DNA of 46,713 nucleotides from Nitrospirota bacterium (GTDB taxonomy: Bacteria > Nitrospirota > Thermodesulfovibrionia > Thermodesulfovibrionales > UBA6898), in NCBI GenBank assembly GCA_021811105.1, contig JAJZPM010000028.1:1-46713 (forward strand), in the 5' to 3' direction. The notes under the pieces were generated by a model that saw only the letters and a program-made list of their open reading frames with translations, had not been told where the DNA came from and ran no database searches. The position numbers were made by a program, and so were the translations under genes. Positions 1-46,713 of this stretch are shown piece by piece (the stretch's first letter is position 1; every line of letters begins with the position of its first letter).

Positions 1-137
1 AAACAGTTGTTTCCCTGTTGTCCTCTCCCCTCTCAGCAATATCCCAGTCTGATACTTCTTTTCTTAAGGGTAGATGATTGTAAGAAAAAGGACTGCCTTT
101 AGGGTAGGTTAATGTTGGAGGTTACACCTGTCGGGGG

Positions 138-257
138 ATACAGAAGTTCATGCGGCGTGGGGTTGAAGCTTGTGCCCACGAGTGGAAACTCATCTGTGCT
201 ACGCACAATCTATTGAAGTTATGGCGCAGCGGCAAAATGGTGTTCAATGCAACCTAA
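138..257 (+). pseudogene. C-terminal remnant of an IS1182-like DDE transposase
   Basis: About 40 codons are open up to a TAA near 255-257 and read IQKFMRRGVEACAHEWKL followed by ICATHNLLKLWRSGK. The run of R-G-x-E ... E-W-x-L-I-C-x-x-H-N-L-L-K-L resembles the C-terminus of IS1182/DDE_Tnp_1 transposases. Stops lie just upstream in the same frame and nothing else of the enzyme is present, so this is a dead fragment. The family assignment rests on this tail alone. It marks old insertion-sequence activity at the left edge of the cobalamin locus. Confidence 0.55.
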
Positions 258-583
258 AAAGGGACAAAAGGGGAAGCCCGTCTTCATGCCCATCGATCAG
301 AATAGGATGACGAAGTGATCTCCATGATTCTGGCCCAAAGAATATCCCCTCGTATTTTGGGAATTTGATCGTTCGAAAAATGTTCGTGCAACAGGCTCTG
401 TATAGAAGTATTAACAGTTGAAGACTTCATCCAGAAAGAAACGCCAACGGGTCCGATTTCAACATCTCAGTTTCAGCTACAAAGTCGCATATAGTATGAA
501 GGTCGATATTTCATAATTACGGAAGGAATTGTTGATTATCTGAATGTTTAGTTCGCATCCGAAGTTGTCACAAACAAAAGGAC
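258..583. other. Gene-free stretch beyond the cobalt operon
   Basis: No coding region, RNA gene or clear terminator is recognisable between the transposase remnant and the end of the BPL_N gene. It may include the rest of the decayed insertion sequence. Confidence 0.4.
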
Positions 584-1897
584 TCAGATACAGTTATCCT
601 GCCCGTTGAGAAGGCGGCATACGATACAATCGATTTCGTCCAGGAGTTCCTTGAACTGACCACCGTAGCTCTTCGATTTTGAGAAAAGATCCTCTCGCAA
701 TGCCTGAATAGCAGCATCGTCACAACGTTCATAGGAAATATGTCCCTGCTGTAATGCTATGCGTTCGCGCATGAGAAGTTCCGCTGCCTTTCGGAGAAAA
801 GGCAGAAGCTTTTTTTTGAGTCCCATCAGGCTCTTTTCGATTTCGGGATCAAGACTATCTTGTATCAGCACGGTTATCTGCCTGATCATAACGTACAAAG
901 TGCAGTATTCGAGTCCGCGCACACCTCGTCTCCATTGGAGCAGGAGCGGATTTCTCCAGAACCAGAGAAAATTTCTGATGCCGAGGTCAATCAGATCAGA
1001 AGCCGCTGATTCAAGCTCGGAGGCAATGGCAAGAGAGAGAGACGGTTCGGATGACGTACTGCGTTTCTGTGGATTACGTTTGGGAGTTTCATATTTTTTA
1101 AAGGATCCATGGCCGTTCGAAAGATAATTCAAGAGATTCCTCAGGATAATTCCGCCGCTGCAGTCATCAATAGTATCAAAATGGATAAGAGAGAGAATAA
1201 CCTTACCCTCACCATACCTGCCTTCAATCACCGTTGGTTCACCCGCAATCCTGGATGGATCGAGGTTGATCTTATATATCTGCTCCAGCTCAGTCCACCT
1301 GTCGGTTATTGCAATATCACCGGTATTGAGGTCTGAGCTGAAAGAATCGGAAAGTGCCTTCCCGTACCGGGCAAGGACCCTGATTCCTTTTCCCATAGCT
1401 CCGAACTGAGGGGGCCACCATGCGTGAAAGATAGAATCCGGCATCCCATTCCAGATATCATGCTTTTGTGTTTTGACCCGTATCCTTCCACTGAAACTGG
1501 GGACCCTTTCTGTTGTCGGTTTTCTGCGGACATCAAGGAGTCCAAGACCGTCGCTTGTTGCAAGGCCTGCACCGCCGCAGAAGCCGAGATAACCGCCGCC
1601 ATCCCTCACAAAACCTCTGATCGCCTCAGCCCCTTCATCCCCAAGGGACTTCAATTTGTTTGAAGACCACCCGCCCGGGACAAAGATGACTGAGTAATCA
1701 TCAAGACATCCGGCACGGACATCTTCTGCGCGGACAAGTTTGAAGGGCAGGCCCAGTTTCTTCAACGCCGCATAGGCCATAATGCCCCAAAGGAAAGATT
1801 CATCCCAGAGAAGAGCAGCGCCCTTTTCAGCATGACGCGTCCTTTTTTTTATGAGAGGCTTCTCAGCCTTTTTGTGTATACTGCTTCTTTTTTTCAT
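584..1897 (-). CDS. BPL_N-domain (class I glutamine amidotransferase-like) protein, last gene of the cobalt operon
   Basis: The N-terminal 265 residues have the fold pattern of the biotin-protein-ligase N-terminal domain (BPL_N), a relative of class I glutamine amidotransferases. There is a strand ending VIFVPGGW, then GGGYLGFCGGAG with a nucleophile-elbow cysteine, then late strands GEPTVIEGRYGEGKVILS followed by HFDT. Residues 280-437 form a helix-rich extension that I do not recognise. There is no signal peptide, so it is probably cytoplasmic. Its 5' end overlaps the end of cbiGH by 35 bp, so it belongs to the same transcript and is probably controlled by the same cobalamin riboswitch. It could trim, amidate or ligate something in cobamide or cobalt metabolism, but neither function nor substrate can be read here. 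Codons 2-15 are rich in Lys and Arg, and a slightly later start is possible. Confidence 0.7.
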   Translation of the reverse strand: MKKRSSIHKKAEKPLIKKRTRHAEKGAALLWDESFLWGIMAYAALKKLGLPFKLVRAEDVRAGCLDDYSVIFVPGGWSSNKLKSLGDEGAEAIRGFVRDGGGYLGFCGGAGLATSDGLGLLDVRRKPTTERVPSFSGRIRVKTQKHDIWNGMPDSIFHAWWPPQFGAMGKGIRVLARYGKALSDSFSSDLNTGDIAITDRWTELEQIYKINLDPSRIAGEPTVIEGRYGEGKVILSLIHFDTIDDCSGGIILRNLLNYLSNGHGSFKKYETPKRNPQKRSTSSEPSLSLAIASELESAASDLIDLGIRNFLWFWRNPLLLQWRRGVRGLEYCTLYVMIRQITVLIQDSLDPEIEKSLMGLKKKLLPFLRKAAELLMRERIALQQGHISYERCDDAAIQALREDLFSKSKSYGGQFKELLDEIDCIVCRLLNGQDNCI

Positions 1898-3668
1898 ACC
1901 CGCGCGGAGTTATTAAAAGTCCGTTCCAGACAAAGGACTTCGAGTTGCCGATGATGACCGTTGACTGCATATCAATGTCATGGTTAAGCATCTGTTCCAG
2001 ATCAATGATTACGATTGTTTCGTTCTCTCTCATGGCCGCTTTGACAATGCCGACCGGTGTTTCAGGAGGTCTGTGGCCGAGGATGATCTCTCTGGCCCTG
2101 CCAATATGGCCTGCACGTCCCCTGCTTTTGGGATTATACAGTGCTATCACAAAATCTGCGGCGGCGGCTGCATCGAGCCTCTTTTCGATCGTCTCCCAGG
2201 GCGTCAGCCTGTCAGAGAGGCTTATGGCAGCAAAGTCATGCATAAGCGGGGCGCCAAGGCGTGATGCACAGGCATTCAAAGCCGAAATGCCGGGGACGAT
2301 CTCCACCGACGGCATTGTCCCTAAAGGTCTTTGTTTCGTGGATGCATCTTCTGCACTTGTCTTTAGCAGTTCAAGTACAAGCCCTGCCATGGCATAGACG
2401 CCGGGATCGCCGCCGCTGACGACCGCAACATTCTTGCCTTCTGCAGCAAGTTCTATTGCCTTCCTGCAGCGGTCGATCTCCTGGGTCATCCCGGTCGATA
2501 TAACTTCCTTGTCTTTTGTCAGCTCGCGAATAAGGTCGAGATAGGTGCCGTATCCGACAATGGCATCAGCGTCACGGATGCATTTCTGTGCGTAGGGAGT
2601 GATATGATCAATGCTGCCCGGCCCTGTGCCGACGACGCAGACTTTTCCCCTGCTGCTTGTTGCGAGCCCGTTTCTTTTGTCTGCCGGGGCGTCTTTTTTC
2701 CCGGCAACTGCAACCGCAACATTGCCTTTCTTCTGTTTTGACACGATAAGATCTCCTCCTCCTGATGCCAGAATTGCCGACGGCTCGGCTACTGCCTTTG
2801 CTCCTGTTGCCCGCAGGGCTGCCTCTGATATGCTAATCCCCTTGACAGTATTTAATTCATCGGCGCTGAAGATCGCGACCGGCAGATGATATTTGTCGGC
2901 AAAGGCCCTCAGTCCGGGTTCGGCAGCTTTAATGTCGATTGTCGCCAGTGAGCAGACTGATAGAAATGCCAGATTATTACGATCAAGGGTTTTCATCACC
3001 ACTTCTTCGATTTCCTCTGCTGATGTCCCTCGGTTGCAGCCTATGCCGAGCACAAGCGTCTGAGGCCTCAGGTAAACAGCCTGCCTAAGGCTCCGCCCAT
3101 CCACAAGCTTCCTGCTTGTCACGATCATATTAGCTGAATCAGCCTTATCCACTTCTATAAAAGCTTCCGGCAGAGGAAGATCCTCCTCACTGAATATCAA
3201 AAGAGAACCTTTGTTGACCAGTCTGGTCCCAACCCTGGCAAGAAGATCTCCATTTTCTACGGTGAGTCCATTGTCCCGCGCCCAGAGGTCTACAGCCGGC
3301 AGCTCATTAACGTCTGATGCTGTCGTAATGACCGGCGCACCGCCCAGAAACCCTGCAATCTCTTCTGCCATCTGGTTTGCCCCTGCAAGATGACCTCCCA
3401 GGAGGCTAATTGCGTACTCTCCTTTTTCATCGAGAACAATGACCGACGGATCTGTTTTTTTGTCCTTGATAAGCAGAGCAATCGACCTCAGGACAATGCC
3501 CGCTGCCATGATGCAGACAAACGCCCTGCCAGGCAGCCATTCATCACAAATGGTCTGTTTGTTAAAACGCTTCACTCCGGCGTTGGGATAGAATTCCGTA
3601 AGCCTTTCGGCCAGGGCCCGCCCGTTATCAGTGATATAAAAGATCGAGATGCTATTTTCTGTATTCAT
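1863..3668 (-). CDS. cbiGH: CbiG-CbiH fusion: cobalt-precorrin-5A hydrolase / cobalt-precorrin-3 C17-methyltransferase
   Basis: A 601-residue fusion. Residues 1-325 are CbiG: the N-terminal part carries GGHLAGAN near 91-98, and a mid/C-terminal part starts LVLGIGCNRGTS near 206-216. CbiG opens the delta-lactone and releases acetaldehyde. A low-complexity linker (about 325-340) leads to CbiH, which begins GKVCVVGTGPGSIDHITPYA, the SAM-binding first strand of tetrapyrrole methylases, followed by VVSGGDPGVYAMAG. CbiH methylates C17 and contracts the ring. The two activities are consecutive in the anaerobic pathway, so the fusion makes metabolic sense. The start overlaps the end of cbiF by 17 bp and the 3' end overlaps the BPL_N gene by 35 bp. 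No key motif appears to be missing. Confidence 0.93.
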   Translation of the reverse strand: MNTENSISIFYITDNGRALAERLTEFYPNAGVKRFNKQTICDEWLPGRAFVCIMAAGIVLRSIALLIKDKKTDPSVIVLDEKGEYAISLLGGHLAGANQMAEEIAGFLGGAPVITTASDVNELPAVDLWARDNGLTVENGDLLARVGTRLVNKGSLLIFSEEDLPLPEAFIEVDKADSANMIVTSRKLVDGRSLRQAVYLRPQTLVLGIGCNRGTSAEEIEEVVMKTLDRNNLAFLSVCSLATIDIKAAEPGLRAFADKYHLPVAIFSADELNTVKGISISEAALRATGAKAVAEPSAILASGGGDLIVSKQKKGNVAVAVAGKKDAPADKRNGLATSSRGKVCVVGTGPGSIDHITPYAQKCIRDADAIVGYGTYLDLIRELTKDKEVISTGMTQEIDRCRKAIELAAEGKNVAVVSGGDPGVYAMAGLVLELLKTSAEDASTKQRPLGTMPSVEIVPGISALNACASRLGAPLMHDFAAISLSDRLTPWETIEKRLDAAAAADFVIALYNPKSRGRAGHIGRAREIILGHRPPETPVGIVKAAMRENETIVIIDLEQMLNHDIDMQSTVIIGNSKSFVWNGLLITPRGYEKKKQYTQKG

Positions 3669-4458
3669 GACAGAATTTCATGTCATAGAGCTTTGATGTC
3701 TTGCCCGTCTTTCCTGTCGAAGCCCGCAGAGATTCTCCGACATAGATGAGTGCAGTCTTTCGTATGCCCGCCTTTTTGACCTTTCCGGCTATTGTCTCAA
3801 GCGTACCCCGGACGATCTTCTGCTCAGGCCATGAGGCCTTTTCTATAACGATAACGGGTGTGGCCTCAGGATAGCCCAGCATCAATCCTTCGACAACTTT
3901 TTCGATCATACCTACGCTCAAAAAAATCACCATCGTGGCGCGATGCCGCGCAAGGCCCGAGAGTTTCTCGGGTTTCGGTACCGGTGTTCTCCCTTCAATC
4001 CGAGTAAAGATAACGGTCTGGCTGATTTCGGGTATTGTCAATTCCTGCCCGAGTGCCGCTGCCCCGGCCAATCCGGATGAGACGCCTGGGACTACTTCAT
4101 AGGAGATCTTCAGTTTTCTGAGCCGTTCGATCTGTTCTGATATGGCGCTGTAGAACGATGTATCACCGGTATGGAGTCTGACCACAAGCTCATTCCGGGC
4201 AACGGTCTGTTTCATGACCGAGATGATCTCGTCGAGGTGCATGGTTGCTGAGTCGTAAATATGCGCCCTGATCCCGTCGAGTAGTGCAGGATTCACAAGA
4301 CTGCCTGCGTAGATAACAACGTCTGCAGCATCGAGAAGCTTTCTGCCTTTGAGTGTTATCAGTTCGGGATCGCCCGGCCCTGCGCCAACAAAATAAACAA
4401 TAGATTTTTGCTGAACTTTTTTCTTCTGCTTTGTATCCATATTTCCCTGCCCCTTCAT
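3652..4458 (-). CDS. cbiF: Cobalt-precorrin-4 C11-methyltransferase
   Basis: A tetrapyrrole (SAM) methylase of 268 residues, the normal length for CbiF/CobM. After a basic N-terminal stretch it starts IVYFVGAGPGDPELITLKG, then has VIYAGSLVNPALL, the CbiF-specific signature, and LHTGDTSFYSAISEQIERL with VVPGVSSG for SAM and substrate contacts. It adds the C11 methyl group to cobalt-precorrin-4 in the cytoplasm. ATG overlaps the cbiL stop by 4 bp, indicating translational coupling. The first 15-18 residues are lysine- and glutamine-rich and not conserved in the family; MDTKQK at residue 7 is an alternative start. Confidence 0.93.
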   Translation of the reverse strand: MKGQGNMDTKQKKKVQQKSIVYFVGAGPGDPELITLKGRKLLDAADVVIYAGSLVNPALLDGIRAHIYDSATMHLDEIISVMKQTVARNELVVRLHTGDTSFYSAISEQIERLRKLKISYEVVPGVSSGLAGAAALGQELTIPEISQTVIFTRIEGRTPVPKPEKLSGLARHRATMVIFLSVGMIEKVVEGLMLGYPEATPVIVIEKASWPEQKIVRGTLETIAGKVKKAGIRKTALIYVGESLRASTGKTGKTSKLYDMKFCHEYRK

Positions 4459-5171
4459 TTCCGTATAATCACGATCGAGAAGTAGTTGAGATCTTCCTCC
4501 CTGACTTCACGCAGGTCGTGCACGATCTTCTCGTCCTCCATGCCTGCCCTTGCCACGTAGACAGCCCTGTCCAGAAGATTAGCGGTTTTCAGGGTCGATA
4601 CGATATTCGAAAAGACCTTGCTCACCTTCATGAGGACGACGGTCTCGAACTGCATTAATACATCATGAAGATCTCCGGTGTAGTTTGCCGGAAGAATCGC
4701 CACCCGGTCGTCCGCTATCCCCAGGTAGGTCCCTGAGCGCGCAGCAGAGGCGGTGATGGAGGAAACCCCGGGGACCAGTTCTATGGAGATAGCAGGATCA
4801 AGTTCGAGCAGACGGTTATGCAGATAAAAAAAAGTGCTGTATATTGTCGGGTCCCCGAGCGTAATGAAGGCAACATCAATCCCCCTGCCAAGCCGTTCCA
4901 TGACAGCCTTCACCGTATCCTGCCACTGCAGATCGAGCTCGTCCCCCGCTTCGGAGGCACGGGTCTTTTTCATCGGGAAATATGCCTCGATGATCTCCTT
5001 GCCCGAGAGGTCGGCTGCCTTCTGCGCGATCGAGAGGGCAAGGCTGCTGCCTTCTTCTCTGCCTTTCGGCACAAAAACCGTTGGCACCTGCCCGAGTATC
5101 CGCACCGATTTCAGGGTCATAAGCTCGGGATCTCCCGGCCCAATCCCTAACACATAGAGTCTGCCTGTCAT
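4455..5171 (-). CDS. cbiL: Cobalt-precorrin-2 C20-methyltransferase
   Basis: A 238-residue tetrapyrrole methylase that opens with LYVLGIGPGDPELMTLKSV and goes on with VFVPKGREEGSSLALSIA, the insertion typical of CbiL/CobI. It then has VAFITLGDPTIYSTFFYLH and ELVPGVSSITASAA. It performs the first ring methylation after cobalt insertion, at C20, on the product of the CbiX domain encoded in the neighbouring operon. Length and motifs are normal. The start codon overlaps the cbiET stop by 4 bp, and the stop overlaps cbiF by 4 bp. Confidence 0.93.
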   Translation of the reverse strand: MTGRLYVLGIGPGDPELMTLKSVRILGQVPTVFVPKGREEGSSLALSIAQKAADLSGKEIIEAYFPMKKTRASEAGDELDLQWQDTVKAVMERLGRGIDVAFITLGDPTIYSTFFYLHNRLLELDPAISIELVPGVSSITASAARSGTYLGIADDRVAILPANYTGDLHDVLMQFETVVLMKVSKVFSNIVSTLKTANLLDRAVYVARAGMEDEKIVHDLREVREEDLNYFSIVIIRK

Positions 5172-6469
5172 ATATTTTTTTCTCCTGAGATGATAAATAT
5201 TGGATTCAGACCGCTCATATGCAACCTGCCGGCAACGGGCCGTGAGCGGGAGACCGTCACCTCTGATACTGATACAAGAAAACCGGCCTGCTCAAGACAG
5301 GTTATACCTTCATGAAGGGTGTCGAGCATTGTCGCCGTGATCACCACGATGCCTGAATCCATGCATTTGTCGATGAACGTGATAATCTCAGAAAGTCTGC
5401 CGTTGCTTCCACCTATAAAAACCCTCTGAGGCATTGGCAGCCTGTTCAGGATATCAGGCGCCGCGCCATCCACGATGGTGATATTGGCGGCTTCAAACGT
5501 GGTCTTGTTCTGCCTGATATGGGCCAATTGCCCGGCATCCTTTTCTACGGCATAAACCTCTGAACCCGGGCAGACCCGGGCGATTTCCAGAGATACCGAG
5601 CCTGAGCCTGCACCAATGTCCCATACCGTACTTCCGGAAAAGAGTTTCAGCTTATGGATTGCAACAGCCCTCACTTCGTCTTTCGTGATCAATCCGCGGC
5701 TGTGAGATATCGCCTCCTCTGAAAGACCGAAGAGAGGCGATCCGTCTGGAATAGACTTATCAGCGGCAGTGTCGTCTTTCATCACAATCACGACGTTCGG
5801 GTCTGAAAATGACAGGCCTGCAATCTCCTCCGGAGTGCCCCTGGTGATTTTTTCTTCCGCATAGCCGAGCTTCTCGCAGACATGGATGAGAAGTCTATGC
5901 CTGATATCTGATGCATGAAGAAAAGAAGCAATAGTTGTTGGACTCTTTTCCCTGTCCGTGAGCATACATATTTTGTTATGTGTCCGGACCAGAAGAGGGA
6001 GATCCTCAAGGTCGTACTTCAATCTTCTCCTCTTTCCCGGATCAGGACCACCATGAAGGCTGATCAGCAGGGCATCATCCCAGGGGATCCCGATGCGCGA
6101 GAATGCCAGCTGAATACTTGAAAGGTCCGGCAATATATCGATATTTTCCCGTCCAAATTCCAGAACAGCCCTTCTTCCAATGCCGAAGAAGAGGGGATCA
6201 CCCGAGGCCAGGAGCACGACAGGCCTTAAATCAGCCCCTGAATCAGCACTTGAATCATTCTCTGTCAGGCACTGTCTGATCGCATGCATGGTTTCGTCAA
6301 CAGAATTGATCACCTGCATCCTGTCTTTGACGGCTCCATATTCATCATATCGGCTGAAGACCAGAGCCAGACGCTGCGACGTAAATACGGCACGGGCGTC
6401 CAGCAGGGTTTGCCGACCCTTCTGATCGAGCGGCCTGTAGCCGATGCCTATGACCGACAATCTACTCAT
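5168..6469 (-). CDS. cbiET: CbiE-CbiT fusion: cobalt-precorrin-7 C5-methyltransferase and C15-methyltransferase/decarboxylase
   Basis: CbiE occupies the first 210 residues: LSVIGIGYRPLD at the N-terminus and VVLLASGDPLFFGIGRR for SAM binding. CbiT follows with a Rossmann methyltransferase motif I, VWDIGAGSGSVSLEIARV, preceded by the typical ITKDEVRAV entry. Together they methylate C5 and C15 and decarboxylate the C12 acetate, the job of CobL in the aerobic pathway. The frame is open from 6493, but I chose the ATG at 6469 (MSRLSVIG) because it overlaps the cbiD stop by a few bases, like its neighbours, and the protein then starts at the conserved strand. A short Ser/Asp/Ala-rich insertion lies before the VVLLASGDP motif. 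Confidence 0.92.
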   Translation of the reverse strand: MSRLSVIGIGYRPLDQKGRQTLLDARAVFTSQRLALVFSRYDEYGAVKDRMQVINSVDETMHAIRQCLTENDSSADSGADLRPVVLLASGDPLFFGIGRRAVLEFGRENIDILPDLSSIQLAFSRIGIPWDDALLISLHGGPDPGKRRRLKYDLEDLPLLVRTHNKICMLTDREKSPTTIASFLHASDIRHRLLIHVCEKLGYAEEKITRGTPEEIAGLSFSDPNVVIVMKDDTAADKSIPDGSPLFGLSEEAISHSRGLITKDEVRAVAIHKLKLFSGSTVWDIGAGSGSVSLEIARVCPGSEVYAVEKDAGQLAHIRQNKTTFEAANITIVDGAAPDILNRLPMPQRVFIGGSNGRLSEIITFIDKCMDSGIVVITATMLDTLHEGITCLEQAGFLVSVSEVTVSRSRPVAGRLHMSGLNPIFIISGEKNI

Positions 6470-7649
6470 GATGAGCAATGACCGTACCCTCATAAGATAT
6501 AAGATATATCGTCACCGGGACCCCGTTAGTGAAGGATTCTGCAAACTGCTTTGCAGCAGCGCAGACCTTCGACAGGATGGCCCCGGTATTATTTATGGAT
6601 GAAGAGAACAGCACATCGAGCATCTCCCGGGCAGTATTGAATTCAGCAGCATTGTCATCGATATGAGCGCCGAGCGCCTTGACAAAATCCGCGGCCTTTT
6701 TCGTGTCCAGTGCGCCGTGGCGCACATGGGTCTGCGGTGTCACCATGGCTATCTTGAGCATCTTTGCCCATTGCGCGGAGAGGTGTATCCGCGCAAAATC
6801 ATGTTCAGCGGCTGCCCGCAGCGCATACTCGAGATAATCGCCCATCATGACATACATCTCTTCAGGCAATTTATAATGGGCCATATGCGCGTGCTCAGAC
6901 GTTCTTCCTGAGGAGAGCACGATCTCCGAGTGGCCCATTGCCCTGGCCACATCCATTGATGCTGAGATTGTTGCCGTCCACGCCTCGGACGAGATCGGTC
7001 TCACGATCCCGGTAGAACCGAGAATAGAAATGCCTCCCACAATGCCGAGTCTCGAGTTGAGTGTCTTCTTTGCGAGACGTTCGCCGTCCGGCACAGAGAT
7101 GGTCACTTCTAGACACTGGATTCCCAAAGTTTTGGCTTCGTTCTTCGCCTCTGATACCGCTTCCTGAATCATCCTTGACGGTCCCGGATTTATGGCCGGC
7201 TCCCCTATCCTCACAGGAAGGCCGGGCCGCGTGACGACGCCGACGCCTGTCCCGCCACGGATGATCACCTCGGCATTTTCGTTATTGTCCTTTAGGATGA
7301 CATCCGACCGTATCTCTGCCCTATTGGTGATGTCCGGATCATCGCCTGCATCTTTGATAACAGATGCCCAGGCAGTTTTATCTCCGATCGTGAATCCTGC
7401 ATCGTGAATTTTGAATTTATGCCTGCTTCCATCGGGGAAGGGAATCTCTACCTGCTGAGGTATGACTGTTTCCAATAGTTCGGATGAGCTGGGTTTGGAT
7501 AAGTTGGGTTCGGATGGGCCGGGTCCGGGCAAACCATCTGCAGAGGCAGATATCGTCCGGCAAAGGATGCTAACGGCAGCTTTTGTCGCGGCTGCAGCGC
7601 ACGCGCCGGTTGTATATCCTGTTCTGAGCTGTCTACTTTTCGATCCCAA
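6462..7649 (-). CDS. cbiD: Cobalt-precorrin-5B C1-methyltransferase
   Basis: The N-terminal signature LRTGYTTGACAAAATKAAV is diagnostic of CbiD. Later motifs include GGTGVGVVTRPGLPV, GGISILGSTGIVRPIS and VLSSGRTSEHAH. CbiD is unrelated in fold to the other corrin methylases and adds the C1 methyl group in the anaerobic route. At 395 residues it is slightly long. A Pro/Ser-rich insertion at about residues 38-57 (GLPGPGPSEPNLSKPSSSEL) sits between the N-terminal helix and the next strand and is encoded by imperfectly repeated DNA (about 7470-7535). The start overlaps cobO by 17 bp. It lies between cobO and cbiET in the riboswitch-led operon. Confidence 0.93.
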   Translation of the reverse strand: MGSKSRQLRTGYTTGACAAAATKAAVSILCRTISASADGLPGPGPSEPNLSKPSSSELLETVIPQQVEIPFPDGSRHKFKIHDAGFTIGDKTAWASVIKDAGDDPDITNRAEIRSDVILKDNNENAEVIIRGGTGVGVVTRPGLPVRIGEPAINPGPSRMIQEAVSEAKNEAKTLGIQCLEVTISVPDGERLAKKTLNSRLGIVGGISILGSTGIVRPISSEAWTATISASMDVARAMGHSEIVLSSGRTSEHAHMAHYKLPEEMYVMMGDYLEYALRAAAEHDFARIHLSAQWAKMLKIAMVTPQTHVRHGALDTKKAADFVKALGAHIDDNAAEFNTAREMLDVLFSSSINNTGAILSKVCAAAKQFAESFTNGVPVTIYLISYEGTVIAHHE

Positions 7650-8151
7650 CTCTTGCCTTTACCCCTTTATTGCTGTAATGTTTTATCTCTTTCATCTCGG
7701 TGACAAGGTCTGCTGCTTCGATGATCTTTTCATCTGCATATCTCCCCGTGATCACAAGCTCAAGCCTCGCCGGCTTGTTTTTGATCAATTCAAGCAGAGT
7801 CTCAACACTGATCAGTCCGCGCTTAACAGCTACATTTGCTTCATCGAGAATTATAACATCATAGTCACGTGACAGCATAACAAGCCGCGCCTCTTCCAGC
7901 CCCTTCTGTGCCGCTGCAATGTCCAATGCGGTTGCCTGACGATTCAGGATAAGGCCTTTTCCATACTGCTTTGCGGTAATGAAGTCACTAAACCGTTCAA
8001 GTGCCCTATGCTCGCTACACATTCTTTTTTTGATAAACTGTGCAATGAAGACCTTGTGCCGGGCACCTGCAGCACGCAAAGCAAGACCCAGGGCCGCAGT
8101 CGTCTTGCCCTTGCCGTTCCCGGTGTAGACCTGGACATAGCCTCTACGCAT
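7633..8151 (-). CDS. cobO: Cob(I)yrinic acid a,c-diamide adenosyltransferase
   Basis: A CobA/CobO/BtuR-type ATP:corrinoid adenosyltransferase of 172 residues. It has the P-loop VYTGNGKGKTTAALGLALRA near the N-terminus, FIAQFIKKR, the Walker-B-like DVIILDEANVAVKRGLI, and the C-terminal VITGRYADEKIIEAADLVTE. It transfers the 5'-deoxyadenosyl group from ATP to Co(I) to make the coenzyme form. The C-terminus is trimmed compared with enterobacterial BtuR, which is common. The start overlaps the cbiO stop by 8 bp. It probably acts on both newly made and salvaged corrinoids. Confidence 0.92.
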   Translation of the reverse strand: MRRGYVQVYTGNGKGKTTAALGLALRAAGARHKVFIAQFIKKRMCSEHRALERFSDFITAKQYGKGLILNRQATALDIAAAQKGLEEARLVMLSRDYDVIILDEANVAVKRGLISVETLLELIKNKPARLELVITGRYADEKIIEAADLVTEMKEIKHYSNKGVKARVGIEK

Positions 8152-9040
8152 GAGTGTCCTTCATTGTCTTGAGGATCTCTCGCCGTGCCTCTCCGACGGT
8201 GAGCGGGATCTTAGTAAAAGGAACCCCGTCCTCGTTCTTGAGCCGGTAGATCAACTCGGCTATCTGAGGCAACCTGAGCTTCATCTGTGCCATCTCCTTT
8301 GGTGCAGTGAATACATCAGCAGGCGAACCGCTGCGCACGATCCGCCCTTTGCTCAAGATGTAAAGACGGTCGAGAAACAAGGGAACGAGGTCTACGCTGT
8401 GTGTCGCCATGACAATAGTCACGCCCTGCTCCCTGTTCAACCTGGTCAACAGATCCATCATTTTGTATTCGCCCATGGGATCGAGACCCGCCGTGGGCTC
8501 GTCGAGCAGCAGGATCTCATGGCCCATGGCCAGAAGCCCGGCGATGCAGATACGCTTCTTCTGCCCAAAGCTCAGATTATGGATGGACTTCCTGGCGGAG
8601 CTGTCCATATCAACGGCATTCAGGGCGCTGTTCACGCGCCGGGCAACCTCGTCCTTACCAAAACCCATGTTCAGCGGCCCGAAGGAAACATCTTCAAACA
8701 CCGTGGGCGCGAAGAGCTGCTCGTCTGGGCTCTGGAACACCAACCCTATCTTTGCGTAGATTTCCTTTGGAGACAATTTTTTAATGTCCTTCCCGTCAAG
8801 CTGGACCAGCCCCCTGTAATCCCGCACCAACCCGTCCATGACCTTAAGTAATGTAGTTTTGCCGGAGCCGTTCGATCCCAAGACGCCGATAAACTCACCT
8901 CGACCGATTGCAAGATGGATATCGGTCAATGCCACAGTTGTGTCAGAATACTCAAACGCTAAAATATCCACGGACAATCGAATATCGGCGCTTTTCTGAC
9001 TCCTGACTCCTCCTTCCTGACCTCTTCTCACATTTTCCAT
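8144..9040 (-). CDS. cbiO: Cobalt ECF transporter ATPase
   Basis: An ABC ATPase with Walker A GSNGSGKTT (residues 55-63), Q-loop VFQSPDEQLFAPTV typical of CbiO/EcfA, signature LSFGQKKR, and Walker B ILLLDEPTAGLD with the switch histidine in MATHSVD. It powers Co(II) uptake with CbiM, CbiN-like and CbiQ encoded just upstream in the transcript. The protein is 298 residues. The N-terminal extension MENVRRGQEGGVRSQKSADI is not conserved in the family and is encoded by simple GGAGTCAGGAGTCAGAA-type repeats near 8995-9025, so the family core starts at about residue 22. The gene overlaps cbiQ by 13 bp and cobO by 8 bp. Confidence 0.93.
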   Translation of the reverse strand: MENVRRGQEGGVRSQKSADIRLSVDILAFEYSDTTVALTDIHLAIGRGEFIGVLGSNGSGKTTLLKVMDGLVRDYRGLVQLDGKDIKKLSPKEIYAKIGLVFQSPDEQLFAPTVFEDVSFGPLNMGFGKDEVARRVNSALNAVDMDSSARKSIHNLSFGQKKRICIAGLLAMGHEILLLDEPTAGLDPMGEYKMMDLLTRLNREQGVTIVMATHSVDLVPLFLDRLYILSKGRIVRSGSPADVFTAPKEMAQMKLRLPQIAELIYRLKNEDGVPFTKIPLTVGEARREILKTMKDTHA

Positions 9041-9780
9041 AACACCCCCATAACCAGCAGAAAGAGCGCTGATCCATAAATTTCCGAGGCGTTAAAGGAT
9101 TTGTGCATGAGCATCGGCATGTTGCCGTCGTACCCTCGCTGCACCATTGCAACGGTGGTGCTCTGGCTGTGATCAAAAGCCTTGATCGTCAGTGAGCCGG
9201 CCAGCGTTCCGAATGAGTTCAGCCCGCGCCGCACCGTTGAATAGCCGAGCCGGTTTTTCTGCGCCTGATAGATGACCTGCGCGTCCTCAAAAAGCACAAA
9301 GATATATCGATAGGCGAACATCAATATCTCGATAAATCCCTTCGGCACCCGAAACCATGAAAGGCTCGCCATAAATTCGATAAAGGGAGTGGAGAATCCC
9401 AGCACGGCAATAATGGATACAGCGCCGATGATCCTGGTCCCGATGAGCAGTCCTTCACGAAGACCGTCCCGGTGACCCACGACCTCAGCGCCGAAGATGT
9501 TCAGGGAAAAGAGCGCATCTTGTCCGGAGAAGAAGAGTTTCAACAAAATCACGACGGCGGCAATGAACAGAGGTTCCGAAAATCTTAGGATAGAAACCCG
9601 TAAGGGCACCTTTATGGCCATACACAAAAACAGGCAAAGGATCGCCGTGCCCACGGGAAAGACGAATCCGTGGTAACTGAGGACCATTGCCAAAAGGGCC
9701 AGGGCAATGAGGAGCTTGATCCGCGCGTCGATTTGTGAAAGGACGTGGTCTTTTTTAAAATATTCAGAAAAAATGTGCAT
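9028..9780 (-). CDS. cbiQ: Cobalt ECF transporter transmembrane (T) component
   Basis: A 250-residue inner-membrane protein with about five hydrophobic segments (for example LLIALALLAMVLSY, FPVGTAILCLFLCM, LFIAAVVILLKLFF). The CbiQ/EcfT coupling region FEDAQVIYQAQKNRLGY is followed by AMVQRGYDG, the A-R-G-type motif that docks on the ATPase. It links the ATPase to the substrate-specific CbiM. The N-terminus DHVLSQIDARIKLL is typical. The order cbiM, cbiN-like, cbiQ, cbiO is the classical cobalt uptake arrangement. Confidence is high because context and motifs agree. Confidence 0.92.
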   Translation of the reverse strand: MHIFSEYFKKDHVLSQIDARIKLLIALALLAMVLSYHGFVFPVGTAILCLFLCMAIKVPLRVSILRFSEPLFIAAVVILLKLFFSGQDALFSLNIFGAEVVGHRDGLREGLLIGTRIIGAVSIIAVLGFSTPFIEFMASLSWFRVPKGFIEILMFAYRYIFVLFEDAQVIYQAQKNRLGYSTVRRGLNSFGTLAGSLTIKAFDHSQSTTVAMVQRGYDGNMPMLMHKSFNASEIYGSALFLLVMGVLWKM

Positions 9781-9848
9781 TCAGTTCTCCTGAAAAGAGG
9801 CTGATGCGCGGGCTGCCGGGAAAAGCAGGCCGCGCATCCACCGGATCG

Positions 9849-10169
9849 TCAGGTTGTTATTTTTCCTTCTCTTGTCGTTGCAGGCGCTTTTTCAACAATA
9901 AGCATCCGCCAGGAGTAACCCGCGACAAAACCGCCGAGTGTGCCGGCAAGGAGGAAGACGAAAAGCAGAAGGTCTCCCTGGTCCGTATTGATCAGCGGCT
10001 CATGCGCCTCCCTGCCGTGTTCTTTGGCGTATTTTTCGACTACCGACTCATCAACGCCGGGCCATTTCTCCTTTTCACCGCAAAAGGCTGAAGGCTGAAA
10101 GGTAAATGCGAGAAGAATAACCACGGAACAGCACAATAGCAGTTTCCTTAATTTAGCGCTTGATTTCAT
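9849..10169 (-). CDS. CbiN-like small membrane component of the cobalt transporter
   Basis: 106 residues with an N-terminal hydrophobic segment (LLLCCSVVILLAFTF) that looks like a signal peptide or first membrane helix ending near FCGEKEK. A periplasmic loop of about 40 charged residues (WPGVDESVVEKYAKEHG) follows, then a second membrane helix (LLLFVFLLAGTLGGFVAGYSW) and a short cytoplasmic tail. This two-helix topology, the length and the position between cbiM and cbiQ match CbiN, the auxiliary subunit that lets CbiM load cobalt. The sequence itself lacks the strongest CbiN motifs, so a lineage-specific analogue is possible. The start overlaps the cbiM stop by 4 bp. Confidence 0.6.
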   Translation of the reverse strand: MKSSAKLRKLLLCCSVVILLAFTFQPSAFCGEKEKWPGVDESVVEKYAKEHGREAHEPLINTDQGDLLLFVFLLAGTLGGFVAGYSWRMLIVEKAPATTREGKITT

Positions 10170-10930
10170 GCCATCACCTCCTCTGCCTTGATCACCCGCA
10201 TCTTTACCAGAAGGTCGGGCCGCTTTTTATATAACAGAACAACCATACCTGCCGTCATCGCCCCTTCGAGGATTCCCAGGGGAAGCTGCGTGGGGATAAA
10301 GGCGATGAGTATCTTCCAGAAAAGCGGCAGAAAAGGGGAGTCGCCCCTTATGCCTGAGGCAAGTTCAGCCGATGTGGCGAGGTAAGTAGCCCAATCGGCA
10401 AAGAGTCCTGCCATGAAACCTGCAATCCCAAGATTGGCCTTGAACACTCTCAATCCTCTGAACGTAAGATATCCTGTAAACGAGCCCATGATTCCCATGG
10501 ACATGATGTTCGCGCCAAGTGTGCTCAAGCCTCCGTGGGAGAGAAAGAGCGCTTGTATCAGGAGCGCAACGGCCGCCACGACGGTGCTTATTGCAGGGCC
10601 CAGGAGTATCCCTGATATCCCTGTCCCGCAGGGATGTGAGCAGGTGCCTGCAGTAGGCACAGGGATCGGCATGCATGAGATTATAAAAACAACAGCAGCC
10701 ATCAGCCCGACGAGCGGCTTGAACGACAGGTCTGCGTCCGAGAGCTTTTTTAGCCTGTATAACCCGTAGGCCATAAAAGGCGCTGCCACGACAAACCACA
10801 ATGCCGCCCAGTTCCAGGGCAGTATACCCTCTGATATGTGCATGGCATAGGCGTTGCCGGCGGACAGAAAGCAGCCAAATAGCACGGAAATAAAAACCAG
10901 AACTTTTATTTTTAAATTTTGAATTTTCAT
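10166..10930 (-). CDS. cbiM: Cobalt ECF transporter substrate-capture (S) component
   Basis: The signature MHISEGILPWNWAALWF begins at about residue 30, after a cleavable-looking signal peptide (VLVFISVLFGCFLSAGNAYA). In CbiM the Met-His at the mature N-terminus is part of the metal site, so cleavage would generate the functional end. Further motifs are FIISCMPIPVPTAGTCSHPCGTG written as PVPTAGTCSHPCG, FLSHGGLSTLGANIMSMG and six or so membrane helices. At 254 residues it is the normal size for the signal-peptide-bearing CbiM type. It lies directly after the outer-membrane barrel gene and before the CbiN-like gene, in the operon headed by the riboswitch at 11703-11905. Confidence 0.93.
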   Translation of the reverse strand: MKIQNLKIKVLVFISVLFGCFLSAGNAYAMHISEGILPWNWAALWFVVAAPFMAYGLYRLKKLSDADLSFKPLVGLMAAVVFIISCMPIPVPTAGTCSHPCGTGISGILLGPAISTVVAAVALLIQALFLSHGGLSTLGANIMSMGIMGSFTGYLTFRGLRVFKANLGIAGFMAGLFADWATYLATSAELASGIRGDSPFLPLFWKILIAFIPTQLPLGILEGAMTAGMVVLLYKKRPDLLVKMRVIKAEEVMA

Positions 10931-10938
10931 TTTCCCCC

Positions 10939-11676
10939 CTAAAACCTGTATGTAAGTCCGGCAAGCCGCGTATAATCCGCCTCTTCCTTGCTAAGTCCTG
11001 TCTTTACCCCAAGATCCGCGTCGAATTTCTCTGTCAGGCTGTATATGAAACCACCAAGCAAAAAAAGCGGATGGACATTTGATTCCCTGTCAGGGTTTGT
11101 TTCACCACCGATATTGGCAACTATTCGCAGGTCTTTTACAGGCTTATATTCAAATGCAAGGGAATAGTGCCAGGTATCTCGAAGCCCCGTCGTGTTTTTT
11201 ATGCAGCCGAGATTCAGATGGAGATTAAAAGGTTCCATCTCTTTTGTTGTGATATAGAATAAACTGTAGCCTGACTTGCCGTCTCCGAGTCCTTTCTCAT
11301 CATTTCCGGTCGGGAACGTCACCCCGGGTTTAAGGGCAAAACTAAGTCCCTCCTTTTCGTAGAGCCTCCATTTCAGTTCAATTGAGGCATCCGATATGCC
11401 GTTTTCCGTTGTTCTGTTACCGTCTTCATCCTTTGTACTCAAAAACTGATAAGGCAGACCAACAACGAGATCAAGATCATCTGTCATACCTGCGGAAAAG
11501 GATGGAGTAATTTCTGTTGCTGAATTTCCGTTGTCGTTCAAATACTCTCCATTTACCTCAAGCTGAAATTTCCCCTTGCCCTGTGTGCCTGTGTCATCTG
11601 TGATAAGTGGATGAGCTGCAAAAGCCATCCCTGACCAGAGCAATACACCAACCATAATAATAGTTTTCTTAAACAT
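10939..11676 (-). CDS. Putative outer-membrane beta-barrel protein, first gene under the cobalamin riboswitch
   Basis: 245 residues with a signal peptide (IIMVGVLLWSGMAFA, cut before AHPLITDDTG). Alternating amphipathic strands with short polar turns follow throughout, ending in a final strand DYTRLAGLTYRF with the C-terminal phenylalanine expected of outer-membrane barrels. The opening HPLITDDTGTQGKGKFQLEV resembles the transporter family annotated as MetA-pathway-of-phenol-degradation-like. Its start codon has AAGGAG upstream and lies just after the B12 riboswitch. It is followed at once by cbiM. The likely role is passage of cobalt (or a corrinoid) through the outer membrane. There is no TonB box or plug domain, so it is not BtuB. 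The substrate is inferred from context only. Confidence 0.72.
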   Translation of the reverse strand: MFKKTIIMVGVLLWSGMAFAAHPLITDDTGTQGKGKFQLEVNGEYLNDNGNSATEITPSFSAGMTDDLDLVVGLPYQFLSTKDEDGNRTTENGISDASIELKWRLYEKEGLSFALKPGVTFPTGNDEKGLGDGKSGYSLFYITTKEMEPFNLHLNLGCIKNTTGLRDTWHYSLAFEYKPVKDLRIVANIGGETNPDRESNVHPLFLLGGFIYSLTEKFDADLGVKTGLSKEEADYTRLAGLTYRF

Positions 11677-11702
11677 AGTTTCTCCTTTTCATCGAGGTTG
11701 TG

Positions 11703-11905
11703 GGAATGAGTGGTCTTCCGGCTCAGGACATTTGCAGTACCCAAAGAAATTCCTTTTCTTCGGGTCCCTTTTCTACTCACCCGCCTTCCCATCCGCATAT
11801 GGCAGACAGTGGCTCCATTTGGGTTTTCGTTTCCATTACGGCTGCGTGACAGCAGGGGATTTTCACCCCTTTCCGCTTCTGCATTCCCTTTTTTTACTTT
11901 ACCTT
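11703..11905 (-). promoter_or_regulatory. Cobalamin (AdoCbl) riboswitch 1, leader of the cobalt uptake and corrin ring operon
   Basis: Read on the minus strand, the leader contains in order AAAGGGAATGCAG, GGGGTGAAAATCCCC, CTGTCACGCAGCCGTAATGG, the conserved GAGCCACTGTC, GGGAAGGCGGGTGAG and the B12-box core GAGCCGGAAGACC. This is the canonical element order of the cobalamin riboswitch. The B12 box ends about 35 nt before the AUG of the outer-membrane barrel gene, and no T-tract hairpin separates them. Control is therefore more likely at translation initiation (ribosome-site access) than by termination. It lies between the two cobamide operons and should repress cobalt import and ring synthesis when adenosylcobalamin is abundant. 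Confidence 0.93.
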
Positions 11906-11925
11906 ATACTTGTGTATTCCTGAAA

Positions 11926-12933
11926 TTAACTATCTTTTCCATCACCTCCTTCTGCCATCTTTAATAATGCGTTTACAATCGCCACCGCCACGGGTGTCCC
12001 GCCCTTTCTGCTTAGATTTGTGATAAACGGAAAATTCTGGGCAGCAAGAAGCGCCTTTGATTCAAGGGCCTTAACAAAGCCCACGGGGACGCCGACGATA
12101 AGTGGTTGAGAGTTGAGGGTTGAGGGTTGAGAGTTTAAGATCTCGATCACCTTCAAAAGCGCCGTGGGTGCGTTGCCTATGGCGACGATGCCGGCATTTC
12201 CAGAGAGCCCCTTCTCCATGGCTATCTCCGAACGTGTGCGTCCGGTTGCCTCTGAAACCTTCGCTACTTCGTCATCCGCTATGCCGCAGACGACCCTGCC
12301 TCCCCATTTATCGAGGAGTTTTTTATTTATCCCGGCCTTGACCATCTCAATGTCTGTAAGAATATCTCTCCCCGCCCTGATCGCGGCAATTCCGGCCTTG
12401 ACAGCATCAGTATGAAAGACAAGGGTATTTTTAAACTCAAAGTCGGCCGTGGAATGTATCACACGCTTTATGACGGGTATCTGCTCAGCGGATATATCAT
12501 TGAGGTCTGTCTCCTCTGCTATGATCTCAAAGCTCCTCTTCTCTATATCCATCGGGACGTTGAACCTGACGTTTTTAATCCTCTCGATCACTATTTCAAC
12601 AAGCTTATCGTGTATGCCAAGCGGCTCGGTATAGACAAGTTCTACATTAGTGAAGAGACTTCTCGCCTCGGCGATTATTTCAGGGATGTCCCTGGTAACG
12701 TGCATGCCCGAGCTCAGAAAATAAGGATGGGCGATTATCTTTTTTGCGCCATCCTCGACACATTGCCTTATCGCGCCCATGATGTCAGGCTTTCCGAATT
12801 CCAGGTATGCCGACCGTACGCATGAGTTTGAACATCCCGGGTGGATCGCGCCATGCAAAAGCTGTCCGACAATATCTATGTTGTTTGCCTCTTTTTTTGG
12901 GCTGCCGTGTCCTATGAGTATGATATGTTCCAT
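11926..12933 (-). CDS. cbiXC: CbiX-CbiC fusion: sirohydrochlorin cobaltochelatase / cobalt-precorrin-8 methylmutase
   Basis: Residues 1-120 are a small CbiX-type chelatase (IILIGHGSPKKEANN with the metal-binding His, and KKIIAHPYFLSSGMHVTRDI with the second His). Residues 130-335 are CbiC (IEKRSFEIIAEETDL, RVIHSTADFEFKNTL with the catalytic His, DILTDIEMVKAGI, GNAPTALLKVIEI, VGVPVGFVKALESK). The fusion joins the first dedicated step (Co insertion) to the last ring step (C11 to C12 methyl migration). A short insertion LNSQPSTLNSQP, encoded by a GAGGGTTGAGGGTTGAGAGTT-type repeat (about 12105-12137), sits in the CbiC loop before VGVPVGFV. The start overlaps the cbiA stop by 1 bp. It is the last gene of the right-hand operon. 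Confidence 0.93.
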   Translation of the reverse strand: MEHIILIGHGSPKKEANNIDIVGQLLHGAIHPGCSNSCVRSAYLEFGKPDIMGAIRQCVEDGAKKIIAHPYFLSSGMHVTRDIPEIIAEARSLFTNVELVYTEPLGIHDKLVEIVIERIKNVRFNVPMDIEKRSFEIIAEETDLNDISAEQIPVIKRVIHSTADFEFKNTLVFHTDAVKAGIAAIRAGRDILTDIEMVKAGINKKLLDKWGGRVVCGIADDEVAKVSEATGRTRSEIAMEKGLSGNAGIVAIGNAPTALLKVIEILNSQPSTLNSQPLIVGVPVGFVKALESKALLAAQNFPFITNLSRKGGTPVAVAIVNALLKMAEGGDGKDS

Positions 12934-14282
12934 CAGTCTTGTTCCTTTTTATCCTTGCAAAAATTGATGACCGCCTTTGCTAAATTCGGGTTACTGCCAA
13001 AGTGAAGGTGAATATAACCGGCAAGGGTATTTTTGTGCTGATACCCTTCATCCGGCAGGACAGCGCCCGCCCTGTCTTTAATTATATGTTGCAACGCATC
13101 CTGAGGATATCGCTGTCCCTCGGCTATCTCGGAATAATGGAATTCATGGCCTCTCATGGTTGCTCCTCTTTGGCCGAGGACCCCGTCATTTTTCAATAGA
13201 ACCTCCCGGTATCCGAGGGAGGACCTGCCGCGGCGCATCTTTGTCCTGAACGGAAATACGCCGGCCATGGGGAAATAGCATCCGGTTTGATCATAGAGTC
13301 CTTCTGAAAGATACATCAGGCCGCCGCATTCAGCGAACATTGTTCTAGATGCTTCGGCCCAGTCTCTGACTGAGGCCAACATGGAGCTGTTTTGAGACAG
13401 TGTCTCTGCATAAAGCTCGGGATAGCCGCCTCCAATATAGACCGCGTCAGCACCTGCTGGGATTGTCTTATCAGCAAGCGGGCTGAAGCGTATAATTTCT
13501 GCTCCGGCTTCTCTGAGGAGATCGAGGTTGTCCTCATAATAAAAGCAGAAGGCCCTGTCACAGGCAACCGCAACACGGCAAAGCTGCTTCGGTTGAGGCG
13601 CTGCCTGCAGGTTTGAAGCATTCGCGTTTATTGTCAGCTCAGGGAGCGAAAGCATGGCGTCAATATCAATGTTCGAGATTATTGTATCGGCCAGCCGGTC
13701 CAGATTTACCAGGGTGAGCGGATCCTCCTCCGCAGTGAGCAGGCCCAGATGCCTGCGCGGTATTTCATAATTCAGATCTCTCGGCAGGAACCCGAAGACC
13801 GGAACATCCGCTACACATTCTTTGAGACGATTGAAATGATTTTGCGAGGCTACTTTGTTGAAGATGACGCCTGCAATATTGACGGCCCCCCGGCCAAAGG
13901 ACCTGAACCCTTCCACCACTGCGCCCGCGCTCTCGGCCATTCCGTAGCCGTCTACAACGAGAAAAACGGGAAGCCCCAACGCAGAGGCCAGCCCGGCAGT
14001 TCCCTGTCCGCCGTCATAAAGCCCCATGACTCCTTCTACAACCGAGACGTCTGTAGCAGCGGCATGCCGTTGAAAGCAGGCTTTTACATAGGCGTCTCCG
14101 CACATCCAGAGGTCGAGGTTTCTCGATGTCCGGCCGCAGGCCACGCGGTGCAGCCCTGTATCGATAAAGTCAGGGCCGGCCTTGAACGGCTGGACTGTAA
14201 GCCCCTTTTTCCTGAGTGCAGCGAGCAATCCAAGAGTAACTGTTGTCTTTCCGCATCCGCTGTGCGTGCCTGCGATGATCAT
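12933..14282 (-). CDS. cbiA: Cobyrinic acid a,c-diamide synthase
   Basis: A 449-residue amidotransferase. An N-terminal dethiobiotin-synthase-like ATPase domain (MIIAGTHSGCGKTTVTLG, then FKAGPDFIDTGLHR and VVEGVMGLYDG) precedes a C-terminal class I glutamine amidotransferase domain with YIGGGYPELYA, MFAECGGLMYLSEGL (nucleophile Cys) and GHEFHYSE (His). It amidates the a and c side chains using glutamine. The frame opens at 14291, but the ATG at 14282 overlaps the cobD stop as ATGA and starts exactly at the conserved strand, so I prefer it. All key residues are present. Confidence 0.93.
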   Translation of the reverse strand: MIIAGTHSGCGKTTVTLGLLAALRKKGLTVQPFKAGPDFIDTGLHRVACGRTSRNLDLWMCGDAYVKACFQRHAAATDVSVVEGVMGLYDGGQGTAGLASALGLPVFLVVDGYGMAESAGAVVEGFRSFGRGAVNIAGVIFNKVASQNHFNRLKECVADVPVFGFLPRDLNYEIPRRHLGLLTAEEDPLTLVNLDRLADTIISNIDIDAMLSLPELTINANASNLQAAPQPKQLCRVAVACDRAFCFYYEDNLDLLREAGAEIIRFSPLADKTIPAGADAVYIGGGYPELYAETLSQNSSMLASVRDWAEASRTMFAECGGLMYLSEGLYDQTGCYFPMAGVFPFRTKMRRGRSSLGYREVLLKNDGVLGQRGATMRGHEFHYSEIAEGQRYPQDALQHIIKDRAGAVLPDEGYQHKNTLAGYIHLHFGSNPNLAKAVINFCKDKKEQD

Positions 14283-15373
14283 TCCCTGCATAGCCTTGCG
14301 ACCTCCCTGATAAGGCGACTGTTTTCTTTGCGTGACCTGACAGCCACCCTGATATAGGTTTTATCAAGACCGTTGAAGTTCGAACAGTCCCGGACAAGAA
14401 TGCCCTTTTCCTCAAGCGCTCTTACCACTTCGTGAGCATGATCGATCTGCAACAGATAGTAGTTAGCTCTGGAGGGCAAGTAACGGATGCCGATCTTTTT
14501 GAACTTCTCTTCCATGAACAATTTTTCTTCATCCATGGTTTTCAGTGAACGCTTTTGATACGTCGTATCTTTCATCGAAGCAGAACCTGCTGCTGCTGCC
14601 AGCCTGTTGATAGTCCACGGTTCCTTCATTTTTCTGAGCATATCAGCGACTGCCTGCGGAAAAATACCATACCCAAGTCTCAGGCCTGCAAGTGCATAAA
14701 ACTTGGTCAGGGACCTGAGCACCATGAGATACGGATTGCCTGCGACCTCGAGCGCTATGGACTCTCCGGGGCAAAAGTCAATAAAGGCCTCGTCAACAAC
14801 AAGATAACACTTCAGCCTCTTTGCTGCCTCTGCGATGCGCAGCACAGCATCTTTCCTGACAATTCTGCCGGTTGGATTGTTCGGATTACAGAGGAACGCA
14901 AGACTGCCGGTGAGTTTAGAGTCCGGCTTTGTAGCTCCGGAAATTCCTTTCATGTGAGCTATAAAAACATTTGTGTCTATATCAAAATCATTTTTCTTGC
15001 TTAGTTTATAATGAACAACTTTCACCGCGGAACTCATTCTGCAGGCCTTTTCATATTCCGAAAACGTCGGCGCTGCGACAAGCACATGGTTAGGTTTCAG
15101 GACTCTCGGGATAAGATAGATGAGTTCCGTGCTCCCGTTGCCGCAGATAATGGATTGGGAATTCAGTCCAAGCATATGGCTTATCTGACCAATTAGCCCT
15201 TCCGCATAAGGTTCGGGATAATGGCCGAGTAGAGCAGTCTGTCTGCTCATTGCAATCCGGGCAGATGCAGACAGGCCCAACGGATTGATCGAGGCGCTGA
15301 AATCGACAATCCGTCTTTCAGGAATACCGGTCTTGCGGGATGCAGTATATATGTTGCCGCCGTGTTCCATCAT
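14279..15373 (-). CDS. cobD: L-threonine-O-3-phosphate decarboxylase (PLP)
   Basis: A 364-residue fold-type I aminotransferase relative of HisC. It starts HGGNIYTASRKTGIPERRIVDFSAS, with D-F-S-A-S-I-N-P-L-G typical of CobD, then has CGNGSTELIYLIPR, FLCNPNNPTG, VVDEAFIDFCPGES and the PLP-lysine site RSLTKFYALAGLRLGY. It makes (R)-1-amino-2-propanol O-2-phosphate, which CbiB, encoded directly upstream with a 4-bp overlap, attaches to cobyric acid. Normal length. HisC is an alternative, but the N-terminal HGG...F-S-A-S-I-N-P motif and the neighbours favour CobD. Confidence 0.92.
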   Translation of the reverse strand: MMEHGGNIYTASRKTGIPERRIVDFSASINPLGLSASARIAMSRQTALLGHYPEPYAEGLIGQISHMLGLNSQSIICGNGSTELIYLIPRVLKPNHVLVAAPTFSEYEKACRMSSAVKVVHYKLSKKNDFDIDTNVFIAHMKGISGATKPDSKLTGSLAFLCNPNNPTGRIVRKDAVLRIAEAAKRLKCYLVVDEAFIDFCPGESIALEVAGNPYLMVLRSLTKFYALAGLRLGYGIFPQAVADMLRKMKEPWTINRLAAAAGSASMKDTTYQKRSLKTMDEEKLFMEEKFKKIGIRYLPSRANYYLLQIDHAHEVVRALEEKGILVRDCSNFNGLDKTYIRVAVRSRKENSRLIREVARLCRE

Positions 15374-16365
15374 GGTATAGACCTCACGAAAAGTATTCCC
15401 GCTGCAGTTGCTATTGCAAGCGCTGAACTGACGAAAACAAGGACCATAGCCTGCCGGGAGGCGATCAGATAATCATTAGCCGGATTGTCGCCGATATAGG
15501 GTTTTTCTACAATACTGCCGTCATAGGTGGAAGGACCCCCAAGACGCACTCCAAGCGCTCCTGCCATAGCTGCTTCAGGAATTCCGCTGTTCGGGCTTGA
15601 GTGGTTTCTTCCATCGCGCTGCATAATGCTCCATGCTGAAATGGCCGTCTGCAGCTGGCCCTTTCCGTGCTTCAGCAATGAGTATATAAAAGAAGCCGCA
15701 ACAATTATTAGCCCGGTTAGTCTGGCCGGTATGTAATTGGCGAGATCATCAAGTCGTGCAGCAGCCCAGCCAAAGCGTATATATTTTTCATTTTTATAGC
15801 CGACCATCGAATCAAGGGTGTTGATTGCCTTATAGGCCATTGCAAGGGGAAGTCCGCCGACAACAAGATAGAAGACCGGTGCTATGACACCGTCCGAAAG
15901 ATTCTCTGCAAGGGTCTCGATCGTGGCGGCCAATGCCCGTTCTCCGGAGAGGTTTGCAGTATCCCGGCCGACAATCATTGAGAGATCTTTTCTTGCAGCC
16001 TCAAGGTTGCAGTCCTGAACTGCCCTGATGACAAGTCTTGCGGCATCAGTCAGCCCCCTGACAGCGATTGTTGTCGAGATCAGATAGATAATGAAGACCG
16101 CACCGATAATCGAAAGTGGTTTCAAGGCAAAGCTGTGCAGAAACTTCTGCAAAAAATAGGTGCTGCCTGCGACAGGCAGGACGATACCGGCAACGAGAAG
16201 TACCCCGGCAAATCGTTCTGTCTCCAGTTTCGCGTAGCGCCTCAGAAATTGTTCCAGATTTGTGATCGCGCTGCCGATAACCCTGACCGGATGGGGGAGC
16301 CATCGCGGATCGCCGATCGTGAGGTCTACCAGAAAGGCACAGATAAGTTCCAAGGGGCTTATCAT
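15370..16365 (-). CDS. cbiB: Adenosylcobinamide-phosphate synthase
   Basis: An integral membrane protein of 331 residues with several hydrophobic helices. It carries the CbiB signatures DLTIGDPRWLPHPVRVIGS at the N-terminus, MIVGRDTANLSGERALAATIETLAENLSDG in the middle (residues R-D-T and E-N-x-x-D), INTLDSMVGYKNEKYIRFGW, and GRNHSSPNSGIPEAAMAGAL. It condenses cobyric acid with aminopropanol (phosphate) at the inner membrane. Both ends overlap the neighbouring genes by 4 bp (cbiP upstream, cobD downstream), so translation is coupled. Confidence 0.93.
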   Translation of the reverse strand: MISPLELICAFLVDLTIGDPRWLPHPVRVIGSAITNLEQFLRRYAKLETERFAGVLLVAGIVLPVAGSTYFLQKFLHSFALKPLSIIGAVFIIYLISTTIAVRGLTDAARLVIRAVQDCNLEAARKDLSMIVGRDTANLSGERALAATIETLAENLSDGVIAPVFYLVVGGLPLAMAYKAINTLDSMVGYKNEKYIRFGWAAARLDDLANYIPARLTGLIIVAASFIYSLLKHGKGQLQTAISAWSIMQRDGRNHSSPNSGIPEAAMAGALGVRLGGPSTYDGSIVEKPYIGDNPANDYLIASRQAMVLVFVSSALAIATAAGILFVRSIP

Positions 16366-17879
16366 AATCCGAGGATCCTTTTAATAAACTGCATGTCTAC
16401 ATTTCTTCTGACCAGGTCCGCGAGCCGGTCGATCGCCCTGTCCTGGTCGCGGCCATAGTCAACAGAAGTGTCCAGTGGTTCCAGTCCTTTTTTCTTCCGT
16501 ATCTGATCGAGTATGGACCTTCGAAAGGAGTTGTCCTCGAAAATACCATGCAGATAGGTTCCCCAGCAGTTGCCATTGCGCGACCCGTCAAGTCCACGTG
16601 AATCTCCCGGTCGGGACAACCTTTTTAAGTTAAAGAGCCCGATCTCCCCGGTACTTCTGCCCATATGAATTTCATATCCGTGAAGGCTCTGTCCAGGGGC
16701 AAAAGACCAGTTGCCGTTCCAGCCTGTCCAACCTTCTTCCCGGATCTCTGCCTCGACCTGACAGGTCATTTTTTCGGCTTCAAACGTGGTTTCGATATTC
16801 AGGAGGCCGAGGCCGTCGACCTCCCTGTGTCCGCTCTCGATATCAAGGGGATCGAAGATACGGCTGCCTAACATCTGGTATCCTCCGCAGAGCCCAACAA
16901 CCTCAATCCCTTTTGCGTATGCACGAAGTATGCTCTGATCTATGCCGCTTTCTCTTAAAAAAAGAAGATCCTTAACTGTATTTTTGGTGCCAGGCAGAAT
17001 CAGAAGATCAGCATTTTCAATATCAGCAGCGTTACGGGAATATATCAGCTCAACATCCGGCTCATGGCTGAGAGGGTCAAAGTCGGTGAAATTGGCAATA
17101 TACTTGAGTCGGACGACAACGACGCGTATTGCTCCCTGCCGTCCCGTCATCCTTTTTTCTGTAAGTGCAAGTCCGTCCTCCTCAGGAAGTCCCAGATCAA
17201 CGGCATAGGGCAATACCCCGATGACCGGTTTACCAGTCTTCCCAAGAATCATATCCAGCCCGGGATTAAGAATCTCAATATCACCGCGAAATTTATTTAT
17301 GATGAATCCTTTTATATGTCTGGCATCCCGGCCGAGCAGTTTCACCGTGCCATACAGGGATGCAAAGACCCCGCCTTTATCAATATCACCAACAAGCAGG
17401 ACCGGGGCCTTGGCCATCTTTGCTGCCGCCATATTCACAATATCGACGCTCAGAAGATTGATTTCAGCAGGGCTTCCGGCACCTTCCATAACAATCAAGT
17501 CGTGATTTTGCGATAACCGGCTGAAAGATTTTTCGACCGATTTCCAGGCCTCCTTCTTGTATGCGTAATACTCCCGAGCCCTCATCTGCCTCACTGCCTT
17601 CCCCTGAATGATCACCTGTGAGCCTGCCTCTCCTGTAGGTTTCAGAAGTACGGGATTCATGTCTGTGCTGGCAACCACTCTGGCAGCCTCTGCCTGGAGC
17701 GCCTGTGCCCTGCCGATCTCCCCGCCGTCACGTGTCATATACGAGTTGAGAGCCATATTTTGTGCCTTGAAGGGAGCAACCCGCATTCCTTCATCGCTGA
17801 ATATCCTGCAGAGGGCTGCTGCAATGAGGCTTTTCCCAGCGCCGGAACCCGTCCCCTGGACCATCAAGGCCTTAGCCAT
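16362..17879 (-). CDS. cbiP: Adenosylcobyric acid synthase
   Basis: CbiP/CobQ, 505 residues from the ATG at 17879. The N-terminal ATPase domain has ALMVQGTGSGAGKSLIAAAL and PFKAQNMALNSYMTRDGGEIG, then VMEGAGSPAEINL and PVLLVGDIDKGGVFASLYGT. The glutamine amidotransferase domain has VVGLCGGYQMLG (nucleophile Cys), LHGYEIHMG and TYLHGIFED. It amidates side chains b, d, e and g. The frame extends upstream, but the ATG chosen overlaps the cobC stop (TAATGGCTAA context) and begins at the conserved strand. The family is usually 480-520 residues, so the protein is complete. Confidence 0.93.
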   Translation of the reverse strand: MAKALMVQGTGSGAGKSLIAAALCRIFSDEGMRVAPFKAQNMALNSYMTRDGGEIGRAQALQAEAARVVASTDMNPVLLKPTGEAGSQVIIQGKAVRQMRAREYYAYKKEAWKSVEKSFSRLSQNHDLIVMEGAGSPAEINLLSVDIVNMAAAKMAKAPVLLVGDIDKGGVFASLYGTVKLLGRDARHIKGFIINKFRGDIEILNPGLDMILGKTGKPVIGVLPYAVDLGLPEEDGLALTEKRMTGRQGAIRVVVVRLKYIANFTDFDPLSHEPDVELIYSRNAADIENADLLILPGTKNTVKDLLFLRESGIDQSILRAYAKGIEVVGLCGGYQMLGSRIFDPLDIESGHREVDGLGLLNIETTFEAEKMTCQVEAEIREEGWTGWNGNWSFAPGQSLHGYEIHMGRSTGEIGLFNLKRLSRPGDSRGLDGSRNGNCWGTYLHGIFEDNSFRRSILDQIRKKKGLEPLDTSVDYGRDQDRAIDRLADLVRRNVDMQFIKRILGL

Positions 17880-18534
17880 TATTGTACTCCCCGTAAGAAA
17901 CATGGTTCATACACTTGACAACCGGATATCTGTCCCAGAACTCTATGATATTCACCGCAGCATAGTCCTGTTCTATCCTGAAAATATTTTCCAGCGGAAC
18001 ACCCAGTATATGGCAGAGCAGGACTCTGTTTACTCCGCCGTGGGCAACGATCGCAACGCACTGTCCCTGATGACTATCGAGGATACGGTTGAAAGACGGC
18101 AGTACCCGGTTCCTGAGGTCCAGGGTGCTTTCACCGCCCGGTGGACTGAACTGATGCGGATTGTCTGCCCAGGCATTGAACTCTTCAGGATACAGTTCCC
18201 GGATCTCGACGAAGCTCATATCCTCCCATATGCCAAAGTTCCTTTCCCGCAGGTCAGGGACCCTGATCGGCTCATATCCATGAGGGCTCGCGATGGGTTC
18301 AGCGCTTTTTACCGACCGACTCAGGTCAGAGCAATAAACAGCTTCAAGTTTTGCTGTCCCCCCGGGCCTGAGCGGTCTGTCAGTCTTTTTCAGGTACTCC
18401 TGAACAAATACTGCGGCGTTTCTGGCCTGCACAATACCTTTGTCCGCGAGCGCAACGTCCATGTGGCCCTTATAGCGTTTTGTCCCGCTGCCTTCTGTCT
18501 CGCCATGTCTTATCAGAAAGAGTGTCGTAACCAT
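17872..18534 (-). CDS. cobC: Alpha-ribazole phosphatase (histidine phosphatase family)
   Basis: A 220-residue phosphoglycerate-mutase-like phosphatase. The catalytic RHGETEGSG motif lies at the N-terminus, followed by YKGHMDVALADKG, then VYCSDLSRSVKSAEPIA, RDLREERN-like DLRERNFGIWEDM, and AIVAHGGVNRVLLCHILG with the second catalytic His. It would dephosphorylate alpha-ribazole 5'-phosphate or adenosylcobalamin 5'-phosphate. The position between cobS and cbiP supports CobC rather than a general phosphatase. The start overlaps the cobS end by 22 bp. Confidence 0.87.
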   Translation of the reverse strand: MVTTLFLIRHGETEGSGTKRYKGHMDVALADKGIVQARNAAVFVQEYLKKTDRPLRPGGTAKLEAVYCSDLSRSVKSAEPIASPHGYEPIRVPDLRERNFGIWEDMSFVEIRELYPEEFNAWADNPHQFSPPGGESTLDLRNRVLPSFNRILDSHQGQCVAIVAHGGVNRVLLCHILGVPLENIFRIEQDYAAVNIIEFWDRYPVVKCMNHVSYGEYNNG

Positions 18535-19337
18535 ACGTATGCCACCCCCAGATAGATGATTTCAGAAACCTCGGTCAATGCGCCGAAATGATCTCCTGTA
18601 AGCCCCCCGAATATGCGGTGAAAAAACCTCACCGAAATAAGACTGATAAGATAGAACAAAATGAGCATAAGGACACAGAGGCCAAGGGATTCTGACATAC
18701 TGATGCCTGATGCACTGATAAAAAATCCGGACACGACAACCGCCAGACAAAGTGTAATCATGAGCATTGATGATATTAGTAGACTCTGCATACCAGCGTT
18801 CTCGATAAAGATCTTTCCGAGGCCGTCATTTCTTGCTGATATGCCGTAAAACATCGGGGGAACCGTGATCCATTTCGAGAATGCAGGCATGAGGAACAGA
18901 ATTCCGGCTGTAGAGGGAAAAGAAAGATCGATGATAAGACTCTTCATGAAAAGATATTTAAGAATAATGACAAAAATGAGAGCGGCAACGCCGATGGAGC
19001 CGGTTGAGCTGTCTTTCATCACCCGCAGTCTTTTGCCGATATCAGTCTCCCTGTTGCCGGATGATTTTACGGCCAGGGCGTCCGCAGTATCAGCAAGCCC
19101 GTCGAGATCAAAGCCGCCGCTGCTGAATGCGAGCAGCACGACAAGCAGCCCGGCCGTAATATCCGGGGGAAATACCCTGCTGAACAGGATCAGCCCCAGC
19201 ACCAGAAAAAGCCCCTGAAGAGCCCCGGCCAGAGGGAAGAAGGCAGCAGACCTGCCGATCTCCCTGGCCGTAACATTGCCGCTTACGGAAACCGGGACGA
19301 TCGTGAGAAACTGCATTGCCAGAAGGAGATTCTTCAT
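18513..19337 (-). CDS. cobS: Adenosylcobinamide-GDP ribazoletransferase (cobalamin synthase)
   Basis: 274 residues with six or more membrane helices and the CobS signatures LLAMQFLTIVPV at the N-terminus and SSGGFDLDGLADTADAL for metal and nucleotide binding. KDSSTGSIGVAALIFVIILKY and GGLTGDHFGALTEVSEI follow near the end. It joins adenosylcobinamide-GDP with alpha-ribazole (phosphate) in the membrane. The ATG overlaps the cobT TGA by one base. The lower ligand used depends on what CobT activates, which ties this gene to the thiC-family gene at the head of the operon. Confidence 0.93.
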   Translation of the reverse strand: MKNLLLAMQFLTIVPVSVSGNVTAREIGRSAAFFPLAGALQGLFLVLGLILFSRVFPPDITAGLLVVLLAFSSGGFDLDGLADTADALAVKSSGNRETDIGKRLRVMKDSSTGSIGVAALIFVIILKYLFMKSLIIDLSFPSTAGILFLMPAFSKWITVPPMFYGISARNDGLGKIFIENAGMQSLLISSMLMITLCLAVVVSGFFISASGISMSESLGLCVLMLILFYLISLISVRFFHRIFGGLTGDHFGALTEVSEIIYLGVAYVWLRHSF

Positions 19338-20398
19338 CAGTTGACGATCTCGTCCGTGACGCCTGCTTCCCCGAACGTTGCCATCTCTTTATATATTTTG
19401 AGCCCGGCCTCGATCAGCGTCATCGCAAGCGCAGCGCCGGTGCCCTCACCGAGCCTGAGGTTCAGATCGAGAATAGGGCTCAACCCCATGGCCTCAAGCA
19501 TTGTCCGGTGGCCCTGCTCAACAGAATTATGGGCGGCGAAGAGATAATCAGATACCGTAGGGCAGAGTCTATAGGCGACCAGTGCCCCGGCCGTGGAGAT
19601 GAAACCATCCACAACCACGGGGATTCTGTGCGCAGCCGCACCGAGGATGAGACCTGCAATACCGCCAATCTCTGCCCCTCCCACCTTTGCGAGAACATCG
19701 ACCGCATCCTTCGGATCGGGCTGATTAATGCGAATCCCCTCTTCGATCACCTTGATTTTTCTGGCAAGCGATTCATCCGAGATCCCTGTCCCCTTGCCGG
19801 TGACCTCTGCAACCGGCTTCCTGGTGATCACGGATACTATGGCGCTCGAAGGGGTGGTATTGCCGATGCCCATATCGCCGGTCCCGAAGATTTTATAGTC
19901 TTTTTTCGCATAGTCCCCGGCAAGTTCTATACCGGTCTCGATACATCTGGTTGCCTCATCCCGCGTCATGGCCGGTCCGACCATGAAATTCTTTGTTCCC
20001 TTCACAACCTTCAATGCCATGAGGCCCTCAGTGCCCGCGAAATCATAGTCCACGCCAATGTCGATGACAACGACTTTTGCCCCTGCGTGGCGCGCAAGCA
20101 CATTGATGCCGGCACCTCCGCTGAGAAAGTTAAAGACCATCTGGCTTGTGACTTCTCTCGGATAGGCAGAGACCCCCTCGTCGACGACCCCGTGGTCACC
20201 GGCGAAGGTGAAGACTACCTTCCTGTTGAGGACAGGGCTCCTGTTTTCGGTGATTGCCACGATACGCCGGGCGAATTCCTCAAGTCTTCCCAGACTGCCA
20301 GGGGGCTTTGTCAGATTATCAAGATGCGCCTGCGCCGTGACGGACCAGTTCTCGCTGACGGGGCGGATTACTGCGATTGTCGAATCAATGCGGCCCAT
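19337..20398 (-). CDS. cobT: Nicotinate-nucleotide--(dimethyl)benzimidazole phosphoribosyltransferase
   Basis: 353 residues, the normal length. Motifs include [17 protein letters not shown] near the N-terminus (with the [10 protein letters not shown] signature), [68 protein letters not shown], and [15 protein letters not shown], which contains the catalytic Glu. It converts a benzimidazole base and nicotinate mononucleotide into the alpha-riboside phosphate. Some CobT enzymes accept 5-hydroxybenzimidazole, which matters here because no bluB is present and a thiC-family gene leads the operon. It lies 3 bp downstream of cobU. Confidence 0.94.
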
Positions 20399-20401
20399 GT
20401 G

Positions 20402-20929
20402 TTATATCTCCTTGATTTTTATTGGGATGCCAGCTGCGACAAGATAGACCTGGTCTGCCACCGCTGCAGCCCGTTGATTCAGTGTCCCTGCCAGGTCCCG
20501 GAACTTTCTGGCCATCTCGTTTTCAGAAACTATGCCGAAGCCGACCTCGTTGGACACCGCGAACAGTGAACCTCTAACAGATGTCAAAGCGGAAATAAAT
20601 GATTCCGTCTCCTTGAGGATGTCCCTATCCGCGAGCATCAGGTTGGAGAGCCAGAGAGTAAGGCAGTCGATCAGGATCACGTCATGCGAGTCTCTGATTT
20701 TCACCAGAAGCCCGGGAAGGTCCAGAGGCTCTTCAAAGGTATCCCAATCAACAAGACGCTCCAGGCGATGCCTTTCTCTCCGCACCTCCATTTCGTCGTC
20801 AAAGGCCTGTGCCGTTGCAATATAGGCCTTTTTGCCGGGGAGGGCGGAAGCCCGCGCCAAAGCTAAAGCGCTCTTGCCGCTCCGTGCCCCGCCTAAAACG
20901 AACACTTTTCTGCCTTGGTGATTATTCAC
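20402..20929 (-). CDS. cobU: Adenosylcobinamide kinase / adenosylcobinamide-phosphate guanylyltransferase
   Basis: 175 residues from a GTG at 20929. The P-loop VFVLGGARSGKSALALARA is followed by AYIATAQAFDDEMEVRRERHR, the guanylylated-His region E-M-x-x-R-x-x-x-H-R. Then come VILIDCLTLWLSNLM and AVSNEVGFGIVSENEMARKFRD. It phosphorylates cobinamide and attaches GMP. The reading frame is open to 21004, but the extra residues would lie inside the thiC-family gene and are unlike CobU. The GTG overlaps that gene's TGA (GTGA), matching the coupling seen elsewhere in the operon. Confidence 0.92.
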   Translation of the reverse strand: MNNHQGRKVFVLGGARSGKSALALARASALPGKKAYIATAQAFDDEMEVRRERHRLERLVDWDTFEEPLDLPGLLVKIRDSHDVILIDCLTLWLSNLMLADRDILKETESFISALTSVRGSLFAVSNEVGFGIVSENEMARKFRDLAGTLNQRAAAVADQVYLVAAGIPIKIKEI

Positions 20930-22230
20930 TTGGCCTTGTCGGATCCTGCCATGTTCTGTTCGAACATTCCGGAAAGGATATCGTTGGCGCAGAACTTGCC
21001 GCACATGGTACAGGAATGGTCGCTGCTGTTGCCTCTCTTTGCCTTGATATCACGGGCGCGTTCCGGATCAATGGCGAGCGCAAATTGTGCGTCCCATTTC
21101 ATATCGCGCCGGGCCTTTGACATCAGCCGGTCTTTGTCTGTTTTGCGGAGCTTTATCATATCGCCGATATGCGCGGCTATTCTTGACGCGATCACCCCTT
21201 CCCGGACATCTTCGGGGTAAGGCAGCCCCAGATGCTCGGACGGTGTCACGTAGCAAATAAAGTCGGCACCGAACGACGAGGAGAGTGCCGCGCCTATGGC
21301 AGCAGTAATGTGATCATAGCCCGGTGCAATGTCGGTCGTTATCGGGCCGAGCATATAGAAAGGCGACTCGCCGCTCATCTTCTTCTCCATGATGATGTTT
21401 GCCTCGATCTCGTTGATCGGGATATGCCCCGGTCCTTCGACCATGGTCTGGCACCCCTTCTCGCGGCCGATTTCAGCGAACTCGCAGTTGATAATGAGTT
21501 CCTGGATCTGGACCCGGTCACAGGCATCGTGGATCGCACCTGCCCGGAACCCGTTGCCGAGGCTCAGAACCGTGTCATATTTTTTCATGATCTCGACAAC
21601 ACGGTCGAAGTGTTCGTAAAGAGGGTTTTCCATTTTGTTATGTTCCATCCAGGCGACCATATAGGAGCCGCCCTTGGAGACTAGACCGCCGTAACGATAA
21701 TGCTGCTTGCGGAGCATCTCGACCGTCTTGCGGTTGATGCCGCAATGGATCGCCATGAAGGCTACGCCTTCGGCGCACTGCTTTTCGGTGATCTCAAAGA
21801 GAAGCTCGGCCGGCATATTCACCGCAGCACCGTATTTTTCAATGGCGATTGCAAAGGCCTCGTACAGGGGAACGGTTCCGATCGGAAGGCTGATTGCATC
21901 CATAACCGCTTTTCTGGTTCCGGCAATGTTTCCACCAACACTCAGGTCCATCAGGGTATCCGCACCGTATAGCTGGGCGATCCGTGCCTTTTCAACCTCC
22001 ATGGCAATTTCTGCGATGTCAGTCGAGGTCCCGATCGAGGCATTCACCTTTGTCCGCAGTCCCTTGCCGATACCGACAACATTCTGCTTCCTGTGTTTAT
22101 TGGCCGGTATGATGATCTTTCCCGATGCTACCCTCTCCCGTACTACTTCGCTATCGATCTCTTCGGCTATCGATACGGCTCTGATCTCCTCAGTGGTTTC
22201 TCCCTTTAATGCTCTCTCCAGCTGTGTCAT
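20926..22230 (-). CDS. ThiC-family radical SAM protein, probably 5-hydroxybenzimidazole synthase (BzaF-like)
   Basis: 434 residues of the ThiC superfamily: GKIIIPANKHRKQNVVGIG near residue 50, TKVNASIGTSTD, DLSVGGNIAGTRKAVMD, PIGTVPLYEAF, MAIHCGINRKTVEML, SKGGSYMVAWM, MVEGPGHIPINEIE, and a C-terminal cluster motif CTMCGKFC. The cluster spacing here is C-x2-C-x3-C, one residue shorter than the C-x2-C-x4-C of well-studied ThiC. ThiC makes the thiamine pyrimidine from aminoimidazole ribotide; its paralogue BzaF makes 5-hydroxybenzimidazole, a cobamide lower ligand, from the same substrate. This gene leads cobU-cobT-cobS behind a cobalamin riboswitch, and I see no TPP riboswitch or other thi genes, so BzaF is favoured. 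The ATG at 22230 has a GGAGG Shine-Dalgarno; the upstream extension to 22254 lacks one. Confidence 0.8.
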   Translation of the reverse strand: MTQLERALKGETTEEIRAVSIAEEIDSEVVRERVASGKIIIPANKHRKQNVVGIGKGLRTKVNASIGTSTDIAEIAMEVEKARIAQLYGADTLMDLSVGGNIAGTRKAVMDAISLPIGTVPLYEAFAIAIEKYGAAVNMPAELLFEITEKQCAEGVAFMAIHCGINRKTVEMLRKQHYRYGGLVSKGGSYMVAWMEHNKMENPLYEHFDRVVEIMKKYDTVLSLGNGFRAGAIHDACDRVQIQELIINCEFAEIGREKGCQTMVEGPGHIPINEIEANIIMEKKMSGESPFYMLGPITTDIAPGYDHITAAIGAALSSSFGADFICYVTPSEHLGLPYPEDVREGVIASRIAAHIGDMIKLRKTDKDRLMSKARRDMKWDAQFALAIDPERARDIKAKRGNSSDHSCTMCGKFCANDILSGMFEQNMAGSDKAK

Positions 22231-22260
22231 TTTTCCTCCTGCGTGTAGTGGCAATTTTTA

Positions 22261-22989
22261 ATCGAGTAGGCGGGGGCAATTAGCCCCTGCCTCTCACACC
22301 ACCGTACGTGCCGTTCGGCATAAGGCGGTTCATGTGGGACGCCGAAGGCGTCGTTGTTATGCAAGAAGGCTTATAACGTCGCATTACCTCCTTCATTACA
22401 TCGGTTACCTTTGAAGAGCTGTTCCCTTCCGTTGCCACAGACGTTTGACGCTCCCTATCCTTATTCTCACGGGTTCTGCCCGTTACCCTCCGGTAGTCCT
22501 CTGACATCTCAGTCATCCTTCCTGCGTCTCCTTCGTCCAATGAAACTTCCGCATCTCTTCGTTCCTACATGTTCCAGCCTTCGTCGCCATGCGCTTCGAC
22601 TACTATGCCTTCTGCTGACTTCTGTCTGTTCATCTCACCGCCTCTCGACGCTGATAGCCCGAAACGTTCAGGACAAACAAACAGACCTCCCCGTGTATTG
22701 CGCACACACCTTCCCCCCATATACCCGTCGCATCTACTCCCACGCCTTCCCGAATGACTATTGGGCTTTGAATCTTTTGGCCTTCTCGCCCAGACATGGC
22801 TGCCTCGTATGCGCTTCGTGTTCCTCGGGCCGGGGTTTTGCCGTCCGCTTCCTTCAGACCCTGCCTCGCGGCGGTAGCCCTTGCGGTTCGGCTAATGGTT
22901 CCCGTCATCAGGGTCCATAGAGGACTTTTCCGCCTCGGCGGATCAGCCGGGGCTGACACCTCCAAGTATGTGCGTCCTGACGGGCGCAC
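22261..22989 (-). mobile_element. Group II intron without an encoded reverse transcriptase, in the operon leader
   Basis: On the minus strand the 5' end reads GTGCGCCCGTCAGGACGCAC, starting at 22989 with the GUGCG group II consensus. A domain V lies at 22298-22329: nine-pair lower stem with one mismatch, CG bulge, four-pair upper stem, GAAC tetraloop. A domain VI stem with a bulged A (CCTACTC) follows, and the element ends in GAT at 22261. At about 729 nt there is no room for the intron protein and no RT motifs occur; the small open frames inside are not credible genes. A CAAAA at 22836-22840 could be EBS1, pairing with TTTTG immediately before the 5' splice site. It lies directly behind the T-tract of an intrinsic terminator, the target habit of group IIC introns. 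Splicing competence is not proven; a reverse transcriptase supplied in trans would be needed for mobility. Confidence 0.8.
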
Positions 22990-22990
22990 C

Positions 22991-23027
22991 AAAAAAAAAT
23001 CCTCAAGGCATAAAATGTCTTGAGGAT
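22991..23027 (-). terminator. Intrinsic terminator of the cobalamin riboswitch leader
   Basis: On the minus strand a perfect 9-bp stem ATCCTCAAG / CTTGAGGAT with an 11-nt loop is followed by nine T residues. Just upstream, TGAGGAT (23045-23051) is complementary to the ATCCTCA that starts the stem, so a competing antiterminator helix is possible. Together with the riboswitch this forms a plausible B12-dependent transcription switch. The intron begins two bases after the T-tract. Confidence 0.9.
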
Positions 23028-23124
23028 TGCACCCTGTTTGCTTCATCCTCACCCTCTATCCGCGAGAAGGCACTCATGACGATCGGCGACTACTCATCGC
23101 CATCCCGTACTCGGATACTAATCT

Positions 23125-23295
23125 TTCAGGCAGGTCTTCTGGCTCCCGGTTCACCCTACTCACCGGCCTTCCCGTCTGTTTGCACAGACAGTGGCGTTTC
23201 GGCTTTCGTCCCGGTTACAGCGGCGGGACCGCTCCCGGTTTGGATTGCTCCTCACGGGATTCCCTACTTATGCCTCGCGGCACCTGAAAGTTAAT
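23125..23295 (-). promoter_or_regulatory. Cobalamin (AdoCbl) riboswitch 2, leader of the thiC-family/cobUTS operon
   Basis: The minus strand shows the full canonical order: AGGTGCCGCGAGGC, AGGGAATCCCGTGAGG, AATCCAAACCGGGAGCGGTC, CGCCGCTGTAACCGGGACG, CGCCACTGTCTG, GACGGGAAGGCCGG, and the B12 box GAGCCAGAAGACCTGCCTG. The intrinsic terminator lies about 100 nt downstream with a possible antiterminator partner, pointing to control by transcription termination, unlike riboswitch 1. It is positioned to repress nucleotide-loop assembly, amidation and the ThiC-family gene when coenzyme B12 is plentiful, which is strong evidence for that gene's role in cobamide synthesis. Confidence 0.96.
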
Positions 23296-23298
23296 TTA

Positions 23299-23328
23299 AT
23301 TAAAGACGATAGAGAATACGTTTGTCAA
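23299..23328 (-). promoter_or_regulatory. Sigma-70-type promoter for riboswitch 2
   Basis: Minus strand -35 TTGACA (23323-23328), 18-bp spacer, -10 TTTAAT (23299-23304). Transcription would start near 23292, exactly at the 5' edge of the riboswitch. The perfect -35 and the correct distance to the RNA element make it convincing. Confidence 0.65.
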
Positions 23329-23570
23329 TAGTGACAGGGTGAACTCGGAACAAATATATTGCTGACATCTGATCCCGACTAAGTTTACATTTTCAATGGA
23401 CACAGGAGCAATATCCATTATTTCTCGTTACCGCATCCGTATCGGGACATTGATTTTGCATACTTTGAGGGGCAATAAATAAAAAGCATTCCGTGTTTCG
23501 GAACGAAACGTACACTGTTAAACAGAAGATCAACTTTGCGCAGTTTAGGGAGTAAGTGTGAAAAAAGAAG
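23329..23570. other. Boundary between the cobalamin locus and accessory DNA
   Basis: No gene or RNA is recognisable. A short inverted sequence at about 23491-23507 (TTCCGTGTTTCGGAA) is the only structure I see. The stretch probably contains the lost N-terminal coding part or the flank of the integrase relic. Confidence 0.3.
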
Positions 23571-24294
23571 GTGGAGGCAGTATTGAAGCGTATCCGAAAG
23601 ATTAAGCCTATGAGGGATGAAGAAAAGCGGCTCAGGTACCTTTCAATTGAAGAGTGCCCTATCCTGGTAAGCGCATGCGAGCACCACCTTCAACCTATAG
23701 TAATTACGGCACTCAATACCGGCATGCGGCGAGGAGAAATATTCGGGCTCAAATGGACCAATGTGGATCTGAAAAATGGTTTTATCCTCCTGAATAAGAC
23801 AAAAAACGGAGAGCGCCGGGAAATCCCTATCAACAACACACAAAAAAGAGTGCTGCAGCGCTTGACCAGAAGGCTCGATATTCCCCATGTCTTTTTTAAT
23901 CAGGATACAGGAAAACCCTATCAGGACATCAAGCGGGCATTTGCTGCTGCAAAGAAGAGAGTAGAGACCCTGAAATGCCCGGATTGTGACTACAGAAAGC
24001 CAAGGCTGAAAACCGAAGATGAAGCAGGCACCTGTCCGAAGTGCGAGGCGAAGTTGGCGGTCTTTAAAGGCATCGAAGATTTTCATTTTCACGATCTGAG
24101 ACATACTTTCGCGTCTCACTGCATAATGGCCGGAGTCGACATAACCACTCTATCCAAGCTTCTGGGACATAAGAGCCTAAAAATTGACCCTCAGATATGC
24201 ACACCTCGCACCGTCCCACCTGGTAAAGGCAATAGACGTCCTGGATAAAGCGATCAATAAAAAAATGAGTAGCACAAAATTAGCACAAAATTAG
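23571..24294 (+). pseudogene. Tyrosine recombinase (phage-type integrase) relic with a zinc-ribbon insertion
   Basis: Only the catalytic half remains: LSIEECPILVSAC, ITALNTGMRRGEIFGLKW (first catalytic Arg), HDLRHTFASH (His-x-x-Arg) and LLGHKSLK. The N-terminal arm-binding and core-binding domains are missing; the frame begins at a GTG with a stop just upstream. After LLGHKSLK the frame is lost by a one-base shift near 24180-24187. In the next frame the sequence continues MTLRYAHLAPSHLVKAIDVL to a TAG at 24292, restoring the catalytic Tyr. An unusual insertion, CPDC ... CPKC at about residues 135-160, looks like a zinc ribbon between the two halves of the catalytic domain. Gene end, terminator and att repeat follow directly, the normal order for an integrase beside its attachment site. 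Confidence 0.85.
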
Positions 24295-24303
24295 CACAAA
24301 AAG
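24270..24303 (+). repeat. Three tandem copies of an 11-bp unit (TTAGCACAAAA type)
   Basis: The AGCACAAAATT unit is repeated three times across the 3' end of the integrase relic. Slippage at such a tract is a simple explanation. No function is seen. Confidence 0.7.
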
Positions 24304-24339
24304 AAGGGGTTACAGGCTGATCGAAACCTGTAACCCCTT
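24304..24339 (+). terminator. Hairpin after the integrase relic
   Basis: A perfect 13-bp inverted repeat, AAGGGGTTACAGG / CCTGTAACCCCTT with a 10-nt loop, is followed by GATTTAT. It lies just past the integrase end and 8 bp before the tRNA scar. It is likely an intrinsic terminator, although the T-run is weak. Confidence 0.6.
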
Positions 24340-24346
24340 GATTTAT

Positions 24347-24545
24347 ATGGTAGGCCCGGGCGGTTTCGAACCGCCGACCTCTACCGTGTCAAAGCAATTT
24401 CATTAATTTTCGTAAGTGGGCCTTTTACCTGCATTTTATGACTTTTGCTTTACTTTTCAAGGCGTTTCGCCGTTCCGTCCTTTCCGATATTTTCCGCCAT
24501 TTTATGCCCTTTAAGATATTTTTGGCTACATTTTGGTTACAGTGG
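24347..24545. repeat. Copy 1 of a 199-bp direct repeat containing a tRNA-Val 3' half (att scar)
   Basis: Collinear without gaps with 30922-31120, with about 15 mismatches by eye, none within the tRNA part. Minus-strand positions 24392 to 24348 read TTGACACGGTAGAGGTC, then a T-arm GGCGG-TTCGAAA-CCGCC, then CGGGCCT-A-CCA. That is the anticodon loop (anticodon GAC, Val), variable region, T arm, acceptor strand and encoded CCA of a tRNA, without its 5' half. Loss of tRNA identity at the anticodon loop is the hallmark of integration by a tyrosine recombinase. The integrase relic lies immediately to the left. Confidence 0.8.
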
Positions 24546-24698
24546 CCGGCATATCAAATACTGGGATTTCCATCGTTTTCACTGGTTGTTATATTCAGAC
24601 TTGACCAAAAAGAAACACGTATAATGTCTCTCTGTTTGTCGCCTCAATCCTACCAATAGTAGCCCTACAATGGCTTCTAATACTCACGTATTTCCCGT

Positions 24699-26750
24699 TT
24701 ACAGCGCATCAAACGAGCATTGTGACCCCGTAGGGGGGAGATTGGTATATATTTGCGGGCTGCCCCACCACATCCTTGCGCCTCTGAACGTAAAAAAATT
24801 CGTTGTCTGCCAGGCTGGAAAGGAAGTACTTTCGCCGGGGTAATAATCAAGATAGCAAGGAGGATTGCCTCCGCAAAGTCCGCTGTCCTCCGAATAGTCC
24901 ACTTGTCTTTCTATGGCATAGTTAATATGCAGATATTTCACGTCGGAAATCGGCCAATTATCGGGGGCATCTCTTTTCATCCAGTGAACGTGACTTGTAT
25001 CATCAAATTGATAATCGCTAAGTAGATACATCACGCGTTTGTGATTGGCAGGTGCCAGATTAGAGACCTTGATATCATAAAATGTGGGCGAAGCTATTCT
25101 GTAGGTCGTCTCGGAGTAGGGCGAAAACAGAATGTATATATCCTGTGGATCATGCCCATATACGTCCGCTTCGCTCGGATAATCTGCAACCCCGTTATGG
25201 TTTGCATCTACTTGTTCAATAGCTTGCTGACTGCCCGCCACATACCAGCTACCGCTAATGCATATCTGGTCGGTATTGCTGAAGAGATCCATGGGTGTGG
25301 GTTCGCTGATGTCCTTAAAGCCGATAGCCACGGCATTTTCTTCGTTGCCAAGTGTACCCTTGAAGACAACCTGCAGATATACGTCTGTTGCCCACAGGGG
25401 TATCGGGTTCTGGCTTAAGTCAAAATTTAGCTCAGTAGGGCTGGCGCTAAAAAGGGCGCTTACGTCATTTTTCTCCGGCACGACGATATAGGAAAAATCG
25501 GCGTCCTTTTCTATGGGGCCAGGTTGAAAAGGGTCTGCATGGGCCACCTTGTATTTCACCACCAGTTGTATCGTGCCATTTGTCATGTTCTCGCCGGTCG
25601 TCGTAGTATTTGTGGCCTTGAGTTTTATGGCTGTAAATGCTGGGGTGAAGCCTTCCTGTGTTGCATCTATCATTGAATAAAGACCGTTGGTTGGCACGGA
25701 TATAGATATAGTCCCACGAAAGAAGTAGTTGAGAAGCCCTGCCAAATATCCAACAGCACGGGGAATAAGCATTGCGGCGTAATCATTATGTACAGCGTCA
25801 TCAAGCACCCAAGGGCTATATTGCACGTAGCCCCTCCTTATGCAATCATAAGAAATGTAACTCACCGCAGCCATTCGCGCATCTGCCTGACCTGCCGTTT
25901 TCCTAATATATATCTTATTGTCAGATTTGCCATCTTCAGCATCGGCAACCTCGGGATGCTGCCAATCGATGCTGGCGTAGGTTGTATCAGCATAGGACGG
26001 ATGAGGATAGTCCTTGAAAATGGTGTCAGCGCTGAAAAAATTGGCGTTTGAATATTCGGCAAGTCCTATCGTATCCGTCAGCGGCACTGAACTACCGTCA
26101 TAAGTATCAGTATCCCAGAAGAACCGAGGTGCAGCCGAGCTTGTCGAAACGTAACCGTCAGGAAAAGAAATTGAGGAATAGTTCAAGCTCCGAAAGTTTC
26201 TGTTAGTATACGCTTCGTAAGGATCCGCCGTGTGAAAGTCATTTCTCGTATGCGCAGGAACTGCCATATCCTGCACAAGATGCATTGCGCGACCTAATGC
26301 TTGGAATGCTATACCGAGGTATTGCTCCCTCAAAGTCTTATCAGTTTGAATGAGCCCATCATACATGCGCTTTCGCGCCCATACCCATGGGCCATAATTC
26401 GGAAGGTCATTGGCTCTGTCGTAGGCGGACTGGCCTATTTCAACCCCCAATACGGAATATCCCTTATTAGTCAGAGGGTCGTAAAAATGACTAGTCGGAA
26501 TGTCAGGACTTACGTCTTCCATCCAGCTACCTTCTATTAGCCAATCCTTAACCGTTTTACTATTTTGAACCTCATTAGCGCCCGCTGATAGAAATAGGCT
26601 GTTTAAATATGTTTTTATGGTGCTAGCGTTTTGATCTACGGTCTCGCTAGTCAAGCGTTGATGAACATTTGATGAATAAGCATGTAGTTCACCGTGCGTG
26701 ACTACTATTGCTATAAAAATTAAAGAAAAAATTATTATTTCCCTTTTCAT
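24699..26750 (-). CDS. Secreted phospholipase C / P1-nuclease-like zinc hydrolase (putative)
   Basis: 683 residues with a signal peptide (IIIFSLIFIAIVVTHGELHA). The N-terminal 350 residues resemble the zinc-dependent phospholipase C/S1-P1 nuclease fold: YSSNVHQRLTSETV at the mature N-terminus, FQALGRAMHLVQDMAVPAHTRND (H...H-x3-D...H metal-binding helix), then YISYDCIRRGYVQY and later helices. The second half (about 370-683) is beta-rich, with strands such as AIKLKATNTTTTGENM, and is unrecognised. It is probably exported to the periplasm or outside. It directly follows the 236-residue membrane protein gene, whose stop overlaps this start region. Lipid or nucleic-acid hydrolysis is inferred from the metal-site pattern only. 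The A+T-rich signal-peptide region is consistent with acquired DNA. Confidence 0.55.
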   Translation of the reverse strand: MKREIIIFSLIFIAIVVTHGELHAYSSNVHQRLTSETVDQNASTIKTYLNSLFLSAGANEVQNSKTVKDWLIEGSWMEDVSPDIPTSHFYDPLTNKGYSVLGVEIGQSAYDRANDLPNYGPWVWARKRMYDGLIQTDKTLREQYLGIAFQALGRAMHLVQDMAVPAHTRNDFHTADPYEAYTNRNFRSLNYSSISFPDGYVSTSSAAPRFFWDTDTYDGSSVPLTDTIGLAEYSNANFFSADTIFKDYPHPSYADTTYASIDWQHPEVADAEDGKSDNKIYIRKTAGQADARMAAVSYISYDCIRRGYVQYSPWVLDDAVHNDYAAMLIPRAVGYLAGLLNYFFRGTISISVPTNGLYSMIDATQEGFTPAFTAIKLKATNTTTTGENMTNGTIQLVVKYKVAHADPFQPGPIEKDADFSYIVVPEKNDVSALFSASPTELNFDLSQNPIPLWATDVYLQVVFKGTLGNEENAVAIGFKDISEPTPMDLFSNTDQICISGSWYVAGSQQAIEQVDANHNGVADYPSEADVYGHDPQDIYILFSPYSETTYRIASPTFYDIKVSNLAPANHKRVMYLLSDYQFDDTSHVHWMKRDAPDNWPISDVKYLHINYAIERQVDYSEDSGLCGGNPPCYLDYYPGESTSFPAWQTTNFFTFRGARMWWGSPQIYTNLPPTGSQCSFDAL

Positions 26751-27460
26751 TAGTACCCCCCTCTTTTGGGTATCCCAATCTCACCTTGAAGACCGAGCGC
26801 CTTTCGATCTTCATTAATAAGGCCAAGTAGAAACGGTAACTTTCTATACGCTTTATCAAAGGCTAACGGAGAATGTACACTGTCATTTGTGAGTTTCCGT
26901 TCTTCTTTCGTGCCCGGCTTACCCAGTTCAACAACGTTATTTTGTTTACTACCTTCAAAGAGCGGTGGGTTGTTCCAACTGGGCATATATTTCTTTCTAT
27001 CAGGCTCAGTAGAACCCATCGGCGGATAGGCCAGATAGCCAGGCTTAAAAACAACTATATTGCCGGGAAGACTTATCCTGCCGAGCGGCCAAGGGTTAAT
27101 ACACCAGGCTCTTGGCAGAGTGAACTCTCCATTTTTATCGGTGAGCGTCTCAACGGCATCACAAAACATAGGCCAGCCGAAATTGACTTCGAGATTCCAA
27201 CTTCCAGCAACTACTGCACCTTCGATGGGCGCTCCCGTCTCAAGTTCAACCACTTTCCCTTGATATGGCCCGTCCCAATAGTAAATCCATCCATGGAAAG
27301 ATTCATAGCTTTTTATATTCAAACGAATCATAAAGACACCGGCAATAAAGTAAATAATACCTACCGTTATTCCAAGCCTCGTTAGTAATGTCAAGCTGCG
27401 TTTTTTAACAGTCCTGGATCCTTTGCGCCTGGAATGCTTATCTAATTTTTCTTTGGTCAT
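26750..27460 (-). CDS. Single-pass membrane protein with a carboxypeptidase-regulatory-like domain
   Basis: 236 residues. A basic N-terminus (KHSRRKGSRTVKKRS) precedes one membrane helix (LGITVGIIYFIAGVFMI), followed by an exported domain. GKVVELETGAPIEGAVVAGSW and ETLTDKNGEFTLPRAW are typical of the carboxypeptidase regulatory-like (transthyretin-like) beta-sandwich, while GNIVVFKPGYLAYPP is its last strand. The remainder is polar. It probably sits on the outer face of the inner membrane and may bind a partner; no catalytic motif is visible. It is encoded between the FN3/PKD protein and the phospholipase-like protein, suggesting one envelope-related unit. Confidence 0.55.
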   Translation of the reverse strand: MTKEKLDKHSRRKGSRTVKKRSLTLLTRLGITVGIIYFIAGVFMIRLNIKSYESFHGWIYYWDGPYQGKVVELETGAPIEGAVVAGSWNLEVNFGWPMFCDAVETLTDKNGEFTLPRAWCINPWPLGRISLPGNIVVFKPGYLAYPPMGSTEPDRKKYMPSWNNPPLFEGSKQNNVVELGKPGTKEERKLTNDSVHSPLAFDKAYRKLPFLLGLINEDRKALGLQGEIGIPKRGGY

Positions 27461-27478
27461 GACTGTTCTCCGCTAATC

Positions 27479-29788
27479 TTAGAACTCCCTAATCTTCCAT
27501 AATCCATCGCTATCCTTCATAAAGTAAATATAATAGGTTATTGTAACCTGAGTTCCGTCAATATCCTGAACGCGATTGATTCTGTATTTTGCGGTGTCAT
27601 CTTTCACATAGATAAGCTCAATGGCCTGCATGTCGGAGATCATCTGCGGTAGGTCGCTCAGAATAATATTGAGTGCCTGTTGATAAGAATCTCTGGTTGC
27701 CCCGCTCATAAAGTTCACACCGCCTACTACATCTTGAACGCTAAGTTTTGCTTTAAAGGCGTCCCAAATATTCCTTAATGACCCGTCAAGTACGGACGCG
27801 TTCAAGGTCACTATCCCAATAGTATCCGTATAGGAGTAGTTGCCTGAATCCACAACGGTCAATGTCGCATAATAAATCCCTGGAGATGAATACAAGTGAC
27901 TCACGTTGTCAAACGTCGCATCGGAATAATCATTGACAGCATCCCCGTCAAAATCCATCTCGTATGTTGCAACGCCATTAGGAATCGCTGTTGAAGCCGA
28001 AAAGTTCACGGGAAGAGGCGCAACACCTGATTCAGGACTTGCTGTCAGCGTCACATACGGCTGCGAAGCATCAGCGGTTACTGTTATCGCCGTAGTTGCC
28101 GTATTCCCTGCCGTATCTGTTGCAGTTACTGATATAGTATTAGCCCCATCGGAAAGCGGCACATGATTAACTGCAAAGTCGCTGCCGTAAACCATTCCTA
28201 CTATTCCATTGACTGTCACCCCTGTTTCGTTGCCCGGCGTAATAAGGTTTCCTTTCACCATGATATCCGGTCTATATATGGTACTTCCATCTGTAGGGGA
28301 AGTAATCGTTATCGTAATAGGCGGTGTCGTAAACGTCATATCAGAACCATAAGTTGTCCCATCTGTATTAGTGGCGACGACCCTGAAATGATATGTCATG
28401 TTTATAGAAAGTCCTGTAATATTTGCAGCTACAGGAATATCATCAATCCCGGCAGGCAACAACTGAGCCGGGGTTGTATTTCCATAGGAAGTTGTTAAGC
28501 CCCATTCAAAATATACGGATGTTTCAAGCCCGTTAGGATTTACGGTTCCATTCAACGTGGCGGAATTGCCGTTCTTGTTTGTCGCCGAATTCGTCATGGC
28601 ATATGGCGGAGCATTGGAAGGCGTCGTAAAGGGTACATCGCCTCCATAAGTGGTTCCTGCAGAATTGGTGGCAACCACCCTGTAGTGATAAGTAGTATTG
28701 AGCGTCAGCCCTGCGATATTTGCCGTAACAGCAACGTCATTGACTCCAGCAGGAATATTCTGCGTAGTTGTAGTATTTCCATAAGATGTATCAGTCCCCC
28801 ACTGGAAATATACCGAAGTAGCTGCCCCATTTGGATTGACTGTAGCGTTTAATGTGGCAGAATTGCCAGCCGTATTATTGCTAACGGCGTTCGTTGTTGC
28901 AGAAGGGGCAATTATCGGCGTTGTGAAGGGTACATCGGAACCATTGGTCGTCGCTATGGAATTTGTAGCCACAATCCTGTAATGGTAAGACGTATTTGCC
29001 GTGAGTCCTGTAATATCGGCCGAAACAGCAACATCATCGGTTCCTGCAGGGATTACTTGAGTAAGTGTTGTATTTCCGTAAGACGTTGTTAATCCCCATT
29101 CAAAATGAACAGAAGTCTCCGCCCCGCCGGGATTGACCGTAGCGTTTAATGTGGCTGACGTACCGACATTATTGCTGACGGCATTCGTTGTGGCAGATGG
29201 TGCAACAGCCGATGTTGTAGCATTTGCTTCATTACTATAAGATGAATCCGCGAATATATCATACGCCCTTACCTGGTAATAATAAGTTGTTCCAGGCAAT
29301 AAAGAAGGATCAGTATCGGAATATGCCGTTGCTTCTGCGTCCGCTGTCCCTATCTGGCTATAAGTTCCATTTACTCCCGTCTTACGCTCTATCTTGAAGC
29401 CTGTTTCCGTGCTTGAGTTGTCGTTCCATGACAAGTCTATTCTGTTTGAGGATACTGCAACCGCACTGAGCCCGGAGGGCGCATCAGGGGGTACGTAAGT
29501 GCCTGACAGGGTGAGGGTTGAATTCGGATCTATGGTAACCGTCCCCGCATAGTCTCCATTTATGGCAAGGGCGATGAATGTTTCGCTGAAGTCCCAGGTG
29601 CAGCCCTTTGACGACGTACCGTCAAAGAGAATGGTATCAGCGGCTGAGGGCAAGAGGCTTCCCGTCCAGTTCTCCGGGGTTGATGCAAGATCATCTGCGC
29701 CACCGCCGTTCCAGGTGGCCGAATAGGCTGGTGAAGAGAATAAGGATGCTAAAAGCAAAAAAATGAACACCTGCAGAGAAAGCTTCAT
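27479..29788 (-). CDS. Secreted FN3/PKD-repeat protein
   Basis: The signal peptide SLQVFIFLLLASLFSSPAYS is followed by a short beta-helix-like segment (ATWNGGGADDLASTPENWTG) and a canonical fibronectin III domain (PPDAPSGLSAVAVSSNRIDL ... YYYQVRAYD). Three tandem ~97-residue FN3-like units come next (ATLNATVNP ... SYGNTT ... ITGLTxNTSYHYRVVATNS), then a bacterial-Ig-like domain (ITSPTDGSTIYRPDI), a PKD domain (NFSASTAIPNGVATYEMDFDGD), and a C-terminal ~110-residue globular domain ending DSDGLWKIREF. There is no LPXTG or sorting motif. The ATG at 29788 with GGGGGA five bases upstream is preferred over a TTG further up. It is likely a surface or matrix protein; the function is unknown. Confidence 0.7.
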   Translation of the reverse strand: MKLSLQVFIFLLLASLFSSPAYSATWNGGGADDLASTPENWTGSLLPSAADTILFDGTSSKGCTWDFSETFIALAINGDYAGTVTIDPNSTLTLSGTYVPPDAPSGLSAVAVSSNRIDLSWNDNSSTETGFKIERKTGVNGTYSQIGTADAEATAYSDTDPSLLPGTTYYYQVRAYDIFADSSYSNEANATTSAVAPSATTNAVSNNVGTSATLNATVNPGGAETSVHFEWGLTTSYGNTTLTQVIPAGTDDVAVSADITGLTANTSYHYRIVATNSIATTNGSDVPFTTPIIAPSATTNAVSNNTAGNSATLNATVNPNGAATSVYFQWGTDTSYGNTTTTQNIPAGVNDVAVTANIAGLTLNTTYHYRVVATNSAGTTYGGDVPFTTPSNAPPYAMTNSATNKNGNSATLNGTVNPNGLETSVYFEWGLTTSYGNTTPAQLLPAGIDDIPVAANITGLSINMTYHFRVVATNTDGTTYGSDMTFTTPPITITITSPTDGSTIYRPDIMVKGNLITPGNETGVTVNGIVGMVYGSDFAVNHVPLSDGANTISVTATDTAGNTATTAITVTADASQPYVTLTASPESGVAPLPVNFSASTAIPNGVATYEMDFDGDAVNDYSDATFDNVSHLYSSPGIYYATLTVVDSGNYSYTDTIGIVTLNASVLDGSLRNIWDAFKAKLSVQDVVGGVNFMSGATRDSYQQALNIILSDLPQMISDMQAIELIYVKDDTAKYRINRVQDIDGTQVTITYYIYFMKDSDGLWKIREF
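28319..29203 (-). repeat. Three tandem ~297-bp repeats encoding FN3-like units
   Basis: The three units each encode NATVNP, a tryptophan in FEWG or FQWG, SYGNTT, and Y-H-x-R-V/I-V-A-T-N. They are similar enough at DNA level (shared stretches such as GTATTTCCATAAGA) to suggest recent duplication or exchange. Confidence 0.75.
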
Positions 29789-30019
29789 GAAGATCCCCCT
29801 TTTTCTCAAGCGAGGCTTCTAATCCCTGGACAATTTAAACATTGAGGAAGCATTCTTGTCAATAGTTTCTTTCGGTTGTTGGTGGGTTTGCCATTCAGCC
29901 ACTTCACATATTCCATTTCTACTTTGCACAACTATCAGCTTAGCCACTAGTCCGATTTACTGGATGGACTGCACAGAAGCATGCCTTACTTCGGCGATGC
30001 GTGTTTGGATGGGAAGGAT

Positions 30020-30355
30020 TTAGAAAAGAAGAGGTTTGAATTTGGCTAGAATTGTTGCGACAGAAGCAGTTGAAAGACGGTCGATGACCTTGATTTTGCG
30101 GGCTTGCCAATCAATAGAGCGTACCTGATCAGCGAGTGCAACGCCTGAAGTCTTTTTGGCGCCTTCGAGTGTAACCTCAAATGGGTAACCTTTGATTTTC
30201 GTTGTGATAGGGCATACGAGGCAGAGGCCGGAAGCCTTATTGTATAGTGCCGGTGAAAGAACAACAGCCGGCCTGAAGCCCGCCTGCTCATGCCCTACCG
30301 TGGGATCGAAACTCAAGAGGACGACATCCCCCCGATCGGGAACCGATCTCATCAA
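30020..30355 (-). CDS. mazF: MazF/PemK-family mRNA interferase toxin
   Basis: 111 residues. RGDVVLLSFDPTVGHEQAGFRPAVVLSP is the MazF N-terminal beta-barrel with the R-G-D-V and G-x-E-Q-x-G-x-R-P-x-V-V-L signature. VCPITTKIKGYPFEVTL and ALADQVRSIDWQARKI follow, containing the usual catalytic Thr and Arg positions. It would cleave mRNA at specific short sites when the antitoxin is lost. ATG overlaps the mazE stop (ATGA), the usual coupled toxin-antitoxin layout. The 5' extension MMRS is short. It belongs to the accessory region next to the att scars and may stabilise it. Confidence 0.92.
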   Translation of the reverse strand: MMRSVPDRGDVVLLSFDPTVGHEQAGFRPAVVLSPALYNKASGLCLVCPITTKIKGYPFEVTLEGAKKTSGVALADQVRSIDWQARKIKVIDRLSTASVATILAKFKPLLF

Positions 30356-30594
30356 AGTAGCTCCTTTCCAACAGGGCGTCCAAAGTCGGCCTCGTCATGC
30401 CTGTTATCAGGAGTAATCCCTTTCAGAAGCTCTTTTAAAGAATACTCCTTCTTGCCCACGGGCTTGATGATGATCCCTTCAGCGGCTTCATCGATCTCGA
30501 CAGTGGAGTCCACATCGATCCCAGCCCTCTTAGCAAGACTGCGAGGTATCCTCACTCCGATACTGTTGCCCCATTGGGCAGCCTTTGCGATCAT
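30352..30594 (-). CDS. mazE: MazE-type AbrB/SpoVT antitoxin
   Basis: 80 residues. MIAKAAQWGNSIGVRIPRSL is the swapped-hairpin AbrB DNA-binding fold, with VDSTVEIDEAAEGIIIKPVG as the second half and an acidic tail (DNRHDEADFG) that would wrap the toxin. I chose the ATG at 30594 because AGGAGG lies seven bases upstream; an in-frame GTG at 30603 would lie too close to that site. It neutralises MazF and probably represses the pair's promoter. Confidence 0.9.
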   Translation of the reverse strand: MIAKAAQWGNSIGVRIPRSLAKRAGIDVDSTVEIDEAAEGIIIKPVGKKEYSLKELLKGITPDNRHDEADFGRPVGKELL

Positions 30595-30736
30595 AAACCA
30601 CACCTCCTGAAATATTACGTTTGATAATAGTATATCCGAAGGATATCCAAAACAACAAGAGTGGAAAAAGGGCAGTCAGTCCGGATTATCCCGCTGATAC
30701 AATGCAATATCCCCGGATTCTCTGAAGTCGAGCTGC

Positions 30737-30813
30737 GACCTCTACCGTAAAACGGTAGCACATCGGTAACCTAATTTTTCAAATGCTAGATTTATCAACG
30801 TGTAAGAGGCTTA
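30737..30813. repeat. Left copy of an att-like repeat bracketing the molybdenum module
   Basis: GACCTCTACCGTAAAACGGT followed by AGC and a ~50-bp tail containing CAAATGCTAGATTTATCAACG is repeated at 46511-46590 in the same orientation (roughly 80 percent identical overall; the first 23 bp identical). Read on the minus strand, CTACC-GTTTTAC-GGTAG is a perfect 5-bp stem with a 7-nt loop, like a tRNA anticodon arm, then AGGTC. GACCTCTACCGT is also present in both tRNA-Val scars. This matches the dyad core of a tyrosine-recombinase attachment site. Confidence 0.6.
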
Positions 30814-30921
30814 AATTATCTGATAATGAGTATGTTGAGGAATTCTTGGTTACAGTTGGTCACCGAGAAAAAAATCAGGCTGTTGCGATTTTCTCGTAAC
30901 CATCTGTTTTATAAAGTAAAA

Positions 30922-31120
30922 ATGGTAGGCCCGGGCGGTTTCGAACCGCCGACCTCTACCGTGTCAAGGCGATTTGATTAATTTTCGTAAGTGGGCCTTT
31001 TACCTGCATTTTATGACTTTTGCTTTATCTTGCAAGGAGTTTTGCCGTTCCATCCTTTATGGTATTTTCCGTCATTTTATGCCCTTTAGGATATTTTTGG
31101 CTACATTTTGGTTACAGTGA
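30922..31120. repeat. Copy 2 of the 199-bp direct repeat with the tRNA-Val 3' half
   Basis: Partner of 24347-24545, same orientation. The 45-nt tRNA 3' half (30923-30967, minus strand) is identical between copies, and the rest differs at about 15 positions without gaps. The two copies bracket 6.4 kb holding the FN3, phospholipase-like and MazEF genes. The interval 30604-30921 otherwise holds only the left copy of the second att-like repeat and no gene; 31121-31192 is also empty. Confidence 0.8.
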
Positions 31121-31192
31121 CCACAAGTAAGGTGCCTTTTAACTTTATCAAAGGAAATATGATTTACTGAGGCTTTCTCTTCCCGAGGCATG

Positions 31193-32257
31193 CTATTTTC
31201 CGAAAGGACAGACCGGATATCTGCACTCTCCGCATTTAATACAAAGCCCGCCATGGCCGAGCTCTGCAAGCTCCTTACGACCCACCTTATCACCGGCAAG
31301 GACCCTCGGAAGAACAAGATCGAAGATAGTGTTCTTTGCGTACATGCCGCAAGCCGGTATGCCCAGGACAGGGATTGCGCCAAGATGGGCTGCCAGGAAC
31401 ATCGCGCCCGGCAAAACTGCCGAGCCATAAGTGATATCAGAAGCTCCAAGATTTCGAATCGCAAACCTTGTCACGTCATCAGGATCGACAGACATGCCGC
31501 CGGTGGTGATAAGCAGATCTGCTCCGGCGTTTATCAATTCCCTCAGCCTGTCCTCGATGAATGTTTCATCATCCGGGGCATAATAGGTGCCGACGATCTC
31601 ACCTCCAATAGCCTCTATTTTGGCCTTGATAATTGGCGCGAAGGCGTCTTTTATCCTGCCGTAGTAGACTTCACTACCTGTGATGACCACACCTGCCTTA
31701 GGTCTTCTGATCTCTCTGACCTCAATGATCTTCCCGGCCTGCTCGCCGATCTTCACTGCTGCCTGAACAACATCCTTCTTGACGATCAATGGAATTGCCC
31801 TCGTGCCTGCGACAGTCTGACCTTTTTTCACAACCGTGTTGCTGTGGATCGTCGCACACATGACATCACCAAGCAAATTAAATTCGAGAAGGGCATCTTT
31901 ATTTATCTTAAGCAGGCCTTCCCTGTCGGCAATGATATTTATCTTTCCTTCCTTCGGCTCTCCCTTTATCTTCACGCCCTCACCCATGAGTGCTTTTGCC
32001 AGGGCATAAGCAGCGTCGTTCTCGTGCATCTCATCATCCGCCATATTCAGTACAAAGAGATGCTCCTTCCCGAGCCTCCGCAGGTGGCAGACATCCTCTT
32101 CCCTAATAATATGTCCTTTCTTGAATGCTCGCCCTTTAAACTCTCAGGGCCGTATCTCTGTTATGTCGTGGGCAAGGACAGTGCCAACGGCCTCTGTTAC
32201 CGAAATTGATTTCCTGTCAATCTTTTTCTGCGTATTGGAACTTTGAAGATCGCACAT
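31193..32257 (-). pseudogene. Molybdopterin-binding (MoeA/MogA-like) protein interrupted by an in-frame TGA
   Basis: From the ATG at 32257 the frame encodes ISVTEAVGTVLAHDITEIRP, a TGA (32144-32146), then EFKGRAFKKGHIIREEDV and 300 further residues without a shift. Relatives have Gly at the TGA position (P-G-E-F-K-G), so GGA to TGA is the simplest event. Downstream are the linking beta domain, the MoCF_biosynth fold (AGVVITGSEVYYGRIKDAF, LLITTGGMSVDPDDVT, GIPACGMYAKNTIFD) and a C-terminal CIKCGECRYPVCPFGK cysteine cluster. It may have helped load or sense the Mo cofactor. Restart at the ATG at 32044 would give a 283-residue form without the first domain part, but I see no well-placed Shine-Dalgarno there. 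It is the last gene of the Mo operon. An assembly error cannot be excluded. Confidence 0.8.
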
Positions 32258-32266
32258 ATTCCTCTC

Positions 32267-33406
32267 CTAAACCCGTATAGTATTTTTCATGGCCATCAAG
32301 CTATAGTGGATAACTAATCCAAGGAGAAAACCGATAGTAAGGTTATTTGTCCAGAAACCCATAACAGCAACCGTCATTGCTACAAATACCGCTTTCCTGT
32401 CATCCAGAATGTCTTTCATAAACAGCGAATGCTGTATTCCCACATAACAGAGCAAAATCCCCAAAATACCCGAAGGAAAGGCAGAGACAACGGACAGGGC
32501 CGAATGACCGAACATCAGGGCAATAAGGATCAGAACGATAGCCATTATATAGCCCGATCTTTCGCTTGATGCCCCAAACTTGCAGTGTGCAGTCAGTCCC
32601 CCGCAACCGTGGCACATGGGAGCGCCGCCAACAATGCCTGATGCAATGTTCGCTATGCCCATGCTTATGGGAATACTCTGCAGGTTGAGCCTGCCCGCTT
32701 TTTCTCCATAGAGCAGTCTGCCGGTTTCACTTGTCGCTACAACGGCGTTGCCGAACGTCAAAGCGATCTGCGGCAGAACAAGGATAATGAAGCCTGTCCA
32801 AAGGGTGTTCAAATCGGGAACAGCTGGCGTCAAGGCAACAGGACCGAATACCGCAAACGTTGCGCCCTTGATGGAAAGCACTGTACCGAGGACGAGGAGG
32901 GGAATAAGCGGCGGGATTTCTTTCAGCACGGTCATGCTTACAAGGAGAAGGGCGGCGGCGAGGATTGCTACAACAATGTCCGGGCTCATAAGGCCGAAGG
33001 AAGTCCTCACAAGCATGGCACCCAAGCCCAGTTGAATTCCACGTATCACGGACACGGGGAATATTTTTCCGAGCCAAGCGCTCAATCCGGTGACGGCAAT
33101 AAAAATCAGGAAAATTCCCATCACGATGCCGGCGGCGTTGATCACTTCATAGCCCATGCCTGTCGCAATCGCTATTGCCGCCATAGCTTTCAAGGGCTGA
33201 ACAGGCATTGTTATCCTGAAATACCAGGCAGAAGCCGCATAGAATATGCCTGCCATTAAGAATAACGCCGTCGGATTAAAATGATTTTTCGCAATCAGGG
33301 CAACGGCAAGGGGAAACAGAACGCCGATATCGCCGAAGGCGCCTGAGACATCCCATAAAAAAGTCCTTAAACTACCCGAAGTTTTCCCTGAATCGTTCAT
33401 CAACAA
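32267..33406 (-). CDS. MOT1-type molybdate (sulfate/molybdate) transporter
   Basis: 379 residues with about ten membrane helices. DVSGAFGDIGVLFPLAVALI is the first MFS_MOT1 signature and GGAPMCHGCGGLTAHCKFGA the second (P-M-C-H-G-x-G-G-L). MPVQPLKAMAAIAIATGMG is also conserved. The family (related to SulP without a STAS domain) imports molybdate with high affinity in plants and bacteria. The position beside the ModE-like regulator, FmdE and Moco genes supports molybdate over sulfate. The start overlaps the end of the ModE-like gene by 35 bp; a second Met two codons in is an alternative start. Confidence 0.88.
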   Translation of the reverse strand: MLMNDSGKTSGSLRTFLWDVSGAFGDIGVLFPLAVALIAKNHFNPTALFLMAGIFYAASAWYFRITMPVQPLKAMAAIAIATGMGYEVINAAGIVMGIFLIFIAVTGLSAWLGKIFPVSVIRGIQLGLGAMLVRTSFGLMSPDIVVAILAAALLLVSMTVLKEIPPLIPLLVLGTVLSIKGATFAVFGPVALTPAVPDLNTLWTGFIILVLPQIALTFGNAVVATSETGRLLYGEKAGRLNLQSIPISMGIANIASGIVGGAPMCHGCGGLTAHCKFGASSERSGYIMAIVLILIALMFGHSALSVVSAFPSGILGILLCYVGIQHSLFMKDILDDRKAVFVAMTVAVMGFWTNNLTIGFLLGLVIHYSLMAMKNTIRV

Positions 33407-33704
33407 TCTCTCTTATCCCTTGTTCCATCGCATCGTACTTCCTCAGAAATTCCCTTGCATTGTCAGTGAGCGCAGCACCGCCGCCGTTCTTGCCGCCGGT
33501 CTGCCGCTCAATAAGCTTGAATCCAAGCCTCTCTTCCATGGCTTTTATATAGCCCCAAGCCTTTCTGTAGGAGATATTGATCTCCTTTGCAGCGTGGTTT
33601 ATCGAACCATATCTGTCTATGGCCTCAAGCAGAAAGCTCCTTCCCCTGCCGAAGACCGGTTTCCCTTCAACTTCGATCCATATTTTGGATTTAATCTCCA
33701 TCAT
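33372..33704 (-). CDS. ModE-like winged-helix regulator (DNA-binding domain only)
   Basis: About 110 residues. KSKIWIEVEGKPVFGRGRSFLLEAIDRYGSINHAAKEINISYRKAWGYIKAMEERLG is written here in part: GRGRSFLLEAIDRYGSI, then INHAAKEINISYRKAWGYIK, the ModE/LysR-type helix-turn-helix, and the wing KLIERQTGGKNGGGAALT. The C-terminal molybdate-binding (TOBE/DiMop) domains of full ModE are absent, so any metal sensing would need another input. The frame is open to 33815, but the ATG near 33704 (MMEIKSK) has AAAGGAG just upstream and matches family starts. It probably regulates the Mo genes around it. Confidence 0.85.
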   Translation of the reverse strand: MMEIKSKIWIEVEGKPVFGRGRSFLLEAIDRYGSINHAAKEINISYRKAWGYIKAMEERLGFKLIERQTGGKNGGGAALTDNAREFLRKYDAMEQGIREIVDERFRENFG

Positions 33705-33744
33705 TGCTCCTTTCTCCGTTATGGAATATCTGCATAACGCGGGC

Positions 33745-34368
33745 TCAAAAAATAGCCTGCCCGGCAGGCTCATAATATCCGGCATCTGCACAGGGTCTGC
33801 ACAGGATTCTCCCATCCCTTTGAATCTCCCGCATGTCCTGAACGTATTCGCCGCAAGAGTCGCATTGAATTCTCTGAAGAGGTCTTCCGGGCATATCCTC
33901 GGGATTCAGTTTCACCCGTACCTCCATCACGTCAAAGAGGGCCTCGTCGGACATTATCTTGTATGCCTCAAGCTGCGCTGCATACTTATTGCCGATCTCC
34001 GGAAAAAGCTCTTTTGCCGCCTGACGTGACTCCTCCTTCGCAATGACCCTCACTGCTTTACCTGTCTTGAGGTTGACAAAGGTCGCGGCCATCTTCCCGT
34101 AGTCCATGAATTTCATGGTCCTATGGCCGAGACTGCAGCCGGTGACAGACTGAACCGCATCTGTCGCGCACCGGTCCATTTCGACAAAGACTATAATACT
34201 CTTTCTGTCTTTGCCTTTCGGATCTTCAATACCGATTTCCTTAAGCCCGAGCATGGACATCTTCACGCCGAGCACTTGGCCGGGGCAAAGGTGGCCATGG
34301 ATCTTCGCTGACTCTTCAAGCAGAATGTCAAAATCGAGTAACTGAACCAAATTGGCTTCTTTAATCAT
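33745..34368 (-). CDS. FmdE-family protein with a C-terminal zinc ribbon
   Basis: 207 residues. The FmdE domain opens with AKIHGHLCPGQVLGVKMSML (H-G-H-x-C-P-G signature), then VFVEMDRCATDAVQSVTGCS and HRTMKFMDYGKMAATFVN. A C-terminal ribbon CDSCGEYV ... CRPC (about residues 170-195) binds zinc. Although named after formylmethanofuran dehydrogenase subunit E, such proteins are common in non-methanogens beside molybdenum or tungsten enzymes. Their exact role is uncertain: cofactor delivery or sulfuration is proposed for relatives. No methanofuran genes are present here. It is encoded between torD and the ModE-like gene. Confidence 0.87.
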   Translation of the reverse strand: MIKEANLVQLLDFDILLEESAKIHGHLCPGQVLGVKMSMLGLKEIGIEDPKGKDRKSIIVFVEMDRCATDAVQSVTGCSLGHRTMKFMDYGKMAATFVNLKTGKAVRVIAKEESRQAAKELFPEIGNKYAAQLEAYKIMSDEALFDVMEVRVKLNPEDMPGRPLQRIQCDSCGEYVQDMREIQRDGRILCRPCADAGYYEPAGQAIF

Positions 34369-34402
34369 TCAAACAATCTCCATATAGATGATATTTATCA
34401 GT

Positions 34403-34999
34403 TCACACCCCTATTAAATCCAGCAACTTCCTCGTTGTCCTCGCTAAGGTCTTGTAAAACAGCATGTCCGACGCGTCTTCCATATCACGAGCAAATTGAG
34501 GGACCCACTGCAAGAGATGCTCATTTACCAACCTCTCTGCCAAATTAATGTAATGAGCTTCGTTTTCGCCCTCCTCATGCATGCCATGAAACAGCAGCGC
34601 AAGAAAGTTCAGTTCCGCCCCGATGTGATCAGGCATTACGCCGGGATCGTCGACCGCCAGCCCCAGCTCGTCATAGATCCTTCTCACCTCATCGGCCGAC
34701 TCCTGCATCATCAGCCTTTTCGGCGACACATAAACAGATTCCCACGGAGGACAGGGCAGCTTATACGGCCCGATAAAGAGCCGGGTGTATTCCCATATAA
34801 GGCTTTCAACCTCTTCCTCTGATTCTGCATTGATTCCTTCAAGGACAGCTTTTATATCCCGGAGGAAAATCGAGCTGTCCTCGGCAACTAACGTTTTCCA
34901 GTTGTAAATTGCCTCTTTCGAGGGCTCGCATAAATACATGCTGCTCAAAAGACTACAGATCTCCATTAGTCCGCTATTTGCATTCATAATGGCAGTCAC
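34403..34999 (-). CDS. TorD/DmsD-family chaperone for the molybdoenzyme
   Basis: 198 residues, all helical. Family features include LIWEYTRLFIGPYKLPCPPWESVYVSPKRL split as EYTRLFIGPYKLPCPPWES and VYVSPKRLMMQESADEVRRIY, and the D-H-I-G-A-E-L-x-F motif in PDHIGAELNFLALLF. Such chaperones hold the Tat signal and the apo form of the Mo subunit until cofactor is inserted. A GTG start at 34999 overlaps the TGA of a 7-codon leader frame (34996-35019) that carries the only good Shine-Dalgarno (GGAGG); an ATG four codons further (34987) is an alternative. A strong hairpin precedes it. Confidence 0.88.
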   Translation of the reverse strand: MTAIMNANSGLMEICSLLSSMYLCEPSKEAIYNWKTLVAEDSSIFLRDIKAVLEGINAESEEEVESLIWEYTRLFIGPYKLPCPPWESVYVSPKRLMMQESADEVRRIYDELGLAVDDPGVMPDHIGAELNFLALLFHGMHEEGENEAHYINLAERLVNEHLLQWVPQFARDMEDASDMLFYKTLARTTRKLLDLIGV

Positions 35000-35019
35000 T
35001 GTCTTATTCCTTGACTCAT
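34996..35019 (-). other. Seven-codon leader frame coupled to the TorD-like gene (putative)
   Basis: ATG AGT CAA GGA ATA AGA CAG TGA has GGAGG seven bases upstream, and its TGA overlaps the GTG of the chaperone gene. It may only be a ribosome loading site that passes ribosomes on. The coupling is inferred from spacing; no protein function is proposed. Confidence 0.35.
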
Positions 35020-35030
35020 TATTTAACCTC

Positions 35031-35070
35031 CGGCGTGAAAACCGGATACGACGTTCCGGTTTTCACGCCG
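35031..35070 (-). promoter_or_regulatory. Perfect 16-bp inverted repeat between ferredoxin and chaperone genes
   Basis: Stem CGGCGTGAAAACCGGA / TCCGGTTTTCACGCCG with an 8-nt loop. No T-tract follows on the minus strand, and the last stem base is the first G of the GGAGG ribosome site that follows. It is more likely an mRNA-stabilising or ribosome-access element than a terminator. Confidence 0.7.
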
Positions 35071-35096
35071 CTGGGACGCCCCTTTTCGCTGGCGCT

Positions 35097-35687
35097 CTAT
35101 TTCTTTATGTTCTTCGCGGGAACAAACCTCACCGATGGTATTGTCAATTTCGGGTCCGCGAAATGCGGCAGCCTGTCCACAACCGCGCTTTTGAACGCCG
35201 GATCGGGAAAGGCATTGCCTGCTTCCACATCCGGGAGTTTGCCGTTGGAAAGCGCATAGCCCATACAAGTCCTCACACACGCAGGCGGAAGCCCGACCTT
35301 CAGTCTGTGGATGCAGAAGGTGCACTTGTCCATCTTTTTCTTCTTCTCGTCAAAAGTGGGAGCACCGTACGGACAGGCGGCAGCACACCGTTTGCAGCCT
35401 ATGCATTTTCCCTGGTCGATGAGCACGGCGCCGAACTCCGGCTCCTTGGTTATAGCCCCGGACGGGCAGGCCTTCATGCAAGCCGGTTCTTCGCAGTGGT
35501 TGCAGGCAGAAGAAATATACCTCGCCTTAACGTCGGGATATCTTCCTTCTTCCTCTATGATGACCCTCCTTCGCCTTACTCCTACGGGAAGGTCGAATTC
35601 CTGTTTGCAGCCGGCCTCGCAGGCCCTGCAAGCTATGCAGTTATCTTCATTAAAAAGCCATGCCATCTGATTCGGGTTCTTTGCCAT
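35097..35687 (-). CDS. Four-cluster ferredoxin (DmsB/PhsB-like) electron-transfer subunit
   Basis: 196 residues with sixteen-Cys pattern in four groups: CIACRACEAGC near residue 17, CNHCEEPACMKAC near 62, CIGCKRCAAACP near 94 and CTFCIHRL ... CVRTC near 121-140. This is the DMSO-reductase-family B subunit that wires the Mo subunit to its redox partner. There is no signal peptide, so it would be co-exported with the Tat-signal catalytic subunit encoded 12 bp upstream. No NrfD/DmsC membrane subunit follows, so electrons must pass through another carrier, for which the triheme cytochrome is a candidate. Confidence 0.93.
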   Translation of the reverse strand: MAKNPNQMAWLFNEDNCIACRACEAGCKQEFDLPVGVRRRRVIIEEEGRYPDVKARYISSACNHCEEPACMKACPSGAITKEPEFGAVLIDQGKCIGCKRCAAACPYGAPTFDEKKKKMDKCTFCIHRLKVGLPPACVRTCMGYALSNGKLPDVEAGNAFPDPAFKSAVVDRLPHFADPKLTIPSVRFVPAKNIKK

Positions 35688-35699
35688 ATCTCTCGCCTC

Positions 35700-38030
35700 C
35701 TAAGCCTTTATAATCCTGACGCCGATTTCTTTGTGGACAGCCATGCCCGAAGTCTTTTCAGAAACACCCGCAAGGAATTGACCATCACCTGTGCCTGCCG
35801 GCGACCACCGGTTGATCTTATTCAGAGAGCCCCGCGCAATCTTCCCGAATCCCCAGTGCCCATATCCGTGATGAAGTGCAACAACCTCAGGATGTATTCT
35901 TTCGGTAACCTGTACAGTCGCCTTTCCTTTTGCATACGGTGACTCAATCCAGATGGCATCACCGTCCTTGAGTCCGAGTCGCGCTGCCGTAGTCGCATTC
36001 ATAAGAAGCGGATTGTCCCGCTTCATCTCCATCAGCCAGTCGTTGTTGAATGTCCTCGAATGGGTGTGTTCCGCCTGCTTGTAATTGACGAGATAAAGAG
36101 GAAATTCCGTCGTTGGTTTATAGATAGGCTCCACATAATCAGGCAAGGGATTCAACCCCTTCTTCTCCATCTGCTCCGAGTAAAACTCAATTTTCTTAGA
36201 AGGTGTTGCAAAGCCGTTTTTCTTGTATTTTTCGTAATTCGTTTCGCCACCGATAAATACGCCGCCCGGAAGCGCCATCATCTCATTCAGCGTTTTGCCG
36301 ATGGGGCCGTTCTTGAGCTGATCGGATATGTATTCCGGATAGGTGTCGGGAAGAGTCTTCCCGTCCTTGTCCTTCAGGCCCATCTTTTTGGCAAGTGCGA
36401 GGATGAACTCCTGCTCCGTCATCCCGTTTATCACCGATTTTACCGCCGGCCGTCTTATGGCCGTGGCAGGGAATGTCACCCAGTTCACGTTCACTTCCCA
36501 CCGTTCAAGATAGTGGCTCCCAGGAATGACAATATCTGCCAGTTCAGCCGTTTCGCTCATCATGGTATCGAGGACTGCGATATATTCGAGCTTCTTTATC
36601 GCCTCTATATTCTTTTTCGTGTTCGGGACCGACATCACAAAGTTCTGGAACATAAAGACGCCTGCCCTGAGCTGGTAAGGCTTCCCCGAGATCATTGCGT
36701 CCCGCGTTTCGGTGTAAATCCCGGATACATGCGCAAAAGGATACTTTGTCCCGAGGCCGTCAATCCTCGCCGCCTTAGGCTTATCGACATTGAAAGCCCT
36801 TCTCTTGCCACCCATAGCCTGCCTGCTCATCATATTTCCGGGCTTGTCGTACTGACCGAGCAAGGCAGGAAGCATCGCTATCGCCCTTCCACCGTCCGTT
36901 GCGTTGGTGTGATGTCCAGGCCCGCTCCATGTGTCTACGACAACAGGTTTCGTCGATGCGAGTTCCTTCGCTATCCTTTTTGTTGTCTCTGCGGGAACAG
37001 AGGTTATCTTCTCGGCCCATTCGGGAGTTTTATCCTTGACGAGGTCTGCGTATTTATCGAATCCCACAGTGTAATTCTTTATGAAGTCCTCATCGTACCA
37101 TTTGTTCTTCACGATCTCATGTCCCAGTGCAAGCGCGAAGGCGCCGTCTGTACCGGGTCTGATCGGGATCCATTCATCCGCCTTTGCAGCGGTCTGATTA
37201 TAGAAGGGGTCGACATAGACCATCTTAGCGCCCTTTGCCCTGCCCAGATTCCAGATGCCCGGAAGGTGTGCCCACTTCGTAGCGGCAAGCAGATTCCATC
37301 CGAATACGAGGGCGTATTTCGTATTCGCGAAGTCCGGCAGAGGCCTGTCATCGCCCATCACGAGCTTGAAGGACGCCTTTCTCGCAACATCACAGGTATT
37401 TGAATGCATCGAGTAATTCGGCGAGCCGTAGAGGAGGTTGAAGTCTCCCTGCATGTCAGTAAACGATGAATCTTCGGTGCACCAGAACATCGCTTCAGGG
37501 CCGTATTTCTCCCTTATGCGCGACAGATTCTTTGCCACATCGTCAAGGGCCTCTTCCCAGGAAATGGCCTTCCATTTTCCCGAGCCTCTTTCGCCCACTC
37601 GTTTCATCGGCTTTTTCAGCCTGTCGGGGTCATAGAGGGCCCTTGTTCCGGAGTTGCCTTTTGCGCACATCCTGCCGCCCAGCGGCTTGTATTTGGCATA
37701 ATCGGTGGAGATATTCGCCACGCCGATCGGGTTGTATTCACTGGGCTCGATCTTTACGACCCTGCCGTCTACGACATGGACCTTTATGCCTGACGTCCCA
37801 CCGCACATCTGGCATGTCGTATAAATCCACTCGCCCTTTCCGGCCATCTTTTCCTCTGCGCTGGCCTCTCTGAAAAGGCCGAACTTGTCGTCCCAGAGGA
37901 GACCGCTTGCAACTGCTGCCCCTGCAAGGGCGGAAGTCCATTTCAGGAATGACCGCCTTGTGAACTGTTTCCCGGTAGCGCTCTCAAACAGATCCTTTTC
38001 TTCTTTGGTTATTTCTTTCTTTTCGCTCAT
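35700..38030 (-). CDS. Tat-exported molybdopterin oxidoreductase, catalytic subunit (DMSO reductase family)
   Basis: 776 residues. The twin-arginine signal TRRSFLKW lies at 24-31, with a hydrophobic stretch TSALAGAAVASGLL. A [4Fe-4S] region YTTCQMCGGTSGIKVHVVDG (Cys73, Cys76, Ser80) and GRMCAKGNSG (Cys122) follows: the usual third cysteine is Ser. SMHSNTCDVARKASF places Cys213 as the likely Mo ligand, as in Psr/Phs/Nap types. Cofactor-binding stretches are FGWNLLAATKWAH, VYVDPFYNQTAAKADEWIPI, RPGTDGAFALALGH and the C-terminal molydop_binding domain (LMNATTAARLGLKDGDAIWI). Length and the B-subunit type fit polysulfide/thiosulfate reductase-like and arsenic oxyanion enzymes; the substrate is unknown. 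It is encoded after a triheme cytochrome and before its ferredoxin and chaperone, downstream of a sigma-54 promoter. Confidence 0.92.
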   Translation of the reverse strand: MSEKKEITKEEKDLFESATGKQFTRRSFLKWTSALAGAAVASGLLWDDKFGLFREASAEEKMAGKGEWIYTTCQMCGGTSGIKVHVVDGRVVKIEPSEYNPIGVANISTDYAKYKPLGGRMCAKGNSGTRALYDPDRLKKPMKRVGERGSGKWKAISWEEALDDVAKNLSRIREKYGPEAMFWCTEDSSFTDMQGDFNLLYGSPNYSMHSNTCDVARKASFKLVMGDDRPLPDFANTKYALVFGWNLLAATKWAHLPGIWNLGRAKGAKMVYVDPFYNQTAAKADEWIPIRPGTDGAFALALGHEIVKNKWYDEDFIKNYTVGFDKYADLVKDKTPEWAEKITSVPAETTKRIAKELASTKPVVVDTWSGPGHHTNATDGGRAIAMLPALLGQYDKPGNMMSRQAMGGKRRAFNVDKPKAARIDGLGTKYPFAHVSGIYTETRDAMISGKPYQLRAGVFMFQNFVMSVPNTKKNIEAIKKLEYIAVLDTMMSETAELADIVIPGSHYLERWEVNVNWVTFPATAIRRPAVKSVINGMTEQEFILALAKKMGLKDKDGKTLPDTYPEYISDQLKNGPIGKTLNEMMALPGGVFIGGETNYEKYKKNGFATPSKKIEFYSEQMEKKGLNPLPDYVEPIYKPTTEFPLYLVNYKQAEHTHSRTFNNDWLMEMKRDNPLLMNATTAARLGLKDGDAIWIESPYAKGKATVQVTERIHPEVVALHHGYGHWGFGKIARGSLNKINRWSPAGTGDGQFLAGVSEKTSGMAVHKEIGVRIIKA

Positions 38031-38042
38031 TCTCTTCCTCCT

Positions 38043-38396
38043 TTACTGCGCATACAGGACATTTGCACCCTTCACGCCACCGCTGTGGCATCCGGCGCAA
38101 ATCTGCGGGTCAACCTGTTTTCTCAATGCTGCGGCAGAGCCTTCTCTTAAATCGACCGATTGATGGCAGTCCGCGCACTTCTTGGGTGTGGCAAGCTTTG
38201 ATTCGAGATGCACCCTGTGAAACATCTTGTATTTCTTGTTGAGGGAGACTTCCTTCATGATCTTCGCATGGCATGACAGACATTCCTTGTTGCTCATTTT
38301 GCCTGCATTCTTATGCAGTTCAACAAGATTCTTCTCCGCAGCTGTTACTGTTGAGGCGAAAAAAAGACATAAACAGCAGATAAAAATACTTTTCAT
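38043..38396 (-). CDS. Periplasmic triheme cytochrome c
   Basis: 117 residues with a signal peptide (IFICCLCLFFASTVTAA) and three CxxCH sites: CLSCH, CADCH and CAGCH. Additional His residues (FHRVHLE) could be distal ligands. It probably exchanges electrons with the molybdoenzyme, whose gene follows after 12 bp, and replaces the absent membrane anchor subunit. It resembles small multiheme cytochromes of the c7/NapB size class but I cannot place it in a named family. Confidence 0.9.
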   Translation of the reverse strand: MKSIFICCLCLFFASTVTAAEKNLVELHKNAGKMSNKECLSCHAKIMKEVSLNKKYKMFHRVHLESKLATPKKCADCHQSVDLREGSAAALRKQVDPQICAGCHSGGVKGANVLYAQ

Positions 38397-38425
38397 ATTC
38401 TTCCTCCTTCCGCACTTGGATCGTT

Positions 38426-38590
38426 CTATTTTTCGATGCGCTCTGACGGGCTATCTTCACTCAGCGACTTCTTAAATCCTGATATGGCTTCCCCCAGTCC
38501 TTTGCCTAGCTGAGGAAGTTTAGACGGGCCGAACAAAAGAAGTCCAATAACAGCCATTACCGCAATTTCTGGCAATCCTAAGCCGAACAT
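38426..38590 (-). CDS. tatA: TatA/E-type twin-arginine translocase subunit, 54 residues
   Basis: A short gene encoding MFGLGLPEIAVMAVIGLLLF then GPSKLPQLGKGLGEAISGFK and a charged tail. The membrane helix, the F-G-P hinge, the amphipathic helix K-L-P-x-L-G-K-G-L-G and the polar tail are the whole TatA blueprint. It forms the pore for folded Tat substrates. It is the first gene behind the sigma-54 promoter, 29 bp before the cytochrome gene, and so is co-expressed with the Tat-signal molybdoenzyme. At 54 residues it is short but complete. tatC is not in the window. Confidence 0.92.
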   Translation of the reverse strand: MFGLGLPEIAVMAVIGLLLFGPSKLPQLGKGLGEAISGFKKSLSEDSPSERIEK

Positions 38591-38692
38591 TTAGTCACCG
38601 CCTTTCACTATAAATTCTATCCATAACAAACACCTTTGCAATGTCGCGCAGACAGGAAAAAAATTCTAATCGCAGATTATCCAGCATTAATA

Positions 38693-38709
38693 AGCAACTT
38701 TTTTGCCAA
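38693..38709 (-). promoter_or_regulatory. Sigma-54 (RpoN) -24/-12 promoter of the tatA-cytochrome-molybdoenzyme operon
   Basis: Minus strand TTGGCAAAAAAGTTGCT matches the consensus YTGGCAC-N5-TTGCW: GG at -24 and GC at -12, with exactly the required spacing. Transcription would start about 12 bases on, near 38682, some 90 nt before tatA. An NtrC-type activator with a GAFTGA loop is encoded directly upstream. Confidence 0.85.
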
Positions 38710-38750
38710 GGTATAACTGGCTGAAATTTAAAAGATATTATTTCGGTGAT

Positions 38751-38855
38751 GTTACGAAAAGGAAACGAACTTATAAAGAAGAGGTAATGATTTATTTGAT
38801 TTTAATTAACATTTTGACTGAGAACAGTAAAGCGAGGCTGTTACGTTTATGTAAC
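38751..38855. promoter_or_regulatory. Candidate enhancer sites for the NtrC-type activator
   Basis: A palindrome GTTACGTTTATGTAAC at 38840-38855 and a half-similar GTTACGAAAAGGAAAC at 38751-38766 lie about 130 and 45 bp upstream of the -24 element. Paired dyads at such distances are usual for sigma-54 activators. Binding by the adjacent regulator is inferred. Confidence 0.55.
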
Positions 38856-38865
38856 GCTTCGGGGG

Positions 38866-40203
38866 CTACGCAATTCCGTAGGAATTAATCTTTTCCCAAA
38901 GCGTCTTTCTGCTGATGCCCAGGATTTCTGCTGCTTTTGTCTTATTGCCCTGAGTTGTCTGGAGGACCCTGATGATGTGACCCTTCTCAGCGCCGGCCGC
39001 AATATCTGAAAGAAGAAGACTTTTTGGCGTAGATGTGTCAGCTCCGATGATAGATGGCAAATCCTCCTTGCCGATCATCTCACCTGAGGAAAGAGTGACG
39101 CATCTCTCGATGATATTCTCAAGCTCCCTGACATTTCCCGGATACTCATAGGCAAGAAGCAGATCACCCGCATCTTTGAGGAACCGGACATCTTTTGAGA
39201 GTTTTGTTCTATATCTGTCCATGAAGAATTCTATCAGGGCCGGAATGTCTTCTTTCCGCTCCCTCAGAGGAGGAAGGGTGATCGGTATAACGTTGAGCCG
39301 GTAAAACAGGTCTTCCCTGAACCTTCCTGCCTTCACTTCCTCCTCGAGGTTCTTGTTTGTCGCAGCAACGATTCTGACGTTGACATTCAGGGTCGAGGTC
39401 CCTCCGACCCTCTCAAACTGCCTTTCCTGGATGACCCTTAAGATTTTCGCCTGCGTTGAAAGAGGGAGATCTCCGATCTCGTCGAGAAAGATGGTCCCTC
39501 CATCGGCGAGCTCGAATCTTCCCGGCTTTCTCTTGACCGCTCCGGTGAAAGCCCCTTTTTCATGTCCGAACAACTCGCTCTCGATAAGACCCTCCGGTAA
39601 TGCGGCGCAATTGACCTTGATAAGCGGCTTGTCCCTGCGGCTGCTCTGGTAATGAATCGTCGTCGCGATAAGCTCCTTGCCGGTACCGCTCTCACCGAGT
39701 ATGAGGACAGTCGAATCCGATGCGGAAACTCTTTCCACAAGTGAAAATACTTTCTTCATCTCCGGGCTGTCGCCGACAATATTGGGGACGCGATAGCATT
39801 TGTTGAGGTCCTTCCTGAGCCTGGTGTTTTCTTCTTTCAGTTGTTTCATTTCGAGCGCGCGTTCGATGAGCAGAAGAAATTCATCAAGAGCAAAGGGTTT
39901 GGTAATATAGTCGAACGCGCCGAGTTTCATTGCCTCAACAGCGTCTTTGATCGTCCCGTAGGCGGTCATGACGATGACCGGAGTATCACTCCGCTGATTT
40001 ATTTCCCTGACAATATCGAAGCCGTCAATGTCAGGCAGTCTGACATCGGTCACAACGACATCAAAGGAATTTCCTTTCATCGTTTCCAGTGCGCCGCCGC
40101 CTGCATCAAAAGACATAACCTCATACCCGGCGCCACTAAGGGCGTCCTCAAGGGTAATACGCATTATCTTTTCATCCTCTATGAGCAGAACGGTTTTTCT
40201 CAT
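38866..40203 (-). CDS. NtrC-family sigma-54-dependent response regulator
   Basis: 445 residues with three domains. The receiver (VLLIEDEKIMR; phosphoacceptor Asp53 in VVVTDVRLPDIDG; TAYG; ITKPF) is followed by the AAA+ domain with Walker A LGESGTGKELIA, the sigma-54 contact loop EKGAFTGAV, Walker B GTIFLDEIGDL and the arginine-finger region FREDLFYRLNVI. A Fis-type HTH (GNKTKAAEILGISRKTLWEKI) ends the protein. It should activate the -24/-12 promoter found 160 bp downstream. Its gene follows the histidine kinase gene by about 25 bp, so they are a cognate pair. Confidence 0.95.
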   Translation of the reverse strand: MRKTVLLIEDEKIMRITLEDALSGAGYEVMSFDAGGGALETMKGNSFDVVVTDVRLPDIDGFDIVREINQRSDTPVIVMTAYGTIKDAVEAMKLGAFDYITKPFALDEFLLLIERALEMKQLKEENTRLRKDLNKCYRVPNIVGDSPEMKKVFSLVERVSASDSTVLILGESGTGKELIATTIHYQSSRRDKPLIKVNCAALPEGLIESELFGHEKGAFTGAVKRKPGRFELADGGTIFLDEIGDLPLSTQAKILRVIQERQFERVGGTSTLNVNVRIVAATNKNLEEEVKAGRFREDLFYRLNVIPITLPPLRERKEDIPALIEFFMDRYRTKLSKDVRFLKDAGDLLLAYEYPGNVRELENIIERCVTLSSGEMIGKEDLPSIIGADTSTPKSLLLSDIAAGAEKGHIIRVLQTTQGNKTKAAEILGISRKTLWEKINSYGIA

Positions 40204-40228
40204 TTACCCCTCACCCTACCCCTCTCCC

Positions 40229-41710
40229 TCAAGGGGCGAGGGTATTAACATTGTCCGGAAATCGCATAATAAACCTGCTGCCTTTTCCGGGCTCACTCTC
40301 CACAACAATTTCTCCATTGTAGTTTTTGATTATCTCATAGGTCAACCAGAGCCCCAGGCCGGTACCCTCGCCGACAGGCTTTGTGGTGAAAAAGGGATCG
40401 AAAATCCTATTGATATTTTCCGAAGAGATACCGCAGCCGTTATCTGCCACCTCGATGGAAAGCCTTGAATCCTCCCTGTATCCCCTCACCTCGAGCAGTC
40501 CGCCGTCTTTCATGGCATGAATCGCATTGATAAAAAGGTTCAACAGTAACTGCTGAAAATCATGCACGTCAAAGATAAGGCGCATGCCGTCAGGGACCGC
40601 GTTATTGAACGTAACCTTGCCTTTCTTCATCTTGTATTCCAGAAAGGCATAGACATTGTCCACAGATTTTTTAATGTTCATGTCAACGGGCGCATGTTCG
40701 GCCTTCCGCGACATCCAAAGCAACTTGCTGACAGTATTCTCTATCTTGTCCAGCCCTTCGTTTGCGAGATCCAGATACTTCTCCCTGCGTTCAGGATTGT
40801 CGCCGCTCTGCCTGAGCATCTGGAGGCAGTTGGAAATTCCGCCGAGCGGATTGTTGATCTCATGGGCAACCCCGGCAGCGAGAATGCCGACCGAGGCAAG
40901 CTTCTCCGACTGGACAAGTTTTTCATGGGTTTTCTTCAGTTCATCATTTGCCTGACTGATCCTCGCGATCATACTGTTGAACCTCTCGCCCAGGATGGCG
41001 AGCTCGTCATGCCCCTTCACTTCAACCCTGAGATCAAGGTAGTCTCCCCTCGCCTGCTCCATGGTGTTTGCAAGCTGCGTTATGGGACTGATAAACCTTC
41101 TGCTCAACAGGAGTATGATCGCAAACCCTGCAATAAGAAGTGTTACGGTCAGGACGATGATCTTTTTGACCGTAGCCAAGATTTCATGCTCGGCCTTTTC
41201 GAGAGATATGCCGAATTTCAACGTGCCCCACCTCTTCTTGCCGATGGAAAGGGGCACTCCGAAATCAAGAGCATTATGGTCTTTGGTCGAAAAGCGCTGA
41301 ATGACGGTACTTTCTGAAGCAAGGGCCTTTTGCGTCATTGAGTCAGAATATGTCTTTCCATATTCCGTGATGTCATTATGGGATATTACTTTGCCGTCCT
41401 CATCCAGGATCGCGATATACAGAAGCGACAAGTCTTTCCTGTTGAATATCTCCATTATATAGTTGTCGAGAAGCCCTCCTTCCTCGACAAGCCCAAGCCT
41501 TTCGTAAATGAGGTCGTTGATGATGGGGATAGCAAGTGTTTCCCCGAGCAGTCGTCCCTGCTTTTCAATTTCCGTATACAATATATCTTTTTCCCTCTCA
41601 ACTGAGAGATAGCCGATAATAGTCATCGCTATAATAATTGCACAGGTGGCGACGAGAATAAACTTTGCCTGGAGGCTCTGGCCTAAAACTGCCTTTATTG
41701 ATCTGCTCAT
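40229..41710 (-). CDS. Membrane sensor histidine kinase, partner of the PhnD-type sensor
   Basis: 493 residues from the ATG at 41710, which overlaps the upstream gene's stop. Helix 1 (AKFILVATCAIIIAMTIIGYL), a periplasmic sensor region of ~150 residues (double-Cache-like: LLYIAILDEDGKVISHND), helix 2 (IIVLTVTLLIAGFAIILLL), HAMP, then DHp with the H-box GVAHEINNPLGGISN and the ATPase with N-box LLNLFINAIHAM, DNGCGI, and GTGLGLWLTYEI. It probably receives input from the periplasmic PhnD-like protein encoded directly upstream and phosphorylates the NtrC-type regulator. The frame extends to 41743, but those codons lie inside the preceding gene. Confidence 0.93.
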   Translation of the reverse strand: MSRSIKAVLGQSLQAKFILVATCAIIIAMTIIGYLSVEREKDILYTEIEKQGRLLGETLAIPIINDLIYERLGLVEEGGLLDNYIMEIFNRKDLSLLYIAILDEDGKVISHNDITEYGKTYSDSMTQKALASESTVIQRFSTKDHNALDFGVPLSIGKKRWGTLKFGISLEKAEHEILATVKKIIVLTVTLLIAGFAIILLLSRRFISPITQLANTMEQARGDYLDLRVEVKGHDELAILGERFNSMIARISQANDELKKTHEKLVQSEKLASVGILAAGVAHEINNPLGGISNCLQMLRQSGDNPERREKYLDLANEGLDKIENTVSKLLWMSRKAEHAPVDMNIKKSVDNVYAFLEYKMKKGKVTFNNAVPDGMRLIFDVHDFQQLLLNLFINAIHAMKDGGLLEVRGYREDSRLSIEVADNGCGISSENINRIFDPFFTTKPVGEGTGLGLWLTYEIIKNYNGEIVVESEPGKGSRFIMRFPDNVNTLAP

Positions 41711-43446
41711 AGTCTTATCTTTGGATGGCAGCCCCTGCCGCAAGTCTGAGGCACTGCATTGATCTTTGAGCGAATGCCCTCGTAATCCTTGTCGGATGCC
41801 TCAACAAAACCATTTCTGCAGTCTTCATCAAGATGCCTCAATATCTTCTGCCCGTCTCCGTCACCCGGGCGCAGTTCAAGAAGCGCCTTCTTGATACTTT
41901 CGACGACTGCATAAGGGGTCCCGCGACCGGCAACCAGCGGGCCTGTGGGAATCGTCTCTGACTCGGCGATCGGTTCAATGCCGAGTTTCATATACTTCCT
42001 TGCCACCGAATCTCTTACAGCACCCGCAGCATACTGCCCTTTCAGAACGGCCTTCACCACAGAATCGTGATAATCAAAATTTGCATAGCTGCTGAGATCA
42101 CCGAGATGTAGTCCGTTACCTGCAAGCAGGTAACGGGGCACGAGATTGCCTGAGGTAGATTTGATAGAGGCGAACGCGATGCTTTTTCCCTTGAGTTCGG
42201 CAAGTGTCTTTACATAGGAGTCCTTCTTCGTTATGATGACGCTTCTATAAACCGCATGGTTGTCGGCCCCTTTGGGTTTCAGGATGCAGATCGCCCCGTA
42301 CTTCGCACGGGCCTCAAGGTAGGTGAGCGGGCCAAGCAGTGCGACATCCACTTCACCCTTGCCGACGGCATTTACCGCATCCCCATAATTTCTCTTTAAG
42401 ACAAGCTCATACTTGTAGGGGGTCTTTTCCGAAAGGTAGTCCAAAAGGGGCTGGTACTTTTCATACATTATCCTCGGATTGTCTCTCGGTATGACGCCGA
42501 AATATACGGTATTTTTTTCTTTGGCCTTCACTGAAGCATTGGAGCTGTCAAAGGCTACTTTCTCCATTTTGCGTATAGTGTCATAGTTCCTGTCAGGGAC
42601 CTCTACAAACCTGTCTATCATCATCTCGTTCAGTATCGCCCTTCCCTTGGCGGTCATTTGCATTCCAAGGAAAGCTTCCTTCAACTTCTTCTTAAGTTCA
42701 GGATTGATGTCCCTGGTAACGACAACGGGAGGAGTACCATAAGGCGGTGATCTCTTGATGATCCTTGTCTGCACGGCATAGGGAGAGCCGATTTTCAGCA
42801 TATGGTCATAGACGACGCTATCGACTGCTGCGCCGTCAACGATCCTCTTGGCTACCATCTCGACCGATTTGTTATGGCTGTAACTGTAGATGAATCGCTT
42901 GAAAAACCTATCCGGAGTTAATCCCATAGTTTTTAACAGGTAGGACGGATAGAGCTTTCCGCTATTGGACTTCGGGTCGGTGAAGGCGAAGGTCTTACCC
43001 TTAAGTTCCGGGAAGGATTTCACAGGGCTGTCGTTCCGGACAATTATGTACGAATGATAGGTCGACTTTCCATGCACGCTCGGCGCTGCAAGAAGTTCGA
43101 CGCCGAAACGTTCGCGGTTCCTGACATAGGGGGCGGAGCAGATGAACGCGACCTTGACCTCTCCCCTTTCAAGGAGCTGGTCCATTTCATCATACGTTCT
43201 CCTGTGGACCATCTGTACCGGTTTGCCGACCTGCTCACCGATATAGTCGATCACATCCTGATAATATTTGACCGCATCAACCGGCGTGATCATCGAGGCC
43301 ACTCCGATCTTCAGAGGAACCCGTTCAATCGACCTCTCTGAAGCGGGCTTATGTTTTGCCGAGTATACCTTTTGGAGAGAAAGGAGGACAAAGACAGAAG
43401 TCACCACAAGAGTTAAAAAAATAACTCGTTTGCGCCTGCTGTTCAA
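41707..43446 (-). CDS. Periplasmic sensor with two tandem PhnD-type ligand-binding domains
   Basis: 579 residues. A signal anchor (VIFLTLVVTSVFVLLSLQKV) is followed by domain 1 (about 45-300: PLKIGVASMITPVDAVKYYQ, GEVKVAFICSAPYVRNRERFG, ELKGKTFAFTDPKSNSGKLYP, VDGAAVDSVVYD). Domain 2 (about 320-560) repeats the fold: VYFGVIPRDNPRIMYEKYQP, GEVDVALLGPLTYLEARAKYG, ELKGKSIAFASIKSTSGNLVP, YAAGAVRDSVARKY. Single PhnD-like proteins serve as oxyanion sensors (AioX for arsenite, N-terminal part of TtrS for tetrathionate) upstream of kinase and regulator genes. Two domains in tandem are unusual. No ABC transporter genes lie nearby, supporting sensing rather than uptake. Confidence 0.88.
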   Translation of the reverse strand: MNSRRKRVIFLTLVVTSVFVLLSLQKVYSAKHKPASERSIERVPLKIGVASMITPVDAVKYYQDVIDYIGEQVGKPVQMVHRRTYDEMDQLLERGEVKVAFICSAPYVRNRERFGVELLAAPSVHGKSTYHSYIIVRNDSPVKSFPELKGKTFAFTDPKSNSGKLYPSYLLKTMGLTPDRFFKRFIYSYSHNKSVEMVAKRIVDGAAVDSVVYDHMLKIGSPYAVQTRIIKRSPPYGTPPVVVTRDINPELKKKLKEAFLGMQMTAKGRAILNEMMIDRFVEVPDRNYDTIRKMEKVAFDSSNASVKAKEKNTVYFGVIPRDNPRIMYEKYQPLLDYLSEKTPYKYELVLKRNYGDAVNAVGKGEVDVALLGPLTYLEARAKYGAICILKPKGADNHAVYRSVIITKKDSYVKTLAELKGKSIAFASIKSTSGNLVPRYLLAGNGLHLGDLSSYANFDYHDSVVKAVLKGQYAAGAVRDSVARKYMKLGIEPIAESETIPTGPLVAGRGTPYAVVESIKKALLELRPGDGDGQKILRHLDEDCRNGFVEASDKDYEGIRSKINAVPQTCGRGCHPKIRL

Positions 43447-43450
43447 GTAA

Positions 43451-44512
43451 TCACCTCTTCTTCATATCCAGTCGAACGGCCTTCTCCCATTCCGAATGCG
43501 TATTCACATTCGCCCATGCATAGGCGAGGGATTTCGGAATGATGGGGGTTATGACCTTCGGATGGCAGGTGACTTCCTGCAGTTTCGCCGTTCCCTGCGA
43601 CGCAAGAGATCCGATGTAGTCAAAGATCATCGGTTCATACACAGCGCCCATAGTCTCGACCCCCCTGCTTCCGCGAATTCTCGGCAGCACAGCCCACACG
43701 CCGGGCTTCCGATTACTCAATAGCCAGTTCCATGCCTCTTTTTGCATAAAGGGCATATCTACAGATGATATGATCCATGCGCATTTCGCCGACCATCTGA
43801 AGGCGCTGAGCATCCCGGCCAGCGGGCCTCTGGCATCAGTTACATCGGGCAGTCTGTCCATACTATTCAGACTTTCCGGGATAACTCCGGAACCGAGCAG
43901 CACCGTCTTCTCTGAAAGACACGATAGGATATCGGCAGATCGCTCGGCCAGTGTCTTACCCTTCAGTTCCAACAGCGCCTTGGGCCTTCCCATGCGTACG
44001 CTTTTCCCGCCTATAAGCAGCCCGGCATTCAGAGGCCGTTCCGAGTGATGCCTCTTCAGTTCATTGTGGATATACGCAAGGACCTTGAGGTGATATTCAG
44101 GATCATCTCTGAAAACTATTGATCTACTGCCAGGGCCTGATCCGTCGATTTTCCGCCCCGAGGCTTTCGCCTCCAGCCATACCCCCTGGACAAAGATATC
44201 CTTATGCCCCTCGACGATTATCAGATCCAGTGCCGCGGGGAACTTCCCGATGAGATCTGCGAGGGGCTTATTACTATCCCTGTATCGTGCAAAACCCTGT
44301 TGAGAGTCATGGGCAAAGACGACATCAGCCCCGGCCCGATAGAAATGGTCAGTATCTTTTCCTTTGATATCGACGCTCAACTTGTGGTGGATATGCTTGA
44401 GGACACCTACGGAAAGCCCTTCCTTTTTCAGTTCGGGAAGTATCTTTCCGATCAGCGTTGTCTTTCCAGAGCCTGAGTAGCCTGCGATTCCGACGGTACA
44501 GATGGAATTCAT
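43451..44512 (-). CDS. mobBA: MobB-MobA fusion: Mo cofactor nucleotide attachment
   Basis: 353 residues. The N-terminal MobB GTPase domain (VGIAGYSGSGKTTLIGKILP Walker A; VGVLKHIHHKLSVDIKGKDT; LDLIIVEGHKD) spans about 1-165. The C-terminal MobA domain has AGLLIGGKSVRMGRPKALLEL, the guanylyltransferase signature, VTDARGPLAGMLSAFRW, and WIISSVDMPFM for GTP and metal binding. MobA attaches GMP to molybdopterin to give the bis-MGD cofactor that DMSO-reductase-family enzymes need, so it serves the molybdoenzyme in the same cluster. It lies 4 bp upstream of the PhnD-type sensor gene. Confidence 0.92.
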   Translation of the reverse strand: MNSICTVGIAGYSGSGKTTLIGKILPELKKEGLSVGVLKHIHHKLSVDIKGKDTDHFYRAGADVVFAHDSQQGFARYRDSNKPLADLIGKFPAALDLIIVEGHKDIFVQGVWLEAKASGRKIDGSGPGSRSIVFRDDPEYHLKVLAYIHNELKRHHSERPLNAGLLIGGKSVRMGRPKALLELKGKTLAERSADILSCLSEKTVLLGSGVIPESLNSMDRLPDVTDARGPLAGMLSAFRWSAKCAWIISSVDMPFMQKEAWNWLLSNRKPGVWAVLPRIRGSRGVETMGAVYEPMIFDYIGSLASQGTAKLQEVTCHPKVITPIIPKSLAYAWANVNTHSEWEKAVRLDMKKR

Positions 44513-44528
44513 GTTTCCGGAGCCACGC

Positions 44529-44969
44529 CTATAAGTCCACCGCTATTGGATCTCCCTCCCTGACAATGCCGCCGCACAGAACCCTGACGAAGATCCCTTC
44601 TTCCGGCATAACGCAGTCACCAGCCTGATAGTAAATGGCACACCGGTTATGACATTCTTTGCCTATCTGGGTCACTTCCAATCTGATATCTTTTCCAATC
44701 GCCAGATGTGTTCCAACAGGAAGACTAAGGAGGTCGATGCCCTCAGTGGTAATATTCTCTGCAAAGTCTCCCGGCTTGACGTCAAGCCCCTTGTCTTGCA
44801 TCTTTTTAATGCTCTCAATAGCAAGGAGGCTCACCTGTCGGTGCCACTCAGAGGATGCATGGGCGTCTCCTTCAATACCGAATGCGGTTTTCAAAGAAAC
44901 CTCCCTTATCGGCTTTTTTCTGACACCTTTATTCTCACTGACATTGAGAGAGATTATCTTTCCCTTCAT
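44529..44969 (-). CDS. MOSC-domain protein (Mo cofactor-associated)
   Basis: 146 residues of a stand-alone MOSC domain: KGKIISLNVSENKGVRKKPI, FGIEGDAHASSEWHRQVSLL, GDFAENITTEGIDLL, LAIGKDIRLEVTQIGKECHN with the conserved Cys, and CGGIVREGDPIAV. MOSC domains handle sulfur or Mo cofactor in sulfurases and YiiM-like proteins. Here it heads the operon MOSC-mobBA-sensor-kinase-regulator, so it probably acts on cofactor for the adjacent molybdoenzyme. The exact reaction is unknown. A weak promoter ends only a few bases upstream of the ATG, so a leaderless message is possible. Confidence 0.87.
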   Translation of the reverse strand: MKGKIISLNVSENKGVRKKPIREVSLKTAFGIEGDAHASSEWHRQVSLLAIESIKKMQDKGLDVKPGDFAENITTEGIDLLSLPVGTHLAIGKDIRLEVTQIGKECHNRCAIYYQAGDCVMPEEGIFVRVLCGGIVREGDPIAVDL

Positions 44970-44979
44970 GTTCTAAGCT

Positions 44980-45008
44980 ACCATAAAGCCTGGAATGGTA
45001 ACAAGCAA
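44980..45008 (-). promoter_or_regulatory. Possible sigma-70 promoter of the MOSC-mobBA-sensor operon
   Basis: Minus strand TTGCTT (45003-45008), 17-bp spacer, TATGGT (44980-44985), start expected within a few bases of the MOSC ATG. Moderate matches only. A palindrome TTCCTTT / AAAGGAA (45028-45047) lies between this and moaA and could be an operator for the divergent pair. Confidence 0.35.
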
Positions 45009-45072
45009 AAACTCCCCTCCTCCAGCCTTCCTTTATTAAAAAAGGAATGGGTGTTAAGATAACAGTCGAGCG

Positions 45073-46056
45073 ATGGAACTCAGGGATAAATTCGAACGCG
45101 TCATCGATTACATGCGTATTTCGATCACCGACAGGTGCAATCTAAGGTGCGTCTATTGCATGCCTGACAAGGGCGTGAAACTTTTCGAACATAAGGACAT
45201 TCTCCGTTATGAGGAGATTGTGAGGGTCGTCAGTATTGCCGCGTCCCTCGGGGTCAGAAAAATACGGATCACCGGCGGAGAGCCTCTTATACGAAGGAAT
45301 CTCTCCTTTCTTATCGCATCCATCAAAACCACTCATGCAATAGAGGATATCAGCCTGACGACCAACGGCGTACTCCTCGAGAAGTACGCGGGAGAACTCG
45401 CAGACACAGGTCTCAACAGGGTCAATATCAGCCTCGATACCCTGAGGCCGGACAGATACAGCGAGATAACCCGCGGCGGAGACATCGCCCCTGTCTTAAA
45501 GGGAATAGAAGCCGCGGAAAAGGCGGGGTTGTTGCCGGTAAAGATTAATATGGTGCCGATCAGGTATCTCAATGACGACGAAATAGCCGACTTTGCGCGT
45601 ATGACACTCACGACTCCCCGTCACGTTCGGTTCATCGAATTCATGCCAATAGGATCAAGGGACCTCTGGAGCGACGAAAGATATATTTCGACTGATGAAC
45701 TCAAAAAGACTGCTGAAAAGATCGCGCCGCTTACGCCGGTACGTTTGCGGAAGAATGGCCCGGCAAAGTATTTCAGGTTTGAAGGCGCCCCTGGGGTAAT
45801 AGGGTTTATAAGCGCCCTGACTCATCATTTCTGCGGCGATTGCAATCGACTTCGCCTCACAGCAGATGGCAAGCTGAGACCCTGCCTTTTTTCAGAAACG
45901 GAGATTGACCTGAAGCCGGCGCTCAGGAAACAGTCTTCTGATAAAGAGATTGAGCGCCTCCTTCGCCTGGCCATCCAGGTCAAGCCCGAGGGCCATAACA
46001 TCGATCAACGCGACGACCTCTCATCCCTCAAGAACATGTCGAGGATCGGCGGATGA
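45073..46056 (+). CDS. moaA: GTP 3',8-cyclase, first step of Mo cofactor synthesis
   Basis: 327 residues. The radical SAM cluster motif is in SITDRCNLRCVYCMPDKG (C-x3-C-x2-C), followed by IRITGGEPLIRRNL, ISLTTNGVLL, VNISLDTLRPDRYSEITRGG and FIEFMPIG. The second cluster is near the C-terminus in HFCGDCNRLRLTADGKLRPC, and the end is RIGG, with the C-terminal GG needed for catalysis. It converts GTP to 3',8-cyclo-GTP with MoaC as partner (not in the window). It is the only plus-strand gene of the Mo module and is divergent from the MOSC operon. Normal length and complete. Confidence 0.95.
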   Translation: MELRDKFERVIDYMRISITDRCNLRCVYCMPDKGVKLFEHKDILRYEEIVRVVSIAASLGVRKIRITGGEPLIRRNLSFLIASIKTTHAIEDISLTTNGVLLEKYAGELADTGLNRVNISLDTLRPDRYSEITRGGDIAPVLKGIEAAEKAGLLPVKINMVPIRYLNDDEIADFARMTLTTPRHVRFIEFMPIGSRDLWSDERYISTDELKKTAEKIAPLTPVRLRKNGPAKYFRFEGAPGVIGFISALTHHFCGDCNRLRLTADGKLRPCLFSETEIDLKPALRKQSSDKEIERLLRLAIQVKPEGHNIDQRDDLSSLKNMSRIGG

Positions 46057-46109
46057 GAAAGCTTATGCTTCAGATGTCATCGGACATCGCGGCATCAACA
46101 GGCAAATTC

Positions 46110-46146
46110 GTTAAGAGAGGACGCTGCATGAGCGCCCCCTCTTAAC
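46110..46146. terminator. Hairpin terminator between moaA and the rhodanese remnant
   Basis: GTTAAGAG and CTCTTAAC enclose further pairs (GG/CC, CGCT/AGCG) around a GCATG loop, with two A-C mismatches. TTCTCTTATTTT follows on the plus strand. The convergent genes on either side make a shared terminator likely. Confidence 0.7.
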
Positions 46147-46151
46147 TTCTC

Positions 46152-46499
46152 TTATTTTCCAACAGGGTAGTTATTCAGGATTGAGCCTTCAATCGCCTTA
46201 ACAGTAAAAGCCGTAGGAGGCGCTGTTTTCCATGACGTATATCCCCATTTCATGTCGTATGCTTTATAACCAAGCATCCTCAGAACAGAGAGGGCCTTGC
46301 TCTGCTCATGGCCTGTGTCACAGTAAACAATAATGTCCTTATCTTTCGAAAGTTTTGCGAGATTTTCCGGTTTGGCAACCTCTTTAAATCCGATATAGAT
46401 TGTCCGTCCTATAACTATTAATTTATAGAAATGGCTTTCAATGGAAGTCTCTAAAGCGGTGAAAATGATCTCGATAGACCGGATTCTATGATATCGCAC
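46152..46499 (-). pseudogene. Rhodanese-domain protein, N-terminally truncated
   Basis: The C-terminal two thirds is a rhodanese: IYIGFKEVAKPENLAKLSKD, DIIVYCDTGHEQSKALSVLR with the catalytic Cys of the C-x-T-G-H type, and MLGYKAYDMKWGYTSW. The usual N-terminal part up to the H-I-P-G-A segment is missing. The first ~33 residues (MRYHRIRSIEIIFTALETSI and on) do not look like the family and run toward the att-like repeat at 46511-46590. I infer that integration or deletion at that site cut the gene. Sulfur transfer was the likely ancestral role. Confidence 0.65.
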
Positions 46500-46510
46500 T
46501 AAATGGAAAT

Positions 46511-46590
46511 GACCTCTACCGTAAAACGGTAGCGCCTCTATTACCTACTTTTTTCAAATCCTAGATTTATCAATGTGCTAAGAGGCCTAA
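46511..46590. repeat. Right copy of the att-like repeat bracketing the molybdenum module
   Basis: Begins GACCTCTACCGTAAAACGGT and continues AGC, then a tail with CAAATCCTAGATTTATCAATG, matching 30737-30813 in the same orientation. On the minus strand it reads GGTAATAGAGGCGCTACC then GTTTTAC then GGTAGAGGTC, which resembles the D-stem end plus anticodon arm of a tRNA. The remaining 120 bp of the window show no recognisable gene. Confidence 0.6.
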
Positions 46591-46713
46591 CCCATGTTCC
46601 GCAGTTGGACCGTACGATCTGCAAAAAAATGCCATAAGCGTGCGGCGACTCCGCGTCAGTACGTGATCGGCGAGCGCCTTATGCTGAAAAAGCAAATGTA
46701 GTGCAGAAAACCC

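Follow-up and report, generated by a model that had tools for sequence, protein, structure and literature searches.

An ORF-less group IIC intron directly behind the terminator of a cobalamin riboswitch

The window analysed here, the whole of a 46.7-kb contig (C12) from a 3.94-Mb genome of 93 contigs that is fragmented at repeats, carries on its minus strand a 729-nt group IIC intron that has lost most of its maturase gene. It lies one base behind the terminator of a cobalamin riboswitch and ahead of the first gene of a cobamide operon, and the terminator and its competing antiterminator are both intact. We consider it likely, on the whole, that this intron is a terminator-targeted, conditionally transcribed and probably decaying passenger of the operon.

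The intron, its ends and its target site

Three Rfam models match above their gathering scores and in collinear order on the minus strand: RF02001 (129 bits, 22875–22700), RF01998 (62 bits, 22657–22576) and RF00029, which represents domains V and VI (42.9 bits against a cut-off of 40, 22330–22261). Between them they cover parts of domains I–III and domains V–VI. The intron and its parts are as follows.

22261–22989, minus strand: group IIC intron, 729 nt, 5′ end at 22989 and 3′ end at 22261, starting GTGCGCCC and ending CTCGAT; Rfam matches and the empty sites in G010 and G012 agree
22990–22994, minus strand: IBS1, TTTTG, the final five bases of the 5′ exon; from pairing with EBS1 and covariation in 18 introns
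22929–22956, minus strand: 28-nt double-hairpin repeat TCAGCCCCGGCTGATCCGCCGAGGCGGA in a terminal loop of domain I; from comparison with relatives whose loop lacks it
22775–22779, minus strand: EBS1, CAAAA; from alignment position and covariation with IBS1
22280–22516, minus strand: remnant of the ORF for the intron-encoded protein, with about 47 N-terminal residues, a deletion junction and out-of-frame last codons; from alignment and ORF trace
22296–22331, minus strand: domain V; U replaces G at 22323, facing C 22304, in a change private to this intron; from RF00029 and a consensus fold
22261–22295, minus strand: domain VI, with a bulged branch-point A at 22267; from RF00029 and the consensus fold

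The ends are fixed by an empty site, by EBS1–IBS1 covariation and by termini (5′ GTGCGCC, 3′ CTCGAT) that the intron has in common with its relatives. The empty site, TTTTTTTTG followed directly by TAAAAATTGCC, is found in G010, a genome of another genus in the same family whose BzaF/ThiC-like protein is 96% identical to that of the window. It is exact: the window minus 729 nt equals the G010 leader, which reads CTTGAGGATTTTTTTTG and then TAAAAATTGCCACTACAC, and the 729 nt sit between G and T with no base duplicated and none lost. The leader of G012 (TTTTTTTTTG followed by TAAAAAATAGC), a second intron-free relative, agrees.

EBS1 (22779–22775) pairs with IBS1 (22994–22990) at all five positions in the window. 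We aligned domain I of 18 related introns and took the five exon bases ahead of each 5′ end; 74 of 90 positions form Watson–Crick pairs, compared with 53.3 ± 3.4 when exons are shuffled, and none of 10,000 shuffles reached 74. Shifting the register cuts the count to 30–48. Both partners are altered in the G106 intron (CAATA with TATTG) and in those of G074 and G079 (AAAGA with TCTTT). Of the other introns in the set, all whose 5′ end was traced are likewise preceded by a T-rich tail. Group IIC introns are found immediately behind terminators as a rule (PMC8919778; likewise PMC4424553), and terminator-adjacent insertion is the usual landing habit of this element class.

An earlier note on this DNA had placed a group II intron at 22261–22989, directly behind a riboswitch terminator, and had proposed CAAAA as EBS1 for TTTTG. 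The Rfam matches and the G010 empty site confirm these coordinates to the base, the covariance-model check suggested in the note returned the domain matches given above, and the pairing and covariation bear out EBS1. The terminator stem ends at 22998 and the intron begins at 22989, with an exact empty site, so the placement stands as well. The strand, which the note left unstated, is the minus strand; the 5′ end does lie just behind a nine-T tract, at a distance of one G rather than two bases. The description of the intron itself holds, and must be completed by the 28-nt insertion in domain I, which had been overlooked.

This repeat, composed of TCAGCCCCGGCTGA and TCCGCCGAGGCGGA, is missing from the equivalent loop of the G074, G019, G079, G106 and G001 introns. 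Eight copies are present in the genome, against none for a reversed control. Among the seven further copies (L043, L042, L041, L040, L039, L044), six have flanks similar to CTCTTTGCC and AAAAGAGGGG and one lies between ATACCCGC and GCGGGTAT; other genomes of the genus and class contain the repeat too. The mobile double-hairpin elements of mitochondria look similar, and by this analogy the repeat may be a bacterial counterpart of them.

Loss of the maturase gene and condition of the ribozyme

The intron has no RT/maturase gene, as the earlier note had stated; about 47 N-terminal residues and the last codons are left. The remnant is 50% identical to residues 1–60 of the G074 protein, its C-terminal part was traced against G200, and its frame crosses domain V and enters domain VI. 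In G074, G019 and G079, relatives that are 1,882–1,884 nt long and 79–81% identical over intron nt 63–570 encode an RT/maturase. The window intron is a deletion derivative of this RT/maturase-bearing lineage.

Such losses have happened more than once. The intron on contig C74 of G106, behind a terminator ending TTTTTTTATTG, is an independently ORF-deleted relative, and independent deletions also affect related introns on G121:C12 and on several other bacterial contigs. The G200 sequence, with matches to intron nt 1–34 and 614–729, was considered as a copy of this ORF-less intron inserted elsewhere and rejected: it keeps the 3′ half of the maturase gene and has no domain I, which makes it an independent deletion. 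ORF-deleted IIC introns recur in unrelated bacteria (L163, L175, L198, L224 and L225, with the G106 and G121 introns as L262 and L319). Domain V lies less than 700 nt from the domain I motif in five of the nine database copies where that motif was found; surveys that rely on RT genes may therefore underestimate how common ORF-less IIC introns are.

A close full-length copy in the intron's own genome was likewise sought, as the earlier note had proposed with a trans-acting protein in mind, and rejected. Contig C52 carries merely about 110 nt of related 5′ end. No close maturase was found in the genome; the best come from introns of another IIC lineage on C45 and C11, with 59–60% identity across the N-terminal half. 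Each of these two introns (L028/L030) encodes an RT/maturase half that breaks off where its contig ends, in both cases at the same codon (...RYA). At the start of contigs C3 and C28 (L031/L032) stands the 3′ end of a different group II intron, and behind it the protein resumes (...NIYVKS). It thus looks as if a second group II intron splits the C45 and C11 RT genes at their YADD motif, giving apparent twintrons in an assembly that is not closed.

The ribozyme itself is largely preserved. A consensus fold of five relatives, computed after cutting out the 28-nt insert and the greater part of domain IV, contains 155 pairs, 34 of them with double changes, and the window keeps 145 of the 155; these counts lean towards structure because alignment and fold were drawn from the same five sequences. 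The earlier description of a good domain V and VI holds for domain VI, whose bulged A is present, and has to be qualified for domain V, whose helix has one U·C mismatch (22323/22304). In a database scan that possibly lacked the window's own genome, with a pattern allowing G or T at 22323, this base is G in at least 119 matches and T in none of the 119 listed. Judged from this mismatch, activity may be impaired; a single domain V mismatch need not abolish it.

The riboswitch, the operon and the fate of the transcript

The leader and the genes around the insertion comprise the following features.

23112–23302, minus strand: cobalamin riboswitch aptamer; RF00174, 113.2 bits, full-length model match
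23045–23050, minus strand: antiterminator 5′ arm GAGGAT, pairing with ATCCTC at 23027–23022, the terminator 5′ arm; from folding, kept in orthologous leaders
22991–23028, minus strand: intrinsic terminator, 10-bp stem (23028–23019/23007–22998) and nine T's (22999–22991); from folding
22230–22260, minus strand: 3′ exon leader, with Shine–Dalgarno AGGAGG at 22240–22235 and ATG at 22230; the same leader lies directly behind the terminator in G010
20926–22230, minus strand: BzaF/ThiC-like protein, first gene of the operon; NCBIfam NF009895 (589 bits) and TIGR00190, with TIGR04386 (BzaB) at 525, below its cut-off of 700
17872–21004, minus strand: cobU, cobT, cobS and cobC, downstream of the BzaF/ThiC-like gene; NCBIfam matches

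Along the minus strand the order is thus aptamer, terminator, G 22990, intron, a 30-nt leader with AGGAGG, and the ATG. The terminator folds at −14.2 kcal/mol (23035–22990), with the same structure in G010. When the leader is folded up to the point before the terminator 3′ arm, the GAGGAT/ATCCTC hairpin replaces the terminator, and both motifs are conserved in intron-free orthologous leaders. With an aptamer and a mutually exclusive antiterminator and terminator, this is a transcription-terminating cobalamin riboswitch. Its platform is complete, and the intron is therefore not the expression platform.

The name BzaF is based on operon context, since among the NCBIfam models those for ThiC pass their cut-offs and the one for BzaB falls short; a separate ThiC (G000:C82) is 46% identical to the BzaF/ThiC-like protein. 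A tyrosine recombinase fragment adjoins the riboswitch (23571–24248, plus strand). The cobamide operon shares about 83% DNA identity with that of G010 over 10.4 kb, with 96% protein identity for BzaF and 84% for ThiC, and BzaF matches in the same-genus genomes searched are at ThiC level only (45–46%). Collectively, these sequence comparisons suggest lateral transfer of the operon. Two further cobalamin elements were seen. A paralogous leader at G000:C14:5637-5980 (L038 2138–2480), before a btuF-like gene, has the same antiterminator/terminator plan and a similar terminator; it heads a btuFCD-cobUTSC-like cluster, which gives the genome two cobUTSC sets. Another aptamer, at 11713–11874 of the window (minus strand), matches model positions 47–167 only and has an extra insertion of about 39 nt in a peripheral arm.

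The explanation that we favour starts from a terminator-recognising group IIC retro-intron lineage, which would have inserted behind the riboswitch hairpin of the bzaF-cobUTSC operon; the hairpin, together with the 5-bp EBS1–IBS1 match to the U-tract and the G behind it, would have guided the insertion. The maturase/RT gene has largely been deleted, before or after this event. When B12 is plentiful, transcription would stop at the terminator, just ahead of the intron; when it is scarce, the antiterminator would form and the operon would be transcribed with the intron inside a long 5′ leader. Because the insertion left the switch whole, we infer that the intron is made on read-through alone, and to this extent the anatomy supports the earlier note, which had the intron quiet when B12 is abundant. 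Splicing would restore the ancestral leader. The 3′ exon contains both the Shine–Dalgarno sequence and the ATG, so translation should be possible on unspliced mRNA and would not depend on splicing.

The note had gone further and described splicing as an extra layer between riboswitch and cobamide genes. This does not follow: the 3′ exon has every signal needed for translation, and orthologues manage without the intron. The complete platform, the domain V lesion, the lack of a close maturase in the genome and the published SAM-I case (PMC9481103) also speak against it. From the broken domain V pair, the remnant ORF running into domains V and VI and the lack of a close maturase, we think that in vivo splicing of the intron is poor or absent and that the element is mostly a tolerated passenger. 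If unspliced, a structured, untranslated leader of 729 nt might reduce expression, and the effect would then perhaps not be neutral.

Efficient splicing in vivo, by the intron itself or with a maturase supplied in trans by some other IIC intron in the genome, would leave the host with a normal leader and make the insertion silent. We regard this as unlikely, although the ends, EBS1 and its pairing with IBS1, domain VI with its branch-point A and most helices (145 of 155 consensus pairs) are intact and count against weak splicing. The half RT/maturases encoded by the C45 and C11 introns could be provided in trans: trans splicing and mobilisation of ORF-less introns are documented in T. elongatus (PMC2882425), and most bacterial ORF-less group II introns live alongside related, ORF-bearing introns that possibly help in trans (PMC4424553). 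Set against this are the domain V lesion, the run of the remnant ORF into domains V/VI, and the fact that the maturases at hand are of another lineage and apparently interrupted at their YADD motif.

The position of the intron behind a conditional terminator also invites a reading in which splicing is a true second control layer, with read-through RNA productive only once spliced and with the B12 state or the exon hairpin affecting splicing. For group IIC introns, the terminator stem-loop is the feature by which 5′ exon and 5′ splice site are recognised (PMC7161350), and the antiterminator takes the 5′ arm of that stem. In antiterminated RNA the exon hairpin is dismantled, and splicing of exactly those transcripts that carry the intron could thereby be slowed. 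Yet start signals in the 3′ exon, a riboswitch platform that is complete without the intron, orthologous leaders in which the arrangement is not conserved, the domain V lesion and a similar published case that was judged fortuitous (PMC9481103) make such a layer very unlikely. About as doubtful is the reading in which the intron has been taken over as a second gate, with low B12 opening transcription and productive cobamide-gene expression then needing the splicing of a read-through RNA whose exon hairpin the antiterminator dismantles. Aptamer and ribozyme do share one leader, as in the c-di-GMP-II/group I system, where the aptamer controls the ribozyme allosterically; here an uninterrupted terminator and antiterminator lie in between and relatives keep this platform without the intron. 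Since the terminator is uninterrupted and the ribozyme does not serve as the platform, we dropped allosteric control, to which we give almost no credence.

Relation to known systems

With the terminator-inserted group IIC (bacterial class C) introns, as portrayed in PMC8919778 and in PMC7161350 (citing Robart et al. 2007), the intron shares the GTGCG start, a short domain I of RF02001 type, domains V/VI, a single EBS1–IBS1 pairing and a site directly behind hairpin and T-tract. It differs in the private domain V mismatch, the 28-nt repeat in the domain I loop and the absence of an RT/maturase ORF, a class C feature that is not obligatory for membership. Its terminator is conditional, being part of a riboswitch, whereas theirs are constitutive.

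The T. elongatus TeI3 ORF-less introns (PMC2882425) likewise have one internal ORF deletion with N- and C-terminal remnants. Those introns proliferate as a family, and driver IEPs and close relatives share their genome; the window holds a single IIC copy without a close maturase.

Our literature search on group II introns behind riboswitch terminators returned one direct precedent, a SAM-I riboswitch with a group IIC intron behind it, explained by its authors as a coincidence of terminator targeting (PMC9481103). There too, riboswitch, uninterrupted terminator stem and intron follow one another; the window differs in its cobalamin aptamer, and its own intron is ORF-less and has a demonstrated empty site. 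None of the roughly 40 other introns with scanned 5′ flanks has a riboswitch in front of it, and the one cobalamin match in that scan (L198) lies more than 4 kb away on the opposite strand. We conclude that the placement is uncommon and of a known kind, with at least one published precedent. What the window adds is the ORF-less state, the exact empty site, the domain V lesion and the loop repeat, which make it a good specimen and not a new system.

It is a clean case of a terminator-seeking intron that has landed on a conditional terminator, whereby its own transcription would come under a vitamin switch, and it lends itself, as a natural construct, to the question whether splicing of IIC introns proceeds while an antiterminator holds the exon hairpin open. 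The c-di-GMP-II aptamer/group I allosteric ribozyme, as described in PMC9481103, likewise combines, in a single leader, an aptamer with a self-splicing intron downstream of it. In that system the ribozyme is the expression platform, whereas in the window a complete terminator platform, kept in intron-free relatives, stands between the two. The case cautions annotators against taking neighbouring riboswitches and introns for allosteric ribozymes.

Follow-up and report, generated by a model that had tools for sequence, protein, structure and literature searches.

Bacterial selenoprotein genes combine an in-frame UGA with a SECIS hairpin. In the part of the Sargasso Sea survey that concerns such genes, at least two Cys-containing homologues were required together with a hairpin, and single sequences were regarded as candidates only, given possible sequencing error (PMC1088965). 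UGA can also be read by a tRNA-Trp(CCA) with an anticodon stem of 4 bp, as stated in a section of another report (PMC13092985). A third system for comparison is the redundant bacterial gene that has been turned into a pseudogene by a nonsense mutation. Here we describe an in-frame TGA in a gene for a molybdopterin-binding protein located on a 46,713-nucleotide stretch of DNA of a Nitrospirota bacterium (contig JAJZPM010000028.1, positions 1-46,713, hereafter the window). We favour, with some reserve, the explanation that this TGA arose by an ordinary and recent nonsense change of a single base in one member of a pair of paralogous genes. The features of the locus are given in Table 1.

Table 1. 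Interrupted gene, related signals and upstream neighbours (positions in the window)
Feature	Position	Strand	Remarks
Molybdopterin-binding protein gene	31193..32257	-	ATG at 32257, frame end at 31193; 354 codons + stop, interrupted once; MoeA/MogA-like, PF00994, C-terminal Cys cluster
In-frame TGA	32144..32146	-	Codon 38 of the gene in the row above (read 32146 to 32144)
Longest ATG-started frame past the TGA	31193..32044	-	283 aa; whole MoCF_biosynth domain kept; possible but poor restart
Probable ribosome-binding site, purine-rich AGGAGAGGA	32260..32268	-	Just before ATG 32257, by eye
MOT1-type molybdate transporter	32267..33406	-	Adjoins the interrupted gene, upstream
ModE-like regulator	33372..33815	-	
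FmdE family protein with zinc finger	33745..34368	-	
TorD/DmsD-type chaperone	34403..34999	-	
DmsB-like 4Fe-4S subunit	35097..35687	-	
PhsA/DmsA-like molybdopterin oxidoreductase	35700..38030	-	Without in-frame UGA

The residues LAHDITEIRP end at the TGA and EFKGRAFKKGH follows it in the same frame. The genome from which the window comes is a draft of 3.94 Mb in 93 contigs (completeness 100, contamination 2.63), and its search with the read-through protein returned a single match that spans residues 1-354 and contains '1 TGA'. The initial annotation had described the frame as continuous and of the same family on either side of the stop, with an intact C-terminal Cys cluster, and both statements were borne out: the two sides align over their full length to one family (45 sequences aligned), the 951 bases from the TGA to the natural stop remain open, as they did in none of 20000 base shuffles of the stretch, and cysteines 339, 342, 345 and 350 are invariant in the 45 aligned sequences. 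The protein belongs to the MoCF_biosynth family (PF00994), with 74.4 bits against a curated Pfam cut-off of 26.6, and the closest structural matches of its AlphaFold model (mean pLDDT of 82.9) are MoeA, gephyrin E and Cnx1E, followed by CinA and MoaB. The locus carries what defines a pseudogene by nonsense, namely a premature stop without counterpart in relatives in a frame that is otherwise homologous. On the opposite strand, a 339-codon open frame (31190-32209, plus strand) runs antisense to the gene. At least two stops interrupt it in 10 of 12 sequences (eleven relatives and the paralogue described below), with one stop in L015 and none in L018, and long open runs of 231-352 codons occur in L014, L016, L015, L018 and the paralogue. 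As it is not consistently open in the compared relatives, it was rejected as a gene and is probably a by-product of codon usage.

The residue expected at codon 38 was examined among relatives, comprising the best 80 of 184 matches from a genome scan together with the same-genus loci. The titles of the best 80 are nearly all Nitrospirae, Nitrospirota, Nitrospiraceae, Nitrospira, Thermodesulfovibrio or similar, the exceptions including 'uncultured bacterium', a Deferribacteres bacterium and 'Bacterium BMS3Bbin08'. From 89 matched loci, 88 rows span column 38, and removal of duplicates left 82 distinct sequences, the window included: Gly occupies the column in 51, Asp in 18, Asn in 7, Glu in 4 and Ser in 1, and the one stop is that of the window, none of the other 81 distinct relatives in this set having a stop within the match. 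The claim that relatives carry Gly was thus only partly right, because the column varies; it holds for those 51 sequences and for the six closest relatives among the matches listed (GGA in three, GGT in two and GGC in one), but not for those with Asp, Asn, Glu or Ser. In the structural model, strands 32-34 and 42-45 flank a loop that contains residue 38, and alignment and model together describe a variable loop at this site.

The interrupted gene is the final gene of a same-strand cluster that extends from the oxidoreductase through the MOT1 transporter, and we infer that this cluster is a molybdenum operon. Gene neighbourhoods were compared at fourteen loci, nine of which are near relatives (L013-L019, L021 and L022; L008 is on the same contig as L014). 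An FmdE gene lies upstream in all nine near relatives and a ModE gene in eight of them, L022 having no match, while MOT1 is upstream in one (L016). The L052 neighbourhood has FmdE and lacks ModE, and no FmdE, ModE or MOT1-type neighbours were seen at L011, at L058 or on the contig of the paralogue (L115). This paralogue is a second copy in the same genome, on contig C67; it is intact, has 375 codons with Asn at column 38, and lies near a 382-codon frame that reads by eye as a MobB-MobA fusion. Its identity to the interrupted gene is 74% and 82% in the two pieces of the genome search and 70% over the full length. Searching the five genomes of the genus (E up to 1e-20), the other four of which are other species, gave nine matches, one of them (in G003) truncated at a contig end, and only the match in the window contained a stop. 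The orthologue occurs in the same gene setting in G001 and G002, and G002 has both copies; G003 (66% complete) and G004 (94%) have the paralogue type only, as judged by identity and by the Asn at the site. It is as if the cluster-type copy were dispensable, considering that G004, at this completeness, keeps the paralogue type only. The intact paralogue presumably covers the role of the interrupted gene, although its contig could be another organism's if the assembly was binned (contamination of 2.63%).

Evidence on when the gene was last under constraint came from substitution rates. Pairwise omega (Nei-Gojobori, own script) ranged from 0.076 to 0.118 in five pairs that include the window and from 0.040 to 0.090 in thirteen pairs that do not, the highest value of all (0.118) being that of the window with L015; three more pairs, all with L019 and one of them with the window, were undefined by saturation. 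Three-taxon estimates of omega for the window branch were 0.082 (95% interval of 0.050-0.129) and 0.065 (0.037-0.118), and those of five other branches were 0.054-0.106, with 95% intervals that overlap those of the window. If the other branches set the baseline, the neutral share of the window branch is estimated at roughly 6% at most. When the window is compared with L013, its unique residues are roughly double in number with three outgroups (28/14 with L014, 26/14 with L018 and 26/12 with L015) and similar in number with two others (18/18 with L016 and 18/20 with L019). In a tree of 13 proteins, the end branch of the window is 0.13 long, within the range of 0.063-0.23 of the near relatives, and the window falls in a group of nine rows without resolved order; the branch of L013 is unusually short (0.063), which in our reading accounts for the roughly twofold excess. 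These comparisons indicate that the window branch has evolved under ordinary purifying selection, so that any loss of the gene would be recent. The dating is coarse, because dS between the near relatives (about 1.0-3.0, with three pairs undefined) approaches or exceeds saturation. The suggestion of the initial annotation that the lesion is recent agrees with this selection and with the absence of a second lesion.

The same annotation had also proposed that the stop might be read through, and here the results were unfavourable. Selenocysteine was one candidate: the organism has the machinery that a bacterial selenoprotein needs, with SelB on contig C37 (the only one over the cut-off) and a tRNA-Sec with anticodon UCA on contig C78, and it has four formate-dehydrogenase-like genes on contigs C8, C41, C30 and C45 (L107, L108, L113 and L114), each with one in-frame TGA in the context AR[LI]-UGA-HS, as expected of selenocysteine. 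These four genes served as positive controls from the same genome for hairpin folding over 42 or 54 nt from the UGA. Over 54 nt, the folding energy of the window was far weaker (-3.5 kcal/mol vs -16.7, -19.0, -21.8 and -22.6 kcal/mol), but shuffle z-scores did not separate it (-0.96) from the controls (-0.19, -0.04, -0.50 and -2.00); the energy gap mostly reflects base composition and does not, on its own, amount to a test of selenocysteine. By eye, three of the four controls show an apical loop of GGUCU type when folded at one of the two lengths; in the only hairpin predicted for the window, the UGA itself is paired within the stem and a GGUCU-like loop is lacking. What mainly decided the matter was the site itself, since Cys occurs at column 38 in none of the 81 other distinct relatives (best 80 of 184 plus same-genus loci), and we consider a selenocysteine codon here extremely unlikely. 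Reassignment of UGA to Trp or Gly was likewise rejected: prfB (RF2) is present over the cut-off, none of the 43 tRNA places examined with ARAGORN has a UCA anticodon, the sole UCA anticodon found being that of tRNA-Sec, and few in-frame UGAs were recognised in the 446.7 kb of the genome that were scanned. A useful amount of full-length protein might still arise through ordinary leakage at the UGA or through some unrecognised change in a tRNA, if the tolerant loop took any inserted residue. The variety of residues at the site, its position between two strands in the model and the selection on the frame up to the dating limit are consistent with such leakage. RF2 and the tRNA set speak against it too, as does the tRNA-Trp(CCA), which has an anticodon stem of 5 bp (TCGGA/TCCGA) and, by our numbering, no G24A-type change; moreover, UGA followed by G is not known as a leaky context. 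On balance, leaky read-through is unlikely, and more speculative still, indeed decidedly improbable, is the idea that this selenocysteine-using bacterium tolerates and slightly uses UGA at a permissive loop, read-through keeping the gene alive as a small, dose-controlled supply of a molybdenum-handling protein. A further tRNA of the genome deserves mention, a selC-like tRNA at C10:25953-26043 (L094) that matches RF01852 with 62.2 bits. It was discarded as a second UGA-reading tRNA, as ARAGORN reports a tRNA-Cys of 95 nt with anticodon GCA; by eye, it has a U before the CCA, and a near frame reads as YedF (selenium-related). In shape, it agrees with the selC*-type tRNA-Cys that part of a published account reports for Nitrospirae among others (PMC7609411).

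A one-base error of the assembly consensus would look identical to a nonsense change, and the same applies to a minor strain variant, the gene being intact in the population in both cases. The draft state of the genome (93 contigs), the isolation of a single lesion in the 1065 nt of the gene with purifying selection on either side, and the absence of the stop from all other relatives listed are in keeping with such an error. Nevertheless, no long homopolymer lies at the TGA, and a scan of the genome speaks against an error as well. This hexamer scan of limited sensitivity for same-frame stops, covering 446.7 kb of the genome, gave 43 candidates, among them the TGA of the window and the selenocysteine codon of the formate-dehydrogenase-like gene on C41. 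Seven of the other 41, those read because their next start is at least 15 codons away, look like separate proteins or non-coding sequence, and one of the remaining 34 candidates, at C41:68928, is not followed by a start codon. The two recognised in-frame UGAs inside conserved genes in these 446.7 kb are thus that of the window and the selenocysteine codon, the only other placed same-frame stop in a conserved gene, and, as far as this limited scan with its seven candidates read can tell, the lesion is isolated. We regard a consensus error or strain variant as possible, though rather doubtful, and the base as probably real. Translation might also restart at the ATG at 32044, giving a working product of 283 residues that would retain the entire PF00994 domain and the Cys cluster. 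Against this, no well-spaced Shine-Dalgarno sequence was seen by eye for this ATG, the nearest purine-rich stretch being about 18 nt upstream. Met is found there in 2 of 22 alignment rows other than that of the window (one in two of the 45 sequences) and in L022, so that this is no conserved start. The N-terminal segment would be lost with D31, T33, E34, K41, G42, A44 and G48, all invariant in the 45-sequence alignment, and a functional restart is thus very unlikely.

Under the nonsense change that we favour, ribosomes would start at 32257 and RF2 would terminate translation at the UGA of codon 38, leaving a 37-residue peptide. The interrupted copy would then most likely be non-functional and its role would presumably pass to the intact paralogue. 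Since the gene is the last of its same-strand cluster, no co-transcribed gene after it would suffer.

The flank of the gene opposite to the molybdenum cluster contains a different kind of feature. A perfect 45-bp direct repeat occurs at 24348-24392 and 30923-30967 of the window and is identical to the 3' end of tRNA-Val(GAC), of which an intact gene is found on contig C26. The repeats bound a 6.6-kb stretch that encodes a protein with fn3/PKD domains, proteins of 683 aa and 236 aa and a MazEF pair, and a phage-type integrase (PF00589, 225-codon frame) is located just outside them, at 23571-24248. The stretch is probably a tRNA-targeting integrated element or the remnant of one, and it ends about 225 bp from the interrupted gene. 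The sequence surrounding the tRNA-Val remnant recurs in further incomplete copies, 83-91% identical and scattered in the genome, at 46511-46590 of the window (minus strand), at C85:45473-45595 and at C34:209090-209156.

On its own, the lesion has little significance. It offers a clean example of why an in-frame UGA in a selenoprotein-bearing genome is not to be taken for selenocysteine when there is no Cys-bearing relative, and of how an intact paralogue can account for a lesion of this kind. Provided that the base is real, a conserved cluster of molybdenum genes is losing a gene copy here. Compared with described systems, the protein shares the MoCF_biosynth domain with the MoeA and MogA-MoaB family (PF00994) and differs from it in the extra C-terminal Cys cluster, in that no MoeA N-terminal family was reported towards its N-terminus with E of 0.001 or less, and in the whole-query TM-score of its structural matches, about 0.3. 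With bacterial selenoprotein genes it has in common the in-frame UGA in a selenocysteine-using organism, but neither a Cys-containing relative at the site nor a hairpin resembling those of the four controls. From nonsense-mutated redundant genes it differs in nothing notable, the copy having no further decay yet; the likeness lies in the single stop in an otherwise intact frame, the intact paralogue in the same genome and selection that appears to have been ordinary until recently.
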